Positions 1 through 64,000 of a stretch of DNA of 64,000 nt are shown piece after piece. This DNA comes from Thiohalorhabdus denitrificans (GTDB lineage: Bacteria; Pseudomonadota; Gammaproteobacteria; Thiohalorhabdales; Thiohalorhabdaceae). A program made the translations under genes and the position numbers. Position 1 is the first letter of the stretch, and every line of letters starts with the position of its first letter. The notes below the pieces were generated by a model. It was given only the letters and a program-made list of their open reading frames with translations. It searched no databases and was not told where the DNA came from. The stretch lies in contig NZ_LJCP01000006.1 in the NCBI RefSeq assembly GCF_001399755.1, positions 62,001 through 126,000 on the forward strand, written 5' to 3'.

Positions 1-120
1 GCCCTTGGCCATGTCCGGGCGGCCGAGGTACCAGGCCAGGGCAGCCACCGCCGCCACCGTAACGATCTGGCGGGCGACTACCCGGCCGGTCTGGTTGATC
101 AGATCTCGTTGCTGGTCCAA
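1..120 (-). CDS. atpI: ATP synthase subunit I-like protein, partial (cut by window edge)
   Basis: The first 40 codons of a minus-strand gene run off the left edge. They begin at a TTG (120-118) preceded by an AAGGG Shine-Dalgarno-like stretch. The peptide starts LDQQRDLINQTG, continues VVARQIVTVAAVAALAWYLG (a first membrane helix) and ends RPDMAKG. This resembles the N-terminus of AtpI, the small membrane protein that helps assemble the F-ATPase c-ring. Its position directly downstream of parB, where the atp operon starts in many gammaproteobacteria, supports the call. No in-frame ATG is visible upstream, so the exact start is uncertain. Confidence 0.55.
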   Translation of the reverse strand, partial: MDQQRDLINQTGRVVARQIVTVAAVAALAWYLGRPDMAKG

Positions 121-261
121 GGGACCCTTAATCCGTCGGGTGCGCGCTCGGGGTGGACGATGGCCGCAAACAATTTCGGCCTCGTCCTGCCCGGTTTGCG
201 TCCGGGAAGGGCGGGGCCGACCCCGATCGGATTGGAATCGTTCCGCTTTCAGGTGGCGGCG

Positions 262-290
262 ATACTAAGGGAGAGCACACCGTTAGTCAA
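262..290 (-). promoter_or_regulatory. Sigma70-type promoter candidate for the atp operon
   Basis: On the minus strand TTGACT (290-285, overlapping the parB stop) is followed by a 17-nt spacer and TAGTAT (267-262). The -35 matches 5/6 and the -10 matches 4/6. It points at the atpI-like gene about 140 bp downstream, a leader long enough to carry further regulation. Confidence 0.45.
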
Positions 291-1177
291 TCGCCGGGCT
301 CCGGGCGGATCCGGGCGACAATGTCCTCCAGCTCGTCCACGGAGGTGTATTCAATCTCCAGCTTGCCGCGGTTCTTTCGCTGGGTAATCCGCACCCGGGT
401 GGCCAGGCGCTCGCCGAGGTCCTGCTCCAGGCGCTCGATGTCCGGATCCTTGCGCACCGCCCCGCCGGGCTTCGCCTCCTGGCCTTCCCCGGATTCCGCC
501 TCCTGGAGGGTCTTGCGTACACGGTCCTCGGTCGCTCGTACGGACATGCCCTTCTGCACCACCTCCTGGGCCACCTCCCCCAGGCGCTCGTGCCCCTCCA
601 GGGCGAGCAGGGCGCGGGCGTGGCCCATGCGCAGAGTGCCCTCCTCCAGGGCCCGGTGCACCGGGTCCGGAAGGCGCAACAGGCGCAGGGTGTTCGATAT
701 GGTGGCGCGGTTCCGGCCCACCCGCTCGGCGATGGCCTCGTGGGTCATGTCGAACTCGCTGACCAGCCTGTCGAAGGCCCGCGCCTCCTCCATCGGGTTC
801 AGCTCCTCCCGCTGGATGTTCTCGATGAGGGCGATCTCCAGGGCCTGCTCGTCGGCCAGGGTCCGGATCATGGCCGGCACGCTCTCGAACCCGGCCAGCT
901 GGGCCGCCCGCCAGCGGCGTTCGCCGGCGATCAGCTCGTACTCCCCGCCCTCTTCCCGGCGCCGGACCACCAGGGGCTGGACGATGCCCTGGCTGCGGAT
1001 GGACTCCGCCAATTCCCGGAGGGCGTCGTCGTTCATCTGCTTGCGCGGCTGGTAGGTGCCCGGCCGGATCATGTCCACCGGCACCCACTGCACCTCGGTC
1101 TCCGCCGCCTCCGGCGCCTCCTCGTAATCATCCCCCAGGAGGGAGTCCAGGCCCCGTCCCAAACGGCGTTTGCTCAT
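287..1177 (-). CDS. parB: Chromosome-partitioning protein ParB
   Basis: 296-aa centromere-binding CTPase that loads at parS and spreads along DNA, working with ParA in origin segregation. The N-terminus MSKRRLGRGLDSLL is the usual chromosomal ParB start. The ParB-N/CTP-binding domain covers about residues 30-108 and contains the GERR motif at 85-88. The ENIQREELNP block at 119-128 is the box II type motif. The helix-turn-helix lies around 144-167 (HEAIAERVGRNRATISNTL). The C-terminal dimerisation segment is rich in charged residues. The gene overlaps the end of parA by 4 nt (ATGA), so the two are translationally coupled. parS sites lie just upstream of parA and within mnmG, mnmE and recF. Confidence 0.96.
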   Translation of the reverse strand: MSKRRLGRGLDSLLGDDYEEAPEAAETEVQWVPVDMIRPGTYQPRKQMNDDALRELAESIRSQGIVQPLVVRRREEGGEYELIAGERRWRAAQLAGFESVPAMIRTLADEQALEIALIENIQREELNPMEEARAFDRLVSEFDMTHEAIAERVGRNRATISNTLRLLRLPDPVHRALEEGTLRMGHARALLALEGHERLGEVAQEVVQKGMSVRATEDRVRKTLQEAESGEGQEAKPGGAVRKDPDIERLEQDLGERLATRVRITQRKNRGKLEIEYTSVDELEDIVARIRPEPGD

Positions 1178-1953
1178 GCCGGCACCCCGGCGTCCATGAG
1201 CTCATTGGCAAGGTCCAGGTAGGACTCTGAGCCCCGGCACAGGGCGTCGTAGTAGATCACGGGCATGCCGAAGCTGGGCGCCTCTCCCAGGCGGACATTG
1301 CGCGGGATGGTGGTCTCGTAGACCTTGCGCCCGAAGTGCTCCCGCACCTCATCCGAGACCTGGTTGGCCAGGTTGTTGCGGCTATCGTACATGGTGAGCA
1401 GTAGCCCCTCGATGCGGAGCTCGGGGTTGGCCTTGCGCCGGATGCGCTGGATCACGTCCATCAGCTGGGAGAGGCCCTCCAGGGCGTAATACTCGCACTG
1501 GATAGGGATCAGGGCACTGTGGGCCGCCACCAGGGCGTTCACCGTCAGCAGGTTCAGGGAGGGTGGGCAATCGATGAGGATGTAATCGTACTGGTCCTGG
1601 ACGTCCGCCAAGGCCCGGCGCAGCCGCCGCTCCCGGCTGTCCTGGTCCACCAGCTCGATCTCCGCGCCGGAAAGGTTGCTGTTGCTCGGGATGAGGTCCG
1701 GTCCGCCCTGCCCTTCCTGGGCGGCGCTCAGGACAGCTTCCTGGGCCGGAACCTCCCCCATCAGGACCTGGTAGACGGTGGTTTCCTGGGCCTTCTTATC
1801 GTAACCAAGGCCCATGGTGGCGTTGCCCTGCGGGTCGATATCCACCACCAGGACCCGCTGCTCCCCTACGGCCAGGGCGGCCGCCAGGTTGACCGAGGTG
1901 GTGGTCTTTCCCACCCCCCCCTTCTGATTGGTCACGGCAATTACCTTGCCCAT
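1174..1953 (-). CDS. parA: Chromosome-partitioning ATPase ParA (Soj)
   Basis: 259-aa ParA/MinD-family ATPase that forms the nucleoid-bound gradient moving ParB-parS complexes. The deviant Walker A box KGGVGKTT (11-18) has the signature lysine, the DIDPQGN switch is at 38-44, and the Walker B region is ILIDCPPSLNLL. I chose the ATG at 1953 (MGKVIAVTNQKGG). It has an AAGGAG Shine-Dalgarno five bases upstream and matches family starts; the longer frame beginning MMPCFTW would translate through the parS site. The leader contains a parS palindrome (1965-1980) immediately before the ribosome-binding site, so ParB may autoregulate parAB. rsmG, usually immediately upstream, is missing. Confidence 0.96.
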   Translation of the reverse strand: MGKVIAVTNQKGGVGKTTTSVNLAAALAVGEQRVLVVDIDPQGNATMGLGYDKKAQETTVYQVLMGEVPAQEAVLSAAQEGQGGPDLIPSNSNLSGAEIELVDQDSRERRLRRALADVQDQYDYILIDCPPSLNLLTVNALVAAHSALIPIQCEYYALEGLSQLMDVIQRIRRKANPELRIEGLLLTMYDSRNNLANQVSDEVREHFGRKVYETTIPRNVRLGEAPSFGMPVIYYDALCRGSESYLDLANELMDAGVPA

Positions 1954-1964
1954 TCCCGCTCCTT

Positions 1965-1980
1965 GGTTCCACGTGAAACA
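1965..1980 (-). promoter_or_regulatory. parS: parS centromere site in the parAB leader
   Basis: Read on the minus strand the 16-mer is TGTTTCACGTGGAACC. It matches the well-known parS palindrome TGTTTCACGTGGAACA at 15 of 16 positions. It sits 11 nt upstream of the parA start codon in the short gap between mnmG and parA, where it can nucleate ParB and also influence parAB expression. Confidence 0.9.
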
Positions 1981-2038
1981 GGGCATCACGAACCGGGGTA
2001 GGATACCCTTCGGCCCTGAGACAGGCCAAGGCTTTTCG

Positions 2039-3904
2039 CTACCCGGCTCGGCGCTTGCTGTGAACCAGCAGGAGGGATAGGGCGGCGGGCGTCACCCCCT
2101 GAACGTTGGCGGCCTGTGCCAGGGTACGGGGCCGTGCGGCCTCCAGGCGTTGCACCACCTCGTTGGACAGGCCGCGCACCTCGGCGAAGTCCAGCCCCTC
2201 CGGGATGGCCCGGTCCATCTCCGCCTCCAGGCGTCGGTTCTGGGTCTGGTCCCGCTCGATGTAGCCCGCGTACTTCACCTCGATCTCCGCGCGCTTCCGC
2301 ACCTCCTCCGGATACCTCCCCAGGTCCTCGCGACCCGCAAGGGTGGCGACCGCATCCAGGTTCACCTCCGGCCGCCGCAGGAGGTCCGCCAGGGTACCCC
2401 CCTTGGAAAAGGGTCCACCGAGCATCTCCTCGGCCCGCTCGCCGTCCACCTGCTGGGGGTCCAGCCAAGCCGCATCCAGCTCGTTCATCAGGGTCTGGAG
2501 GGAATCGCTGGTCTCGGCGAACCTCCCCCAGCGCTCCTCCCCCACCAGACCCAGCTCCCTTCCGGTCGGGGTCAGCCGGGTGTCGGCGTTGTCTTCCCGC
2601 AGCAGGAGCCGATGCTCGGCCCGGGAAGTCAGCATGCGGTAGGGTTCATCGACCCCCCGGGTTACCAGGTCGTCGATAAGCACGCCCAGATAGGCCTCGT
2701 CCCGGCCGGGATACCAGCCCGGACGCTCCTGGGCGGCCAGGGCGGCGTTGGTGGCCGCCAACAAGCCTTGCGCGGCGGCCTCCTCGTACCCGGTGGTGCC
2801 GTTTATCTGGCCGGCCAGAAAAAGGCCGTCCACCTCCCGTAGCTGCAGGGTCGGCTCCAACTGGCGCGGGTCAAGGTAATCGTACTCGATCGCGTAGCCG
2901 TAGCGTGTGATGCGCGCCTGCTCCAGGCCAGGGATGGTTGCCACCACCTCCTGCTGCGCCTTCCGCGGTAGGGAGGTGGAGATGCCGTTGGGATAGACCT
3001 CCGGGGTGTGCAGGCCCTCGGGCTCCAGGAAGACGGTGTGGGCGTCGCGGTCGGCGAAGCGCACCACCTTGTCCTCGATGGAGGGGCAGTAGCGTGGCCC
3101 CGCGCTTTCGATGACCCCCGAGTAGATGGGCGATTCCGCCAGGGCCCCCTGGACCACCCGGTGGGTCTCGGCGTTCGTGTGGGTTAGGTGGCACGGTACC
3201 TGTGGAAGGGGTTCCCCCGTGGGCATGAAGGATATCCGCGGGAGGGGTTCTTCTCCGGGCTGCGGGGTAACCCGAGTCCAGTCGATGGACCGTCCGTCCA
3301 GCCGAGGAGGGGTTCCCGTCTTAAGCCGTTCCACGTGGAACCCCTGCGCGCGTAGCCAATCCGCGAGGCCCATGGAAGGCGCCTCCCCGGCCCGCCCCGC
3401 CGAATGCTGCTCCCGACCCATATGGACGCGGCCTGCCAGGAAGGTCCCCGTGGTCAAGACCACGTTGCGCGCCTCAAGGCGCTGGTCCCCGGCCAGGATG
3501 ATGCCGCGAACCCGTTCCCCTTCCAGCCACAGCTGCTCCACATCCCCCTGCAGCACTTCCAGCCCCGGCTGGGCGAACAGCGCCTCCTGCACGGCACGGC
3601 GGTAGGCCAGCCGGTCGGCCTGGGCCCGGGTGGCTCGGACAGCAGGCCCCTTGCGCCGATTAAGGACCCGAACCTGGATGGCGGCGCGATCCGCGGCCCG
3701 GCCCATGATGCCGTCCAGGGCGTCCACCTCGCGAACGAGGTGGGACTTCCCGAGGCCGCCGATGGCCGGGTTGCACGACATCTGCCCGATGGTGTCGAGG
3801 TTCTGGGTAACCAGGAGGGTGCGAACACCCATCCGCGCAGCGGCGGCCGCGGCTTCGGTTCCGGCGTGGCCGCCGCCGACGACCAGGACGTCATAGGGTT
3901 CCAT
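2039..3904 (-). CDS. mnmG: tRNA uridine-5-carboxymethylaminomethyl modification enzyme MnmG (GidA)
   Basis: 621-aa FAD-dependent subunit of the MnmEG complex, which builds cmnm5U at the wobble position 34 of certain tRNAs. The dinucleotide-binding motif GGGHAG is at 10-15, followed by the family block [14 protein letters not shown] (42-55). RLKTGTPPR is at about 193-201. The C-terminal helical domain binds tRNA and MnmE. Length is close to the usual 620-630 aa. It follows mnmE by only 2 nt, so the partners are co-transcribed. A perfect 14-bp parS core lies inside the gene and encodes Phe-His-Val-Glu (189-192). The next gene downstream is parA, not the expected rsmG. Confidence 0.97.
3327..3342. 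promoter_or_regulatory. parS: parS-type palindrome inside mnmG
   Basis: The core GTTCCACGTGGAAC (3328-3341) is a perfect 14-bp palindrome matching the parS core; the outer bases are C and C. In mnmG it is read as codons for FHVE (residues 189-192). Confidence 0.75.
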
Positions 3905-3906
3905 GG

Positions 3907-5247
3907 CTATTTACCGATACAGAAGGTAGCGAAGATCCGCCCCAGGAGGTCGTCGGAATGGACCCGTCCGGTGATCTCTCCCAGGGCCTCGTGGGCGCGT
4001 CGTAGGTCCTGGGCGACTAGGTCGCCGCTGCCATAGTTTTGCAGGGTCCCGGCGGCGCTGGCCAGTTCCGTTGCCACCCGGTCCAGCACCTCGAGGTGGC
4101 GTTGCCGTGCCCCCAGGGCATCGCCCCCGCCCTGCAGGGGAAGCCGCCTGCGCAGCTCCTCTTCCAGGGGCCCGACGCCGGGCTCCCCGGTACAGGAGAT
4201 GGCCGGGGCACCCTCGGCGGCGTCGAGGTCGGCCTTCGTCCACAGGGCCACCCGCCGGTCCTCGGGGAGGCGGCCCCATTCCCGTGCGTCCTCCGAGGTC
4301 CAGCCCTGCTGGCTATCCACGAGAAAAAAGACCAGGTCGGCACGCTCCACCAGATCCCGGGCACGCCGTACCCCCTCGCGTTCCACGGGGTCATCGGTCT
4401 CCCGGAGCCCTGCGGTGTCGGCCAGTTCCACGTGGAACCCATCCAGGGCCACCTTTTCCCGGAGAATATCGCGGGTGGTGCCGGCGCGCTCGGTGACGAT
4501 GGCGGACTCCCGCCCGGCTAGGCAGTTCAGCAGGCTGGACTTGCCGGCGTTGGGGCGGCCGGCCAGGACCACCAGGAACCCCTCCGACAGCCGGACCCCC
4601 GTGGAGGCACGCTCCCGAAGCCGGGTAAGCCGCTCCCGTACCGCTGAGAGCCGACCGTCCACATCCCCCGTGGCCAGAAAGTCCACGTCCTCGTCGGGAA
4701 AATCCAGGGAACCTTCGACAAAGACACGAAGATCAGCCAGCTCCTCGGCAAGCTGTTCCACCTGACGCCCGAACTCCCCTTCCAGGGACCGGAGCGCGGC
4801 CCGCGCTCCGGCCAGGGAATCCGCCTCGATGAGCTCCGCTACCGCCTCGGCCTGGGACAGATCCATGCGGTCGTTCAGGAAGGCACGTCGGGTAAACTCC
4901 CCGGCCTCGGCGGCCTCGGCCCCGGCGTCAAAGGCGGCCTGCAGGATCCCGTTGAGCACGGCCGGACCACCATGGCCGTGCAGCTCCACCACATCCTCGC
5001 CCGTAAACGAACGGGGACCCGGAAAGAAAACGACGAGCCCCTGATCCAGAGGCTCGCCGCGGGAATCCCGGAAGGTGGCGAAGTGGCAATAGCGCGGCTG
5101 CAGATCCCCGCGCCCGGATACCGTCAGCCCGATGGCCTGGGCCAGGGGACCGGAGACGCGGACCACCCCCACCCCGCCCCGCCCCGGGGGCGAGGCGATG
5201 GCGGCGATGGTCCGTCCCGCTACGTGATTTTCCGCATCACCCACCAT
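3907..5247 (-). CDS. mnmE: tRNA modification GTPase MnmE (TrmE)
   Basis: 446-aa G protein partner of MnmG in cmnm5U34 synthesis; it binds 5-formyl-THF as one-carbon donor. The N-terminal THF-binding domain (about 10-125) contains the [15 protein letters not shown] start. The GTPase domain has G1 GRPNAGKS (230-237), G2 TT (257-258) and G3 DTAG (277-280). The C-terminal CIGK (443-446) carries the catalytic cysteine. The ATG at 5247 lies inside the end of yidC (28-nt overlap), consistent with one transcript yidC-mnmE-mnmG. A parS palindrome lies in the codons for FHVE (271-274), just before G3. Confidence 0.97.
4424..4439. promoter_or_regulatory. parS: parS-type palindrome inside mnmE
   Basis: Perfect palindromic core GTTCCACGTGGAAC at 4425-4438 with A and C as outer bases. 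It is translated as FHVE (271-274) just before the G3 motif of MnmE. Confidence 0.75.
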
Positions 5248-6914
5248 TGCTGCGCGATCGATAGGAGGTTGTTGGACAGCCAGTAGAGTACGAGGCCGGC
5301 CGGAAATTGCATGAAGAAGACGGTGAAGACCACCGGCAGGGCCAGCATCACCTTCTTCTGGATCGGATCCAGGGGCGCCGGATTCAGGAGCTGCTGGACC
5401 ACCATGGAGGCACCCATGAGGATGGGCAGCACGTAGAAGGGATCCTGGCTGGTTAGGTCCGTGATCCAGAGCATGAAGGGCTCATGGCGGATTTCCACGC
5501 TCTCCAGGAGCACCCAGTACAGGCTGATGAAGACCGGTATCTGCACCAGGATCGGAAGGCACCCGCCGAGCGGATTGACCTTCTCCTCCCGGTACAGGCG
5601 CATCATTTCCTCGTTGAGCTTTTGGCGATCATCCCCGTACTGCTCCCGCAACCGCTGCAGTTCGGGCTGAACCTTCCGCATCTTCGCCATAGCCCGGTAG
5701 CTCATGGTGAACAACGGATAGAAGACGATCTTGATCACCAGGACCACGAGGATGATGGCAAAGCCGTAGTTCCCCACCAGCCCATGGAAGAAGCGCAGGG
5801 TCTCGAACAGGGGCACCGCCAGGAAGGACAGGATGCCGTAATCCACGGACCGCCGGAGGTTCCGGTTCTCCCCCACCTGCTCCAGGATGCTCTGTTCCTT
5901 GGGCCCGAGGAAGAGGAACTGCCGGACCGAGGACTCCTCACCGCCGCCCACCCGGGGGAAGGGCGCGGTGTAGCCCGCGAACAGATCCCCATTGGACGAC
6001 CGGGCGTAGAAGGTGTTCCCTTCCTGCTCGGCGGGTATCCACGCGGCCATGAAGTACCGGGACATGATCCCACTCCACCCAGCGGGATCCTGGTCACGGA
6101 AGGTGTTCTGGGCCCGTTCCTCCAGTTCGGTGAGGGGGAACGTCTGCATGGCGTTGGCGGTGAAAAGCACCGGCCCGTGGTAGAAGAAATTCCCGAGCAG
6201 CCAGTTGCCCTGACCCTTAGTGCCCTGTTGGCGCAGTTGGCCGTAGACGTGGCCGGTCCAGGCGTCCTCGCCCTGGTTGACCACGGTGTATTCGACCGGG
6301 ACAACGTAGGATCCGCGTTCGAAGCGGTAGCTCTTGCGGAACTCCAGCTCCCCCTCCCGGCGGGTATAGGTCACCGTTAGGGTGTCCTCGCCCTCCCCAA
6401 GAGACAGGGAGCCCTCGTCGGGACCCTCGAATTCCGCCTGATGGTTCGGGGCCTCGCCTACGCCGGAAAGCCACCCGGTCTGGCCGATCACCCGCCAACT
6501 CCCCTGCTCCTTCAGCACCTCAACCGGGGCGGAGTCGGGGTCGTCCTCCTGGCGATAGCCCTGAAGCGAGGCGGCCACGGGGTCCCCGCTTCCGGATGAG
6601 AAGGAGACCCGGAGTACATCCGTGTTAACCGTCACCCCCCGGGTGGGACCCCTAGTGCGGGCGGGCTGCGGAGCGGAGGGCTGTCCGTTCTGGGCCGAAC
6701 CCATGGAGGGAGTCTCGTTTCGCTCCCCGGCTTCCGGTGTGGCCGGGGAGCGTTCCTGCGCCCCGCTCTCAGCGCCTCCCTCGGTAGGGTCCTGCCCCTC
6801 CTCCTGCTCCACCTGGGCGTAGTAGTCGGGGTACTGGTACTCCAGCCACGACTGGTAGAGCCAAAGGATGATCAGGGTTAAACCGATGGCGAGGAGGAAG
6901 CGCTTTGTATCCAT
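5220..6914 (-). CDS. yidC: Membrane protein insertase YidC
   Basis: 564-aa Oxa1/Alb3-family insertase acting alone or with SecYEG. The chosen ATG at 6914 gives MDTKRFLLAIGLTLIILWLYQSW, the typical first membrane helix; the frame is open further upstream but that extension is proline-rich and not family-like. A low-complexity linker (about 30-80) is followed by the large periplasmic beta-sandwich P1 domain found in gram-negative YidC. The conserved five-helix core starts near VDYGILSFLAVPLFETLRFFH and ends in [18 protein letters not shown]. It follows yidD by 47 nt and overlaps mnmE. Confidence 0.97.
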   Translation of the reverse strand: MDTKRFLLAIGLTLIILWLYQSWLEYQYPDYYAQVEQEEGQDPTEGGAESGAQERSPATPEAGERNETPSMGSAQNGQPSAPQPARTRGPTRGVTVNTDVLRVSFSSGSGDPVAASLQGYRQEDDPDSAPVEVLKEQGSWRVIGQTGWLSGVGEAPNHQAEFEGPDEGSLSLGEGEDTLTVTYTRREGELEFRKSYRFERGSYVVPVEYTVVNQGEDAWTGHVYGQLRQQGTKGQGNWLLGNFFYHGPVLFTANAMQTFPLTELEERAQNTFRDQDPAGWSGIMSRYFMAAWIPAEQEGNTFYARSSNGDLFAGYTAPFPRVGGGEESSVRQFLFLGPKEQSILEQVGENRNLRRSVDYGILSFLAVPLFETLRFFHGLVGNYGFAIILVVLVIKIVFYPLFTMSYRAMAKMRKVQPELQRLREQYGDDRQKLNEEMMRLYREEKVNPLGGCLPILVQIPVFISLYWVLLESVEIRHEPFMLWITDLTSQDPFYVLPILMGASMVVQQLLNPAPLDPIQKKVMLALPVVFTVFFMQFPAGLVLYWLSNNLLSIAQQWWVMRKIT

Positions 6915-6961
6915 GGATCTTTCACGATGGTGGAAGAATGGGGGCCCGCCTCCAGCGGGGC

Positions 6962-7174
6962 CTAGGGCACCGGATCGTCTCCCCCGGGATGGAAAGGGTG
7001 ACAGCGAAGGAGGCGCCGCAGAGCGAGCCAACTACCCTTGAAAGGGCCGTGGCGTTCCAGGGCGGTAATGGCGTAGCTGCTGCAGGTGGGGTGGAAACGG
7101 CAGTGGGGCCCGAGGAAGGGGCTGATCAGCCACCGGTAGCCACGGATGATCAATACCAGGAACCTACCGATCAT
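6962..7174 (-). CDS. yidD: Membrane protein insertion efficiency factor YidD
   Basis: 70-aa small amphipathic protein of the YidD family, which helps YidC insert inner-membrane proteins. The family signature is visible: [25 protein letters not shown], with the conserved cysteines, followed by [33 protein letters not shown]. Its start overlaps the end of rnpA by 11 nt, and yidC follows, the conserved rpmH-rnpA-yidD-yidC order. Confidence 0.95.
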
Positions 7175-7508
7175 GGGCGACCCTCCTCCAGCATGCGGCG
7201 AGGTCTTCGGTAAGCTGCCGCGGGCTTCCTCGAGCCGCCGAGCCCCTGGCTACGACCACCAAATCCAGTCCACCGAGGCTTTCCTGGTGGTGCCGGAAGC
7301 TCTCCCGGACGATGCGTTTGGTCCGGTTGCGAAATACAGCGTTTCCGACCTTGCGGCCCACCGCCAGGCCCAGTCGAGGCCGGGCCTCAGCGTGCTCCAG
7401 GGCGAAGACCACGAAAAACCGCCCCACCGTTTTGGTTCCCCCCTTGAACACCCGCTGGAATTCGCGGGGCTTCTTGATCCGGGCCGCCTGGGGGAAGCCA
7501 AAGCTCAA
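7164..7508 (-). CDS. rnpA: Ribonuclease P protein component
   Basis: 114-aa protein subunit of RNase P, which binds the catalytic RNA and the 5' leader of precursor tRNAs. The conserved RNR region is present ([30 protein letters not shown]). The frame is open far upstream through rpmH, but the family start is matched by the TTG at 7508 (then [20 protein letters not shown]) with a GGAG about 10 nt upstream. This places the gene 68 nt after rpmH. A TTG start is unusual, and a different start within a few codons cannot be excluded. Confidence 0.92.
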
Positions 7509-7576
7509 GGACCGGCCGCTCCAGAGGGTAGTGCCGCTGGGGTCTTTCCCACCGGGAACAGGGCCTCGCTCGCGGT

Positions 7577-7711
7577 TCAGGGGGTCAGCCGCTTCCGGCC
7601 CTTGGCGCGACGGCGCTTGAGGACGCGCTTGCCGCCCTTGGTGGCCATCCGGGCACGGAATCCGTGCCGACGCTTGCGGCGGATATTGCTGGGCTGAAAG
7701 GTGTGCTTCAT
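7577..7711 (-). CDS. rpmH: 50S ribosomal protein L34
   Basis: 44-aa highly basic protein read directly from the minus strand: [20 protein letters not shown], then [20 protein letters not shown] and RLTP. This is a near-consensus L34. It is the first gene of the rpmH-rnpA-yidD-yidC-mnmE-mnmG set and faces away from the origin. Confidence 0.98.
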
Positions 7712-8204
7712 TGGTGCGCTCCGCGGATTCGTTTGGAGAGGAGCTCCCAGGGAGCCCCCAGGAAAAACCGTCCAAAAAAGCGATAAAGATACTGCCCCGG
7801 CGTGGAGCCTGTCAATTGCGGGCCAGCGGCCTGGCGGTTGGACCCGGTGCGAGGCCTATAACCAAGAGTAGTAATTGTAGTTTTTTTTTACGGCTTGTTA
7901 TTACTTATTAGAGTCCGCCTCGGTGTGTGGAGAAAACGGAAAGACCGTTCAAATCGGGACGTTTTCCTCGGTTCCGGCTTGTGGGTAGCCTTTGGGAATA
8001 CCCCGGGGAGCGCACCGGGACAAAACGGGGAGCGATCCGTGCGATCGGACCTGCCTGGGGATAGATGGTCTATTTTTCCACCGTCGTTCACGGGATTTCC
8101 CCAGGGAGTCCACCGACAGGCATTCGACCCGGCCCTGCCCATTTGGGTTAGAATCTTCCTCCTCGATGGAACAGACGCTGGGAACGCGCGAGTGGGGGCC
8201 TTAG
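7712..8204. other. oriC: Putative replication origin (oriC) between rpmH and dnaA
   Basis: Gene-free stretch of about 490 bp at the divergence of rpmH and dnaA, the usual origin site in this class. The AT-rich segment at about 7860-7915 contains a run of nine T and TTATTACTTATTA and would serve as the unwinding element. No perfect DnaA box (TTATCCACA) is present. Degenerate candidates are TGTGGAGAA (7926-7934, 8/9 on the reverse strand), TGTGGGTAG (7980-7988, 7/9), TGGGGATAG (8056-8064, 7/9) and TTTTCCACC (8074-8082, 7/9). Origin status is inferred from gene context and the nearby parS cluster. Confidence 0.65.
7786..7815 (-). promoter_or_regulatory. Promoter of the rpmH operon
   Basis: Minus-strand consensus -35 TTGACA (7815-7810), then an 18-nt spacer and TATCTT (7791-7786), about 75 nt upstream of the rpmH start. 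The -35 is perfect and the -10 matches 4/6. Confidence 0.55.
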
Positions 8205-9557
8205 TTGGCGCAATCGGCCGTATGGAAGCTGTGTCTGGAACGCCTGAGCGAGGAGCTCTCCTCGCAGCAGTTCAATACCTGGATCAGGCCCATTCAGGCC
8301 GAGGAGGGCGAGGAGCGCCTTCACCTGCGAGTGAGCAACCGCTTTTTCTACGATTGGATCCGGGAGCGGTTCCTGGGACGCATCGCCGAGCTGGTGGAGC
8401 ACTTCGGGGAGGGACGTTTGGCCGTGGAGCTGGAAGTGGCTGAGGTCGCGGTCCCCGAGGCGGAGGCCTCCTCCCCCGAGCCCCGGGCGCAGGCGCCCCG
8501 TGAGAAGGCCCCGGCTTCGCGGGGCACCGGGCGGTCGCGGGACATGCTCGACCCGCAGTTCACCTTCGAGACCTTCGTGGAGGGGAAGTCCAACCAGTTG
8601 GCCCTGGCCGCATCCCGACAGGTGGCCGAGAACCCCGGCGGTGCCTACAACCCCCTGTACATCTATGGGGGCACCGGCCTCGGCAAGACCCACCTGATGC
8701 AGGCGATCGGCAACCAGGTTCGGCAGCACGATTCCGAGGCCAAGGTGCGCTACATCACCGCCCATCGGTTCGTGAACGAGATGGTGCGTTCCATCCAGCA
8801 CAACGCCATCGAAGACTTCAACCAGCGCTACCGCAGCCTGGACGTGCTCCTGATCGACGATATCCAGTTCTTCGCCGGCAAGGATCGCACCCAGGAGGAG
8901 CTCTTCCACACCTTCAACACCCTCATGGACCTAAACAGCCAGATCGGCATCTCCTGCGACCGCTATCCCAAGGAGGTGGAAGGCCTGGAGGAGCGCCTGC
9001 GTTCCCGCTTCGGCTGGGGGCTCACCGTGGCCATCGAACCCCCGGAGCTGGAGACGCGCATGGCCATCCTCATGCGCAAGGCCGCCTCCAGTGGGGTGGA
9101 TCTGCCGGAGGAGGTGGCCTTCTTCATTTCCGAGCGCATCCAGTCCAACGTCCGCGACCTGGAGGGGGCCTTCAACCGCGTGGTGGCCCATGCCCGCTTC
9201 CTGGGCCGGCACGTCGACATGGACCTTACCAAGGAGGCCCTGGCGGACCTGTTGGAGATGCAGACCCGGCTGATTACCATCGAGAACATCCAGAAGGTGG
9301 TGGCCAATTACTACAACATCCGGGTGGCGGACATGCGGTCCAAGAAGCGCTCGCGGGCCATCGCCGCGCCCCGGCAGGTGGCCATGTCGCTGGCCAAGCA
9401 ACTGACCGACCACAGCCTCCCCGAGATCGGGGACGCCTTCGGCGGGCGGGACCACACCACGGTCCTGTACGGTTGCCGGAAGGTGGAGGAGCGGGAACGG
9501 GAGGACCCTCGCCTGCGCGAGGACCTCAACAACCTGAAACGGGTCCTGACGGGCTGA
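8205..9557 (+). CDS. dnaA: Chromosomal replication initiator DnaA
   Basis: 450-aa AAA+ initiator that binds DnaA boxes and melts oriC. Domain I covers about 1-80 (WKLCLERLSEELSSQQFNTWIRPI) and a short linker covers 80-115. The AAA+ domain has Walker A GGTGLGKTH (155-163) and Walker B DVLLIDDIQFF. The C-terminal domain IV contains the DNA-binding signature GRDHTTVLYGCRKV. The start is TTG directly after an in-frame TAG (8202-8204), so no longer version exists; the purine-rich AGTGGGGGCC upstream is a weak ribosome-binding site. dnaN follows after 36 nt. Confidence 0.97.
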   Translation: MAQSAVWKLCLERLSEELSSQQFNTWIRPIQAEEGEERLHLRVSNRFFYDWIRERFLGRIAELVEHFGEGRLAVELEVAEVAVPEAEASSPEPRAQAPREKAPASRGTGRSRDMLDPQFTFETFVEGKSNQLALAASRQVAENPGGAYNPLYIYGGTGLGKTHLMQAIGNQVRQHDSEAKVRYITAHRFVNEMVRSIQHNAIEDFNQRYRSLDVLLIDDIQFFAGKDRTQEELFHTFNTLMDLNSQIGISCDRYPKEVEGLEERLRSRFGWGLTVAIEPPELETRMAILMRKAASSGVDLPEEVAFFISERIQSNVRDLEGAFNRVVAHARFLGRHVDMDLTKEALADLLEMQTRLITIENIQKVVANYYNIRVADMRSKKRSRAIAAPRQVAMSLAKQLTDHSLPEIGDAFGGRDHTTVLYGCRKVEEREREDPRLREDLNNLKRVLTG

Positions 9558-9593
9558 CCGTCGGGGCCCATCGCCACGTCTGAGGGGGAGCCA

Positions 9594-10691
9594 GTGCGGT
9601 TTCGGTGTGCCAAGGAGGATCTACTCGCGGGCCTGAATCCCGCGGCGTCCGTCGTGGAGAGCCGCCAGACCCTGCCCATCCTGGGCCACCTGCATGTGCG
9701 GGCCGGAGACGGGGAGGTGGCGCTGACGGGTACCGATCTGGAGGTGGAGCTCCAGGCCGGGTTTCCCGGCGAGGTGGAGGAGGCCGGCACGGCTACCGTG
9801 CCGGCCCGGAAGTTCCTAGATATCGCCCGCTCCTTGCCGGACGGAACGCAAGTGCAGGTCTTCCAGGACGAAACCGGGGTCACTGTGCAGGCCGGCCGCG
9901 GCCGCTACCGCCTGGCAGGCCTGCAGCCCGAGGACTTCCCGCGCCTGGAGCTGGACGCCTACCAGCGCGAGGTGAGCATCCCCCAGGGGGCCCTGAAGGC
10001 CCTGCTCGAGGGGACTTCCTTCGCCATGGCCCGCGACGACGTGCGTTACTACCTGAACGGGGTCCTTCTCGAGTGGAACGAGGCCAACCTGCGCGCGGTG
10101 GCCACCGACGGCCATCGCCTCGCCCTCATGGATCGCGAGGTGGATGCCACCAGCGAGGAGACCCGGGTGATCCTGCCCCGCAAGGGGGTCCAGGAGCTGG
10201 AGCGCCTCCTGGACGACACCGAGGACCCCATCACGGTGGGCTTCACCGCCAACCACGTGCGGTTCCGGCTTCCCGGGGTGACCTTCACCTCCAAGCTCAT
10301 TGAAGGGAAGTTCCCCGACTACCGGCGCGTCATCCCGGAGGCCAACGGCAACCGGGTCATCGGCGACCGCAAGACCATCCAGCAGGCCCTGCGGCGGATC
10401 GCCATCCTGTCCAACCGCAAGACCCACGGCATTCGCCTTTCCTGTCGGGAGGGGGTCCTGGAGCTTTCCGCGGAGAACCCCGACCAGGACCAGGGCGCGG
10501 AGGAGGTTCCCGTCACCTACGACGGCGAGTCCCTGGAGATCGGCTTCAACGTGGAGTACTTGCAGCAGGCCATGGGCGCACTGCCCACCGAGGAGGTGGT
10601 CATCCACGTTTGGGACGCCCAGTCCAGCTGCCTGATCATGGCCCCGGACGATACCTCGGTTAAGTACGTCGTCATGCCCATGCGCCTCTAG
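9594..10691 (+). CDS. dnaN: DNA polymerase III beta sliding clamp
   Basis: 365-aa ring-forming processivity clamp with three repeated clamp domains; E. coli DnaN is 366 aa. Family blocks include LPILGHLHVRAGDGEVALTG near the N-terminus and the C-terminal VVMPMRL that forms part of the peptide-binding pocket. It starts with GTG at 9594 behind a strong GAGGGGGAG. Its stop codon (TAG 10689-10691) coincides with the left end of an inverted-repeat element, which separates dnaN from recF, usually adjacent. Confidence 0.97.
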   Translation: MRFRCAKEDLLAGLNPAASVVESRQTLPILGHLHVRAGDGEVALTGTDLEVELQAGFPGEVEEAGTATVPARKFLDIARSLPDGTQVQVFQDETGVTVQAGRGRYRLAGLQPEDFPRLELDAYQREVSIPQGALKALLEGTSFAMARDDVRYYLNGVLLEWNEANLRAVATDGHRLALMDREVDATSEETRVILPRKGVQELERLLDDTEDPITVGFTANHVRFRLPGVTFTSKLIEGKFPDYRRVIPEANGNRVIGDRKTIQQALRRIAILSNRKTHGIRLSCREGVLELSAENPDQDQGAEEVPVTYDGESLEIGFNVEYLQQAMGALPTEEVVIHVWDAQSSCLIMAPDDTSVKYVVMPMRL

Positions 10692-10891
10692 CAGGGCGGT
10701 GAAAAACGTCGCGAGGAAGGCCAGATGCAAGGCGCCCACCGCCGCCCCGTCTCGCCAATTAAAGACTTGGCGGGCGTGCAGTAGAGCACGCACCGCGCAG
10801 CGACCGAGGCATATCAAGAAGATAGGTGAGGGAACGAGCAGTGCGCAACGCCGCAGATGGCCTCCGCAGCAGTTTTTCATCGTCCTGCTAG
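10688..10891. repeat. 204-bp imperfect inverted-repeat element between dnaN and recF
   Basis: The outer arms TAGCAGGGCGGTGAAAAAC (10689-10707) and GTTTTTCATCGTCCTGCTA (10872-10890) are inverted repeats matching 17 of 19 positions; one further base pair extends each end. The inner flanks (AGGCCAGATGC on the left, GCAGATGGCCT on the right) also pair partly, so the whole element can fold into a long hairpin. No coding sequence is convincing inside. It resembles a small non-autonomous repeat (MITE-like or BIME-like). No second copy is visible in this window. Confidence 0.65.
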
Positions 10892-11228
10892 CGGGAACGG
10901 GGAAGCGCCTCTAAAGAAGGCGGACGGAGGTAGGCCGGGCATCGACCGGCCCCCGCCGTTCTCCCTTAGTCCCCTAAAACCTGGTAAGAAGAACTCTTCG
11001 TCCTCCCGCGGTACCCTTCCTTCCGCCCGCAAAGGGCCCCGCCTCTTCCGGCTACCAATGCCCCCCGTAGCCCTCGGTTATGCGTTAGAATAGACGGGCG
11101 TACCGAACGGCTTGCGCACCCTGCCCGCCCACGGGGCCACGAGGGTGAAGCCCCGGTCTCCGGCGCGGACCGGGTCGGCCTTCCCGCCGAGAACCGCCGG
11201 TTCCTGCAGCCCGGCCAATGGAGTGGTG
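10892..11228. other. Non-coding stretch before recF
   Basis: About 340 bp with no convincing gene. A TAGAAT hexamer (11087-11092, in GCGTTAGAATAG) could be a -10 element for recF-gyrB, but no good -35 precedes it. The GTTAGAAT string is also present before dnaA (8147-8154). Nothing else could be identified. Confidence 0.4.
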
Positions 11229-12293
11229 GTGGTCATTCAACGGCTCCAGATCGGCGCCTTCCGGAACATCTCTTCGGCCCGCCTGGATCCTGCGGAAGGG
11301 GTGAACCGCCTGGTGGGGGTGAACGGGGCCGGGAAGACGAGCGTTCTGGAGGCCGTTCACTTCCTTGCCTCCGGGCGCTCCTTCCGGCGCGGCGGGCCGG
11401 ATACCCTCCGCCAGAACGGTAGCGGCGAGGCGGTGCTGTCCGCCCGGATCGCGGACCGCGGGGAGCATGCCCTGGGCGTCCGCCTTGGCGAGGGATCCCG
11501 GGAGATCCGCCTGGACGGGGCCAACGTTCCCGGCTTTTCGGCCCTGGCCGGGGTCCTGAAGACCATCCACTACACCCCGGAGGGCCACCGCCTGGCTTCC
11601 GGAGGTCCCCGGGAGCGCCGCCGGTTCCTCGACTGGGGGCTGTTCCACGTGGAACCCGCCTACCTGGACTTGGCGCGGCGCTACCACCGGACCCTCCAAC
11701 AGCGAAACCGCTGGCTGAAGACGGGTCCTTCGGGGCCCGATCCCTGGGCCAGCCAGCTGGCCGCCTCCGGGGAGGAGATCAACCAGCAGCGCGAGGCCTA
11801 TGTGGCCCGTCTGGAAGGTAAGGTACAGGAGATCTTCGGGGAGCTGGGCGGCGCCGGGGAGCTGACCATGGGTCTGGAGCAGGGCTGGCCGGAGGCCCTG
11901 GGGTTGGGGGAGGCCCTCGAGCGGGACCGCCGCCGAGAGCTCGACAGCACCCGGATGGGACCGCACCGGGCGGATCTCCGCCTGATCCTGGACGGCAGCC
12001 CGGCTCGGGAGCGTGCCTCCCGGGGCCAGCAGAAGATTATCATCCTGGCCCTGCGCCTCGCCCAGTTGGCCTTGGCCCTGGAGGTGAGCGGGGAGGTCCC
12101 GGTCTTCCTGTTCGACGACGTGGGCTCCGAGCTGGATCCGGAGCGTCGTCGGGCGGCCATGGGCCTCCTGGAGCGCTACGGCAGGCAGGTTTTCGTCACC
12201 AGCACGGAGGAGGCCTTGTGCCCCCTCCCCTCCTCTGGTATCCCGGCAGCAACATTCCGGGTGCACGAGGGGACCATCGAGCGGAGCGAGTGA
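11229..12293 (+). CDS. recF: DNA replication and repair protein RecF
   Basis: 354-aa SMC-like ATPase that helps load RecA at gaps. Walker A is GVNGAGKTS (29-37), followed by SVLEAVHFLASGRSFR. The signature region lies near RERASRGQQKIIILALRLAQ, and Walker B/D-loop is VFLFDDVGSELD. The frame is open upstream to 11112. I chose the GTG at 11229 (MVIQRLQIGAFRNI) because a GGAG lies five bases upstream and the length then matches the family (E. coli 357 aa). A parS palindrome is embedded at codons 139-142 (FHVE). The stop TGA is directly followed by the gyrB ATG. Confidence 0.95.
   Translation: MVIQRLQIGAFRNISSARLDPAEGVNRLVGVNGAGKTSVLEAVHFLASGRSFRRGGPDTLRQNGSGEAVLSARIADRGEHALGVRLGEGSREIRLDGANVPGFSALAGVLKTIHYTPEGHRLASGGPRERRRFLDWGLFHVEPAYLDLARRYHRTLQQRNRWLKTGPSGPDPWASQLAASGEEINQQREAYVARLEGKVQEIFGELGGAGELTMGLEQGWPEALGLGEALERDRRRELDSTRMGPHRADLRLILDGSPARERASRGQQKIIILALRLAQLALALEVSGEVPVFLFDDVGSELDPERRRAAMGLLERYGRQVFVTSTEEALCPLPSSGIPAATFRVHEGTIERSE
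11641..11656. promoter_or_regulatory. parS: parS-type palindrome inside recF
   Basis: TGTTCCACGTGGAACC contains the perfect core GTTCCACGTGGAAC (11642-11655) and matches the parS family consensus at 15 of 16 positions. It is translated as FHVE (139-142) in RecF. Confidence 0.75.
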
Positions 12294-14717
<2,424 letters not shown>

Positions 14718-14726
14718 ACGGCTGGG

Positions 14727-14932
14727 TGAACCGCCAAGGACGCCAAGAGCGCCAAGAGCAACGATCTTTCCACAAGTGGAACCTAAAAGGCCGGGGTCAG
14801 CCCCCGGCCTTTTAGGTTCTGCCGGTGCTTATCCTCGATCGGTGCTTGATACTTCTGTGCGGAACCCTTAAGCCAGCCGTGACCGGTTAAATGGATTTTT
14901 CCTTGGCGATTCTTGGCGTCCTTGGCGGTTCA
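14727..14932. repeat. Nonamer-repeat inverted element flanking a terminator
   Basis: The left arm (14727-14756) starts TGAACCGCCAAGGACGCCAA and is three nine-base units of CGCCAAG type. The right arm (14902-14932) is its reverse complement with one small indel. The first 22 positions of the arms pair perfectly. The arms enclose the terminator at 14780-14818. Related elements occur at 15681, 29181, 51167 and 52119. Confidence 0.75.
14780..14818. terminator. Strong bidirectional intrinsic terminator after gyrB
   Basis: Perfect 17-bp stem (14780-14796 with 14802-14818) and a 5-nt loop TCAGC. The stem is GC-rich in the inner half and begins with AACCTAAAAGG, so its mirror end CCTTTTAGGTT supplies a T-rich tail in either direction. 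It separates convergent gyrB and the cyclo-ligase-like gene. Confidence 0.85.
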
Positions 14933-15652
14933 TCAGCCTTTTAGCTCTTTAAGCACCGGCATCTCGGTGAGGGCGCTTTCGGGCAAGGCCTGCCAGTCGA
15001 TGCCGTCGGGCGGGGGCGGGGGTTCGGCCACCTCGATGGCCTCTTCCGGGGTGGCGATCAGGGAGACGGGCAGGTCGAAGGGATCGGCGGGGAATTCGCT
15101 CACCACCTGCAGGGGATGAGCGGTGGTTACCACCGGGATGGGCGGGTGGCCCAGTCCGCGGAGGATGGCGTACTCCAGGTCGCCGTATCCGTGGCCCTTG
15201 CCGCAGCGCTTCCCGCCTCGGGTGACCGCCACGGAGCCGGTGACGATCAGGTCGATGGGCTCCGCGAGGGCCCGCAGGGGAACCGCCTCGGCCCACCGGG
15301 TCCCCCTGGACAGGGAGGCGGCCTCCTTCCGGTGCTCCGCGGGGATCCGGGCCGGATCGAGGCGGTAGAAGCCGCCGCGCAGGCGGGGCGTGGGCATGTA
15401 CACGGTGATCCCCCGCTCCAGGGCGCCGAGGCGCAAGGGCCGCTGCGGGGCGTCGGGGTTGGCCTTGATGGCCCGGGCTTCGGCGAAAGGCGGATGGTCG
15501 AGCAGGCGAGAGGCGGCGGAATCGGCGCCGGCGAAATTGGGGATGCGGCCGTGGGGCGGATAGGGAAAGCGGGCCGCCCGCTGTTCCTGGAGGGCGTCCC
15601 AGACGGCCTGGCGGGCGGCGTCCTTGGTCGGGTACGAGGTGGGAGTGGGCAT
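14933..15652 (-). CDS. 5-formyltetrahydrofolate cyclo-ligase family protein
   Basis: 239-aa protein of the COG0212 type. The family converts 5-formyl-THF to 5,10-methenyl-THF with ATP. Visible family features are the N-terminal KDAARQAVWDAL, an IKANPDAPQRPLR block, and the glycine-rich GGKRCGKGHGYGDLEYAIL nucleotide-binding loop. It is longer than E. coli YgfA (about 180-200 aa) and resembles the MTHFSD-like branch, for which in vivo activity is less certain. The final codons run into the nonamer-repeat element. It is transcribed in the same direction as topA, 66 nt downstream of it. Confidence 0.8.
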   Translation of the reverse strand: MPTPTSYPTKDAARQAVWDALQEQRAARFPYPPHGRIPNFAGADSAASRLLDHPPFAEARAIKANPDAPQRPLRLGALERGITVYMPTPRLRGGFYRLDPARIPAEHRKEAASLSRGTRWAEAVPLRALAEPIDLIVTGSVAVTRGGKRCGKGHGYGDLEYAILRGLGHPPIPVVTTAHPLQVVSEFPADPFDLPVSLIATPEEAIEVAEPPPPPDGIDWQALPESALTEMPVLKELKG

Positions 15653-15680
15653 GGGCGTGAACCGGGTAATTTCAGGCCCT

Positions 15681-15710
15681 TCTCTGCGTTCTTTGCGCCT
15701 CTGCGGTGAA
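15681..15710. repeat. Single-arm nonamer repeat between topA and the cyclo-ligase-like gene
   Basis: TCTCTGCGTTCTTTGCGCCT followed by CTGCGGTGAA forms three nine-base units of the CTCTGCGT type. No complementary arm is visible nearby, so this looks like a half element. Confidence 0.5.
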
Positions 15711-15718
15711 TCCTTCTT

Positions 15719-18076
15719 CTAGGAATCGGACTTGGCGTTCACCGGTTGGCGGTCCTCGTCGGTCCCCTCCCCGTTGCCGGCGGATTCCTCCTCGCCTTCC
15801 GGATGCGGCGCCCGGTACTTGCACTCCTTGTTGGGGCACACCTTCTCCCGCCCGTACTTCTTGGTGGTCTTGTCCATCAGGATGGCGGAGCCGCATTCGG
15901 GGCACGGCTCGGCCACCGGCGGGTTGGGAATGGCGTATTTGCACTCCGGGTACTCGGAGCAGCTGTAGAAGGTCTTTCCCCTGCGGGACTTCTTCTCCTG
16001 GATCTCGCCCTTGCCGCACTCGGGGCAGGTCACCCCCGTGCCCTTGGGCTTCTCCAGCGGCTCGAGGTACTTGCACTCCGGATAGCCGGTGCAGCCCAGG
16101 AACTTGCCGTAGCGGCCGTGCTTGATGGCCAGGGGCCGCTCGCATTTGGGGCAGGTGCGGTCGGTGACTTCGGGCTCGGGCGCCTCCCCTTCCACCGGCC
16201 GGGTGTAGTCGCATTCCGGATAGCCGGAGCAGCCGATGAACTGGCCGTGGCGGCCCAGCTTCTTCTCCAGCTGGGCGCCGCACTTCGGGCAGGTCTCCTC
16301 CATGGCCTCCGAGGTGACCTCGGCCCGGCTGACGCTCTCCTCTTTCTCCTCCACCTGCTTGTGGAAGGGCTCCCAGAACTCCCGGAGAACCGGCTTCCAA
16401 TCCTCCTCGCCGCGGGAGACGGCGTCGAGCTCGTCCTCGAGCTTGGCGGTGAAGTCGTAGTCCACGTAGTCGGTGAAGTGGTTGGTGAGGAAACGGTTCA
16501 CCACCTTGCCCACGTCGGTGAGGAAGAACCGTTTGTTCTCCAGCTCCACGTACCCGCGGTCCTGCAGCGTGGACAGGATGGAGGCGTAGGTGGAGGGCCG
16601 GCCGATGCCGAAGGACTCCAGCTTCCGCACCAGGGTGGCCTCGGTGTAGCGCGGCGGCGGTTCGGTGAAGTGCTGCTCACCGCGCACCTGCTGCAGCTCC
16701 GGACGGTCGCCCTCGGCCAGTGGCGGCAGCTTGCTTTCCTTCTCCTCGCCGGCGTCGTCCCGGCCTTCCTCGTACACCTTGAGGAAGCCGGGGAAGGCGA
16801 TGGTGGAGCCGCTGGCCTTGAGGCGCCAGCCCGGCTCGATCTCGAAGTGGGCGGTGACCGTATCCACCAGGGCGGGGGTCATCTGCCCCGCCACCATGCG
16901 CTTCCACACCAGCTCGTAGAGGCGGTACTGGTCCTTGTCCAGCTTGTCCTTCACCTGCTCCGGGAGGCGCGCCGGGCTGGTGGGCCGCACCGCCTCGTGG
17001 GCCTCCTGGGCGTTCTTGGACTGAGACTTGAACTGGCGCGGCTGGTCGGGGAGGTAGTCCTTCCCGTAGCGCTCGTCGATGAGCCCGCGGGCCTCCGCGA
17101 TGGCCTCCTCGGAGAGGTTCACCGAGTCGGTCCGCATGTAGGTGATGAGGCCGACGATGCCCTCGCCGAGGTCCATGCCCTCGTAGAGCTGCTGCGCCAC
17201 GCGCATGGTCTTGGAGACGGAGAAGCCGAGCTTGCGCGAGGCCTCCTGCTGGAGGGTGGAGGTGGTGAACGGCGGCGTGGGGTTGCGCTTGCGCTGCTTC
17301 TTTTCCACGGAGGTGACGGGCAGGGTGCCGTCGCCGGCGGCGGCCTCCACGTGGGCCCGCAGCTCTTCGGCGCGTTCGCCGTTGCCGATGGAGAGCTTCT
17401 CCAGCTTCTGCCCCTCGGCCTCCACCAGGGTGGCGGTGAAGGGCTGCTGCTCCGCCTTCTCGTTCTCCGCCGTCAGGTCCGCCTCGATGGACCAGTACTC
17501 GGTGGGCTCGAAGTTCTCGATCTCCTCCTCGCGCTCGGCGACGAGGCGCAGGGCCGGGCTCTGCACCCGGCCGGCGGAGAGCCCTCGGCGCACCTTCTTC
17601 CACAGCAGCGGGGAGAGGTTGAAGCCCACCAGGTAGTCCAGGGCCCGGCGCGCCTGCTGGGCGTTCACCAGGTCCTCGGAGATGTCGCGGGGATGCTCCA
17701 TGGCCTCGCGCACGGCGCCCTTGGTGATCTCGTGGAAGACCACCCGGTAGACGCCCTTGTCCTCCAAGTGGCCCTGCTCGCGCAGGAGCTGCACCAGGTG
17801 CCAGGCGATGGCCTCCCCTTCGCGGTCGGGGTCGGTGGCGAGGTAGAGGTCCTCGGCCTTGTCCAGCTCCGTGGCGATGGCGTCCACGTGCTTCTTGTTG
17901 CGGTCGATGACCTCGTAGGTCATGGCGAAGTCGTGCTCCGGGTCCACGGCCCCTTCCTTAGCGCGCAGGTCGCGCACGTGGCCGTAGGACGCCATGACCT
18001 TGTAGTCCTTGCCGAGGTAGTTGTTGATGCTCTTGGCCTTCGCCGGGGACTCGACGATCACCAGATGCTTTGCCAT
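15719..18076 (-). CDS. topA: DNA topoisomerase I
   Basis: 785-aa type IA topoisomerase that relaxes negative supercoils. The TOPRIM domain begins VIVESPAKAKSINNYLG and carries TDPDREGEA (81-89). The active-site tyrosine is Tyr313 in ITYMRTDSVN. The C-terminus has four tetracysteine zinc ribbons (first CPKCGAQLEKKLG near residue 595, the last ending CPNKEC), compared with three such motifs plus zinc-less repeats in E. coli. A charged tail follows. It is downstream of smg on the same strand after a 137-bp gap with a terminator-like hairpin. Confidence 0.97.
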   Translation of the reverse strand: MAKHLVIVESPAKAKSINNYLGKDYKVMASYGHVRDLRAKEGAVDPEHDFAMTYEVIDRNKKHVDAIATELDKAEDLYLATDPDREGEAIAWHLVQLLREQGHLEDKGVYRVVFHEITKGAVREAMEHPRDISEDLVNAQQARRALDYLVGFNLSPLLWKKVRRGLSAGRVQSPALRLVAEREEEIENFEPTEYWSIEADLTAENEKAEQQPFTATLVEAEGQKLEKLSIGNGERAEELRAHVEAAAGDGTLPVTSVEKKQRKRNPTPPFTTSTLQQEASRKLGFSVSKTMRVAQQLYEGMDLGEGIVGLITYMRTDSVNLSEEAIAEARGLIDERYGKDYLPDQPRQFKSQSKNAQEAHEAVRPTSPARLPEQVKDKLDKDQYRLYELVWKRMVAGQMTPALVDTVTAHFEIEPGWRLKASGSTIAFPGFLKVYEEGRDDAGEEKESKLPPLAEGDRPELQQVRGEQHFTEPPPRYTEATLVRKLESFGIGRPSTYASILSTLQDRGYVELENKRFFLTDVGKVVNRFLTNHFTDYVDYDFTAKLEDELDAVSRGEEDWKPVLREFWEPFHKQVEEKEESVSRAEVTSEAMEETCPKCGAQLEKKLGRHGQFIGCSGYPECDYTRPVEGEAPEPEVTDRTCPKCERPLAIKHGRYGKFLGCTGYPECKYLEPLEKPKGTGVTCPECGKGEIQEKKSRRGKTFYSCSEYPECKYAIPNPPVAEPCPECGSAILMDKTTKKYGREKVCPNKECKYRAPHPEGEEESAGNGEGTDEDRQPVNAKSDS

Positions 18077-18144
18077 GAGACCGCTACCTGTCAGGTGCCG
18101 GGACGGCGGCGCCGTCGCGGGGGTCCGGTCGGAAGGAGCCCCTC

Positions 18145-18181
18145 AGGAAACCGAAGGCCGCCCGGGAGAGCCCGGACGGCC
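18145..18181 (-). terminator. Intrinsic terminator downstream of smg
   Basis: On the minus strand the arms GGCCGTCCGGG and CCCGGGCGGCC form an 11-bp stem (one G-T pair) around a CTCT loop, followed by TTCGGTTTCC. It lies about 30 nt after the smg stop and before topA. Confidence 0.6.
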
Positions 18182-18213
18182 TGGAAAAGCGCTTGGAGCC
18201 TGGGCGGAACAAC

Positions 18214-18699
18214 CTAGTGGAAGACCCCGTCCATGCGGTCGAAGATCATATCCTCCACCCACACATAGGCCCCCTCGTGACCGGGGCTGTTATGCAGGAC
18301 CATGAGCAAGACCCAGCTCAGGGCCTCGGCGTCGATCTCGTCGCTGTCGAGGGCCATGAGCCGGTCGATGAGCACCTCGCGGGTGCTCGCATCCACTACC
18401 CCGGAATCTTCCAGGAAGGTCAGGAAGCCCCGGGCGTCCCGGGTCATCTTGTGTTCTTCTTCCTCGGTGAAGATCCGCACGGAGCGGTGGGAGGGCCGGC
18501 CGCCGTGCTCCTTGCCGGTGCCGGACTGCTGGTTGGCGAGCCCCTCCAGCCAGGAGAAGGCCTTTTTCACCTTGGGCTCCGCGAACCCCGCCTCCACCAG
18601 CTCCGTCTGCAGCACGTTCTGATCGGGCGCTTCGTCCATGGGCTCCGAGAAGTAGTTCTCGAACAGATACATCAGAATATCCAGGACGTTCTCGTTCAT
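18214..18699 (-). CDS. smg: Smg family protein (DUF494)
   Basis: 161-aa conserved protein of unknown biochemical function, recognised by the N-terminus MNENVLDILMYLFENYF and the EDMIFDRMDGV tail. In gammaproteobacteria it is nearly always next to dprA, as here: its start overlaps the dprA end by 4 nt (ATGA). The middle contains a polar linker (QQSGTGKEHGGRPSHRS) before an acidic helix. No catalytic motif is visible. Confidence 0.92.
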   Translation of the reverse strand: MNENVLDILMYLFENYFSEPMDEAPDQNVLQTELVEAGFAEPKVKKAFSWLEGLANQQSGTGKEHGGRPSHRSVRIFTEEEEHKMTRDARGFLTFLEDSGVVDASTREVLIDRLMALDSDEIDAEALSWVLLMVLHNSPGHEGAYVWVEDMIFDRMDGVFH

Positions 18700-19829
18700 G
18701 TTCCTCTTGCCCCGTCTGCGGGTGTGCGGATGAAGAAACCGCCGGGCTCGGCGGCCACCACCCCCAGGATTTCGAGCTCAAGAAGAATGGCCGAAACCCT
18801 ATCGGGGGTCAAGCCGGAGCGGTTGACCACCTGATCGAGGGCCGTGGGATGAAAATCGACGCATTGAGCCACGGTCCGTTGCTCCCCCGCCAGGGCCGTC
18901 GCGGCTTCCGGCTCCTGGGCCGTTGCCGCTTCCGATGGGACCGACCGGGGTGGAGGGAGTTCCTCCGCCACGTCGGCCAGCGTCTCCACCAGCTTGGCCC
19001 CTTCGCGGATCAGGGCGTGGGGACCCCGGCTCAGGGGCGAATGGATGGAGCCCGGAATTGCGAGCACCTCCCTTCCCTGCCTACCCGCCCAGCGGGCTGT
19101 GGTCAAGGCGCCCGATCGCTCCCCGGCCTCCACCACCAGAACACCAAGGCTTAGCCCGCTGACGATGCGGTTCCGCTGGGGGAAGTGGCTCCGGCGCGGC
19201 GGGGTGCCCACGGGGAACTCGCTGACGAGGGCGCCCCGGGCGGCTACCTCCGCAGCCAGGGCGGTGTGCTCGGCGGGGTAGACCCGGTCGGGCCCGCACC
19301 CCTGTACGGCCACGGTGCAGCCGCCGCCGTCCAGGGCGCCACGGTGGGCGGCGGCGTCGATGCCCCGCGCCAGCCCACTGACGATGCAGAAGCCACTGGC
19401 GGCGAGGTCGCGGGCGAAGTCCCGGGCGTCCTGCTGCCCGGCGCGGGAGGCGTTGCGGCTGCCCACAACGGCCAGGGCGGGGCGCTCCTCCAGGGCCTCC
19501 GGGCGGCCCTCCACGTAGAGCAGTGGCGGGGGATCGGGGGTTTCGGCGAGCAGGGCGGGATAGCGGGGGTCGGTGCGAATCAGGAGGGTGCGGTCGGCTG
19601 GTTCCAGCCAAACGGCATCGCCCCGCAAGGCCGGGTCCGCCTCCCTCCGGTGGAGGGCGGCGGCGGTGGCCGGGGGAATACCGGCCCGCTGCTTGAGCTC
19701 CGCCGCGGGGGCGGCCAGGGCCTCGTCGGGATCGGGGTAGGCATCCATGAGCCGGCCGAGGAGCCGTTCCCCCATGCCCGGAGCGTGGCGGATGGCCAGC
19801 CAGGCGCGCGCACGGGGGTCCAGGGTCAC
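18696..19829 (-). CDS. dprA: DNA-processing protein DprA (Smf)
   Basis: 377-aa protein that binds single-stranded DNA and loads RecA during natural transformation. The Rossmann-fold core shows VVGSRNASRAGQQ, VSGLARGIDAAAHRGAL and VVEAGERSGALTTARWA. An N-terminal helical domain precedes it, and a C-terminal winged-helix segment (VAQCVDFHPTALDQVVNRSGL) follows. It starts with GTG at 19829, 2 nt after the LysM gene stop, so LysM-dprA-smg form one operon. The type IV pilus genes at 56.7 kb are also compatible with competence. Confidence 0.95.
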   Translation of the reverse strand: MTLDPRARAWLAIRHAPGMGERLLGRLMDAYPDPDEALAAPAAELKQRAGIPPATAAALHRREADPALRGDAVWLEPADRTLLIRTDPRYPALLAETPDPPPLLYVEGRPEALEERPALAVVGSRNASRAGQQDARDFARDLAASGFCIVSGLARGIDAAAHRGALDGGGCTVAVQGCGPDRVYPAEHTALAAEVAARGALVSEFPVGTPPRRSHFPQRNRIVSGLSLGVLVVEAGERSGALTTARWAGRQGREVLAIPGSIHSPLSRGPHALIREGAKLVETLADVAEELPPPRSVPSEAATAQEPEAATALAGEQRTVAQCVDFHPTALDQVVNRSGLTPDRVSAILLELEILGVVAAEPGGFFIRTPADGARGT

Positions 19830-19831
19830 GC

Positions 19832-20875
19832 TCAGCGCTCCGGGCTGACCACCCGGTCTCGGGGCGCGATGGCCCGGGAGTTGCTCATGATCATGGCGAA
19901 GCTGAGCCGCTTCCCCGTCTGGAAGACCAGGAGGGTGCCCTTGTTCCTGCCGGGCAGCTCGGCGGATCCCCAGCGTTGGGGGTCGTCCACGCTCCGGGAG
20001 CTTCCCTGCACGCGCAGCACATGGCCCTTCTCCAGCCCGTCGCGGGTGCCGAGGTTGAGGACCACGATCTGACCCTGCCCCACCAGGCTCTCCTTATCCA
20101 CGTGGCGCAGAACCCGGCCCTCCACGTCGGGGGCGGCCTTGGGCGTGAAGCGGGCCTCGTAGTCCCCGTCGGCGGGATAGAGGTGGTTGCCGGCCTCCAC
20201 GGGCGCGAAGGTGCGCTCCACGCGCGAGGCGAACAGCCCGTCCCCGGTAGGCCCCTCCATGGTCAGGGTCCCCGTGTGGCGCAGGAGGTAGCCTAGGTGG
20301 GCCCCGCTGTCCGGGTCGCGGATGGCCTCCGGCTCCTTGTAGCTGTGCCAGTCCTGCGCGGTGGGGTCCTCCAGCCCTTCCGGCTCCTTCAGGCGGGTGA
20401 AGACCCGGTCGCCGGTGGCGTACATGGCCCGCTCGTTCTGACCCGCCACCAAATAGCCCCCCCGGTCGGTGGGCTCGTTCCCCGGATCGACGATGCCGTA
20501 GCGGCCGAGGAAGGGCACCACCACGCTGGTGTCCACCGTGGAGATGGCCTCCAGTCGCTGCACGGGCTTCTCCTCGGCCTCCGGGGACAGCCGTTCCACC
20601 CGCTGTCGGGTGAGGCGGGGCTCGCCGTCCACGATCCGCAGCAACAGGCGGTCACCGGGATAGATCAGGTCCGGGTTGCTGATGTAGGCGTTGCGGTCCC
20701 AGAGCTCTTCCCACCGCCATGGGTCGTCCAGGAACGTGGCGGCGATGTCCCAGAGGGTGTCCCCCTTCTTGACGGTATAGACCGAGGGGGCGTCCGTGCG
20801 CAGCTCATCGGGGCTGAGGGCCCAGACGGGAAGGGGCAGGACGGTCAGGGCGAGCAGGAGGGTCCGAAGGCGCAT
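19832..20875 (-). CDS. LysM-domain envelope protein
   Basis: 347-aa secreted protein with a signal peptide (MRLRTLLLALTVLPLPVWA) and one LysM peptidoglycan-binding domain near residues 30-82 (YTVKKGDTLWDIAATFLDDP, ending YPGDRLLL). A long C-terminal region of unknown function follows. I chose the ATG at 20875 because AAGGA lies 4 nt upstream; the in-frame start at 20893 lacks such a site. This is the LysM protein commonly found upstream of dprA in gammaproteobacteria. The exact role is unknown; peptidoglycan association is inferred from the LysM domain. Confidence 0.9.
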   Translation of the reverse strand: MRLRTLLLALTVLPLPVWALSPDELRTDAPSVYTVKKGDTLWDIAATFLDDPWRWEELWDRNAYISNPDLIYPGDRLLLRIVDGEPRLTRQRVERLSPEAEEKPVQRLEAISTVDTSVVVPFLGRYGIVDPGNEPTDRGGYLVAGQNERAMYATGDRVFTRLKEPEGLEDPTAQDWHSYKEPEAIRDPDSGAHLGYLLRHTGTLTMEGPTGDGLFASRVERTFAPVEAGNHLYPADGDYEARFTPKAAPDVEGRVLRHVDKESLVGQGQIVVLNLGTRDGLEKGHVLRVQGSSRSVDDPQRWGSAELPGRNKGTLLVFQTGKRLSFAMIMSNSRAIAPRDRVVSPER

Positions 20876-21135
20876 GGGATCCTTAACATTCACTGGAGGC
20901 TGGAGCGTAGCGCGGATCCGGCCACCGCCGGTACCCGCCCGAGGAACACTATCTGGCTACCACATCCTACGGGAAAGGGCAAACGAAGGAAGGGTGTCCC
21001 CAACCGGAAAAGCGGGTTCCTGGGGGATCCCCCGAAGCTAAATAGGTGGGGCGAACAGGCTGGGTAAGTGGGACCCCGAGGGCCCGGGGGCGAAGGTTCG
21101 CTCCGCCCCCGCCCCTTGGAAGACTGCCCGGGGCC

Positions 21136-21441
21136 CTAGAGGTCCGTAACGTAGCGGGCCAAGTCTTGGCGCTGGTCCTCTTCCAGCTCGGGGAAGGCGG
21201 GCATGATGCCGGTGCCGTTGGCGATCATGTCCGCAATGCCCTCCTCGGGCAGCTGGGTGTCCTCGAGGGAGAGCAGGAAGCCGAACTTGCCCGTCCCCTC
21301 TTGCCCGTGGCAGTGGGCGCACCCTTCCTCGAACATGGTAGCGGCGCTGGTGCCCGATTCGGGGTCGTAGGCCTCCTGGTCCCCGCAGCCGGCGAGCGCC
21401 ACCGTCGCCAATCCCAACAGCATCCCCTTGCGAAGCCGCAT
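21136..21441 (-). CDS. Small c-type cytochrome lipoprotein
   Basis: 101-aa protein with a lipoprotein signal ([19 protein letters not shown], lipidated Cys19) followed by a single CAHCHG haem-binding motif. A distal Met in the GIMPAF context is the likely sixth ligand. This is the layout of a minimal class I cytochrome c anchored to a membrane. I chose the ATG at 21441 because AAAGGAGA lies 8 nt upstream and the lipobox is then intact; the longer open frame lacks signal features. It stands alone, divergent from def, so its electron partners are not evident here. Confidence 0.85.
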
Positions 21442-21652
21442 GTGCCCGTCTCCTTTGGTTGGGTTCCCCGCCCGGTTGCCCTTCCCCGGAACCCCGGGGC
21501 GCGCTTCGCGGTCTCTAAATAGGTGCGTCCGGGCGCGAAGCGCGCGATACGGTGGCAAAACCCCGGTCCGGTGTCAACGACGCCTCCCGGACGGATTGTG
21601 CTACGATATTGCTCGGATCACTCCCTCGTTAGCGCCATACAGGAAGCAGGCA

Positions 21653-22165
21653 ATGGCTGTTCTGGATATCCTTCACTACCCCGATGACCGGCTCCGGGCC
21701 CAGGCCGAGCCCGTGGCCGAGGTGGACGACGGCATCCGCTCCCTGGTGGATGACATGCTGGAGACCATGTACGCCTCTCAGGGGGTGGGCCTGGCGGCTC
21801 CCCAGGTGGACCGCCACCTCCGCCTGCTGGTGATGGACACCAGCGAGGAGCGGGACGCCCCCCTGGCCCTGATCAACCCGGAGATCGTCGCCGCCGAGGG
21901 GGAGCAGGACGGCGAGGAGGGCTGCCTCTCCCTGCCGGGCGTCTACGAGCCCGTGGTCCGCGCGGCCGAGGTGACGGCCCGCTTCCGGGACCGCGAGGGC
22001 CGGGAGCGCGAGGAGCGCTTCTCCGGCCTGGCGGCCCGCTGCGTCCAGCACGAGCTCGACCACCTCGACGGCAAGCTGTTCGTGGACTACCTCTCCAAGC
22101 TCAAGCGCAGCCGCGTGCGCAAGAAGATGGAGAAGGACAAGCGCCTTCAGGCGACCCCCGCCTGA
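21653..22165 (+). CDS. def: Peptide deformylase
   Basis: 170-aa metalloenzyme that removes the N-formyl group from nascent proteins. All three motifs are present: GVGLAAP (44-50), EGCLSLP (89-95, metal ligand Cys91) and HELDH (133-137). The open frame extends upstream, but ATG 21653 with AGGAAGCAGG before it gives [15 protein letters not shown], the standard start. fmt follows 39 nt later. TACGAT (21602-21607) may be its -10 element. Confidence 0.97.
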
Positions 22166-22204
22166 GGGTTGGCGTCCTCCCCTTCCCAGTCGCTTGAGCG
22201 TTCC

Positions 22205-23179
22205 ATGACCGGCACCGAGGGTTCCGAGCCCGCGCTGCGCGTCGCCTTTGCCGGCACCCCCGACTTCGCCGTCCCCAGCCTCCGGGCCCTCCTCGAGGGT
22301 CCGGAGGGGGTGGTGGGCGTGCTTACCCAGCCGGACCGTCCGGCGGGGCGCGGCCGCCGGCTGCGACCGTCCCCGGTGAAGGTGGCGGCCGAGGAGGCGG
22401 GCGTGCCCGTGGCCCAGCCCGCCCACCTGCGGGGGGAGGCGGAGCGGGCGGTCCTCCGCGAGTGGGCCCCGGACCTGCTGGTGGTGACCGCCTACGGCCT
22501 CCTCCTCCCCCCCGAGGTGCTCCACCTCCCCCGCCTGGGCTGCATCAACGTCCACGCCAGCCTGCTGCCCGCCTACCGGGGGGCGGCGCCCATCCAGCGC
22601 GCCATCCTCGACGGGGCCGCCGAAACCGGGGTCACCATCATGCAGATGGAGGAGGGCCTGGACAGCGGCCCCATGCTGCTCCGGCGCAGTCGGCCCATCG
22701 GTCCGCGCGAGACGGCGGGAGAGCTGCACGATGCCCTCGCCCGGCTGGGGTCCGAGGCTTTGGCCGAGGCCCTGGAGCGCTTGCGGGCGGGCACCCTGGA
22801 GGCGATGCCCCAGGACCCGGACCGGGCCACCTACGCCCCCAAGATCACCAAGGAGGAGGCGGAGCTGGACTGGAGCCGGTCCGCGGAGGAGCTGGACCGC
22901 CGGGTGCGGGCCTTCAATCCCTGGCCGGTGGCCCATACCGGGCATCGCGGCGAGCGTCTGCGCGTGTGGCGGAGCCGGCCGGTGGCCGCCGTCCCTGACG
23001 GTACCCCGGGGACGGTCGCCGCGGGCGCAAACAACCTGCCCCTGGTGGCCTGCGGCGAGGGGGGTCTGCTCCTGGAGGAGGTCCAGCCCCCTGGCCGCAA
23101 GCGCATGGCGGGGTCGGCGGCCCTGCACGGCGGCCACCTGTGCCCCGGCGAGCGTCTCGGGGACCCGGGGCCGGAGTGA
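22205..23179 (+). CDS. fmt: Methionyl-tRNA formyltransferase
   Basis: 324-aa enzyme that formylates initiator Met-tRNA using 10-formyl-THF. The N-terminal domain begins LRVAFAGTPDFAVPSL. The catalytic Asn115 and His117 lie in GCINVHASLLPAYRGAAPIQ, and Asp153 in EGLDSGPML. The C-terminal OB-like domain (about 205-320) is recognisable from FNPWPVAHT onward. The ATG at 22205 gives a family-sized protein; an in-frame TTG at 22169 is possible but adds nothing conserved. Confidence 0.96.
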   Translation: MTGTEGSEPALRVAFAGTPDFAVPSLRALLEGPEGVVGVLTQPDRPAGRGRRLRPSPVKVAAEEAGVPVAQPAHLRGEAERAVLREWAPDLLVVTAYGLLLPPEVLHLPRLGCINVHASLLPAYRGAAPIQRAILDGAAETGVTIMQMEEGLDSGPMLLRRSRPIGPRETAGELHDALARLGSEALAEALERLRAGTLEAMPQDPDRATYAPKITKEEAELDWSRSAEELDRRVRAFNPWPVAHTGHRGERLRVWRSRPVAAVPDGTPGTVAAGANNLPLVACGEGGLLLEEVQPPGRKRMAGSAALHGGHLCPGERLGDPGPE

Positions 23180-23266
23180 ACCCCGGGGCCGGAGGGCTGT
23201 CCCATAGGCCGGCCGATATCCCCAGACATATCCCCGGACAACGAATACCCAAAGGAGGGAACGAGG

Positions 23267-24124
23267 ATGCATAGCGGTTTGAAGACCGCTGTCCTGATGG
23301 CGGGTCTGACCGCCCTGTTCGTGGTGGTGGGCGGCGTGATCGGCGGCACCACCGGCATGGTGATCGCCCTGGTGTTCGCCCTGGCCATGAACGCGGGCGC
23401 CTACTGGTTCTCGGACAAGATGGTGCTGCGCATGTACAAGGCGCAGCCCGTGGACCGGGACAGCGCGCCCCGTCTCTGGGGGACGGTGGAGGAGCTGGCC
23501 GGCCGCGCCGGGCTGCCCATGCCCGCCGTCTACATTATCGAGGAGGGCTCCCCCAACGCCTTCGCCACCGGCCGCAACCCGGAGCACGCGGCGGTGGCGG
23601 TGACCACCGGCCTCATGGACCTGCTCGACGAGCGCGAGGTGCGCGGCGTGCTGGCCCACGAGCTGGCCCACGTGAAGAACCGCGACATCCTCATCTCCAC
23701 CATCGCCGCCACCGTGGCCGGCGCCATCTCCGCCCTGGCCAGCATGGCCCAGTTCATGCTGCTGTTCGGCGGCCGTCCCGGCGAGGACGACGAAGGCAAC
23801 CCCCTCGGCATCGTGGGGGTCATCCTGGTGATGATCCTCGCCCCCATCGCCGCCAGCCTCATCCAGATGGCCATCTCCCGGGCGCGGGAGTACGGAGCGG
23901 ACCGGGGCGGCGCCGAGATCAGCGGCGATCCCGAGGCCCTGGCGCGCGCCTTGGAGAAGCTCGCCTACGGCGCCAGCCGCCAGCCCATGGCCAGCGCCGA
24001 GAGCCACCCGGAGACGGCGCAGATGATGATCGTCAATCCCCTGTCCGGACAGGACCTGATGCAGCTGTTCTCCACCCACCCGCCCCTGGACGACCGCATC
24101 GAGCGCCTGCGGGCCCTGGGCTGA
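23267..24124 (+). CDS. htpX: Membrane zinc metalloprotease HtpX
   Basis: 285-aa M48-family inner-membrane protease involved in quality control of membrane proteins. Two N-terminal membrane helices (about 7-27 and 29-48) precede the cytoplasmic catalytic domain with HELAHVKN (zinc ligands His131 and His135, catalytic Glu132). A second hydrophobic region follows ([15 protein letters not shown] and [18 protein letters not shown]). A distal zinc ligand lies in [35 protein letters not shown] precedes the ATG. Its place between fmt and rsmB is a local insertion relative to the common def-fmt-rsmB order. Confidence 0.96.
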
Positions 24125-24147
24125 AGGGAGGCGCGGGGGGAACCGCC

Positions 24148-25488
24148 ATGGCCGCCCGGACGCGGAAGGCAACCCAGACCGGCCAGGAGGCCGGCAGCGA
24201 GGTCCGGGGCCGGGCGTCCGCGGCCGTCTCGGCGGTGCTCCACGAGGGCCGGCGGCTGGAGGCGGCCCTGGACTACGAGGGGCTGGGGCAGGCGGACCGG
24301 GCCCTGCTCCGCGAGCTGGCCACCGGCACCGTGCGTTGGGCCGTGCGCCTGCGCGCCGTCCTGGACGATCTGCTCGACCGCCCCTTGCCCCGCAAGGAGA
24401 AGCGCCTGGAGGCCCTGCTGCTGGTGGGCCTCCACCAGCTCGCCCACACGGGGATTCCCCCCTACGCCGCCGTGTCCGCCACGGTGGGGGCGCTTACCGG
24501 CAAGCAGGCCTGGGCCCGCCGCCTGGTGAACGGCGTCCTGCGCCGCTTCGGCCGGGAGCGCGACGACCGGCTGGCGGCGGTGGACGGCCGTTCCCCGGCC
24601 CTGCGCCACGCCTACCCGGACTGGCTGGTGGAGGCACTGCGCGGTGGCTACCCCGACGACTGGGAGGCGGTCCTGGCTGCAGGCAACCGCCCGCCGGCCC
24701 TGACCCTGCGGGTGCGGGGCGACCGCTCCGCCTATCTGGAGGAGCTGGCCGCCGCGGGCATCCCGGCCACGTCCCTGGACGGCGTCCCGGAGGCGGTGGC
24801 CCTGGAGGAGTTCCTGCCGGTGGGCGCCCTGCCCGGCTTCGCCGAGGGGCGGGTCAGCGTGCAGGACGGGGCCGCCCAGCTGGCCGCGGAGCTGGTGGCA
24901 CCGCGATCCGGCGAGCGCGTCCTGGACGCCTGCAGCGCCCCGGGCGGCAAGCTGGCCCACCTGCTGGACCGAGCCCCGGGTGCGGAGGTGGTGGGCGTGG
25001 AGGCCGAGGGCGACCGGCTGGCGAAGATCCGCCAGACTCTGGACCGCCTCGGCCTGGGGGCCGCGGAGCTGGTCCACGGCGACGCCACCACCCCCGGGGC
25101 GTGGTGGGACGGCCGGCCCTTCGACCGCATCCTGGTGGACGCCCCCTGCTCCGGCACCGGGGTCATCCGGCGGCACCCGGACATCAAGCACCTGCGCCGG
25201 CCGGAGGACATCCCCGTCCTGGCCGGGCGCCAGGCCGCCCTGCTGGAGGCCCTGTGGCCCCTGCTGCGGCCCGGCGGCCGCCTGGTCTACGCCACCTGCT
25301 CCGTGCTGCCCGCCGAGAACCGGGAGGTGGTGGCGGCCTTTCTGGACGGCCACCCCGAGGCCCGCCCCGCCACCCCGGAGGCGGACTGGGGGCGGCCGGA
25401 CGGGCCCGGGCGCCAGATCCTGCCCGGCGAGCAGGGCATGGACGGTTTCTTCTACGCCTGCCTGGACGCCCCGGAGGAGGCGGCATGA
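24148..25488 (+). CDS. rsmB: 16S rRNA (cytosine(967)-C5)-methyltransferase RsmB
   Basis: 446-aa SAM-dependent methyltransferase acting on C967 of 16S rRNA. The N-terminal NusB-like RNA-binding domain covers about 20-150. The methyltransferase domain has CSAPGGK (SAM site) and the two catalytic cysteines, one in DAPCSGTGVIRRHPDIK and one in VYATCSVLPAEN. The C-terminus ends with EQGMDGFFYACLDA. Its stop overlaps the ATG of the next ORF (ATGA). Confidence 0.96.
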   Translation: MAARTRKATQTGQEAGSEVRGRASAAVSAVLHEGRRLEAALDYEGLGQADRALLRELATGTVRWAVRLRAVLDDLLDRPLPRKEKRLEALLLVGLHQLAHTGIPPYAAVSATVGALTGKQAWARRLVNGVLRRFGRERDDRLAAVDGRSPALRHAYPDWLVEALRGGYPDDWEAVLAAGNRPPALTLRVRGDRSAYLEELAAAGIPATSLDGVPEAVALEEFLPVGALPGFAEGRVSVQDGAAQLAAELVAPRSGERVLDACSAPGGKLAHLLDRAPGAEVVGVEAEGDRLAKIRQTLDRLGLGAAELVHGDATTPGAWWDGRPFDRILVDAPCSGTGVIRRHPDIKHLRRPEDIPVLAGRQAALLEALWPLLRPGGRLVYATCSVLPAENREVVAAFLDGHPEARPATPEADWGRPDGPGRQILPGEQGMDGFFYACLDAPEEAA

Positions 25489-26063
25489 ACGGGGCGCGGC
25501 CCTACGTTCCCCGGCTGGTGGCGCTGCTGCCGCCCGGCGCGGCGGGGGCGCCGGTGGAGTGGGCCCGGTCCATGCGGGACGCCGGCGTCGATGGCCTTGC
25601 GCTGCAGGGGGATCCCGCCGACCCCGTCGCCCGGGACCTCCTGGCCGCCCTGCGCGGGGCGGTTCCCCTGCCCCTGGAGCTGCATTTCCCCCCGACCCCC
25701 CTTCCCGAGCAGGACTGGGCGGCGCCCCTCGCCGCCACCGGCATCGACTGGGTGGTCCCGGGCCGGGCGCTTCCGAAGGCGATGGCCGACCATCTGGAGG
25801 CCCTCGGGGTGGGTGTCGCCTGGCCCCCCGCCGCCGCCCCCCTGGACGCCGCCCGGGTGCACGCCGCCCCCGATGCGGACGCGGCGGCCCCCTTCGCGGA
25901 GGCCCCGGAGGCTGCGGAGCGTTCCCTGACCCTTCCCCGCAGCGGGGACCCCGTCGTCCCCGGGGGCGGGATCCCCGCCGACACCCTGGTGGTGCCCGGG
26001 GAGGCCCTGGCGGAGACCGATCCGGGCGCCGCCGTGGCTCGGTGGCGGGGCCGTCCCGCATAG
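25485..26063 (+). CDS. Hypothetical protein, weak TIM-barrel / Rpe-like character
   Basis: 192-aa ORF starting with ATG that overlaps the rsmB stop. I do not recognise a defined family. The order of short hydrophobic strands (LVALLPPG, GLALQGD, LELHFPP, IDWVVPG, GVGVAWPP, TLVVPG) resembles an alpha/beta barrel such as ribulose-phosphate 3-epimerase, but the metal-binding residues of true Rpe are not evident. Composition is extreme in Ala, Pro and Gly. A small ATAGCCG/CGGCTAT hairpin covers the stop codon. It could be a degenerate paralogue or a coincidental open frame; the ATGA coupling favours a real gene. Confidence 0.5.
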   Translation: MNGARPYVPRLVALLPPGAAGAPVEWARSMRDAGVDGLALQGDPADPVARDLLAALRGAVPLPLELHFPPTPLPEQDWAAPLAATGIDWVVPGRALPKAMADHLEALGVGVAWPPAAAPLDAARVHAAPDADAAAPFAEAPEAAERSLTLPRSGDPVVPGGGIPADTLVVPGEALAETDPGAAVARWRGRPA

Positions 26064-26135
26064 CCGGCCTGCGGCTATGGCCTCCGTTCCCGCTTGCGGT
26101 ACAGTGGACGGGGCCACGGACAACAGGGGACGACC

Positions 26136-27200
26136 ATGGAGCAAGGCGGACGCAGCGTACGGTACCTGGTGCGGGCGGTCCTGTTCGTCGCTGTGGTGGT
26201 CCTGGCGGCCGGGCTTTTCGCCTCCTCCCTGATCCCCCTGTTCGAGGCCAACCCGCCCCTGAACGGCATCATCCTGCTCCTGCTGGTGGTGGGCCTGGCG
26301 GACGTCTTCCGCCACTTCTACGAGCTGGTGCAGGAGGACCGCTACCTGGACCGGGTGGAGAATTACCTGAGCTACGCCGAACAGGGCATGGAACCGCCGG
26401 AGCGGGCTAACGAGGCCATCCTCTACGGCGATAACCGCAGCATCACCGAGTTCATGCGCACCCTGCACCAGGTGGTGACGCGCGGCTACCACCACGCAAC
26501 CCTGCCCTACCTTCTGGACTCCCTGGGCGAGCGCGCCGAGAGCCGCCGCTCCCTGCCCCGCTACCTCGCCGGCACCCTCATCGTCCTCGGGCTGCTGGGT
26601 ACTTTCTGGGGGCTGCTGCAGACCGTGCAGGGGGTGCAGGGGATCATCGGCACCCTCTCCGCCGAGGAATACGACAACGTCGCCGCCTTCGTGGGCGCAC
26701 TGCGCGAGCGCATGGCGGACCCCATCGCCGGCATGGCGCTGGCTTTCTCCACCAGCCTCTTCGGCCTGGGTTCCTCGCTCGTCCTCGGGTTCACCGAGAC
26801 CCAGCTGGCCCGGGCGGTGGCCCACGGTCAGACCCGGGTGGAGGAGATCATCGTCACCGACCTGCTGCCCTTCTGGCGCGAGCAGCAGCGGCCCCGGGAC
26901 CTGGATATGGAGGCGGAGGACCGCCCCGCCTACCAGGCCGCCCTCCTGGAGGGCATCGGCCACCGCCTGGATGCCGTTACGGAGCAGATGGACCGGCTTA
27001 TCGCCCGCCAGCCCGATCCCGAGGGCCTCAACCGTACCCTGGACCGGTCCGGGGAGACCCTGCGCCAGGAGCTGCACGCCCTGGGCAACCGCCTGGACCA
27101 GCTGGAGGACCAGCGCAACCGGAACCTGCGCGAGGCCATCGACCGGCTGGCCCGGGTGATGGGCCGCCAGCCGGGGGACGGCGGGAATGCGTCGGACTAG
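26136..27200 (+). CDS. MotA/TolQ/ExbB-type proton-channel protein (ZorA-like)
   Basis: 354-aa membrane protein with four predicted helices: about 8-30, 37-55, about 140-165 (LAGTLIVLGLLGTFWGLLQTV) and about 190-215 (DPIAGMALAFSTSLFGLGSSL). The last two match the conserved MotA/TolQ/ExbB channel helices. A cytoplasmic loop links helices 2 and 3, and a helical, coiled-coil-like tail with repeated hydrophobic/charged heptads fills about 255-345. I chose the ATG at 26136 because AGGGGA precedes it. It overlaps the MotB-like gene by 14 nt, so a 5:2-type stator complex is likely. No flagellar, Tol-Pal or TonB genes accompany it. Confidence 0.88.
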   Translation: MEQGGRSVRYLVRAVLFVAVVVLAAGLFASSLIPLFEANPPLNGIILLLLVVGLADVFRHFYELVQEDRYLDRVENYLSYAEQGMEPPERANEAILYGDNRSITEFMRTLHQVVTRGYHHATLPYLLDSLGERAESRRSLPRYLAGTLIVLGLLGTFWGLLQTVQGVQGIIGTLSAEEYDNVAAFVGALRERMADPIAGMALAFSTSLFGLGSSLVLGFTETQLARAVAHGQTRVEEIIVTDLLPFWREQQRPRDLDMEAEDRPAYQAALLEGIGHRLDAVTEQMDRLIARQPDPEGLNRTLDRSGETLRQELHALGNRLDQLEDQRNRNLREAIDRLARVMGRQPGDGGNASD

Positions 27201-28296
27201 GCGCGGCGGCGATCCCACCCCCAACATCTGGCCCGGGTTCACCGACGCCCTGGCGGGCCTGGTGGTGGCCCTGGTCTTCCTCCTGGTGCTGTTCTTCCTG
27301 TTCGAGGTGGTCCTCTCCCGCCAGGTGACCGGCCAGGAGGAGATCATCGGCAATCTGCGCAGCCAGGTGGACCGCCTCGCGGGGATTCTGGGGGAGAGCC
27401 AGGAGGAGCGCGAGCGGCTGGAAGAGCGCCTGGCGGAGAGCCGGCAGCGCCGCCAGGAGCTGGACGCGGAGCTGGCCCGCACCCGGGAGGAGCTGGCGGC
27501 GGTCCGGGAGCGGCGCCAGGCCCTGGAGCAGGACCTCGCCGCCGCCCGCGCGGAGCGGGAGGCCAGCGAGGAGGAGCTGGCCGAGACCCGGGAGGAGCTT
27601 ACTGGGGCCCGAACGAATCTGGACGTGCTGTCCGAGCGGGTGGCGGCCCTCAACGAGCGCCTGGAGCGCATGGAGCGGGCCCTGGCCCTGGAGGAGCGGG
27701 AGCGCCGGGCCGCCGAGGAGCAGGTGAGCGCGCTGGAGGAGCGCGTGGCCAGCCAGCGGCAGCGGGTGGGCGAGCAGCAGGAGCGCATCCAGGCCATGGC
27801 GGCGCAGATCCGCACCCAGCTCCTGGAGCGCGTGGAGGAGCTGGAGCGCTACCGCTCCGAGTTCTTCGGCCGGCTGCGGGAGGTCTTCGCCGACGCCCCC
27901 AACATCGAGATCCGCGGCGACCGCTTCGTCTTCCAGTCGGAGATCCTCTTCCCCTCGGGGGAGGCGGCCCTGTCCGACGCCGGCGCGGAGCAGCTCCAGC
28001 GCTTCGTTACCGTCTACGACCAGGTCCGGGAGGAGATCCCGGAGGGTCTGGACATGATCATCCAGGTGGAGGGCCATACCGACCGGGTTCCCGTGCGGGG
28101 CGGGCGGTACGGCTCCAACTGGGAGCTGTCCACCGCCCGCGCCCTTTCGGTGGTCCACTCCCTGGTGAATCAGGGCATTCGGCCGGGCCGCCTGGCGGCG
28201 GCGGGCTACGGGGAATACCATCCCCTCACCCCAGGGGAGACCCCGGACCAGCGGCGCCAGAACCGCCGCATCGAGCTCAAGATCACCCAGCGCTGA
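27187..28296 (+). CDS. MotB/OmpA-type peptidoglycan-binding stator partner (ZorB-like)
   Basis: 369-aa protein with one N-terminal membrane helix (about 18-43), PGFTDALAGLVVALVFLLVL, carrying an Asp in the position of the proton-binding Asp32 of MotB. A very long charged coiled coil follows (about 45-215). The C-terminal OmpA-like domain (about 230-369) contains QVEGHTDRVPVRGG and the NWELSTARALSVV peptidoglycan-binding motif, ending RRQNRRIELKI. It is coupled to the MotA-like gene. The architecture fits a cell-wall-anchored rotary or force-transmitting stator with an extended rod. Confidence 0.9.
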   Translation: MRRTRRGGDPTPNIWPGFTDALAGLVVALVFLLVLFFLFEVVLSRQVTGQEEIIGNLRSQVDRLAGILGESQEERERLEERLAESRQRRQELDAELARTREELAAVRERRQALEQDLAAARAEREASEEELAETREELTGARTNLDVLSERVAALNERLERMERALALEERERRAAEEQVSALEERVASQRQRVGEQQERIQAMAAQIRTQLLERVEELERYRSEFFGRLREVFADAPNIEIRGDRFVFQSEILFPSGEAALSDAGAEQLQRFVTVYDQVREEIPEGLDMIIQVEGHTDRVPVRGGRYGSNWELSTARALSVVHSLVNQGIRPGRLAAAGYGEYHPLTPGETPDQRRQNRRIELKITQR

Positions 28297-28312
28297 AGGA
28301 GTTTCGGGCGGG

Positions 28313-29167
28313 ATGGCCAACCAGGGAAGGGAAGGGGTGAGCCGGCCGGCCGTGGCCGTCACCGGCTGCTCCTCGGGGATCGGTGCGTGCATCGCCCAGG
28401 GGCTGCATGAGCGGGGCTACCGGGTGTTGGCCACCGCCCGCCGGGAGGAGGACCGGCGCCGCCTGACGGAGCAGGGGCTGGAGGCTTTGCCCTTGGAGCT
28501 GGCCGATCGGGACTCGGTGGCCGCATGCGCCGCCGCCGTTGCCGAGCGGGCCGGGGGCAGCCTGGTGGGGCTGGTGAACAACGCCGCCTACGGCCAGCCC
28601 GGGGCGGTGGAGGACCTGTCGCGGGAGGTGCTGGAGGCCCAGTTCCAGGCCAACCTGCTGGGCACCCACGACCTGACCGTGCGCCTGCTGCCGGTGATGC
28701 GGGAGCAGGGCTTCGGCCGGATGGTCCAGATCAGCTCCCTGCTCGGCCTGGTGGCGCTGCGCTACCGGGGGGCCTACAACGCCAGCAAGTTCGCCCTGGA
28801 GGGCCTCACCGACACCCTGCGCCTGGAGCTGGCGGGCAGCGGCGTCCATCCGGTGCTGGTGGAGCCCGGCCCCGTCACCAGCCGCTTCCGGGAGAACGCC
28901 TTCCGGGCCTTCCAGGCCAACATCGACGTAGAGCGCAGCCCCCACCGGGAGACCTACGAGCAGGAAGTGAGCGCCCGCCTCGCCGGCGACGAGGATGCCC
29001 CCTTCACCCTCGGCCCGGAGGCGGTGCTGGCCAAGACGGTCAAGGCCCTGGAGGCCCGGCGGCCCCGGCCGCGCTACTACGTCACCTTCCCCACCTACCT
29101 GCTGGCCGGGCTCAAGTGGTCCCTGCCCGTGCGGACCCTGGATCCCCTTCTGCGGCGGATCAGCTAG
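28313..29167 (+). CDS. Short-chain dehydrogenase/reductase (YbbO-like)
   Basis: 284-aa classical SDR. The cofactor motif is VTGCSSGIG, and TARREED after strand 2 suggests NADP preference. NNAAYG, the catalytic Ser in QISSLLG and the YNASK motif (Tyr-x-x-x-Lys) are all present. VEPGPVTSRF follows. The C-terminal extension ending PVRTLDPLLRRIS resembles the E. coli YbbO branch; the substrate is unknown, possibly an aldehyde or lipid. It lies 16 nt after the MotB-like gene, so it may be co-transcribed with the stator pair. Confidence 0.88.
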   Translation: MANQGREGVSRPAVAVTGCSSGIGACIAQGLHERGYRVLATARREEDRRRLTEQGLEALPLELADRDSVAACAAAVAERAGGSLVGLVNNAAYGQPGAVEDLSREVLEAQFQANLLGTHDLTVRLLPVMREQGFGRMVQISSLLGLVALRYRGAYNASKFALEGLTDTLRLELAGSGVHPVLVEPGPVTSRFRENAFRAFQANIDVERSPHRETYEQEVSARLAGDEDAPFTLGPEAVLAKTVKALEARRPRPRYYVTFPTYLLAGLKWSLPVRTLDPLLRRIS

Positions 29168-29500
29168 GCCTTCGGCGGGTTGACCGCGGAGACGCGGAGG
29201 ACGCGGAGAAAAAGCGGCGAAAACCACGGGGTCATGGAGAAAGGCAGCTGTCTAGCCGAAGCGGGCCAATAGGCCCAATGGCCGTCCGCACCAACGAATA
29301 ACCGAGCCCCTTGCCGGCCGGAAGGCAACCAGTTCTTCCTCCGTGCCCTCCGTGGTAAGAAGGTCGTTAAGCTTGGTCTTTCTCTGCGTCTCTGCGGTTA
29401 TACCTGCCCCTGGCGAGCCGGCGTGTTATCTCCGGTTCCGGTTTACGTTATCCTTTGGGCCTTTCGACGCCCGCCCCTTCCACCAACGGGAACGTCCACA
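29168..29500. other. Non-coding gap between the SDR gene and trkA
   Basis: 333 bp dominated by nonamer-type inverted repeats (29181-29400). No gene is convincing. The last 80 bp before trkA (GGTTTACGTTATCCT around 29447) may hold its promoter, but no clear hexamer pair can be assigned. Confidence 0.45.
29181..29400. repeat. Nonamer-repeat inverted element before trkA
   Basis: The left arm (29181-29211) is TGACCGCGGAGACGCGGAGG followed by ACGCGGAGAAA, three units of the CGCGGAGAC type. The right arm (29379-29400), TTTCTCTGCGTCTCTGCGG then TTA, is its near-complement with one unit missing. A further related stretch, TTCCTCCGTGCCCTCCGTGG, lies at 29336-29355. Confidence 0.65.
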
Positions 29501-30877
29501 GTGAAGATCGTCATCCTCGGCGCCGGCCAGGTGGGCGCCCCGGTGGCCGAGCAGCTCGCCCTGGAAGGCCACGACATCACGGTGGTGGACCGGGACGGCG
29601 ACAAGGTCGCCGCGCTGGGGGAGCGCCTGGACATCCAGACGGTGACGGGCCAGGCGGCCTATCCCCCCATCCTGGAGGAGGCCGGGATGGGGGCGGCCGA
29701 CATGGTCCTGGCGGTAACGGGCACCGACGAGGTGAACATGGTGGCCTGCCAGATGGCCGAGACCCTGTTCCACACCCCCACCAAGCTGGCCCGCCTGCGT
29801 GCCCCCGAATTCCTCGCCCATCCCGAGCTGTTCAACCGGGAAGCCTTTCCGGTCGACTACATCATCAGTCCCGAACAGGTGGTCACCGACGGCATCCACC
29901 GCCTCATCGAGCATCCCGGCTCGCTGCAGGTGGTGGACTTCGCCGGCGGGCGGGTGCGGCTGGTGGGCGTGCGCGCCGACGCCGACGGTCCGCTGGTGGG
30001 CCACCAGCTCCAGGAGCTGCGCCACCGCATACCCGGGGTGGAGACCCGGGTGGCCGCCATCTACCGCCGCGGCCAGGCCCTGATCCCCGAGGGCCAGACG
30101 GTCATCGAGGAGGGCGACGAGGTCTTCTTCATCGCCGCCCGCGAGCACATCCAGTCGGTGCTTCGGTCCCTGCGCGCGGTGGAGGACACGGTGCGCACGG
30201 TGGCCATCGTCGGTGGTGGCAAGATCGGCAGCTCCCTGGCCAAGGCCCTGGAGCGCACCCCCGTGCAGGTGAAGCTCATCGACCACAACGCCCGCAACGC
30301 GGCGGAGGTGGCGGCCGGCCTCAAGAACACCCTGGTCCTGCAGGGCGACGGCGCCGACGAGGAGCTGCTTCGGGAGGAGAACATCGGCGCCATGAACGTC
30401 TTCGTCGCCGTGACCAACGACGACGAGGCCAACATCCTCTCCTCCATGCTGGCCAAGCGCATGGGCGTGGGCCGGGCGGTGACCCTCATCAACCGCGGCG
30501 CGTACGTGGACCTGGTGCAGCAGACCGGAATCGACGTGGCCGTCTCTCCCCACCAGGCCACTATCGGGCGCATCCTCGCCCACGTGCGGCGCGGGGACGT
30601 GGCCATGGTGCACAGTCTGCGCCGGGGAGCCGCCGAGGCCCTGGAGGTGCTGGCCCACGGCGACGCCTCCACCTCCCGGGTAATCGGCAAGCGCCTCGAC
30701 GAGGTCCGCCTGCCCAAGGGGGTGACTATCGGGGCCATCGTGCGCGATGACCAAGTGCTCATCGCCCACCGCCACGTGGTCATCCAGCCCGAGGACCACG
30801 TCATCCTGTTCCTGGTGGACAAGCGCAAGATCGCCCAGGTGGAGAAGCTCTTCCAGGTCGGCCTGGGGTTCTTCTAG
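29501..30877 (+). CDS. trkA: Trk potassium uptake regulator TrkA
   Basis: 458-aa cytoplasmic gating subunit of the Trk K+ transporter, exactly the length of E. coli TrkA. It has two RCK repeats: the first begins MKIVILGAGQVG (NAD-binding, residues 7-12) and the second has IVGGGKIGSSLAKAL near 235. Each is followed by a TrkA-C segment. I chose GTG 29501 because the conserved domain begins there; the open frame upstream is not family-like. Its stop overlaps the GTG start of trkH by one base. Confidence 0.96.
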   Translation: MKIVILGAGQVGAPVAEQLALEGHDITVVDRDGDKVAALGERLDIQTVTGQAAYPPILEEAGMGAADMVLAVTGTDEVNMVACQMAETLFHTPTKLARLRAPEFLAHPELFNREAFPVDYIISPEQVVTDGIHRLIEHPGSLQVVDFAGGRVRLVGVRADADGPLVGHQLQELRHRIPGVETRVAAIYRRGQALIPEGQTVIEEGDEVFFIAAREHIQSVLRSLRAVEDTVRTVAIVGGGKIGSSLAKALERTPVQVKLIDHNARNAAEVAAGLKNTLVLQGDGADEELLREENIGAMNVFVAVTNDDEANILSSMLAKRMGVGRAVTLINRGAYVDLVQQTGIDVAVSPHQATIGRILAHVRRGDVAMVHSLRRGAAEALEVLAHGDASTSRVIGKRLDEVRLPKGVTIGAIVRDDQVLIAHRHVVIQPEDHVILFLVDKRKIAQVEKLFQVGLGFF

Positions 30878-32334
30878 TGCACTGGGGGGCGATCGGCTAC
30901 CTGGCGGGCCTGCTGCTCATGGTGTTCTCCACCGCCATGCTGCCGCCCCTGGCCATCGCCTGGTACTACGGGGACGGGGCCCTGGTGGCCTTCGTGGATT
31001 CCTACCTGCTGACCCTGGGCACCGGCTTCGTGCTGTGGGTCACCCTGCGCGGCGCCCCACGGGACCTGAACCACCGCGACGGCTTCCTGCTGGTTACCCT
31101 GTTCTGGGTGGTCCTCGCCCTGTTCGGCGCCCTGCCCTTGCTGCTGTCCGGGGCCACGCCGGGCTTCACGAGCGCCTTCTTCGAATCCATGTCGGGACTC
31201 ACCACCACCGGCTCCACGGTCCTCTCCGGGATCGAGGACCTGCCGCACGGCATCCGCTTCTGGCGCCAGGAGATGCAGTGGCTCGGGGGCATGGGCATCA
31301 TCATTCTGGCCCTGGCCATCCTGCCCATCCTGCAGGTGGGCGGCATGCAGCTGTACAAGGCGGAGGTGCCGGGGCCGGTGAAGGACCAGAAGCTCACCCC
31401 CCGGGTGAACGAGACCGCCAAGGCCCTGTGGCTCATCTACATCGGCCTCACCGTGGTGGCGGTCCTGGCCCTGTGGGCGGCTGGGATGGGGCCCTTCGAC
31501 GCCGTCGCCCACGCCTTCAGCTCGGTGGCCACCGGCGGCTTCTCCCCCTACGACGACAGCGTCGGGCATTTCTCCAGCCCGCTGATCCACTACCTCATCG
31601 TCCTCTTCATGTTCCTCGGCGGGGCCAACTTCGCCCTGCACTTCGCCTTCCTGCATGGCGGCGGCCTGCGCGGCTACCTGGGCGACCCGGAGTTCCGCGC
31701 CTACCTGGCGCTCCACGTGGTGGCGGCGCTGCTGGTCACGGGTTTTCTGATGGCCTACCAGGCCTACCCGAGCCTGGAGGAGAGCTTCCGCAGCGCCCTG
31801 TTCCAGACCGTGTCCATCGGCACCACCACCGGCTTCGCCACGGCCGACTACGCGGCCTGGCCCTCCCTGCTGCCCTTCTTCATCCTCATGATCGGCTTCT
31901 TCATGGGAAGCGCCGGCAGCACCACCGGCGGCATCAAGGTGATGCGCTTCCTGCTGCTGTGGAAGCAGGGGATCCGCCAGGCCTACCTGCTCATCCACCC
32001 CCACGCCATCGCCCCCATCAAGATGCGCGAGCGAGCGGTCCCCGAGGGGGTCATCCAGGCGGTCTGGGGGTTCTTCGCCGTCTACGTGACCACCTTCATC
32101 CTGCTGACCCTGGTGATGATGGCTCTGGAGGGCGGCAAGTTCGAGACCTCGGTGGGGGCGGTGGGCGCTACCCTGACCTGCGTCGGCCCCGGCCTGGGGG
32201 AGGTGGGCCCGGCGAACAACTTCGCCAGCATCTCCACCCCCGGACAATGGGTGCTGTCGCTGGCCATGCTCATGGGCCGGCTGGAGCTGTTCACCTTTTT
32301 CGTTCTTCTGATGCCCGCCTTCTGGCGGAAGTAA
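30877..32334 (+). CDS. trkH: Trk potassium transporter membrane subunit TrkH
   Basis: 485-aa K+-translocating subunit with the four M1-P-M2 repeats of the Trk/Ktr family. The pore loops are visible as MSGLTTTGSTV, SSVATGGFSPYD, VSIGTTTGFATADY and LTCVGPGLG. The segment GSAGSTTGGIKVMRFLLLWK is a family hallmark. It starts with GTG directly at the trkA stop. The 3' end overlaps the convergent BCCT gene by 44 bp. Confidence 0.96.
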   Translation: MHWGAIGYLAGLLLMVFSTAMLPPLAIAWYYGDGALVAFVDSYLLTLGTGFVLWVTLRGAPRDLNHRDGFLLVTLFWVVLALFGALPLLLSGATPGFTSAFFESMSGLTTTGSTVLSGIEDLPHGIRFWRQEMQWLGGMGIIILALAILPILQVGGMQLYKAEVPGPVKDQKLTPRVNETAKALWLIYIGLTVVAVLALWAAGMGPFDAVAHAFSSVATGGFSPYDDSVGHFSSPLIHYLIVLFMFLGGANFALHFAFLHGGGLRGYLGDPEFRAYLALHVVAALLVTGFLMAYQAYPSLEESFRSALFQTVSIGTTTGFATADYAAWPSLLPFFILMIGFFMGSAGSTTGGIKVMRFLLLWKQGIRQAYLLIHPHAIAPIKMRERAVPEGVIQAVWGFFAVYVTTFILLTLVMMALEGGKFETSVGAVGATLTCVGPGLGEVGPANNFASISTPGQWVLSLAMLMGRLELFTFFVLLMPAFWRK

Positions 32335-33931
32335 CGCCGCCCTCCCCCCGCTCGTCCAGGCTCAGGCCCGGCATGCGGGCCTCCCCTTGCCGGAGCTCCT
32401 CCGCCGACGGCACCCCCGCCGTGGCGTAGTCCACCCGCAGCGCCCGTACCAGCCCGAAGCACGCCACCAGGAGGAACACCGCCATGGGCAGCCCCGTGGT
32501 GAGCGAGGCGGTGCGCAGGGCGGTCAGGCCCCCGGCGTAGAGCAGGGTTCCGGCCACCGCGCCCTCGGCCAGCGCCCAGAACAGGCGCTGGGCGCGGGGC
32601 GGATCGGGGTGGCCGCCGGAGGTGACCATGTCGTCCACCAGGGAGCCCGAGTCCGAGGAGGTGACGAAGAAGACGATCACCAGCAGGGTGGCCAGGGCCC
32701 AGGTGAGGGTGTGCAGGGGCAGGTTCTCCAGGACGGCGAACAGGGCCAGGGCCTCGTTGCGCACCGCCTGCTCGGCGATGCCGCCGGGGCCCTGCGTCTC
32801 GAGGTAGATGCCCGTGCCGCCCAGGATGGAAAACCAGAGGAATCCCCCCAGGCTGGGCACCAGCAGGGTGGTGGTGAGGAACTCGCGGATGGTGCGGCCC
32901 TTGGAGATGCGCGCCACGAAGACGCCCACGAACGGCGACCAGGAGATCCACCAGCTCCAGTAGAACAGGGTCCAGTGGGACTGCCAGCCGCCGTCGCTGC
33001 CGGGCTCAATGTGTAGGCTGGTGAAGGGGAACTTCTGCAGGTAGTAGCCCAGGCTGTCCAGGAACACCTCCAGCAGGAAGACCGTGGGCCCCACCACCAG
33101 GAGGAAGAGGAAAAGCAGGAAGGTCAGGCCGATGTTGAGCTGGCTGAGGAAGCGGATGCCGCGATGCAGGCCGGAGACCACCGAGATGGTGGCCACGGCG
33201 GTGATGCCGGCCACCAACAGGAGCTGGGCGCCGATGTCCTGCGGCATGCCGAACAGGCGGGCGAAGCCGGCGTTGACCTGGGCGGCGCCCAGGCCGAGGG
33301 AGGTGGCCACGCCGAACAGAGTGCCCACGGTGCACAGCACATCCACGGCGTGGCCCGGGGCGCCGCGGATGCGCTCGCCGAGCAGGGGGTACAGCAGCGA
33401 GCGAGGGGCAAGCGGCAGGCCGTGGCGGAAGTGGAAGTAGGCCAGCGGCAGGGCCAGGGCCGAATAGATGGCCCACGGATGCAGGCCCCAGTGGTAGAAG
33501 GTGTAGCGCATGGCCTCGCGCAGGGCGTCCGCCTCGCCCGCCGCCTGCGGGGGCGGGTCGGCGAAGTGCTGCAGGGGCTCGGCGGCGCCGAAGAACACCA
33601 GGCCGATGCCCATGCCGGCGCTCAGGAGCATGCTGAACCAGGCCAGGTAGCCGAACTCGGGGCGCGCCTCCGGACCGCCGAGGCGAATGCGGCCGAAGCG
33701 CGAGAACAGCAGCCAGACCACGAAGCCGAGCAGGGTGCTGGCGGTGAGGATGTAGAACCACCCGAAGGTTGCGACGATGCTGCTCTGCAGGGTCTGGAAC
33801 AGGGACCGGGCGGTGGCCGTGTAGGTGCCGCCAAAGGCGACGAAGGCCACCACCAGGGCGGCGGCAGGTAGGAAGACCCAGGGCTCCATGGCCCGGGTCA
33901 GGCGGGCGAAGGGCCGGGGCTGGTTGGGCAT
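32291..33931 (-). CDS. BCCT-family betaine/choline/carnitine-type transporter
   Basis: 546-aa Na+- or H+-coupled transporter with about 12 helices. The family signature around helices 8-9 is present: WTLFYWSWWISWSPFVGVFVARISKGRTIREF, containing the tryptophan-rich substrate box. GMGIGLVFFGAAEPLQHFADPP near the N-terminus is also typical. I chose the ATG at 33931 because GGGAGG lies just upstream. It follows the proX-like gene by 25 nt, suggesting one osmoprotectant-uptake operon. The charged C-terminal tail extends over the 3' end of trkH on the opposite strand. Confidence 0.93.
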   Translation of the reverse strand: MPNQPRPFARLTRAMEPWVFLPAAALVVAFVAFGGTYTATARSLFQTLQSSIVATFGWFYILTASTLLGFVVWLLFSRFGRIRLGGPEARPEFGYLAWFSMLLSAGMGIGLVFFGAAEPLQHFADPPPQAAGEADALREAMRYTFYHWGLHPWAIYSALALPLAYFHFRHGLPLAPRSLLYPLLGERIRGAPGHAVDVLCTVGTLFGVATSLGLGAAQVNAGFARLFGMPQDIGAQLLLVAGITAVATISVVSGLHRGIRFLSQLNIGLTFLLFLFLLVVGPTVFLLEVFLDSLGYYLQKFPFTSLHIEPGSDGGWQSHWTLFYWSWWISWSPFVGVFVARISKGRTIREFLTTTLLVPSLGGFLWFSILGGTGIYLETQGPGGIAEQAVRNEALALFAVLENLPLHTLTWALATLLVIVFFVTSSDSGSLVDDMVTSGGHPDPPRAQRLFWALAEGAVAGTLLYAGGLTALRTASLTTGLPMAVFLLVACFGLVRALRVDYATAGVPSAEELRQGEARMPGLSLDERGEGGVTSARRRASEERKR

Positions 33932-33956
33932 GACAGCCTCCCTGGCCGGGATTTCC

Positions 33957-34973
33957 CTATTGAGATTGCGGGTTTTTCCCTGGTTCTTCAACCTCTCCGG
34001 TGAGCCAGTAGCGGATCCGGGCTGGGTGCTCGCGGATGTAGCCCTCCACCGCCTCCTCCGGGGAGGTGTCCTGGGCCTCCAGCAGCAGCGCGGCCAGCTC
34101 CTCCTGGGGCAGGTAGAGGCGGCTGAAGAAGCCCGTCACGCGGGGTGGGAAGTCGTTGTGGAAGCCCTGTCGGGCGAGGGCATGGACGCGCTCCTCGCCG
34201 CCCAGCACCCCCTCCGGGTCCTTCAGGAAGCGCAGGTCGTAGGCGGCGAAGACCCAGTGCGGCCGCCACGCGGTTACCACCACCCAGTCGCGATTGCGGA
34301 TGGCGCGGTCAAGCACGGCGGTCATGGCCGCGCCGCTGGCCGGCACCAGATCCATTTCCTCCAGGTTGTAGGCCTCCATGGCCCGTTCCGAGGCCTGCAT
34401 GAGCCCGGAGCCGGGGTCGATGCCCTGGACGCGGCCGCCCACCCGGCGGCCCACCGCCGGGTCCGCCAGGTCGGGGATGGCGGCCAGCTCCGCCTCCGGC
34501 ACGTAGGCGGGCACCACCCAGCCCAGCCGCCCCGTGTAGAGCACCCCCAGGTTGACCACCCGGTCGCGCACCTTCTCCCAGTAGTCCCGATGGGTCACCG
34601 GCAGCCAGGCCATGAGCATGATGTCCAGGTCGCCGTTCGCCACCCCCTGGTACTGGATGCCGATGTCGGTCATGACCCGCTCCACCTCCAGCCCCATGCG
34701 CCGCTCCAGGAGGCGCTGGGCCAGCAGGGAGACCACCTCGGCGTCGGACCAGGCGGTCCAGCCGATGCGCAGGGTGCGGGCCGTTCCGCCGTTTGTCCCC
34801 GGCGCTACGGGAGGCGGCTCCCCGGCCCGCTCCGCCGGTGCGCCCCGGTGGGCGGTCTCCCCCGGTCCAGGCCGTCCGCTGAGGCCGGGGCCGCACAGGA
34901 ACAGGTAGACGAACAGGGCGGCCGCCACCCCGCCCACCACGCCGATGGTCAGCCACCGCAGCCAGGGACGCAT
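33957..34973 (-). CDS. proX: Glycine betaine/proline ABC transporter substrate-binding protein (ProX/OpuAC type)
   Basis: 338-aa OpuAC-family protein. The N-terminus has a hydrophobic helix (about 8-28) without a clear cleavage site or lipobox, so it may stay membrane-anchored. A Pro/Gly-rich linker (about 30-65) follows, then the binding domain beginning RTLRIGWTAWSDAEVVSLLAQ. Tryptophans suited to a betaine-binding cage occur in IGWTAWSD, MAWLPVTHRDYW and TAWRPHWVF. It starts 10 nt after the permease gene. Confidence 0.9.
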   Translation of the reverse strand: MRPWLRWLTIGVVGGVAAALFVYLFLCGPGLSGRPGPGETAHRGAPAERAGEPPPVAPGTNGGTARTLRIGWTAWSDAEVVSLLAQRLLERRMGLEVERVMTDIGIQYQGVANGDLDIMLMAWLPVTHRDYWEKVRDRVVNLGVLYTGRLGWVVPAYVPEAELAAIPDLADPAVGRRVGGRVQGIDPGSGLMQASERAMEAYNLEEMDLVPASGAAMTAVLDRAIRNRDWVVVTAWRPHWVFAAYDLRFLKDPEGVLGGEERVHALARQGFHNDFPPRVTGFFSRLYLPQEELAALLLEAQDTSPEEAVEGYIREHPARIRYWLTGEVEEPGKNPQSQ

Positions 34974-34982
34974 ACGGGCCTC

Positions 34983-35942
34983 CTACCCTCCGCCCCCGCC
35001 GCGGGGCAGCACGCGCTGGGGCTGGAACAGTCCGCGCAGCCGCTCGCGCACGGTGACGCGGCGCCGGCGGCCGAAGCTCTGGGTGATGCGGTCGAGAATG
35101 ATGGCCAGAATCACCACGCCGAGGCCGCCCTCGAAGCCGATGCCCACCTGCAGCTGTTGGATGCCGCGCAGGACCACGTCGCCCAGGCCTCCGGCGCCGA
35201 TCATGGAGGCGATCACCACCATGGACAGCGCCAGCATGATGTTCTGGTTCACCCCCGCCATGATGGAGGGCATGGCCGAGGGCACCTGCACCTTGAACAG
35301 CAGCTGGCGCGGCGTGCAGCCGAAGGCCAGGCCCGCCTCCACCCGCTCCCGGGGCACCTCCCGGATCCCCAGGTTGGTGAGGCGCACCGCCGGCGGCATG
35401 GAGAAGATGATGGTGGCGATGACGCCGGGCACCTTGCCGGTGCTGAAGAACATCACCGCCGGGATCAGGTAGACGAAGGCCGGCATGGTCTGCATGAAGT
35501 CCAGGACCGGGCGGACCACTTTCTCCACCGTATCGCTGCGGGAGGCCCAGATGCCCAGGGGCAGGCCGATGGCCAGGCTCACCACCGTGGCGGCGAGCAC
35601 CAGGGCCAGGGTGGAGACCGTGTCCGGCCACAGCCCCATGCCCACCACCAGGGCCAGGGCCACCAGGGCGAACAGGGCGAAGCGCCAGCCCACCCGCCAG
35701 GCCCCCAGCAGCACGACGGCCACGGTGAGCAGCCAGGCGGGCGGGGCCAGCAGCAGCCATTCCAGGCCCCCGGTCAGGCCCCCCACCACCGCCACGATGG
35801 CGTCGAACAGCCATTGCAGGTTGGCCAGCAGCCAGTCCACGGCCCGCTCGATGTACTCCGCCACCGGCACCCCGCAGGGCACGGCCGCCCAGGCCGGGGC
35901 CGGGACCAGCAGGCCGAGGGGGAGCAGCCGCCGCACGGTCAC
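34983..35942 (-). CDS. proW: Glycine betaine/proline ABC transporter permease (ProW type)
   Basis: 319-aa inner-membrane permease with several helices. The binding-protein-dependent transport signature lies in the EAA loop, VERVEAGLAFGCTPRQLLFKVQVPSAMP-like region (VEAGLAFGCTPRQLLFKV is read). It starts with GTG at 35942, overlapping the ATPase gene stop (GTGA). An N-terminal hydrophobic stretch is followed by a periplasmic segment before the permease core, as in ProW. Confidence 0.92.
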   Translation of the reverse strand: MTVRRLLPLGLLVPAPAWAAVPCGVPVAEYIERAVDWLLANLQWLFDAIVAVVGGLTGGLEWLLLAPPAWLLTVAVVLLGAWRVGWRFALFALVALALVVGMGLWPDTVSTLALVLAATVVSLAIGLPLGIWASRSDTVEKVVRPVLDFMQTMPAFVYLIPAVMFFSTGKVPGVIATIIFSMPPAVRLTNLGIREVPRERVEAGLAFGCTPRQLLFKVQVPSAMPSIMAGVNQNIMLALSMVVIASMIGAGGLGDVVLRGIQQLQVGIGFEGGLGVVILAIILDRITQSFGRRRRVTVRERLRGLFQPQRVLPRGGGGG

Positions 35943-37141
35943 CGCGCCCGCGCCATGGTGGACAGCAGGGTGGGGCTGGCGATGGCCCCCAGGAAGCGGC
36001 GCTCGCCGTTTACCACCGGCAGGGGGGTCTCGGTGTAGGAGAGCAGGCGAAGCACCTCGTCCAGGGGGGTGTCGGCCTTGGCGGCGCCCAGGGTCAGGTA
36101 GGCCTCCTCCAGGGGCGCCTCCGCCCGCCCGGCGACCCGCTCCAGGGAGTACAGGGACACCGCGTCCACGTAGCGCCCGTCGGGGTCGAGGACAAAGGCG
36201 TAGGTGCGGTCGTACTCGCGGAGGTGGCGCACCAGGGTGGCCTTGTCCATGGTCCCCTCCCGCGGCTGGCGGAAGGTTACCTGGTCCGGGCGGGCCAGGT
36301 CGCCGGCGCGGAAGATGTGGCCCACGTCCACGCCCTTGAAGAAGCTGCGTACGTAGTCGTCGGCGGGGTCGTTGAGGATCTCCGCCGGGGTGCCCACCTG
36401 CAGGATGCGCCCCCCCTCCATGATGGCGATGCGGTCGCCGATGCGCAGGGCCTCGTCGAGGTCGTGGGAGATGAACACCACGGTGCGCTCGCTCTCCTCC
36501 TGGAGGCGCAGCAGCTCGTTCTGCATCTCGCGGCGGATGAGGGGGTCGAGGGCGGAGAAGGCCTCGTCCATGAGCATCAGGCTGGGGTCCACGGCCAGGG
36601 CCCGGGCCAGCCCCACGCGCTGCTGCATGCCCCCGGACAGCTCGTCGGGCAGGCTGTCGGCGTAAGGCTCCAGTCCCACCTGCTCCAGAGCCGCCAGGGC
36701 CCGTTCGCGGCGCTCGGCCTTGTCCACCCCGGCGATGTCCAGGCCGAAGGCGGCGTTCTCCAGGACGCTCAGATGGGGCAGCAGGGCGAAGGACTGGAAG
36801 ACCATGCTCATCTCGCTGCGCCGCAGCTCGATGAGGGCCCCGGCGTCCATGGCCGTGACCTCGTTGCCGTGGATGCGCACGGTGCCGCTGGTGGGCTCGA
36901 TGAGGCGGTTGAGCAGGCGCAAAAGGGTGGATTTGCCGGAGCCCGACAGGCCCATGATCACGAACACCTCCCCCCGCCGGATGGCGAAGGAGGCGTCGCG
37001 CACCCCGACGGTCAGCCCGGTGCGGTCAAAGATGGCCTCCTTGTCGTAGCCCTGGTCGAGGAGCTCCAGGGCCACCTCGGGGTGGGCCCCGAAGACCTTG
37101 TGGAGATGCTCCACCTCTACGACGGGCTCGGCGTGGGCCAT
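35939..37141 (-). CDS. proV: Glycine betaine/proline ABC transporter ATP-binding protein (ProV type)
   Basis: 400-aa ATPase, the same length as E. coli ProV. The N-terminal LLDQGYDKEAIFDRTGLTVGVRDASF is typical of the ProV/OpuAA group. Walker A is GLSGSGKS, the signature LSGGMQQRVGLARAL and Walker B LMLMDEAFSALD. The C-terminal third holds CBS domains, which sense ionic strength in OpuA relatives. I preferred the ATG at 37141 because it aligns with known starts; an upstream in-frame TTG at 37192 adds an unconserved tail. It is first in the proVWX-bcct operon. Confidence 0.94.
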   Translation of the reverse strand: MAHAEPVVEVEHLHKVFGAHPEVALELLDQGYDKEAIFDRTGLTVGVRDASFAIRRGEVFVIMGLSGSGKSTLLRLLNRLIEPTSGTVRIHGNEVTAMDAGALIELRRSEMSMVFQSFALLPHLSVLENAAFGLDIAGVDKAERRERALAALEQVGLEPYADSLPDELSGGMQQRVGLARALAVDPSLMLMDEAFSALDPLIRREMQNELLRLQEESERTVVFISHDLDEALRIGDRIAIMEGGRILQVGTPAEILNDPADDYVRSFFKGVDVGHIFRAGDLARPDQVTFRQPREGTMDKATLVRHLREYDRTYAFVLDPDGRYVDAVSLYSLERVAGRAEAPLEEAYLTLGAAKADTPLDEVLRLLSYTETPLPVVNGERRFLGAIASPTLLSTMARAR

Positions 37142-37239
37142 GGGCGGAACGGTGCCTGGTGAGGGGTTCGGGCTCCCGGCCGCGCGAGCCAAGGGCCGCC
37201 GGGGGTAAGACCTACACTAGGGCCAGGCTCCACAGGGCG

Positions 37240-38517
37240 TCAATCGCCGGGCCGGCGGTCCCCCAAGTGGTCCTCAAGCGCATCGGTGACGCGGCCCACC
37301 GCGCCGCGATGGGGGTCGAGGGCCTCGCGGGCGGCGCGCCCGGCGGCCTGGCCCTCCCCGGGGTGCTGGAGGTGACGCCGGAGGGCCGCCAGCAGGTTGT
37401 TCACGTTGGGCGCCTGCCGGGCGGCCCCGGCCTGGTCCAGGATCCGCAGGGCCTCGCGGTGCCGGTGGGCGTAGGGCCCGTAGACGATGGGCCGGCCCGC
37501 CGCCGCGGCGGGCAGGGGGTCGGCCCCGGCGAAGCCCTGGATCCAGGTGCCGCCGAGCACCACCGCGTCCGCCGCCGCCAGGAACAGAGGCCGCTGGTCC
37601 GGGTCGTCGAGCAGGTAGACGCGGGTGTCCCTGCGGATGGTATCCCCCCGAGAGGCCATGGCTGTCTCCAGTTCGAAGCGGTGGAAGCGTTCCGCCAGCT
37701 CCGGGGCACGCCCGGGATCGGCGGGGGCCAGGACCATGAGCCAGTGGGTGAAGGGGGCCGGGAGCTGCTGGCAGACCCCCGCCAGCAGCTCCTCCTCGCC
37801 GGGTTCGGTGCCGTCGAAGGCGAGCAGGGGCCGGCCTCGCAGGGCGGAGCGCAGCTGCCGGGCGTCGCGGGCGGCGGCGGGCTCGGGGGCGTCCAGCAGG
37901 GGGTTGCCCACCACGCGGATGCGCTCCCCCGGGACCCCGCGCCCTTCCAGGGTCTCCCGGTCCTCGCCCTGCCCCAGCAGCACCGCGTCGGCGCGGAGGA
38001 TGCTGCCGCGGTACAGGCAGGGCAGCCGCCGGGCCCAGCGCCACGGGGCCGGATACACGCCCCCGAGCAGCCAGAGCCACGGCACGCCGCGCCGGGCCAG
38101 GCCCCGGGACAGGTTGGGCCACAGCCCCGGACCCAGGCAGACGGCCAGGTCGGGCTCCGCCTGCTCCAGGAAGCGCCGCACGGATGGGGGGGCGTCCGGG
38201 GGCAGCCAGGCAACCCGGGTACCGGGGTCGGCGCGGGCCTCCGCCTCGGCCCGGGCGGCCTCGGAGACCACGGTGAGCACCACCCCCGCCCCGGGGTGGC
38301 GGGCGCGCCAGGAGGCCAGCACCGGGCCGGCGGCGTCCAGGCCCGCCCGGGTGCCGGCATGCAGCCAGAGCCGCGGCCGCCCCGCCGGGGCCGCCGGGTT
38401 GTCCAGCGCCCTACGGCGGTCCCGGGCGCCGGGCCACCGCGGCACCAGCCGGCGCAGCAGGGCGTAGGCACCCTCGCACAGCCGGGCGGCAAAAGGCAGA
38501 TTCGGTATGGAGTTCAT
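37240..38517 (-). CDS. WaaA-like glycosyltransferase, probably degenerate or re-purposed
   Basis: 425-aa protein with the overall length and GT-B layout of 3-deoxy-manno-octulosonate (Kdo) transferase. The C-terminal block is recognisable: VVLGGTWIQGFAGADPLPAA followed by AAGRPIVYGPY. The N-terminal motif normally reading W-x-H-A-x-S-x-G-E, whose Glu is the catalytic base, is here LWLHAGTRAGLDAAG and lacks that Glu. The chosen ATG at 38517 has a perfect AAAGGAG upstream. It diverges from the LpxL-like gene, so a role in lipid A/core modification is plausible, but Kdo transferase activity is doubtful. Confidence 0.7.
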   Translation of the reverse strand: MNSIPNLPFAARLCEGAYALLRRLVPRWPGARDRRRALDNPAAPAGRPRLWLHAGTRAGLDAAGPVLASWRARHPGAGVVLTVVSEAARAEAEARADPGTRVAWLPPDAPPSVRRFLEQAEPDLAVCLGPGLWPNLSRGLARRGVPWLWLLGGVYPAPWRWARRLPCLYRGSILRADAVLLGQGEDRETLEGRGVPGERIRVVGNPLLDAPEPAAARDARQLRSALRGRPLLAFDGTEPGEEELLAGVCQQLPAPFTHWLMVLAPADPGRAPELAERFHRFELETAMASRGDTIRRDTRVYLLDDPDQRPLFLAAADAVVLGGTWIQGFAGADPLPAAAAGRPIVYGPYAHRHREALRILDQAGAARQAPNVNNLLAALRRHLQHPGEGQAAGRAAREALDPHRGAVGRVTDALEDHLGDRRPGD

Positions 38518-38525
38518 GGGGCTCC

Positions 38526-38553
38526 TTTGAGCGCCGTGCAGGTAGGGTACAAT
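38526..38553 (+). promoter_or_regulatory. Promoter candidate for the LpxL-like gene
   Basis: TACAAT (38548-38553) in the context GGGTACAATGCGC is a 5/6 -10 element 30 nt upstream of the ATG. TTTGAG/TTGAGC (38526-38532) is a weak -35 with a 15-16-nt spacer. It overlaps the leader of the divergent WaaA-like gene. Confidence 0.4.
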
Positions 38554-38582
38554 GCGCGCCTCTGCCAAGCCTCGAGAAGCCA

Positions 38583-39533
38583 ATGGAAGCCCAAAAACCA
38601 CCTACTCTTCGCCATCGCCTGGAAGCCGCCGCCCTGGGCGGTCTGCTGCGCCTGATTCGCTCTTTGCCGGTTCGGTTCCGCTACGCCCTGGCGGGGCGCG
38701 TGGGCGAATGGGCCCGGTTCGTGGATCGCCGCCACGCGCGCATCGCTTACCAATCCCTGGCTCTGCGCTACGGCGAGGAGGGTGCCGAGGAGAAGGTGCA
38801 GGAGGTGTTCCGGGAGCTGGGCCACCTGGTCGGGGAGATTCCGCTTCTGGAGACCCTGTCCCTGGAGGGGCTGCAGGAGACGGTCCGGACCGTGGAGGGC
38901 CGGGAGCATCTGGAGGCGGTCGCCGCCGATCCCCGGGGCGTGCTGTTGCTGAGCGCCCATGCCGGCAACTGGGAGCTCATGGGCCAGATCCTGCCCCAAT
39001 ACGGCCTGAGCCCGCTGAACGGGGTCTACCGCCCCCTGGACAACCCGATCCTGGAGGAGCGCCTGCGCGCCGCCCGCGGTCGCCACGGGGTCCAGCCCAT
39101 CGACCGGCGGCGGGCCAGCCGGCAGGTCATGACCGCCCTGCGGCGGGGCGAGACGGTGGCCATGCTCATGGACCAGCACCTGCGCGGCACCGACCGCATC
39201 CCCCTGCCCTTCCTCGGCGAGGTGGCCCGCGTGCCCACCACCCTTGCCCGCTTCGCCAAGAAGGCGGGGACCCCCATCCTACCCGCCTTCCTGGTGCGGG
39301 AGGCCCCCGAGCGGTTCCGCTTGGTGGTCCTTCCGCCCATCGAGCCCGACACCTTCGGCGACGACGAGGCCGGCATCCGCGACCTCACCGCCGAGACGGT
39401 GGCGGCGATGGAGGCCGGCATCGCCCTGGCCCCCGCCCAGTGGTTCTGGGTGCACCGCCGCTGGCGCAGCGAGCCCCGCGAGCTCGTCGCCGGCATGCGC
39501 CCGCCCCCGTGGTCGGGGGCCATTCGCCCCTGA
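38583..39533 (+). CDS. LpxL/HtrB-family lysophospholipid/lipid A acyltransferase
   Basis: 316-aa inner-membrane enzyme of the family adding secondary acyl chains to lipid A. An N-terminal amphipathic/hydrophobic segment (about 12-45) is followed by the catalytic H-x4-E motif in LLSAHAGNWELMG. NGVYRPLDNPILEE and the ALRRGETVAMLMDQH block are family features. Which secondary acylation it carries out (lauroyl-, myristoyl- or palmitoleoyl-type) cannot be read from sequence. It stands alone on this strand, divergent from the WaaA-like gene. Confidence 0.88.
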   Translation: MEAQKPPTLRHRLEAAALGGLLRLIRSLPVRFRYALAGRVGEWARFVDRRHARIAYQSLALRYGEEGAEEKVQEVFRELGHLVGEIPLLETLSLEGLQETVRTVEGREHLEAVAADPRGVLLLSAHAGNWELMGQILPQYGLSPLNGVYRPLDNPILEERLRAARGRHGVQPIDRRRASRQVMTALRRGETVAMLMDQHLRGTDRIPLPFLGEVARVPTTLARFAKKAGTPILPAFLVREAPERFRLVVLPPIEPDTFGDDEAGIRDLTAETVAAMEAGIALAPAQWFWVHRRWRSEPRELVAGMRPPPWSGAIRP

Positions 39534-39548
39534 GGACGGGTGCCGGAC

Positions 39549-39746
39549 TCAGCTCGCCCTCGGCTGCCGCTGCTTGAGCCGGTAGAGGATCCCGCAGTAC
39601 GGGCAGCTGAACTCGCCGTCCTCGCTCTCCTCGATGGGCAAAAAGACCCGGGGATGGGAGTCCCAGGTGGTCATCTCGGGGGTGGGGCAATGCAGCGGCA
39701 GATCGTCCTCGGTGACGTCGACGGCGCGGTATTGATTGGCGGTCAC
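39549..39746 (-). CDS. Small zinc-finger domain protein (zf-CHCC type)
   Basis: 65-aa protein with the NDUFS6-like zinc site: Cys in LHCPTPEM, His in DSHPRVFLPI, and two cysteines in FSCPYCGILYRL. This compact family is commonly found beside ilvE in gammaproteobacteria; its role is unknown. It lies 11 nt after ilvE on the same strand. Confidence 0.88.
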   Translation of the reverse strand: MTANQYRAVDVTEDDLPLHCPTPEMTTWDSHPRVFLPIEESEDGEFSCPYCGILYRLKQRQPRAS

Positions 39747-39757
39747 GGTGAATCCCT

Positions 39758-40687
39758 TCAGTCCTGGTAGACGAAATCGAGCCAGTCGGTGTGGCGGGCG
39801 TCGCGGCCGGCGACCACGTCGAAATAGCGGGCCTGGAGCCGCTGGGTCACCGGCCCCGCTTCGCCCGCCCCGATGGTGCGGTTGTCCATCTCCCGGATGG
39901 GCACCACCTCGGCGGCGGTGCCGCAGAAGAAGGCCTCGTCGGCGATGTAGAAGGTATCCCGGGACAGCGGCTTCTCCTGGACCTCGATGCCCTCCTCCCG
40001 GGCCAGTTCCAGCACGGTCTTGCGGGTGATCCCGTCCAGGGCCGTGGACAGCGGCGGCGTGTATAGGACCCCGTCGCGCACCATGAAGATGTTCTCGCCG
40101 GGGCCTTCGGCCACGAAGCCATAGGGGTCGAGCAGCACGGCCTCGTCGAAGCCCGCCTCCTGCGCCTCGCGGTGGGCCAGCATGGAGTTGAAGTAGCCGC
40201 CGGTGAGCTTAGCCTCGGTCATGGTGATGTTGGGGTGGTGGCGGGTGTAGCTGCTGGTGACCGCCCGGATCCCCTTCTTGAGCCCCTCATCGCCCAGGTA
40301 GGCCCCCCACGGCCAGGCCGCCACCACCACGTGCACCTGCAGGCCCTGGGCGTTCAGCCCCATGGCCTCGGAGCCGTAGAAGGCCAGCGGCCGGATGTAG
40401 CAGGAGTCCAGCCCGTTGGCCCGCACCACCTCGCGCTGGGCCTCGACGATGGTCTCCTCGGAGAACGGCATGGGCATCTGCATGATGTGGGCGGAGTTGA
40501 ACAGCCTCCGGGTATGCTCCCGCAGCCGGAAGATGGCCGCCCCGCGCTCGGTGTTGTAGGCCCGTACGCCCTCGAACACCCCCATGCCGTAGTGCAGGGT
40601 GTGGGTGAGGACGTGGGTGGTGGCGTCCCGCCATTCGACGAGCTCGCCGTCCATCCAGATCTTGCCGTCGCGGTCGGCCATGGACAT
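39758..40687 (-). CDS. ilvE: Branched-chain amino-acid aminotransferase
   Basis: 309-aa class IV PLP enzyme, the same length as E. coli IlvE, performing the last step of Leu/Ile/Val synthesis. It begins MSMADRDGKIWMDGELVEWRDA. The conserved HYGMGVFEGVRAY lies near residue 33, and the PLP-binding Lys sits in MTEAKLTGGYFNSML. I chose the ATG at 40687 because a GGGAG lies about 10 nt upstream; the ATG six bases later is an alternative. It follows glnE closely on the same strand. Confidence 0.95.
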   Translation of the reverse strand: MSMADRDGKIWMDGELVEWRDATTHVLTHTLHYGMGVFEGVRAYNTERGAAIFRLREHTRRLFNSAHIMQMPMPFSEETIVEAQREVVRANGLDSCYIRPLAFYGSEAMGLNAQGLQVHVVVAAWPWGAYLGDEGLKKGIRAVTSSYTRHHPNITMTEAKLTGGYFNSMLAHREAQEAGFDEAVLLDPYGFVAEGPGENIFMVRDGVLYTPPLSTALDGITRKTVLELAREEGIEVQEKPLSRDTFYIADEAFFCGTAAEVVPIREMDNRTIGAGEAGPVTQRLQARYFDVVAGRDARHTDWLDFVYQD

Positions 40688-40751
40688 GTTGTTCGCGCTC
40701 CCGGTTCGCAAGCTAAGCGGAGATGGGGTTCGGGGATGGGTCGGCGGCGGT

Positions 40752-43718
40752 TCAGCCGGTGCGCACGGGCGGACCCAGGATCGCCTCGAAGGCCGCGCTG
40801 ACCCGGTCCCGGGTGGCTTCCAGGCGCGGTACGACGGGCCGCCATGCGGGGTCCACCATGCGGTCGAGCTGCTCCCGCCAGGTGGGATCGGCGGTTACCT
40901 CCACCTGGGCGCGATCCTCGAAGAGCTTGACCCGGTTCTCCAGGGTCCGGAACAGCACGTAGGCCTCGTCGAGGTCCCGGGCGGTGTCCGGCTCGATGAG
41001 CCCGTGCCCGGCCAGGGCGCTCAGGGCGGCGCGGTTGCTGGTGGCGAGGATGGCGGGGGTACGGTGGGCGTGGCGCAGGCACAGGTACTGGATCAGGAAC
41101 TCGATGTCGATGAGCCCGCCCCGATCCCGCTTGATGTTGAATACCCCCGCGGGGGAGGCGTGCTCCGCCAGCATGCGCCCGCGCATGTCCCGGACCGCCT
41201 CCGCCAGCGCCTCCTCGCCCCGGGGTCGGGCCAGGATCTCCCTGCGCAGCTCCTGAAAGGTGGCCCCCAGGCCGGGGGACCCGGCCACCGTCCGCCCGCG
41301 CAGCAGCGCCTGGTGCTCCCAGACCCAGGCCTGCTCGAGCTGATATTCCCGGAAATGATCGATGGAGGCCGCCAGCGCCCCGGACTTGCCGCCGGGGCGC
41401 AGCCGCATGTCGATGCTATACAGGGCCCCCTCGGCTGTCAACGTGGTGACGAAGTGGATCAGCCGCTGCCCCAGGCGGGCGAAGAAGCGGCCGTTGTCCA
41501 TGCCCCCACGGCGGCCGCCCTCGGTGGTTTGGTCCTCCCCCCGGCTGTCGTGCAGGAACAGCAGGTCCAGGTCGGAGCCGTAGCCCAGCTCGGCGCCGCC
41601 GAGCTTGCCCAGCCCGGCCACCAGGAAGCCGGCCTCGCGGCGCTCGCCGCCGTCGGTGCACATGGGGCGGCCGTAGCGCTCGGTGAGCTCGTTCCAGGCC
41701 ATGGTCAGGGCCCGCTCCAGGGTGAGCTCGGCCACCTCGGTCAGCCCCAGGCTCACCTCGTCCAGCTCGGCGAGGCCCTGGAGGTCGCGGGCGGCGAGGT
41801 GGAGCACCTCGATGCTCTTGAAGCGCCGCAGGCCGTTAAGGCGGTCCTCCAGGTCGTCGGCGTCCTCCAGCTCCCGCTCCAGGGCGGTGGCCCGGGAGGC
41901 GCGGAGGCGGCAGGCGTAGAGGTCCTCGGGGTCCAGCACCTCGTCCAGGAGCATGGGATGGCGGCCCAGGAAGCGCGCAAGGAAGGGGCTGCCGCCGCAC
42001 AGGCGCACCACCTGCGCCAGGGCCACGGGGTTCTCCGCGAGCAGGGCGAAGTAGGTGGAGCGCCCGCCGATGGCCTCCAGCACCTCGGCCATGCGGGACA
42101 GGGCCACGGCCGGGGCGGGGGTCTTGCCGGCGGCACCGATCAGCAGGGGCATGAGGCGGTCCAGGCGCTCCCGCCCGGTGCGGGTGAGGCGTTGCAGGAA
42201 GGTGGCGCCGCGCAGCTGCTCCAGGGTGGCCAGGGCGTCCCCGGGATGGAGGTAGCCGTGGTCCGCCAGGATGTCCCGGGCCTCCTCGCCTTCGGCCTGG
42301 CCCTGCCAGACCCGCTCCAGGGGCGGCTCCTCCTCCTCGTGCACCGTCTGCGGCGCGGCGAAGGTCTGCTCGAAGGCCTCCTGGACCCGGTCGCGGTGGC
42401 TGTCCAGGGCGTCGAAGAAGGCCCCGGTGTCCGGGAAGTCCAGGCTGCGGGCGAGGGTCTCCAGGGCTTCGGGCTCCTCGGGGAGGCGATGGGTCTGCTC
42501 GTCCCCCGCCATCTGGAGGTGGTTCTCCAGGCGCCGCAGGAAGAGGTAGGCCGCCACCAAATCGTCCAGGTCCCAGGCGGGCAGCAGCTCCAGCTCGCGC
42601 AGGGCGGCCATGGTGGCCAGGGTGCCGCGGCCCCGAAGCTCGCGGTGGCGGCCGCCGTGGAGGAGCTGGAAGGCCTGGACGATGAATTCGATCTCGCGAA
42701 TGCCGCCCCGGCCCAGCTTGAGGTCGTCGCGGTAGCGTCGGCTCTCCACCTGGCGCTGGATCTGGGTCTTGAGGCTCCGCACGGCCTCCACGGCGCCGAA
42801 GTCCAGGTAGCGGCGGAAGATGAAGGGCTGTAGCTCGGCCAGCAGGCGCTCGCCCTGCTCCAGGTCGCCGGCTATGGGCCGGGCCTTCACCAGTGCGTAG
42901 CGTTCCCACTCGCGGCCGTGAACTTGGTAGTATTCCTCCATCCCATCAAGCGGCTGGGCAAGGGGCCCGCCGTCGCCGTGCGGGCGCAGTCGCATGTCCA
43001 CCCGGAAGGCGAAGCCATCGGCGGTATGCTCGGAAAGCAGCTGAATGACCGCACGCCCCAGACGCGTGAAGTAGGTGCCGTTGTCGAGGGCCCGCGGCCC
43101 GTCCGTCTCCCCATCCGCGGTATAGGCGAAGATCAGATCGATATCCGAGGAGAAGTTCAGCTCGCCGCCCCCCAGCTTGCCCATGCCCAGGACGGTGAGG
43201 GTGGCCGGGCCGCCGTCCGGGGTGCGGGGGGTGCCGAAGCGCGGCCGCAGCTCCCCACCGGCGAAGCCCAGGACCGCTTCCACCGCCGCCTCCGCCAGGG
43301 CGGTGCTCTCCCGGGCGGTGCGGGGGAAATCCACCCATCCCGCCAGATCGCGGAAGGCGATGCGCACCATGAGCCAGTTGCGGGCTCGCCGCAGGGAGGC
43401 CAGGAACTCCGCGCGCTCGGTGCAGCCGCTCACCGCCTCCTGGATGCAGGCCCGCACGTCCTCAGGCGTCCAATCCTCCCGCAGCCAGTGGGGATTGGTG
43501 GTCAGGTCGTGCACCAGGGCCGGATACCGGCGCAGCTCGCGGTGCACGAAGGCGCTGCTGGCCAGGACCCGCAGCCAGGCCTTGCGCAGTCCAAGGTCGT
43601 CCAGCAGGGCCTCCGCCAGCCGGGCTCCGGATGAGCCGCCGATGATCTCGCTGAGGCGCAGGCAGCCCGCTGCGGCCAGGGCGTTGCGGTCGGTGGGGGA
43701 TGGGTCGGATGCAGTCAT
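40752..43718 (-). CDS. glnE: Bifunctional glutamine synthetase adenylyltransferase/deadenylase
   Basis: 988-aa enzyme that adenylylates and deadenylylates glutamine synthetase in response to PII (E. coli 946 aa). Two nucleotidyltransferase domains are visible: the N-terminal deadenylylase with FSSDIDLIFAY and the C-terminal adenylylase with YGSDLDLLFLHD. A helical regulatory linker connects them. Two start codons are possible, 43727 (MGAM) and 43718; neither has a strong ribosome-binding site. The frame stays open far upstream only because it runs antisense to the GC-rich yhdP-like gene. Confidence 0.95.
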   Translation of the reverse strand: MTASDPSPTDRNALAAAGCLRLSEIIGGSSGARLAEALLDDLGLRKAWLRVLASSAFVHRELRRYPALVHDLTTNPHWLREDWTPEDVRACIQEAVSGCTERAEFLASLRRARNWLMVRIAFRDLAGWVDFPRTARESTALAEAAVEAVLGFAGGELRPRFGTPRTPDGGPATLTVLGMGKLGGGELNFSSDIDLIFAYTADGETDGPRALDNGTYFTRLGRAVIQLLSEHTADGFAFRVDMRLRPHGDGGPLAQPLDGMEEYYQVHGREWERYALVKARPIAGDLEQGERLLAELQPFIFRRYLDFGAVEAVRSLKTQIQRQVESRRYRDDLKLGRGGIREIEFIVQAFQLLHGGRHRELRGRGTLATMAALRELELLPAWDLDDLVAAYLFLRRLENHLQMAGDEQTHRLPEEPEALETLARSLDFPDTGAFFDALDSHRDRVQEAFEQTFAAPQTVHEEEEPPLERVWQGQAEGEEARDILADHGYLHPGDALATLEQLRGATFLQRLTRTGRERLDRLMPLLIGAAGKTPAPAVALSRMAEVLEAIGGRSTYFALLAENPVALAQVVRLCGGSPFLARFLGRHPMLLDEVLDPEDLYACRLRASRATALERELEDADDLEDRLNGLRRFKSIEVLHLAARDLQGLAELDEVSLGLTEVAELTLERALTMAWNELTERYGRPMCTDGGERREAGFLVAGLGKLGGAELGYGSDLDLLFLHDSRGEDQTTEGGRRGGMDNGRFFARLGQRLIHFVTTLTAEGALYSIDMRLRPGGKSGALAASIDHFREYQLEQAWVWEHQALLRGRTVAGSPGLGATFQELRREILARPRGEEALAEAVRDMRGRMLAEHASPAGVFNIKRDRGGLIDIEFLIQYLCLRHAHRTPAILATSNRAALSALAGHGLIEPDTARDLDEAYVLFRTLENRVKLFEDRAQVEVTADPTWREQLDRMVDPAWRPVVPRLEATRDRVSAAFEAILGPPVRTG

Positions 43719-43778
43719 GGCGCCCATCTTGCCCCCGGGGGCTGGCACCGTAAAGCGGGACCGGGGCCCCCGCCGCCC

Positions 43779-46700
43779 ATGACCGAACCCGGGTCCTCCC
43801 TCCCCTTCCCCTGGTGGCTGCGCCCGACCTTCTGGCGCTGGGTCCTGCGCGCCGTGGTGGCCCTGCTCCTGCTCCTGGTCGCGCTGGCCGCCTGGATCCT
43901 CCTCTATCCCCCCTCCCTGGCCCCGGTCCGCACGGAGCTCCAGGAGCTGGCGAGCAGCAGGATCGACCGCCCCGTGGCCTTCGAGGAGCTCAGCTGGACC
44001 TGGGTGGGAGGGCTGAAGGTCCGCGTCTCCGGCGTGGAGGTGGGCGGCCACAGCCTTCGGGTGGAAAGGGTGCGGGTGGGGGTGGAGCTGCTGCCCTTGC
44101 TCCGGGGGGAGGTGCGCCTCCAGGAGCTGGAGCTTGTGGGCCTGAATCTGGAGCTGGAGCACGGGGCGGCGGGCCGGCTCTCGGCGGGCGGTCTCCGGGT
44201 GGACCCCGAGGAGAACCGGGTCTTCGGCCTGCTGGACCGCTTCCAGCGGATCCGCATCGTGGACAGCCGCCTGCGCTGGCGGGACCGGGGTCCCGCCGAG
44301 CCGGTGCACGTCACCCTGCGGGACTGGCAGGTGGACCTGGAGCGGATGCCGGAGGGCCATCGCGTGGATGCCCGCGGTTCCCTGGAGCAGGGAGTGGTGG
44401 GGGCGCGGGGGCGCATCGGCCGTTTCGGGGCGGGCCCTCCGGGGTGGGAACTGGATGCCCAGGTCTTCGGGTCCGCCCTGTCCCCCGAGCCTCTGCGGCC
44501 CTATCTGGGCGTGGAGGGGCCGGAGCGCATCCGGGGCAACCTCGCCTTCCTGGCGGCGGTGACCGGTAGCGTGGAGGAGGGCCTGCGGGCGGAGGGCAGC
44601 GCGCATCTGACGGAGGCCGGCCTGCGCTGGCCCGCCGCCCTGCGCGGCCCGATCAACGCCCTGGATGCCGGAGGGCGCTTCCGCTACCGCTGGGGCCGGG
44701 AGGGGCAGGACCTGACCGTGCGCGACCTGGAGCTGAGCCTGGGTGGCGTGCGCCTGACCGGTGGCGGCGAGCTCCGCATGGAGGCGGCGGGCGGGGCCCC
44801 GCGGGTGGACCTGGAGCTGGAAGGGGAGCCGGCCGCCCTGGAGGACCTGGCGCCGCTTCTCCGGATCCGGGCCCTGCCCCGTTCGGGTCGCGACTGGCTG
44901 CAACGGGCCCTGGCCGGCCGCCTGCGTGCCACCCGGCTGGAGGTGCGCGGGCCCCTGGAACGGTTCCCCTTCCCCGAGGGCGAGGGCCGGTTCCGGCTGG
45001 AGGCGGAGGTGGCCGATGCGACCCTGGACTACAGGCCCGGGTGGCCGGAGCTGCAGGACGTGGCGGGCACCCTGACCGTGGACGGGACCCGTCTGGGGTT
45101 CGCCGCCCACGCCGGGCGGGTCCTGGAGGCGGAGCTCGGTCGGTTGGAGGTCTCCGTGCCCGACCTCACCGCGGACCCGCCACGGCTGCGCCTGAACGGG
45201 AACCTGGACCTGCGCCTGGCCGACGGCATCCGCTTCCTGGAGCGTGCCGGGCTGGCCGAGGCGGGGCTCCTGGGTCCGGGGGTGCTGGCGGGACGGGGCC
45301 GCCTGGACCTGGGCATGGACGTCCGCCTCGCCGGCGGCTCGAAGCCGGAGGTGTTCGGTCAGCTGCGGCTGGACGGGGCCGCCTACCGCCCCGCTCCCGG
45401 CTGGCCGGCGCTGGTGGGGGTGCAAGGGAAGGTGGATTTCCAGGGGCCTCACATCCGGGCCGACGGCTTGCAGGGGCGCCTGCTCGGGGAGCCGGTGCGC
45501 CTGGGCCTGGAGCGGGCTCCGGAGGAGGCCTTCCGGGCCCGGGTGGAGGGGACATTGCCCGCCCGGGCCCTGCGGGGGACGGCGGAGCGCCTTGGCCGGG
45601 GTCACCCTCTGCTGCGGCGGGTGACCGGTGACCTGGGGACCCGCCTGACGGTGGTCGCTGGGGAGGGCCAGCGTCGTATCCGGGCCCGACTGGACCTGGA
45701 AGAGGCCGCCCTCGCCTTCCCCGAGCCCCTGTTCAACGGCATCGGTCAGGGGGGATCCCTGGAGCTGTCCGGGGACCTGGGGGGTGCCCCGGAGCTCCGT
45801 CTCCGGCTGCGCAATGCGGGCCGGGATTGGCGCGCCCGCTGGGCGCAGGACGGTGGCGACGCGGGGATCGCCGTGGGCTTCGACCGACCCGCGCCGGAGC
45901 CCGAGGCGGGGACCCTGCGACTACGGGGGAACCTGGGGACCGTGGCCCTGCAGCGTTGGGTCCGGCTGGCGGGCGAGCTGGCCCCGGGCACGGGGGGTGA
46001 CTGGGAACCGCCCCGTCTGGAGGCGGACCTGCGGGTGGGGAAGGTCCGCTGGGGCGCCCGAGACCTGTACGCAGGCTGGGTGGAGGCGCGGGGGGATCCC
46101 GCTCCCGACGGGTACCGCCTGCACGGGGCCCTGGAGGGGGACCGCGGGGCGGGCCGGTACCTGTGGCAGCACCGCAGGGAGGATGTGGACCGCGCCGTGC
46201 TGCGCATCCGGCGCCTGAAGCTGCCCGGGCTGGGCTCCTGGAGCGGCGGCGGGGACGCTGGGGGTCTGGGGCCGGCGGATATCGCGCCGGTGAACCTGCG
46301 GGTCACCGCGGACCGGATCGATATGGACGGTCCGGTCCTGAGGGACCTCCGGATGGAGGCGGACCTCTCGGCGGAGCGGTGGATGCTGCCCGCGCTGGAG
46401 GCGCGCATCGGCAAGACCGAGCTGGGGCTGCAGGGGGCGTGGACGGCGGAGCGGGACCGGACCCTGCTGCAGATGGACCTGGCGACGCAGGACCTCGGCC
46501 GCTGGTTGCGGGACGTGGGGATCTATCCGAGCATGAAGGGGGGAGCGGGCACCGTCGAGGCCGCCCTGAGCTGGCCGAGCCATCCCCTGGCCTTCGACCG
46601 CGGACGCCTGGACGGGGTGGTCGACCTGGCCGTGCGGGAAGGGGAGATCGAGGAGCTCCACTTCCTCAGCAAGGCCCTGTCCACCCTCAACGTCCTGGAC

Positions 46701-47123
46701 TGGCCCCAGCAAGCGGTGCGCGGCTTCCGGGACCTCGGCCGCAGCGGGCTGGTGTACCGGGATTTGAGCGGCGGCGCCGTCATCGCCGACGGCGTCCTGA
46801 CCATCCAGGAGATGGCCCTGGACAGCGCGGCCCTGCGGCTGGCGGTCCGGGGCGGCGTGGACCTCGGCGCCCGCACCTACGACCTGGGCCTCCACCTCCA
46901 GCCCCTGCAGACCCTGGACCGGGTGGTTTCCGCGGTGCCCCTGGTGGGCTACCTCCTGACGGGCCGGGAGAAGGCCTTTGCCACCCTGGACTACCGGGTG
47001 GAGGGCCCCTGGGACGATCCGCAGGTTGGCGCGGTGAACCCCTCGGAGCAGCCGGACTTCATGGAGGTCCTCCTGGACCGTATCAAGAGGATGCAGTGGG
47101 AGGATTTGGCGCCATGGCGCTGA
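43779..47123 (+). CDS. YhdP-family AsmA-like envelope protein
   Basis: 1114-aa protein of the YhdP/TamB-like superfamily, which forms long beta-grooved bridges moving phospholipids between inner and outer membrane. An N-terminal helix (about 19-43, VLRAVVALLLLLVALAAWILL) anchors it. The long periplasmic body of beta-rich repeats contains DUF3971-type sequence. The C-terminal AsmA2-like block (LHFLSKALSTLNVLDWPQQAV and YDLGLHLQPLQTLDRVVSAVPLVGYLLTG) is typical. It is somewhat shorter than E. coli YhdP (1266 aa). It precedes the nitrilase and tldD, the usual gammaproteobacterial context. Confidence 0.9.
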   Translation: MTEPGSSLPFPWWLRPTFWRWVLRAVVALLLLLVALAAWILLYPPSLAPVRTELQELASSRIDRPVAFEELSWTWVGGLKVRVSGVEVGGHSLRVERVRVGVELLPLLRGEVRLQELELVGLNLELEHGAAGRLSAGGLRVDPEENRVFGLLDRFQRIRIVDSRLRWRDRGPAEPVHVTLRDWQVDLERMPEGHRVDARGSLEQGVVGARGRIGRFGAGPPGWELDAQVFGSALSPEPLRPYLGVEGPERIRGNLAFLAAVTGSVEEGLRAEGSAHLTEAGLRWPAALRGPINALDAGGRFRYRWGREGQDLTVRDLELSLGGVRLTGGGELRMEAAGGAPRVDLELEGEPAALEDLAPLLRIRALPRSGRDWLQRALAGRLRATRLEVRGPLERFPFPEGEGRFRLEAEVADATLDYRPGWPELQDVAGTLTVDGTRLGFAAHAGRVLEAELGRLEVSVPDLTADPPRLRLNGNLDLRLADGIRFLERAGLAEAGLLGPGVLAGRGRLDLGMDVRLAGGSKPEVFGQLRLDGAAYRPAPGWPALVGVQGKVDFQGPHIRADGLQGRLLGEPVRLGLERAPEEAFRARVEGTLPARALRGTAERLGRGHPLLRRVTGDLGTRLTVVAGEGQRRIRARLDLEEAALAFPEPLFNGIGQGGSLELSGDLGGAPELRLRLRNAGRDWRARWAQDGGDAGIAVGFDRPAPEPEAGTLRLRGNLGTVALQRWVRLAGELAPGTGGDWEPPRLEADLRVGKVRWGARDLYAGWVEARGDPAPDGYRLHGALEGDRGAGRYLWQHRREDVDRAVLRIRRLKLPGLGSWSGGGDAGGLGPADIAPVNLRVTADRIDMDGPVLRDLRMEADLSAERWMLPALEARIGKTELGLQGAWTAERDRTLLQMDLATQDLGRWLRDVGIYPSMKGGAGTVEAALSWPSHPLAFDRGRLDGVVDLAVREGEIEELHFLSKALSTLNVLDWPQQAVRGFRDLGRSGLVYRDLSGGAVIADGVLTIQEMALDSAALRLAVRGGVDLGARTYDLGLHLQPLQTLDRVVSAVPLVGYLLTGREKAFATLDYRVEGPWDDPQVGAVNPSEQPDFMEVLLDRIKRMQWEDLAPWR

Positions 47124-47461
47124 TGCGGATGTGGATCCTGGCGGCGCTGGCCCTGCTGGCCGCCCTGCCCGTGCACGCGGAGGTCACCCTGGAGGAGGAC
47201 GGCTGGAACGCCCCCGAGGGGCCCGTCGCCGCCGCCCGCCACCCGGCCCTGAACGCCGTGCTGAGCGAATACGTCGGTGCCTCCGGGGCCCGGGTGGAGT
47301 TGGCCCATGACGGGGAATCCGCCGGCACGGCCTGGGCCCGGGAGGTCCGGGACTGGCTGGTGGTGCTGGGGATCCCCGGCAGCCGGATCTGGACGGAGGC
47401 GGGTGGCGCCGAGCCGGGCACCCTGCGCCTGGCGGTGCGGCCGGGAGGGGCGGAACGGTGA
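47114..47461 (+). CDS. Small secreted protein, OmpA-like-fold candidate
   Basis: 115-aa protein with a signal peptide (MALMRMWILAALALLAALPVHA). The mature part, ALNAVLSEYVGASGARVELA then WAREVRDWLVVLGIPGSRIW, shows the strand-helix spacing of a truncated OmpA-C domain, but the peptidoglycan-binding NxxLSxxRA motif is absent. I do not recognise the family with certainty. It overlaps the end of the yhdP-like gene by 10 nt and the nitrilase start by 4 nt (GTGA), so it is firmly within this operon and likely periplasmic. Confidence 0.72.
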   Translation: MALMRMWILAALALLAALPVHAEVTLEEDGWNAPEGPVAAARHPALNAVLSEYVGASGARVELAHDGESAGTAWAREVRDWLVVLGIPGSRIWTEAGGAEPGTLRLAVRPGGAER

Positions 47462-48270
47462 GCGCCCCCCGCGCGGCCGCGGTGCAGATGGTGTCCACGG
47501 ACGACGTGGAGGCCAACCTCCGGCGCGCCCGCGCCCTGCTGGAGGACGCCCGCGAAGCGGGGGCGGCTCTGGCGGTGCTGCCGGAGAACTTCCCCTTCAT
47601 GGCCGGGGACGAGCGGGCCAAGCTGGACCACGCCGAGCCGGAGGCCGGCGGCCCCGTCACCGCCTTCCTGCGCGAGGAGGCGGCGCGGTTGGGCCTCTGG
47701 CTGGTGGGCGGGACGGTCCCCTACGCCGCCGGACCCGACCGGGTGCGGGCGGCCTGCCTGCTGGTGGACGACCGGGGGGAGATCCGGGCCCGCTACGACA
47801 AAATCCACCTGTTCGATGTCCAACTGGAGGGCGGCGAGGGCTACCGGGAATCGGCCACCATCGCGCCGGGAGACCGTCCGGTGGTGGCCGATACCCCCTG
47901 CGGGCCGGTGGGTCTGGCCGTGTGCTACGATCTCCGCTTCCCCGAGCTGTTCCGGGCCCTGGTGGACGCCGGGGCCGAGTGGCTCGCCGTCCCCGCGGCC
48001 TTCACCCGCACCACCGGGGCCGCCCACTGGGAGGTCCTGGTGCGGGCGCGGGCCATCGAGGAGCAGGTGACGGTGGTGGCCGCCGACCAGGGCGGCGTGC
48101 ACCCCGGCGGACGCGAGACCTACGGCCACAGCATGGTGGTGGACCCCTGGGGCGCTGTGCTGGACCGGGTGGAGACCGGCGAAGGGCTTGCCCTGGGCCC
48201 GGTCGACCGGGACCACATCGCCCGCGTCCGCCGCCAGCTCCCCGCCCTCGCCCACCGCCGGTGGAGCTGA
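47458..48270 (+). CDS. Carbon-nitrogen hydrolase (Nit1-like amidase)
   Basis: 270-aa nitrilase-superfamily protein. The Glu-Lys-Cys triad is visible: Glu43 in LPENFPFM, Lys115 in YDKIHLFDV and Cys156 in VCYDLRFPELFR. The close match to Nit1/YbeM suggests deaminated glutathione amidase, a metabolite-repair enzyme; this is inferred from family resemblance. It starts with GTG at 47458 behind GGGAGGGG. Confidence 0.9.
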   Translation: MSAPRAAAVQMVSTDDVEANLRRARALLEDAREAGAALAVLPENFPFMAGDERAKLDHAEPEAGGPVTAFLREEAARLGLWLVGGTVPYAAGPDRVRAACLLVDDRGEIRARYDKIHLFDVQLEGGEGYRESATIAPGDRPVVADTPCGPVGLAVCYDLRFPELFRALVDAGAEWLAVPAAFTRTTGAAHWEVLVRARAIEEQVTVVAADQGGVHPGGRETYGHSMVVDPWGAVLDRVETGEGLALGPVDRDHIARVRRQLPALAHRRWS

Positions 48271-48396
48271 ACGCCCCGGCCGTTCCACGGAGCACGCGGA
48301 GCGGCGGCTCCCGCTCCTTCCCCGTGGGGACGCGACCGGACGCCGGGCGAAAAACGCGCTGAACCCTTCCAGCCTCCCCGTGCGAGGTATCCGCAT

Positions 48397-49836
48397 ATGA
48401 CCGATCAGTGGCAGGTGGCCGAGGAGCTGCTCCTGCGGCCCGCCGACATGGATATGAACCAGATCCAGTCCGCCCTGGGCCAGATGATGGCCCGGCAAGT
48501 GGACTACGCGGACCTGTACTTCGAATACACCCGCCGCGAGGGCTTCAGCCTGGAGGAAGGCCGCATCCAGGGCGGCTCCTACGGCATCGACTCCGGGGTG
48601 GGAGTGCGCGCGGTGAGCGGTGAGAAGACCGGCTTCGCCTACTCCGACGAGATCGTGCCCGGCGCCCTGCTGGAGTCGGCCAAGGCGGCGCGCGCCATCG
48701 CCACCTCCGGCGGCGACGGCAGCGCCCCCGCCCTGACCCGCGGCCAGGGGCCGGCCCCGCTGTACACCGCCGCCGACCCGCTGGCCTCCCTGTCCGACGC
48801 GGCCAAGATCGAGATGCTGGAGACCGTGGACGCCGAGGCCCGGGCCGCCGACCCCCGGGTGCGCGAGGTGATGGCCGGCCTGTCCGGGGCGTTCAAGACG
48901 GTGCTCATCGCCCGCGCAGACGGTCGGCTGGCCACCGACGTCCGGCCGCTGGTGCGGCTCAACGTGCAGGTGATCGTGGAGCAGGACGGCCGCCGCGAGC
49001 AGGGCATGACCGGCGGCGGCGCCCGCACTGGCTATACCTGGTTCGACGACGCCACGGTGCGCGGCTACGCCCGCGAGGCGGTGCGCCAGGCGCTGGTGAA
49101 CCTGGAGGCGGTGGACGCCCCGGCCGGCGCCATGGACGTGGTGCTCGGCCCCGGCTGGCCGGGCATCCTGCTCCACGAGGCCATCGGCCACGGCCTGGAG
49201 GGCGACTTCAACCGCAAGGGCACCTCCGCCTTCAGCGGCCGCATCGGCGAGCAGGTGGCCTCCGAGCAGTGCACGGTGGTGGACGACGGTACCCTGCCCG
49301 ACCGGCGGGGCTCGCTGACCGTGGACGACGAGGGCGAGACCACCCAGCGCACGGTGCTGATCGAGAACGGCGTCCTCAAGGGCTACATGCAGGACGCCAC
49401 CAACGCCCGCCTGATGGGCGTGGCGCCCACCGGCAACGGCCGCCGCGAGTCCTACGCCCACCGCCCCATGCCGCGCATGACCAACACCTACATGGAGAAC
49501 GGCAGCTACGACCCGGCCGAGATCATCGCCTCCGTGGACAAGGGCATCTACGCCACCCAGTTCTCCGGCGGTCAGGTGGACATCACCTCCGGCAAGTTCG
49601 TGTTCTCCGCCTCCGAGGCCTACCTCATCGAGAACGGCGAGATCACCAAACCGGTGAAGGGGGCCACGCTCATCGGCAACGGCCCGGACGTGCTCACCCG
49701 GGTGGCCATGGTGGGCAACGACAAGCAGCTGGACACCGGCATCGGCACCTGCGGCAAGGAGGGCCAGTCGGTGCCGGTGGGGGTGGGCCAGCCTACCCTG
49801 AAGATCCACGACCTGACCGTGGGAGGCACCCAATGA
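48397..49836 (+). CDS. tldD: Metalloprotease TldD
   Basis: 479-aa subunit of the TldD-TldE(PmbA) heterodimeric protease, which degrades unfolded peptides and matures peptide antibiotics such as microcin B17. The zinc motif [11 protein letters not shown] (H-E-x-x-x-H) is present and the C-terminal metal-ligand Cys lies in [13 protein letters not shown]. Its stop overlaps the ATG of pmbA, so the two subunits are made together. No RiPP precursor is evident nearby. The 126-bp gap upstream contains a weak inverted repeat (about 48285-48340) of the nonamer type. Confidence 0.96.
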
Positions 49837-51155
49837 GCGCGGGCATCGATCACGAGGCCATCGCCGAGCGGATCCTGGAGCGGGCCCGGAGCCATGGGGC
49901 CGACCAAGCGGAGGTGGGCATCCAGACCGCCTCCGGGCTCTCCGCGGAGGTGCGTCTGGGCGAGGTGGACGCGCTGGAGTACCACCGCGACAAGGGCTGC
50001 TCGGTGACCGTGTACCTGGACGGCGCCAAGGGCAGCGTCTCCACCTCGGATTTCTCCGAGGAGGCCGTGGATAACGCCGTGGCCAAGGCCTGCGACCTGG
50101 CCCGGCGCACCTCCCCCGATCCCGCCAACGGGCTGGCGGATCCGGACCACCTCGCCACCGAGGTCCCCGATCTGGACCTCGACCACCCGGTGGAGATGGA
50201 GCCGGAGGAAGCCATCGAGCGGGCCCGCGCCTGCGAGACGGCCGCCCGGGCCGTGGACGGCCGCATCAGCAACAGCGAAGGCGGCGAGTTTTCCTGGAGC
50301 CGGGGCACGGTGGTCTATGCCAACAGCCACGGCTTCCTGGGGGGCTACTCCGGCACCCGCTACGGGGTATCCGCGGCGGTGGTGGCCGAGGAAGGCGGCT
50401 CCATGCAGCGCGACTTCTGGTATTCCACGGCTCGCGACCTGAGCCAGCTGGAGGACGGCGAGGCGGTGGGCCGCCGCGCCGGGGAGCGCACCGCCCGCCG
50501 CCTGGGGGCCCGGCGCATCAGCACCGCCCGGGTGCCGGTGCTGTTCGAGGCGCCGGTGGCCGGCAGCCTGCTCGGTCACCTGGTGGGGGCGGTGCGCGGC
50601 TCCAATCTCTATCGGCGCAGCTCCTTCCTGGTGGATGCCGCCGGGGAGCAGGTCTTCACCCCGGGCATCACCATCCGCGAGGAGCCCCACCGGCCCAAGG
50701 GGCTGGGCAGCGCCCCCTTCGACGGGGAGGGGGTGGCCACCCGGCAGCGGGACCTGGTGGCCGACGGCGTCCTCACCGGCTACTGCCTGGATTCCTACTC
50801 CGCCCGCAAGCTGGGCCTGGAGACAACCGGCCACGCCGGCGGTGTGCACAACCTCTACCTGCTTCCCGGCGAGCGCGACCCGCAGGCGCTCCTGCGGGAG
50901 ATGGGCACCGGGGTGCTGGTGACCGAGCTCATCGGCATGGGGGTCAACACCGTGACCGGGGACTACTCCCGGGGCGCGGCGGGCTTCTGGGTGGAGAACG
51001 GCGAGATTGCCTACCCCGTGGAGGAGATCACCATCGCCGGGAACCTCAAGGACATGTACAAGGACATCCAGGCCGTGGGCAGCGACCTGGAGCTGCGCGG
51101 CAACGTCAGCGCGCCCTCGGTGCTCATCGGCGGGATGACCGTGGCCGGGCAGTAG
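49833..51155 (+). CDS. pmbA: Metalloprotease partner PmbA (TldE)
   Basis: 440-aa non-catalytic partner of TldD; it lacks the HExxxH motif, as in its family. The N-terminal domain starts [18 protein letters not shown]. The C-terminal block [25 protein letters not shown] and [31 protein letters not shown] are diagnostic. The open frame extends upstream antisense-like through tldD, but ATG 49833 (ATGA overlap) fits both length and coupling. Confidence 0.96.
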
Positions 51156-51166
51156 CCAACACTGAA

Positions 51167-51254
51167 TTCACCGCAGAGACGCGGGGAACGGCAAGGCGAG
51201 GCTCCCGCAGGATTTCCTTATTTCCTCGGCGCTTCCCTGCGTCTCCGCGGTCAT
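51167..51254. repeat. Nonamer-repeat inverted element between pmbA and the cysQ-like gene
   Basis: The left arm TTCACCGCAGAGACGCGGGG (51167-51186) is complementary, with a few mismatches, to the right arm TTCCCTGCGTCTCCGCGGTC (51233-51252). The loop of about 45 bp shows nothing else. Confidence 0.65.
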
Positions 51255-51278
51255 TGGTAACGCTCAAGGAGGCTTTAC

Positions 51279-52091
51279 TTGGACGAACAGCAGCTGCCCC
51301 AGCTCCTGGAGGACGTGAAGGAGGCGGTGCGCGCCGCCGGCCGCGAGGTGATGCAGTACCAGGGCGGGGCCAACGAGCAGTGGGAGAAGGGGGTGGACGA
51401 CCCCGTCACCAAGGCGGACCTGGCCTCCGACAAGCTGCTGCGCGAGCGGCTGCTGGGGCTGTGCCCGGAGTGCGGCTGGCAGTCCGAGGAAACCGTGGAC
51501 GACCAGTCCCGCCTGGAGAAGGAATGGGTGTGGGTGGTGGACCCCCTGGACGGCACCAAGGAGTTCCTCGAGCAGGTGCCCGAGTTCTCCATCGCCGCCG
51601 CCCTGGTGCATAACGGCAAGCCCAAGCTCGGCGTGGTGTTCAACCCGGCCACCATGGAGATGATCGCCGGCGCCGAAGGGGCCGGGGTGACCTACATGGG
51701 CGGCCCCGCCCGGGTCAGCGAGGAGCGCTTCCGCGCCGCGGCCTCCGTGGCCGTGAGCCGCAGCGAGTACAAGCGCGGCGAGTTCGACGAGGTGGCGGCC
51801 ACCATGCACCTGCGCCCCATCGGCTCGGTGGCCTACAAGCTCGCCCTGGTGGCGGCGGGCCAGGTGGACGTCTTCTACACCCTGACGCCGCGCTGCGAGT
51901 GGGACATCTGCGCCGGGGTGTACCTGGTGCAGGCCGCCGGCGGGCTGGCCACGGAGAAGGACGGCGCCGAGGTGGTGTTCAACAAGCCCGAGGGCAAGAC
52001 CCGGTCCCTGGTGGCGGCCAACCCCGCCCTGCACGCCGATCTCCTGGAGGCCCTCAAGGACACGCCCCTGGCGCCGGACCTGCGCGCCTGA
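51279..52091 (+). CDS. Inositol monophosphatase-family phosphatase (CysQ-like)
   Basis: 270-aa Mg2+-dependent phosphatase. The metal site DPLDGT (88-93) is preceded by Glu70/71 in QSEETVDD, and the second motif WDICAGVYLVQAAGG lies near residue 208. The likely substrate is 3'-phosphoadenosine 5'-phosphate (CysQ) or inositol phosphate; sequence does not separate these. It starts with TTG at 51279 with AAGGAGG seven bases upstream, one of several non-ATG starts here. Confidence 0.85.
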   Translation: MDEQQLPQLLEDVKEAVRAAGREVMQYQGGANEQWEKGVDDPVTKADLASDKLLRERLLGLCPECGWQSEETVDDQSRLEKEWVWVVDPLDGTKEFLEQVPEFSIAAALVHNGKPKLGVVFNPATMEMIAGAEGAGVTYMGGPARVSEERFRAAASVAVSRSEYKRGEFDEVAATMHLRPIGSVAYKLALVAAGQVDVFYTLTPRCEWDICAGVYLVQAAGGLATEKDGAEVVFNKPEGKTRSLVAANPALHADLLEALKDTPLAPDLRA

Positions 52092-52118
52092 GCGGAGGGG
52101 AGCCGCCGCAAGGCGAAT

Positions 52119-52263
52119 TGAACCGCCAAGAACGCCAAGGGCGCCAAGGAAGGCAAAGACAAACCACCAAGAAGCCAAGAAGACCTGAGAATACCGATCG
52201 AGATTTAAAGAGAGGTTGATTCTTCTCTTTTTCCCGTCTTTCTCTTGGGGTACTTGGCGGTTA
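52119..52263. repeat. Nonamer-repeat inverted element downstream of the cysQ-like gene
   Basis: The left arm (52119-52151) begins TGAACCGCCAAGAACGCCAA; the right arm (52244-52263) is CTTGGGGTACTTGGCGGTTA, its partial complement. Within the loop AAAGAGA and TCTCTTT (about 52206-52230) can form an AT-rich stem followed by TTCCC, a weak terminator candidate. The unit type is the same as at 14727. Confidence 0.65.
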
Positions 52264-52347
52264 AATCCTTTCGGCGTGTTTCTTGGTGTCTCGGCTTATT
52301 GATGCTTTCTGGTCCATCGACTTTCCGCCATCCAGGGGAGAAAGCCC

Positions 52348-53937
52348 GTGGAGTTCCATTGGCCGCCCCTGATCAGGTCCCTGCTGGATCCTTCCCGTTA
52401 TCCCCACCCCGTCTCACGGGTCGAGGTGGTGGAGACGCACATCTCCTACGTCCTGCTCACCGGCGACTACGCCTACAAGGTCAAGAAGCCGCTCGACCTG
52501 GGCTTCCTGGATTTCTCCACCCTGGCCAAGCGCCGGCACGGCTGCGAGGAGGAGCTGCGCCTCAACCGGCGCACCGCACCGGGGCTCTACCAAGCGGTCC
52601 TGCCCATCACGGGGAGCCCCGAGGATCCCGAGCTGGACGGCGCGGGGGAGCCCAACGAATACGCCGTGCGCATGGTGCAGTTCGACCCCGCCCTGCGCGC
52701 CGACCGCTGCCTGGAGCGGGGAGAGCTGGGTGCCGCGGAGATGGCGGATCTGGGCGAGCGGGTGGCCGAGCTCCATGAGGGGGCCCGCCAGCCGGCACCG
52801 GACCAGGAATACGGCACCTGGGATGCGGTGCGGCGGGACCAGCGGGAGAACCTGGAGCAGCTGCGCGCGGAGCTGCCGGGGCTCGGCCTGGAGGAGGAGC
52901 GCTTCGCGCACCTGGCGGCCTGGGTGGAGGGGTTCCTGGAGAGCCACGGCGACCTGTTCGGGGAGCGCCGCAGCACCGGGCGGGTCCGGGAAGGGCACGG
53001 CGACCTGCACCTGGCCAACCTGGCTCTCCTCGACGGCGTCCTCACGCCCTTCGACGCCATCGAGTTCGACCCCGCCCTGCGCTTTACGGACGTCATGGCC
53101 GATGTGGCCTTCACCTGGATGGACCTGCGGTTCCGGGAGCGGCGGGACCTGGCGGTGCCCTTCCTGAATGCCTACCTCGAGGCGGGGGGCGATTATCCGG
53201 GGCTGCGCCTGCTGCCGTTCTACACCGTCTACCGCGCCCTGGTGCGCGCCAAGGTGGCGGCCCTCCAGGCCGGCGAAACGGAGGACCCGGAGCGGCGGGG
53301 ACGCCTGCGGGAGGAGGCCCTGCGCTATTTCGCCCTGGCCGAATCCGCCGCCGGGGAGAACGCGGCCATGCTCATCATTGCCCGCGGCGTGACGGGGGTG
53401 GGGAAGAGCCTGGTCTCGCGCCCCCTCCTCGCCCGCCTGGGCGGGGTGCGGATCCGCTCGGACGTGGAGCGCAAGCGCCTCGCGGGCCTGGAGCCCGAGG
53501 CGGGCAGCGGTTCGGCGGTGGGGGGCGGCATCTACGGCGAGGAGCTGTCGGCGCGGACCTATCAGCGCCTCCTGGATCTCGCCCGTCCGGCGTTGGCAGC
53601 CGGCTTCCCGGTCTACCTGGACGCCACCTACCTCGCCGGTGAACGGCGGCGGGCGGCCCACGCCCTGGCCGCCGACCTGGACGTGCCCTACGTCATCCTG
53701 GACCTGCACGCCCCCGAGGCGGTCATCCGTGGCTGGCTGCGCGAGCGCGCCGGCCAGCAGGGGGTGGTCTCGGAGGGAAACGAGGCGGTCCTGGAGCATC
53801 AGCTGGCCCATCAGGATCCCCTGGACGCCGACGAGCAAGCCCACGCGGTACCGGTGGATACCAGCCGGGAGCTGGATTTCGACGCCCTCGCCGCCGAGGT
53901 GCGGCGGCGCGCGGCCCCTGCCAACGGCGGGGCCTAG
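52348..53937 (+). CDS. Aminoglycoside-phosphotransferase-like / P-loop ATPase fusion protein
   Basis: 529-aa two-domain protein. The N-terminal part (about 1-340) is kinase-like of the COG2187 type, with VREGHGDLHLANL (catalytic-loop Asp) and AIEFDPALRFTDVMADVAF (metal-binding Asp). The C-terminal part (about 345-529) is a P-loop kinase with Walker A RGVTGVGKS and the RSDVERKRLAG block. It starts with GTG at 52348 behind AGGGGAG. This fusion is widespread; its substrate is unknown and drug resistance should not be assumed. Confidence 0.85.
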   Translation: MEFHWPPLIRSLLDPSRYPHPVSRVEVVETHISYVLLTGDYAYKVKKPLDLGFLDFSTLAKRRHGCEEELRLNRRTAPGLYQAVLPITGSPEDPELDGAGEPNEYAVRMVQFDPALRADRCLERGELGAAEMADLGERVAELHEGARQPAPDQEYGTWDAVRRDQRENLEQLRAELPGLGLEEERFAHLAAWVEGFLESHGDLFGERRSTGRVREGHGDLHLANLALLDGVLTPFDAIEFDPALRFTDVMADVAFTWMDLRFRERRDLAVPFLNAYLEAGGDYPGLRLLPFYTVYRALVRAKVAALQAGETEDPERRGRLREEALRYFALAESAAGENAAMLIIARGVTGVGKSLVSRPLLARLGGVRIRSDVERKRLAGLEPEAGSGSAVGGGIYGEELSARTYQRLLDLARPALAAGFPVYLDATYLAGERRRAAHALAADLDVPYVILDLHAPEAVIRGWLRERAGQQGVVSEGNEAVLEHQLAHQDPLDADEQAHAVPVDTSRELDFDALAAEVRRRAAPANGGA

Positions 53938-53948
53938 CGAGCCCCGCC
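53926..53948. terminator. Possible terminator hairpin between convergent genes
   Basis: GGCGGGGC (53926-53933) pairs with GCCCCGCC (53941-53948), with the fusion-gene stop codon in the loop. It lacks a T-tract, so it may act as an mRNA end stabiliser or a weak terminator between this gene and convergent mrcA. Confidence 0.35.
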
Positions 53949-53961
53949 GACGGCCCCCGGG

Positions 53962-56562
53962 CTAGAAGAGGTCGTCCATCATCTCCGAGGATCCGGAATC
54001 CCGGCGCTCGCCGCTTCCGCCCCCACGGTCGTTCTCCTCCTCCCCGGATCCGCCGTCGGAAGCCACGGAGGCGGGCCGGGGCGTGGTCTCAGTGGGCGCG
54101 TTGCCCTTCCGGAAGTACTCGAAGAGGGTCTCCTCGCTCCAGGGAGCGGCCAGCTTGCCGGTCTCCGCGTCGATGCGCACGTTCACCACCCCTTCGGGCT
54201 GCTCGAATTCCCGCACCTCGCGGCCCTTCAGGGTCTGGCGCATGAAGTCCACCCAGATGGGCGCCGCCGCCCGGGAGCCGGTCTCATGGCTGCCCAGGGT
54301 CTTGGGCTTGTCGAAGCCCACGTAGGCCCCACCCACCAGCTCGCTGGAGAAGCCCAGGAACCAGGCGTCCCGCTGGGCGTTGCTGGTGCCCGTCTTGCCG
54401 GCCAGGGGTAGCCCCAGGCGCTTGGCGCGCCATCCGGTGCCCCGCTCCACCACGCCGCGCAGCATGCTCACCATCTGGTAGTTCACCTGCGGGGAGAGGA
54501 CCCGCTCGGGCCGGATGGAGGGGTGGAACCGCATCTCCGGGTTTTCGGTCTGGGCCTCGGGGTCCAGCTCCCCGGGGCTGCCGGCGCGATGGCACTGGAT
54601 GCAGCCCGAGCGGGCGAGGTTCCGGGTGACCGGTTGCCCGTGGCGATCCTCGATCCGCTCGATGAGGATGGGGTCCACCTGCAGGCCGCCGTTGGCGAAA
54701 ACCGCGTAGCCGCGCACCACGTCCATCGGCGCAACCGAGGCCGAGCCCAGGGACAGGGACAGGTTCCGCGGCAGGACGTCCCGGTCGAACCCGAACCGGG
54801 AGGCGAAGTCCAGGGCGTAATCGGTCCCGATGTTGCGCATCAGGCGGATGGTCACCAGGTTGCGGGAGTGCTCCAGGCCCTGGCGCAGGCGCGTGGGGCC
54901 GTAGAATTTCTGCGAGTAGTTCTCCGGCCGCCAGCGGGTCTCCAGGGCCTCGTCCTCGAAGACGATGGGCGCGTCGTTGATGAGGGTGGCCGGGGTCATG
55001 CCCTTGGACAGGCCCGCGGCGTACAGGAAGGGCTTGAAGGACGAGCCGGGCTGCCGGCGCGCCTGGGTGGCCCGATTGTAATGGGACCGCCATTCATCGA
55101 AGCCACCGATCATGGCTCGGATCTGCCCGGAAGGGGGATCCATGGCCACGAAGGCCCCTTGCACCTTGGGGACCTGGCTCAGGAACCACGGCCCGTTGGG
55201 GCGCTTCTCCAGGCGGATCACGTCGCCAGGGGACAGGACCTCCGCCGCCGTCTCCGGCTCCGGCCCGCGCTCGGTGGGCGATTTATAGGGCCGCGCCCAG
55301 CGGATGCCGTCCCAGGAAAGGGTGATCTCGCGGCCATCGGCCAGCAGGACGCGGGCGCTGCGGGGCGGGTCCTCTTCGGCGGCCGTATCCTCCTCCCCCT
55401 CCCCAGTACCGAGATACAGGACCACCCCGGTCTGTAGCGGGCCGATGGGCCGGAGCTTGGCCAGGCGCTCGAGCAGCGCCTGGCGGATCCCCACCCCCGC
55501 GCCGGGCCGGTCGAACGTGAACCCGGTCCCACCACCGCTCTCAGTGGTGGGACCGGGGAGCGCCGTATCCCGGACCAGCTCCTCAAGGTCCCAGTGGTCC
55601 TCGGGGCCCCGGTAGCCGTGGCGGTAGGTGTAGTCCAAGAGGCCCTTCTGAACGGCCTTGCGCGCCTGGTGTTGCATGTCCGGGTCCACCGTGGTGAAGA
55701 CCCGGAACCCTTCCGTATAGGCCCGTTCCTTGCCGACACGCTCCACCATTCGCCGGCGCACCTCCTCTGCCACCTGGGGCATGGGGTTGGTTACCGGGCT
55801 ATGGCTCCGGGCATGGACGGGAGTGGCCAGGGCCTTCTCCACGGCCTTCGGGCTGGCCTTGCCGGTATCCCGCAGGCGCCGTAGTACGTAGTCCCGGCGC
55901 TCGCGGGCCCGCTCCGGATTGTTGACGGGGTTGTAGCCGGAGGGGGCCTTGGGCAGCCCGCCGATCATGGCCCGTTCGGCCAGGGTCAGCTCGTGGACGG
56001 ATTTCCCGTAGTAGTTCTGGGCGGCGGCCTCCACCCCGTAGGCCCCGTTGCCCAGGTAGATCTGGTTCAGGTAGAGGTGCAGGATCTCGGCCTTGGTGAG
56101 GCGCTCCTCGATGCGGAAGGCGAGCAGCATCTCCTTGAGCTTCCGCATGATCTTGCGTTCGCGGGTCAGCAGGAAAGTCCGGGCCACCTGCTGGGTGATG
56201 GTGGAGGCCCCCTGCACCGGCGCGCCCGCCTTGATGTCCGCGATCAGCGCACGAATGATCCCCGGCACGTCGATGCCGGGGTGGTCGAAGAAGCTGGAGT
56301 CCTCCGCCGCGAGGAAGGCGTCCTTGAGCTGTTCGGGGATGGCCTCGGGCGGCAGGGGCAGGCGCCGCTGGCTGCCGAACTCGCCGATGAGCTGCCCGTC
56401 CCGGGCGAAGACCCGCATGGGGGTCTGGGGCTCGTAGTTGGTCAGCTTGGTGATGGGCGGGAGCTGGGAGCTCAGCCAGAGATACCCCCCAAACCCGCTA
56501 ACCGCCCCGATGAGGAGAAAAACCCCTGAAGCGATCAAGATTCGTCTGAGGAAAGTGGGCAT
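53962..56562 (-). CDS. mrcA: Penicillin-binding protein 1A (class A)
   Basis: 866-aa bifunctional peptidoglycan synthase. An N-terminal membrane helix (about 8-30) is followed by the GT51 glycosyltransferase domain with catalytic Glu87 in AAEDSSFFDHPGID, then an OB-like region (about 330-480). The transpeptidase has Ser507-x-x-Lys510 (GSSFKPF), SRN in EHSRNLVTIRL, and Lys723-Thr-Gly (GKTGTSN). An insertion carries the CXXCH sequence Cys654-Ile-Gln-Cys-His658. The C-terminal tail is Glu/Gly/Ser-rich. It is divergent from pilMNOPQ, a conserved arrangement in gammaproteobacteria. Confidence 0.96.
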   Translation of the reverse strand: MPTFLRRILIASGVFLLIGAVSGFGGYLWLSSQLPPITKLTNYEPQTPMRVFARDGQLIGEFGSQRRLPLPPEAIPEQLKDAFLAAEDSSFFDHPGIDVPGIIRALIADIKAGAPVQGASTITQQVARTFLLTRERKIMRKLKEMLLAFRIEERLTKAEILHLYLNQIYLGNGAYGVEAAAQNYYGKSVHELTLAERAMIGGLPKAPSGYNPVNNPERARERRDYVLRRLRDTGKASPKAVEKALATPVHARSHSPVTNPMPQVAEEVRRRMVERVGKERAYTEGFRVFTTVDPDMQHQARKAVQKGLLDYTYRHGYRGPEDHWDLEELVRDTALPGPTTESGGGTGFTFDRPGAGVGIRQALLERLAKLRPIGPLQTGVVLYLGTGEGEEDTAAEEDPPRSARVLLADGREITLSWDGIRWARPYKSPTERGPEPETAAEVLSPGDVIRLEKRPNGPWFLSQVPKVQGAFVAMDPPSGQIRAMIGGFDEWRSHYNRATQARRQPGSSFKPFLYAAGLSKGMTPATLINDAPIVFEDEALETRWRPENYSQKFYGPTRLRQGLEHSRNLVTIRLMRNIGTDYALDFASRFGFDRDVLPRNLSLSLGSASVAPMDVVRGYAVFANGGLQVDPILIERIEDRHGQPVTRNLARSGCIQCHRAGSPGELDPEAQTENPEMRFHPSIRPERVLSPQVNYQMVSMLRGVVERGTGWRAKRLGLPLAGKTGTSNAQRDAWFLGFSSELVGGAYVGFDKPKTLGSHETGSRAAAPIWVDFMRQTLKGREVREFEQPEGVVNVRIDAETGKLAAPWSEETLFEYFRKGNAPTETTPRPASVASDGGSGEEENDRGGGSGERRDSGSSEMMDDLF

Positions 56563-56646
56563 TATGCGCCTGCGGGTTGATTGTTAATACAAATCGGACT
56601 TGTCTTGGACGCCCATGAGCGGTCCGGGTTCCAGGGGTGTGGGTTG

Positions 56647-56675
56647 TTTCCCTTAAGGGTCTTCCCTGATATAAA
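56647..56675 (+). promoter_or_regulatory. Promoter candidate for pilMNOPQ
   Basis: TATAAA (56670-56675) is a 5/6 -10 element about 50 nt before pilM. TTTCCC (56647-56652) at a 17-nt spacing is only a poor -35, suggesting an activator-dependent or weak promoter. On the other strand TATTAA near 56583-56588 may serve mrcA. Confidence 0.35.
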
Positions 56676-56726
56676 GGGCAGGTCCGAATAATACCAAAAC
56701 GTGTTTTCCGGGAAAGCGGCCCGCCC

Positions 56727-57779
56727 ATGGCCAAGCTGTACAACAAACCCCTGTTTGGGCTCGATCTCTCCACCACCGGCGTCAAGGCCGTGGATCTGGA
56801 GCGGCGGGGCCGTACCTACCGTCTGCGCGGATTCGCCACCGAGCCCCTGCCCTCCGGGGCCATCAGTGACCACGCGGTGGTGGACCCCGACGCGGTGTCC
56901 GCCGCTATCGGCCGGGCCCGCAAGGGCGTCAAGGCGCGCACCAAGTTCGTGGCCGCCAGCGTAGCGGGTGCCGCCGTGATCACCAAGAAGATTTCCATCC
57001 CCGCCGGGCTGGAGGAGTCCGAGCAGCAGTCCCAGGTGGAGCTGGAGGCCGACTACCACCTGCCGGCGGGCATCGAGTCCATGTACCTGGACTTCCAGGT
57101 GCTCGGCCCGGATCCCGCCGACGAGGCGAACCAGCTCGAGGTCCTGCTGGTGGCCTGCAAGCGGGACGTGGTGGACGGCCATCTGGAGGCCATCGAGAAG
57201 GCGGGCCTGAAGGCCTCCGTGATCGATGTGGACCCCTTCGCCGTGGAGAACGCCTTCGAGCTCGGCGCCCCCGAGGACTATCTGGAGCAGACGGTGGCCC
57301 TGCTGAACATCGGGGCACAGGTGACCAACATCAACGTGCTCCATCGCGGCCAGTCCATCTTCACGCGCGACCACTACTTCGGCGGCCAGCAGCTCGTGGA
57401 GTCCATCGCCGAGTCCTACGGCTGGCAGGAGGCCCAGGCCGAGCAGCGCTTGGCCCGCGGGGACCTGCCCGAGGACTACACCCAGCGCGTCCTGGACCCC
57501 TTCCTGCAGAACCTGGCCATGGAGATTGGCCGCAGTCTGGATTTCTATGCCTCCAACCAGCCCGAGCACCCGGTGGACCGGGTAGTGGTTTCCGGGGGCT
57601 GCGCCCTCCTGCCCGGGGTGGCCGAAAGCCTGGAGGCGCAGCTCGACGTCGGGGTGACCGTCGCCAACCCCTTCGCGGGGATGAAGGTGGGGGGGGGCCT
57701 CAAGCGTAACGGCCTGGAGCAGGTGGCGCCCCGGCTGATGGTGGCAACCGGCCTCGCCCTGCGGAGCTTCGACCCGTGA
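56727..57779 (+). CDS. pilM: Type IV pilus assembly protein PilM
   Basis: 350-aa actin-like cytoplasmic ATPase of the pilus alignment subcomplex, which binds the N-terminal peptide of PilN. It begins MAKLYNKPLFGLDLSTTGVKAVDL (phosphate-1 motif), and VVVSGGCALLPGVAESL is the adenosine-binding region. It is the first gene of the operon; its stop overlaps the GTG of pilN (GTGA). Confidence 0.95.
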   Translation: MAKLYNKPLFGLDLSTTGVKAVDLERRGRTYRLRGFATEPLPSGAISDHAVVDPDAVSAAIGRARKGVKARTKFVAASVAGAAVITKKISIPAGLEESEQQSQVELEADYHLPAGIESMYLDFQVLGPDPADEANQLEVLLVACKRDVVDGHLEAIEKAGLKASVIDVDPFAVENAFELGAPEDYLEQTVALLNIGAQVTNINVLHRGQSIFTRDHYFGGQQLVESIAESYGWQEAQAEQRLARGDLPEDYTQRVLDPFLQNLAMEIGRSLDFYASNQPEHPVDRVVVSGGCALLPGVAESLEAQLDVGVTVANPFAGMKVGGGLKRNGLEQVAPRLMVATGLALRSFDP

Positions 57780-58348
57780 TCCGCATCAACCTTCTCCCCT
57801 ACCGCGAACAGCGCCGCAAGCTCCAGCTGATGCGGGACGGCTTGGGCGCCGGGATCTTTCTGGTGATCGTGCTGGGCCTTTTGGCGGCCACCTACTTCCA
57901 CCTGCAGAAAGTGGAGAGCCAGCATAAGGCCCGGGTGGAGTACATGCAGGCGGCCCTGGCCGATATCCGGGACAAGCTGGACGAGGTGGACCAGCTGAAG
58001 GAGCAGCGCCGGGAGCTGATGAGTAAGCTGAAGCAAATCCGCAAGCTCCAGAAGGGTCGGGACCTGTCCGTGCGCCTGTTCGAGAACCTGGGTGGGGCGG
58101 TGCCCAAGGAGGTTTCCTTGAGCTCCGTTCAACAGACGGAAAAAGGCCTGCAGCTGGAAGGGACCGCGCGCACCAACAACGACATCTCCAGCTTCATGCG
58201 GCGCCTGGAGGCCTCCGCGTTGTTCACCGATCCCGACCTGGAGGTGATCACCGGCGGCAACCGGGACGGGGGATCCGTCAAAAGCTTCAAGATGGGGGTG
58301 AAGCTGGTGGAGCCCGGCGACGGCGAAACCGACGGGAAGAAGGGGTAA
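57776..58348 (+). CDS. pilN: Type IV pilus assembly protein PilN
   Basis: 190-aa bitopic inner-membrane protein. The cytoplasmic N-terminus MIRINLLPYREQRRK is the conserved PilM-binding peptide, followed by one helix (about 22-42) and a periplasmic coiled coil and ferredoxin-like fold. GTG start, coupled to pilM. Confidence 0.95.
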   Translation: MIRINLLPYREQRRKLQLMRDGLGAGIFLVIVLGLLAATYFHLQKVESQHKARVEYMQAALADIRDKLDEVDQLKEQRRELMSKLKQIRKLQKGRDLSVRLFENLGGAVPKEVSLSSVQQTEKGLQLEGTARTNNDISSFMRRLEASALFTDPDLEVITGGNRDGGSVKSFKMGVKLVEPGDGETDGKKG

Positions 58349-58357
58349 AGGGGGCAC

Positions 58358-58951
58358 ATGGACGTCCAGGACCTGAATCTCGATGCCGCCCTGAACGCCC
58401 CCGATTGGGTCAAGGCGGTGGCCCTGCTGGTGCTGACCGCCCTGATCGGGGGCTCCTTCTGGTGGTTCGTGTACCTCCCTCACCAGAAGGAAGTGGCGGA
58501 GATGGAGCAGCGGGTGCAGAGCCTCACCGCTCAGTACCAGAAAAAGAAGCGCCAGGTGGCCAACCTCCCGGTCCTGCGTGAGCAGTACGAGAAGCTGGAG
58601 AAGCGGATGGAGGGCGCCCTTGAGCAGCTTCCCGACCGCACGGAGGTGGCCGACCTGCTGGATGCGGTGAATGACGTGGGCAAGGCGGAGGGGCTGGACT
58701 TCAAGCTGTTCCGACCTGCGGACGAGGTCCCCAAGGGGTCCTACGCCGTCCTTCCCGTGGAGCTGGAGGTGCGCGGCACCTTTGACGCCATGGGGCGGTT
58801 CCTAGCGGCCACCGCCTCCCTCCCCCGGATCGTGAACGTCGGGGACATGCAGCTGAGCGGGGCCAAGGGGGGGGAGCTTACCCTGAAGGGCCGGGCCCGG
58901 ACCTACCGGTTCCTGGGCGAGGACGAGCAGTCGAAGGGTAAGAAGAAGTGA
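58358..58951 (+). CDS. pilO: Type IV pilus assembly protein PilO
   Basis: 197-aa PilN partner with a similar layout: a short cytoplasmic N-terminus containing DLNLDAALNAPDWVK, one helix (about 19-41, ALLVLTALIGGSFWWFVYL), a coiled coil (about 45-95) and a periplasmic alpha/beta domain. PilN-PilO dimers link PilM to PilP/PilQ. Its stop overlaps the GTG of pilP. Confidence 0.95.
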   Translation: MDVQDLNLDAALNAPDWVKAVALLVLTALIGGSFWWFVYLPHQKEVAEMEQRVQSLTAQYQKKKRQVANLPVLREQYEKLEKRMEGALEQLPDRTEVADLLDAVNDVGKAEGLDFKLFRPADEVPKGSYAVLPVELEVRGTFDAMGRFLAATASLPRIVNVGDMQLSGAKGGELTLKGRARTYRFLGEDEQSKGKKK

Positions 58952-59490
58952 GCGTGCGCAGCGCCCGAGCGGCTGTACTGGGGACGGCGATCCTTCTGAC
59001 AGGCTGCGGCGGCCAGGAGGATCCGGTTGCGGATTTGCGAACGATGGTGGAGAAGCCTCCGCCGCCGCCGGACGAGGAGGAGGCGGCCAAGCCCCTCCCG
59101 GACCCCGTGGAGCCCACCGACGTGGCCTTCCAGGAGCCCAAGCGGTCGCCCTTCGAGCCGTTTCACCAGGAACGGGAGCCGCGAGAGCGACGGAGCCAGG
59201 GGCCTCAGCCGGATACCGACCGGCAACCGGGCCCGCTGGAGGATTTCGACCTGGGCACCCTGGAGATCGTGGGGACCATGAAGGTTCCCGGCGAGGGTTG
59301 GCAGGCCTATGTACGCGCCCCGGACGGCATCGTCCATACGGTGACGGTGGGCGATTACATGGGCAAGCAGTACGGAGAGGTGCGGGAGATCGGCCCGGAT
59401 AGTCTGACGCTCCGGGAGCTGGTGTCGCGCGGCCAGGGCCGCTGGGAGCCGCGCAAGCGCACCGTGGAGATCGAGTCAAGAGGGGGATGA
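58948..59490 (+). CDS. pilP: Type IV pilus lipoprotein PilP
   Basis: 180-aa inner-membrane lipoprotein with the lipobox LLTGC (Cys about residue 20), a long disordered Pro/Glu-rich linker, and the beta-domain near residues 85-175 (GTLEIVGTMKVPGEGWQAYV and VTVGDYMGKQYGEV), which docks on PilQ. GTG start. Confidence 0.94.
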   Translation: MSVRSARAAVLGTAILLTGCGGQEDPVADLRTMVEKPPPPPDEEEAAKPLPDPVEPTDVAFQEPKRSPFEPFHQEREPRERRSQGPQPDTDRQPGPLEDFDLGTLEIVGTMKVPGEGWQAYVRAPDGIVHTVTVGDYMGKQYGEVREIGPDSLTLRELVSRGQGRWEPRKRTVEIESRGG

Positions 59491-59494
59491 CATA

Positions 59495-61954
59495 GTGGCT
59501 GGGCGGATTTCTTGGTTAACCGCCGCGTTTCTGGTGTTCCTGGCGCAGGCCCTGGTCTCCACGGCTGCCATGGCCGAGGTGCAGGTGAGCAAGGTGGAGC
59601 TGTTTGAGGAAGGGGAAGAGACCGGCCTGCTCCTCACCGGAGACGGTCCCCTTACCTACCGCCTCCTCTCCCAGGAGGAGCCTCCCCGGGTGCTGGTCCA
59701 GCTCCCGGACGCCGCCATCGAGGAATCGGCCCTTCCCGAAACCGCCTCCGAGGGGCTGGTGGAAGAGCTTACGCTCCACACCTCGGAGGGGCAGCCGCCG
59801 CGTCTGGAGCTTCGGCTAAGCCGGGTGGCGGAGGCCTCGGCCACCCGGGAAGGGGCCGCCTTGGCCATCACCTTGGCCCCCGCCAAGCGGACGAACCCGG
59901 CTTCCGCTGAGATGGAACGGGAGCCCGAACCGGAGCCCCAGCCGTTGCAAGCGCGTCCGGAGCCCGAAAAGGATGCGGGGCCGCTGACGCTTGAGGACTT
60001 CGATCTGAAGGAGGGGGCGCAAGGGGCCTCCCTGACCCTGAAGACCAGCCGGGAACCGCGGCAGTTTCAGTCCTTCCAGCTGGACGACCCCCGGCGGCTG
60101 GTGGTGGACCTCCAGGACGCCAAACTGGGCGTTTCGAAGAACCGTCATCCCCAGAACCACCCCCTTATCGAACGGGTACGTTTCGGCCAGGGCAGCGACC
60201 ACGCCCGGACCGTCCTGGACCTGAAGGGCCAGGTGACCCACAACCTGGAGCCCGCCCCCGAGGGCTTGCGGGTGTCCCTGCGCCGGCCGAGCAGGAGCCA
60301 GGACGGCCGGGAGGTGACAGATGTGGACTTCACCGTGGGCCCCGAGCCGGATGTGGGCCGGGTGGAGCTGTCGCTGGACAGTACCGGGGCGGAGGCCCAG
60401 GTGCAGCTGGAGGAAGGCCGGGTGGTGATGGACCTGCCCAAGACCCGCCTGCCCGAGGAGCTGGAGAAGCGCCTGCAGGTCACCGATTTCGGTACCGTGG
60501 TGGAGAGTGTGGATCTCTACCAGCGAGAGGACGCCGTCCGGGTGGTCGCCTCCGGCAAGGGCCCCCTGGAGCCCACCACCTACCAGCTGGACGACAAGCT
60601 GGTGCTGAACGTCGGCAAGCGGGTGTCGCAGGAGGCCAAGAAGGGTCCGGAGGCCACTGGTGAGCCCTACCAGGGCGAGAAGCTCAGCCTCAACTTCCAG
60701 AACATCGAGGTGCGCCAGGCCCTCAACATCCTGGCCGACTTCGCCGACCTCAACATGGTGGCCAGCGATAGCGTGGGCGGCCAGCTCACCCTGCGGCTCA
60801 ACGACGTGCCCTGGGACCAGGCCCTGGACATCATCCTCGATAGCCAGGGCCTGGGCATGGACCGCCGGGGCAACGTGATCCGCGTGGCCCCGCAGGCGGA
60901 GCTCCAGCAGCAGGCCCAGCAGGAGCTGGAGGCCGAGCAGAAGCGCCGGGAGCTGGTGCCGCTACGGACCGAGATCCTCCAGATCAACTACGCCAAGGCC
61001 TCCGAGGTGAAGGCCCTCCTGGAAAGCCAGGGCGAGGGCGAGGGCGGCATGCTCTCCCGGCGCGGCAGCATCAGCGTGGACGAGCGCACCAACAGCCTCC
61101 TGGTGCGGGAAACCCCGGAGCAGCTGCGGGCCGTGCGGCAGATGGTGGAGAAGCTGGACCGACCCACCCGCCAGGTGATGATCGAGGCGCGCATCGTGAA
61201 GGTGAACACCTCCTTCGAGCGGCAGATGGGGGTGCGCTGGGGCGGCTTCCACACCGACACCACGGGCTTCGAGTTCCCCAATCGTCTGGACTTCTCCGGC
61301 TCCCTGAGCGGGGCCCAGAACGCCGAGCCGGACCTGGCCGTGGATCTCCCCGCCGCCGGCGTGGGCGGCGGCGCCGCCGGCAGCCTGGGGATGCGCCTGG
61401 GCCACATCGCCAACAACACCACCCTCGACCTGGAGCTGTCGGCCATCGAGGCGGAGGGCAACGGCAAGATCATCTCCAGCCCCCGGGTGGTGACCTCCAA
61501 CCAGCAGGAGGCCACCATCAAGCAGGGCACGGAGATCCCCTACCAGGAGGCCACCTCCTCCGGAGCCACCAACATCAGCTTCCAGGAGGCGGTGCTGAGT
61601 CTGGGGGTCACGCCGCAGATCACCCCCGACGGCAGCCTCATTCTGGACGTGGAGGCCAGCAACGATAGCGTGGCCCAGAACACCGCCGCCGGCCCCGCCA
61701 TCGACACCGAGGAGGTGGAGACCCAGGTGCTAGTGGACGACGGCGAGACCCTGGTGATCGGCGGCATCTACGCCAAGGCGGAGCGGGAGGACGAGACCGG
61801 AGTGCCCTTCCTGCGGAAGATCCCGCTGATCGGGGCCCTGTTCCGCAGCCGCACCACCACAACCCAGAAGGACGAGCTGCTCATCTTCCTGACCCCGCGC
61901 ATCGTCGAGGACAAGGCCACCGGGGGACGGCAGGTGAAACAGGACCAGAGCTGA
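59495..61954 (+). CDS. pilQ: Type IV pilus secretin PilQ
   Basis: 819-aa outer-membrane secretin. A signal peptide ends near Ala27. Two AMIN peptidoglycan-binding domains lie at about 30-125 and 165-265. The STN/N0 domain is EKLSLNFQNIEVRQALNILA, followed by secretin-N domains. The C-terminal secretin channel contains GSISVDERTNSLLV and the VETQVLVDDGETLVIGG signature, ending DELLIFLTPRIV. It starts with GTG at 59495 behind AGAGGGGGATGA, which overlaps the pilP end. The natural-transformation gene dprA is elsewhere in this window. Confidence 0.96.
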   Translation: MAGRISWLTAAFLVFLAQALVSTAAMAEVQVSKVELFEEGEETGLLLTGDGPLTYRLLSQEEPPRVLVQLPDAAIEESALPETASEGLVEELTLHTSEGQPPRLELRLSRVAEASATREGAALAITLAPAKRTNPASAEMEREPEPEPQPLQARPEPEKDAGPLTLEDFDLKEGAQGASLTLKTSREPRQFQSFQLDDPRRLVVDLQDAKLGVSKNRHPQNHPLIERVRFGQGSDHARTVLDLKGQVTHNLEPAPEGLRVSLRRPSRSQDGREVTDVDFTVGPEPDVGRVELSLDSTGAEAQVQLEEGRVVMDLPKTRLPEELEKRLQVTDFGTVVESVDLYQREDAVRVVASGKGPLEPTTYQLDDKLVLNVGKRVSQEAKKGPEATGEPYQGEKLSLNFQNIEVRQALNILADFADLNMVASDSVGGQLTLRLNDVPWDQALDIILDSQGLGMDRRGNVIRVAPQAELQQQAQQELEAEQKRRELVPLRTEILQINYAKASEVKALLESQGEGEGGMLSRRGSISVDERTNSLLVRETPEQLRAVRQMVEKLDRPTRQVMIEARIVKVNTSFERQMGVRWGGFHTDTTGFEFPNRLDFSGSLSGAQNAEPDLAVDLPAAGVGGGAAGSLGMRLGHIANNTTLDLELSAIEAEGNGKIISSPRVVTSNQQEATIKQGTEIPYQEATSSGATNISFQEAVLSLGVTPQITPDGSLILDVEASNDSVAQNTAAGPAIDTEEVETQVLVDDGETLVIGGIYAKAEREDETGVPFLRKIPLIGALFRSRTTTTQKDELLIFLTPRIVEDKATGGRQVKQDQS

Positions 61955-61998
61955 GCCCGGGCGGATGGGTTCAGGAACCATTGAAAAAAGGGGGAATT

Positions 61999-62091
61999 AT
62001 GGGATTACGGGGACCACCAGGAACGTTGAAAGGGGTACAACATGCGCTTACGGGGAGGCGCCAGGCTCGCTATGGCCGGGGCGGTAGTTAG
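61999..62091 (+). CDS. Possible leader peptide or decayed duplicate start upstream of the lipoprotein gene
   Basis: ATG at 61999 preceded by AAAAAGGGGG opens a 30-codon frame (MGLRGPPGTLKGV and so on) that ends at TAG 62091, inside the following gene in another frame. Its start resembles that of the lipoprotein gene (MRLRGGAR) at DNA level: ATGGGATTACGGGGACCACC against ATGCGCTTACGGGGAGGCGC. It may be a regulatory leader or a duplicated 5' end; protein function is unlikely. Confidence 0.25.
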   Translation: MGLRGPPGTLKGVQHALTGRRQARYGRGGS

Positions 62092-62746
62092 CGTTGTTTT
62101 AGGGGCTGGTCTTACGGGCTGCGGGGATGCGGATGAGAGCTCCGGGGATCCCGCCTACATTGTAATGTCGGGCGGGACCCATGTAGTGAAGGAAGGCTCG
62201 GAGGGAAACCTCCGTTATAAGGATCCATGGACGGTTCTGGTCACCTCAACGGATGGGCAGCCTGTGGAAGGGGCAGTGATAAACCTGCGAGTGGTGACAA
62301 CAAGCTATACGAAGGGGGTGAGAGAGTGGGACACAGAAAAAGAATTCTGGAAGATTGAGCCAACCGCTGGCCCCTGTGCGAACGAGGACCGGAACCTTAA
62401 CGGAACGCTGGATTCCGGGGAGGACGCAAACGGCAACGGGGTGCTCGATCCTCGCAATGTGGCCACATTCTCGGGCAATGTGGAGACAACGGAGGAGAGC
62501 AACGATTCGGTGACGGTGGGCCGAATCACCACCGATGAGCGAGGCTATGCGGACTTCTTCGTGGTGTACGGCACCGAATTCGGCCATTGGGCCACGGTCA
62601 GCCTAACCGCAGAAACACAGACCACCGGTACCGAGGGATCGCAGAGCCGGGCCTTTGGGCTCCCGGTGGCGCAGGAGGATGTGGAAAAACAGGACGAACC
62701 TCCGGTAGGGGAAATCAGTCCCTTTGGGGATGGGGCCAGTTGCTGA
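62042..62746 (+). CDS. Predicted lipoprotein with Ig-like and calcium-loop-like features
   Basis: 234-aa protein with a signal peptide and lipobox LTGC (Cys27). The segment DPWTVLVTSTDGQPVEGAVI and ITTDERGYADFFVVYG with a strand-rich context resembles a bacterial Ig-like (Big-1 type) domain. An insertion at about 115-137 (EDRNLNGTLDSGEDANGNGV) has the D-x-N-x-N-G pattern of calcium-binding loops. The protein ends in Cys. Its base composition is visibly less GC-rich than that of its neighbours. It sits between pilQ and aroK, normally adjacent, so it looks acquired and may be surface exposed and pilus-associated. Confidence 0.8.
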   Translation: MRLRGGARLAMAGAVVSVVLGAGLTGCGDADESSGDPAYIVMSGGTHVVKEGSEGNLRYKDPWTVLVTSTDGQPVEGAVINLRVVTTSYTKGVREWDTEKEFWKIEPTAGPCANEDRNLNGTLDSGEDANGNGVLDPRNVATFSGNVETTEESNDSVTVGRITTDERGYADFFVVYGTEFGHWATVSLTAETQTTGTEGSQSRAFGLPVAQEDVEKQDEPPVGEISPFGDGASC

Positions 62747-62755
62747 AGGTTTTCA

Positions 62756-63298
62756 ATGCATGAATGTGGGCCGGACAAGCCTTTCTTGGTGGGCCCCATG
62801 GGCTCGGGCAAGTCCACCGTGGGCCGGGCTCTGGCCCACCGCCTGGGGGTCGAGCTGGTGGACCTGGACGCCGTCATCGCGGAACGGGCCGGCTGCGCCA
62901 TCCCGGAGATCTTCGCCGCCGAGGGCGAGGCGGGCTTCCGCGACCGCGAGCAGGCGGCGCTGGAGGAGGTGGTTGCCCGCCCCGGGCCCCTGGTGGTGGC
63001 CACCGGCGGCGGGGTGGTGCTGCGGGAGGCCAATCGCCGGACCATGGCGGCGAACGGCACCGTGGTCTATCTGCGCGCCGACGTGGAGACTCTGCTGGAG
63101 CGAACGGCCGGGGACGCCAACCGTCCCCTGCTGCAGGTGGACGACCCCCGGGCGAAGCTGGAGGCCCTGCAGGCCGAGCGCGAGCCCCTCTACCGCCAGG
63201 CCCACCTGATTGTGGACACCCCCGGCCGCACCGCCCAGGAGGTGGCCGAGGAAATCCTCGCCCGCCTGGATTCCGCCGATCCGGGCGCGGTAGACTAG
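62756..63298 (+). CDS. aroK: Shikimate kinase
   Basis: 180-aa P-loop kinase for the fifth step of chorismate synthesis. Walker A is GPMGSGKST (13-21), VDLD (36-39) carries the Mg/shikimate Asp, and ATGGGVVLREANR and DANRPLL supply further substrate contacts. The ATG at 62756 is used; no strong Shine-Dalgarno is seen. It is followed by aroB, the usual pair. Confidence 0.95.
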   Translation: MHECGPDKPFLVGPMGSGKSTVGRALAHRLGVELVDLDAVIAERAGCAIPEIFAAEGEAGFRDREQAALEEVVARPGPLVVATGGGVVLREANRRTMAANGTVVYLRADVETLLERTAGDANRPLLQVDDPRAKLEALQAEREPLYRQAHLIVDTPGRTAQEVAEEILARLDSADPGAVD

Positions 63299-63413
63299 CC
63301 CTCAAGCGGCCCGCATCTAGAGCCCGGCTCGGCTTCCGCCATAGGCGCACCCGCTGGGCCCGCCTCCTGCGGTACCAACCACGACCCTATCCCCACCCCA
63401 AGCTCCAGAGCCC

Positions 63414-64000
63414 ATGAAGACCCTCACCGTCGACCTCGGCGAGCGCAGCTACCCCATTCACATCGGCCCCGAGCTCCTCGGCGCGGGCGAGCTGATCGCG
63501 GCGGCCCTGCCGACCCCACGGGCGGTGATCGTCACCAACGAGACGGTGGGGCCCCTGTACGCGCAGCGGCTGGCCGAGGGGCTGGAGGCCGCCGGGATCA
63601 AGGTGGTGGCCCGGACGGACCTGCCCGACGGGGAGCAGCACAAGAGCCTGGCGACCCTGGAGACCGTGTACGACCGGCTCCTGGAGAGCCGAGCCGATCG
63701 GCAGACGGCTGTTATCGCCCTGGGCGGCGGCGTGGTGGGGGACCTGGCCGGCTTCGCCGCGGCCACCTACCAGCGCGGGGTGCCCTTCGTCCAGGTACCC
63801 ACCACCCTGCTGGCCCAGGTGGACGCAGCCGTCGGCGGCAAGACGGCGGTGAACCACCCCCGGGGCAAGAACATGATCGGCGCCTTCTACCAGCCGCGGG
63901 TGGTGGTGGCCGACATGGATACCTTGGCCACCCTGCCCGACCGGGAGCTGCGCGCCGGGTTTGCCGAGGTGGTCAAATATGGCCTGATCCGGGACCCGGC
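63414..64000 (+). CDS. aroB: 3-dehydroquinate synthase, partial (cut by window edge)
   Basis: The first 195 codons of aroB, starting with ATG 63414 ([18 protein letters not shown]). The NAD-binding loop is [21 protein letters not shown], followed by [19 protein letters not shown] and the metal/substrate block [14 protein letters not shown] just before the edge. It catalyses the second step of the shikimate pathway. The 115-bp gap after aroK holds no evident terminator, so co-transcription is likely. Confidence 0.95.

Follow-up and report, generated by a model that had tools for sequence, protein, structure and literature searches.

The dnaN gene of Thiohalorhabdus denitrificans ends at a short hairpin element that is very probably a MITE mobilized by an IS5-type transposase. 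The usual view of MITEs is of deletion derivatives whose ends define them. In this family, the interior is more constant than the ends and is found in about one in eight of the sampled genomes of the phylum, raising a testable question: what selection can act on a transposon interior? Our best reading is that MITEs of one lineage, with a hairpin core under selection, have been mobilized by successive IS5-type transposases. Whether the core itself has a function we regard as close to an even question.

The element at the dnaN stop codon

We refer to the whole 64,000-nt stretch of DNA that was analyzed as “the window”, to its genome as G000, and to the two other species of the genus that were examined as G001 and G002. 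Positions 10688-10891 of the window consist of a 196-bp body bracketed by two CTAG target duplications. The features of the region are as follows:

9594..10691, plus strand: dnaN, sliding clamp (TIGR00663, E 7.9e-98; open reading frame); ends ...MPMRL-stop, with the TAG within the left CTAG
10688..10691, no strand: left 4-bp target-site duplication CTAG, containing the dnaN stop TAG; exact copy at 10888-10891
10692..10707, plus strand: left terminal inverted repeat CAGGGCGGTGAAAAAC, from the comparison of the ends
10708..10736, plus strand: left arm of the core, alignable with the copy on contig C10 of G000 (present in core alignments A1 and A2)
10737..10790, plus strand: 54-bp insert, missing from the C10 copy and from 12 copies of G064 and G092, genomes from other families
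10791..10871, plus strand: remainder of the conserved core, including the apex GCGACCGAGGCATATC...GATAGGTGAGG; matched by core model R1
10872..10887, minus strand: right terminal inverted repeat, minus-strand reading CAGGACGATGAAAAAC; 16/16 to the end of an IS5-type element in G001
10888..10891, no strand: right 4-bp target-site duplication CTAG, exact copy of 10688-10691
11229..12293, plus strand: recF, the next downstream gene (TIGR00611, E 1.4e-94)

An earlier note on this DNA had proposed a hairpin element inserted at the dnaN stop codon, and this is confirmed. The RNA fold of 10688-10891 has a predicted energy of -100.3 kcal/mol (z = -6.97), with 0 of 200 shuffles as good. Within the window, the ends are unique to this site: the pattern CTAGCAGGGCGGTGAAAAAC / CTAGCAGGACGATGAAAAAC, with 3 mismatches allowed, occurs there at two places only, with 0.00 expected by chance. 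The two ends match at 18/20 positions with the duplication included. The 19-bp terminal repeats of the earlier note are real as matching ends, but the CTAG duplication makes up 4 of the ~20 bp on either side; the terminal repeat proper is 16 bp long, with 14/16 positions matching between 10692-10707 and 10872-10887. A generic inverted-repeat search of 10500-11100 reported none, presumably because the two mismatches break the 9-base exact seed. Similarly, the element had been said to supply the dnaN TAG. The TAG does lie at the left edge of the element, but it belongs to the duplicated target and not to the element body. Because the stop codon lies within the left CTAG, DnaN is unaltered and ends in MPMRL. 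The claim that the element lacks coding capacity holds insofar as there is no transposase gene; a 71-aa GTG frame and longer antisense frames do cross it.

The earlier note had also suggested a mobile or folded repeat, to be checked by a search for copies with shared ends. Both descriptions are supported, the second by the fold and the first by a 150-bp copy elsewhere in the genome (C10:591585-591734) that has the same two ends and CTAG duplications and is 98–99% identical to the window copy in the matched parts. It stands at the TAG ending a 434-codon open frame, a DUF1614 gene (the PF07758 match spans the full profile, 1-171 of 171, and falls one residue short of the stop codon); our crude gene caller missed it as a stop-codon case. 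A third, diverged copy lies on contig C7, and the core model lists three copies in G000. In the window, core model R1 matches 10763-10869 (68.4 bits, E 3.9e-17), its sole match up to E 10 in the 64 kb, with the first ~28 positions of the match landing in the 54-bp insert. This nested insert, by which the window copy exceeds the C10 copy, starts with CACCGC, a sequence repeated at 10791 directly after it, which leaves a few bases of doubt about where exactly the insert begins and ends. No further copy of the insert was found in G000 beyond matches ~15–22 bases long. It resembles one unit of a tandem array in G002, with matches of 78%, 76%, and 75%; the array (L108:4805-5198 on G002:C63) has 7.1 copies of a 55-bp unit.

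The element is neither unique nor present at the same site in all relatives. The dnaN of G001 is 85% identical, stops with TGA, and is followed by no element. In G002, there is no element within the 26 bases after the dnaN stop, to where the contig runs. G064 and G092 have 8 and 4 copies, respectively, of 148–149 bp including duplications; the duplications are exact in 10 of these 12 copies (CTAG, CTAA, TTAG, or CTAT). A DNA match at E 0.001 was found in 9 of the 94 genomes searched as relatives, a count that includes G000 and in which several matches are weak and short.

A core shared by elements with different ends

We scanned 84,980 species genomes with a degenerate pattern for the core center, requiring an exact match, and obtained at least 120 stretches. 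The matches listed come from Beta- and Gammaproteobacteria and from Geobacteraceae, with examples in Tepidiphilus, Halothiobacillus, Thiobacillus, Gallionella, and Trichlorobacter. For the alignment, we used 117 of the 122 listed matches, dropping 5 without full flanks. The elements carry several types of end, which we refer to as class A (CAGGCTGTTGAAAAAC), class B (GGGCACCTCGAAAAAC), class C (GGAAACGCTGAAGAAAT), and others. Across the 53 columns that lie outside both the search pattern and the ends, mean identity between classes A, B, and C is 74–81%; the most divergent single pair among all end groups is 42% identical over these columns. For a strict count, 6 of the 122 listed matches were dropped because they lie at contig edges, which left 116 elements. 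An inverted end is recognizable in 58 of them (0/116 when shuffled), and these fall into at least nine end types; in the other 58, the end repeat is below threshold, and five of the nine types are represented by one element each. One genome can contain several types: the Rhodocyclaceae assembly L.E.AP.42 has classes B and C and a fourth end type. On a tree of the cores, in which hosts are mixed within end classes and good support is limited to 4 of the 97 inner branches, four end labels need 17 changes (minimum 3; shuffled 53.3). The ends therefore seem, on this comparison of sequences, to have been exchanged several times, though not freely.

A covariance model of the core (~107 nt), built from 39 sequences and applied with a threshold of E 1e-6, was run on 369 genomes of the class and on 398 of the phylum. 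It has matches in 39 and 49 of them, respectively, G000 included in both; 27 of the 49 are in other classes. The filters for large genome sets lose weak matches in both counts. Phages and viral contigs gave no match, and plasmids gave one, of 53 bases, in a Nitrosomonas plasmid. Rfam has no match up to E 1 in 10500-11300 of the window, and none at gathering in four loci (L016, L017, L024, and L316). Among the best matches listed from open-access PubMed Central, none concerns the core family, a MITE at stop codons, interiors with different ends, or a MITE in a riboswitch, and the core family is apparently undescribed so far. Two further observations concern individual loci. A core match (L191) lies in a metagenome assembly labeled Klebsiella pneumoniae, a label that may be wrong. 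In Halothiobacillus (G100 and G096), class B elements (L291, L292, and L294) contain nested ~21–27-bp REP-like hairpins of the CTAACGCGGAGCTGGCGTCAGCCCG type, one to several per element and, as judged by eye, at differing positions, which looks like repeated insertion.

Like IS5-mobilized MITEs, the element is short, lacks a transposase gene, has terminal inverted repeats and a 4-bp YTAR duplication, and has an end in common with an IS5_4-type element; unlike them, it has an interior conserved across many genomes and several end types. It resembles the Correia/NEMIS, CIR, RUP, and RPE repeats, as described in part in PMC2229807, in being small, non-autonomous, and folded as RNA. The QMITE1/2 elements of Coxiella are likewise small, non-autonomous, and folded, and some QMITE copies overlap gene 3′ ends (parts of PMC5896051 and PMC10969869). 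As far as these partial accounts go, such small repeats are known from one or a few genera: CIR is described from Caulobacter and Brucella (PMC2229807), and QMITE1 has no orthologues elsewhere (PMC5896051, PMC10969869). By contrast, the present core occurs in 49 of the 398 genomes searched in a phylum and with several end types. IStrons, in which a group I intron is combined with an insertion sequence (part of PMC4227781), offer another parallel, since a structured module has repeatedly been joined to transposon parts; unlike in IStrons as described there, no intron or catalytic RNA is recognized in the core, which spans just ~107 nt.

Transposases, target sites, and places of insertion

A candidate for a mobilizer is a 1333-bp IS5-type element on contig C5 of G001, with ends CAGGACGATGAAAAAC and CAGGCTGATGAAAAAC. 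The first of these is identical to the right end of the window element (16/16). The transposase frame of the 1333-bp element is interrupted, and its 4-bp flanks are unequal (TTAA vs TTAG). Another IS5-type transposase in G001 (L103) has no interruption, and its score exceeds the NF033581 IS5_4 cut-off. In G000, we found only one transposase of the IS5 type, at C15:3816; it is truncated, its best NCBIfam match is IS5_4 at a score below cut-off, and the end adjoining it matches the element end at 15/16 positions. No intact element with these ends was seen, and any mobility at present is putative. Next to the truncated gene (L018:1210-3750, minus strand, on C15), there is an 846-aa ORF that presumably encodes a protein resembling TIR-domain proteins with an ATPase part.

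We propose that an IS5-type DDE transposase, acting in trans, would grip the CAGGnCGnTGAAAAAC ends, insert the element at YTAR, and duplicate 4 bp; we infer that the window element moved by means of this transposase. YTAR is reported, in the part of PMC10359306 drawn on here, as the conserved target duplication of IS5, and the CTAG of the window copy fits it. Among class A elements, 20 of 35 have exact 4-bp duplications, and 19 of those 20 are YTAR. For class C, YTAR accounts for 11 of 22 exact duplications, a weaker preference. In these counts, and in the stop-codon counts below, identical central sequences were counted once, and class A or C ends were required on both sides.

Partners for the other end classes are less clear. 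In Tepidiphilus margaritifer, a candidate for class B has GGGCACCTCGAAAAACC on one side of a transposase gene region and, on the other, a right end that departs at 3 positions; it is IS5_4-like, below cut-off for the piece searched, broken into several frames, and has no matching duplication. A 1491-bp class B candidate in G100 was rejected, since by eye it consists of two MITE-like ends around other sequence. For class C, none of 15 DDE_Tnp_1 matches in five genomes, scanned for ends, proved to be a partner IS. In eight loci that carry IS5-type transposase genes, a search with the core model up to E 10 turned up nothing. These IS therefore do not need the core, and on this search the element does not qualify as a deletion derivative of a partner IS.

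Insertion at a stop codon is frequent in one class. Of 32 class A elements, 17 coincide exactly with a stop codon, compared with 35 of 198 control YTAR sites, none of them interior to a gene (p 4e-5); for class C, the figure is 10 of 37 (p 0.14, not significant). This test used crude gene calls with ORFs of at least 80 codons and left out elements with <300 bp of flank. Both G000 copies with CTAG duplications, in the window and on C10, stand at the TAG stop of a gene. Copies would accumulate at such positions because YTAR contains TAG or TAA and because the protein stays intact; target choice and survival together would thus lead to landing on the dnaN stop. The YTAR rule offers a concrete reason for finding such elements on the stop codons of essential genes.

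A second kind of site is a structured RNA. In two of the three species of the genus, G000 and G002, a core-bearing element lies inside the sole TPP riboswitch found (L017 on G000:C7, core 352674-352781; L316 on G002:C203, core 4360-4464). The sole TPP match of G001 is above cut-off and uninterrupted (C2:424991-425097); those of G000 and G002 are below cut-off, with none reported by Rfam at gathering. We read the TPP motif in these two genomes as interrupted by the core element: the conserved riboswitch halves are separated by 153 and 146 bases with the core, in G000 and G002, respectively, vs 7 bases in G001. The flanks align with those of G001 at 52/55 and 62/64 bases in G000 and at 46/55 and 52/64 bases in G002. 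The position of insertion corresponds to a loop that we take to be that of stem P3a. In G000 and G001, thiC is the gene that follows (NF006763), and its predicted start in G002 looks alike. In both genomes, the core has the strand of the riboswitch, and the predicted fold keeps the inserted element as an extension of that stem. Core identity is 0.79 between the riboswitch copies of G000 and G002, and 0.85 between the C7 and C10 copies of one genome; on these values, there may have been either one shared, old insertion or two separate ones. The thiC copies provide a natural experiment in the tolerance of structured RNAs for inserted sequence.

Constraint on the core and its possible meaning

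The interior is a conserved module of two imperfect inverted arms closed by a conserved apex; on our reading, selection would maintain it for propagation, while the terminal repeats would be swapped for those of other transposases. The covariation figures come from a 33-row alignment, A3, composed of 30 loci from the class-wide search and three others; the model guided this alignment, 3 of the 33 rows had gone into building the model, and the exact search pattern is present in 10 of 33. For these 33 matches, the covariation score is 0.507, vs 0.179 for shuffles and 0.047–0.074 for slid controls. In A3, 93.4% of cells pair, and both sides have changed in 22 of 27 pairs. Covariation in a palindrome can also arise through arm-to-arm copying, without function. 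The majority frequency in A3 is 0.63–0.64 in the outer stems and 0.80–0.83 in the inner blocks outside the search pattern.

These figures bear on the alternative that we take most seriously, which competes only with the part of our reading that concerns the core, and to which we give somewhat less than an even chance: that the core has no function of its own and marks one old MITE lineage, spread horizontally, with ends drifting in step with the transposases. The clustering of end classes on the core tree argues for it, as ends and core have mostly been inherited together, and IS5_4 is the best family both for the transposases linked to class A ends and for those linked to class B ends. Neutral decay, however, should not spare the inner core over the outer part, and the stems show compensatory change. 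A different departure, tentative at best in our judgment, would make the core an independent selfish module, e.g., a hairpin recognized by a host replication or recombination factor, riding on acquired transposase ends. If so, it would have swapped its ends on several occasions, across Proteobacteria and into Geobacteraceae, and the way it folds would permit sites at stop codons and even within a riboswitch stem.

It is also conceivable, though improbable, that the core acts as RNA, with the transcript of a host gene folding into a rod that protects, terminates, or regulates the mRNA. Several observations point that way: (i) the fold is very stable; (ii) the riboswitch copies of G000 and G002 share the riboswitch strand and a predicted stem extension; (iii) one strand has two sites at which GA stands opposite GA (28 and 27 of the 33 rows of A3 at the first, 21 and 17 of 33 at the second), figures that are fairer than the invariance seen in A1, which is partly selected because the positions lie partly within the search pattern; (iv) for 27 of 40 full elements, RNA of the plus strand folds more stably than RNA of the minus strand (p 0.0004). 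Against an RNA role, the plus strand is more stable in just 22 of 33 cores (p 0.17), and a test restricted to pairs predicted on both strands shows no preference for G-U over A-C in three alignments (32/26, 13/10, and 26/22). Orientation relative to neighboring gene 3′ ends is unbiased, at 32 sense and 34 antisense (counted on 60 of 104 elements, 44 being set aside for an overlapping ORF of at least 100 aa), as is core orientation at stop codons (15 sense, 15 antisense). Neither an intrinsic terminator (a GC stem followed by a T run; 0 found in 10600-11300) nor an Rfam match was found. The null strand test and the equal orientation counts weaken a strand-specific RNA function, and since G-U shows no preference in three alignments, we read the constraint on the core as DNA-level or strand-neutral. 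Under the reading that we prefer, a MITE lineage with a selected core, the core would serve propagation, and its likeliest forms are a hairpin in the DNA and a paired site for protein binding.

A non-mobile regulatory hairpin or terminator built by the host between dnaN and recF, suggested by the adjoining replication gene and the strong fold, is scarcely credible: the near-identical second copy, which shares the ends and the target duplication, is enough to refute it as the whole explanation, G001 has no element at dnaN, and 10600-11300 contains no promoter match and, as noted, no terminator. The distance from the end of dnaN to the start of recF is 537 bp, of which the element and the second CTAG make up 200; in G001, the spacer is 208 bp. 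The element does not account for the whole length of the spacer; a further 337 bp, at 10892-11228, lie between it and recF.
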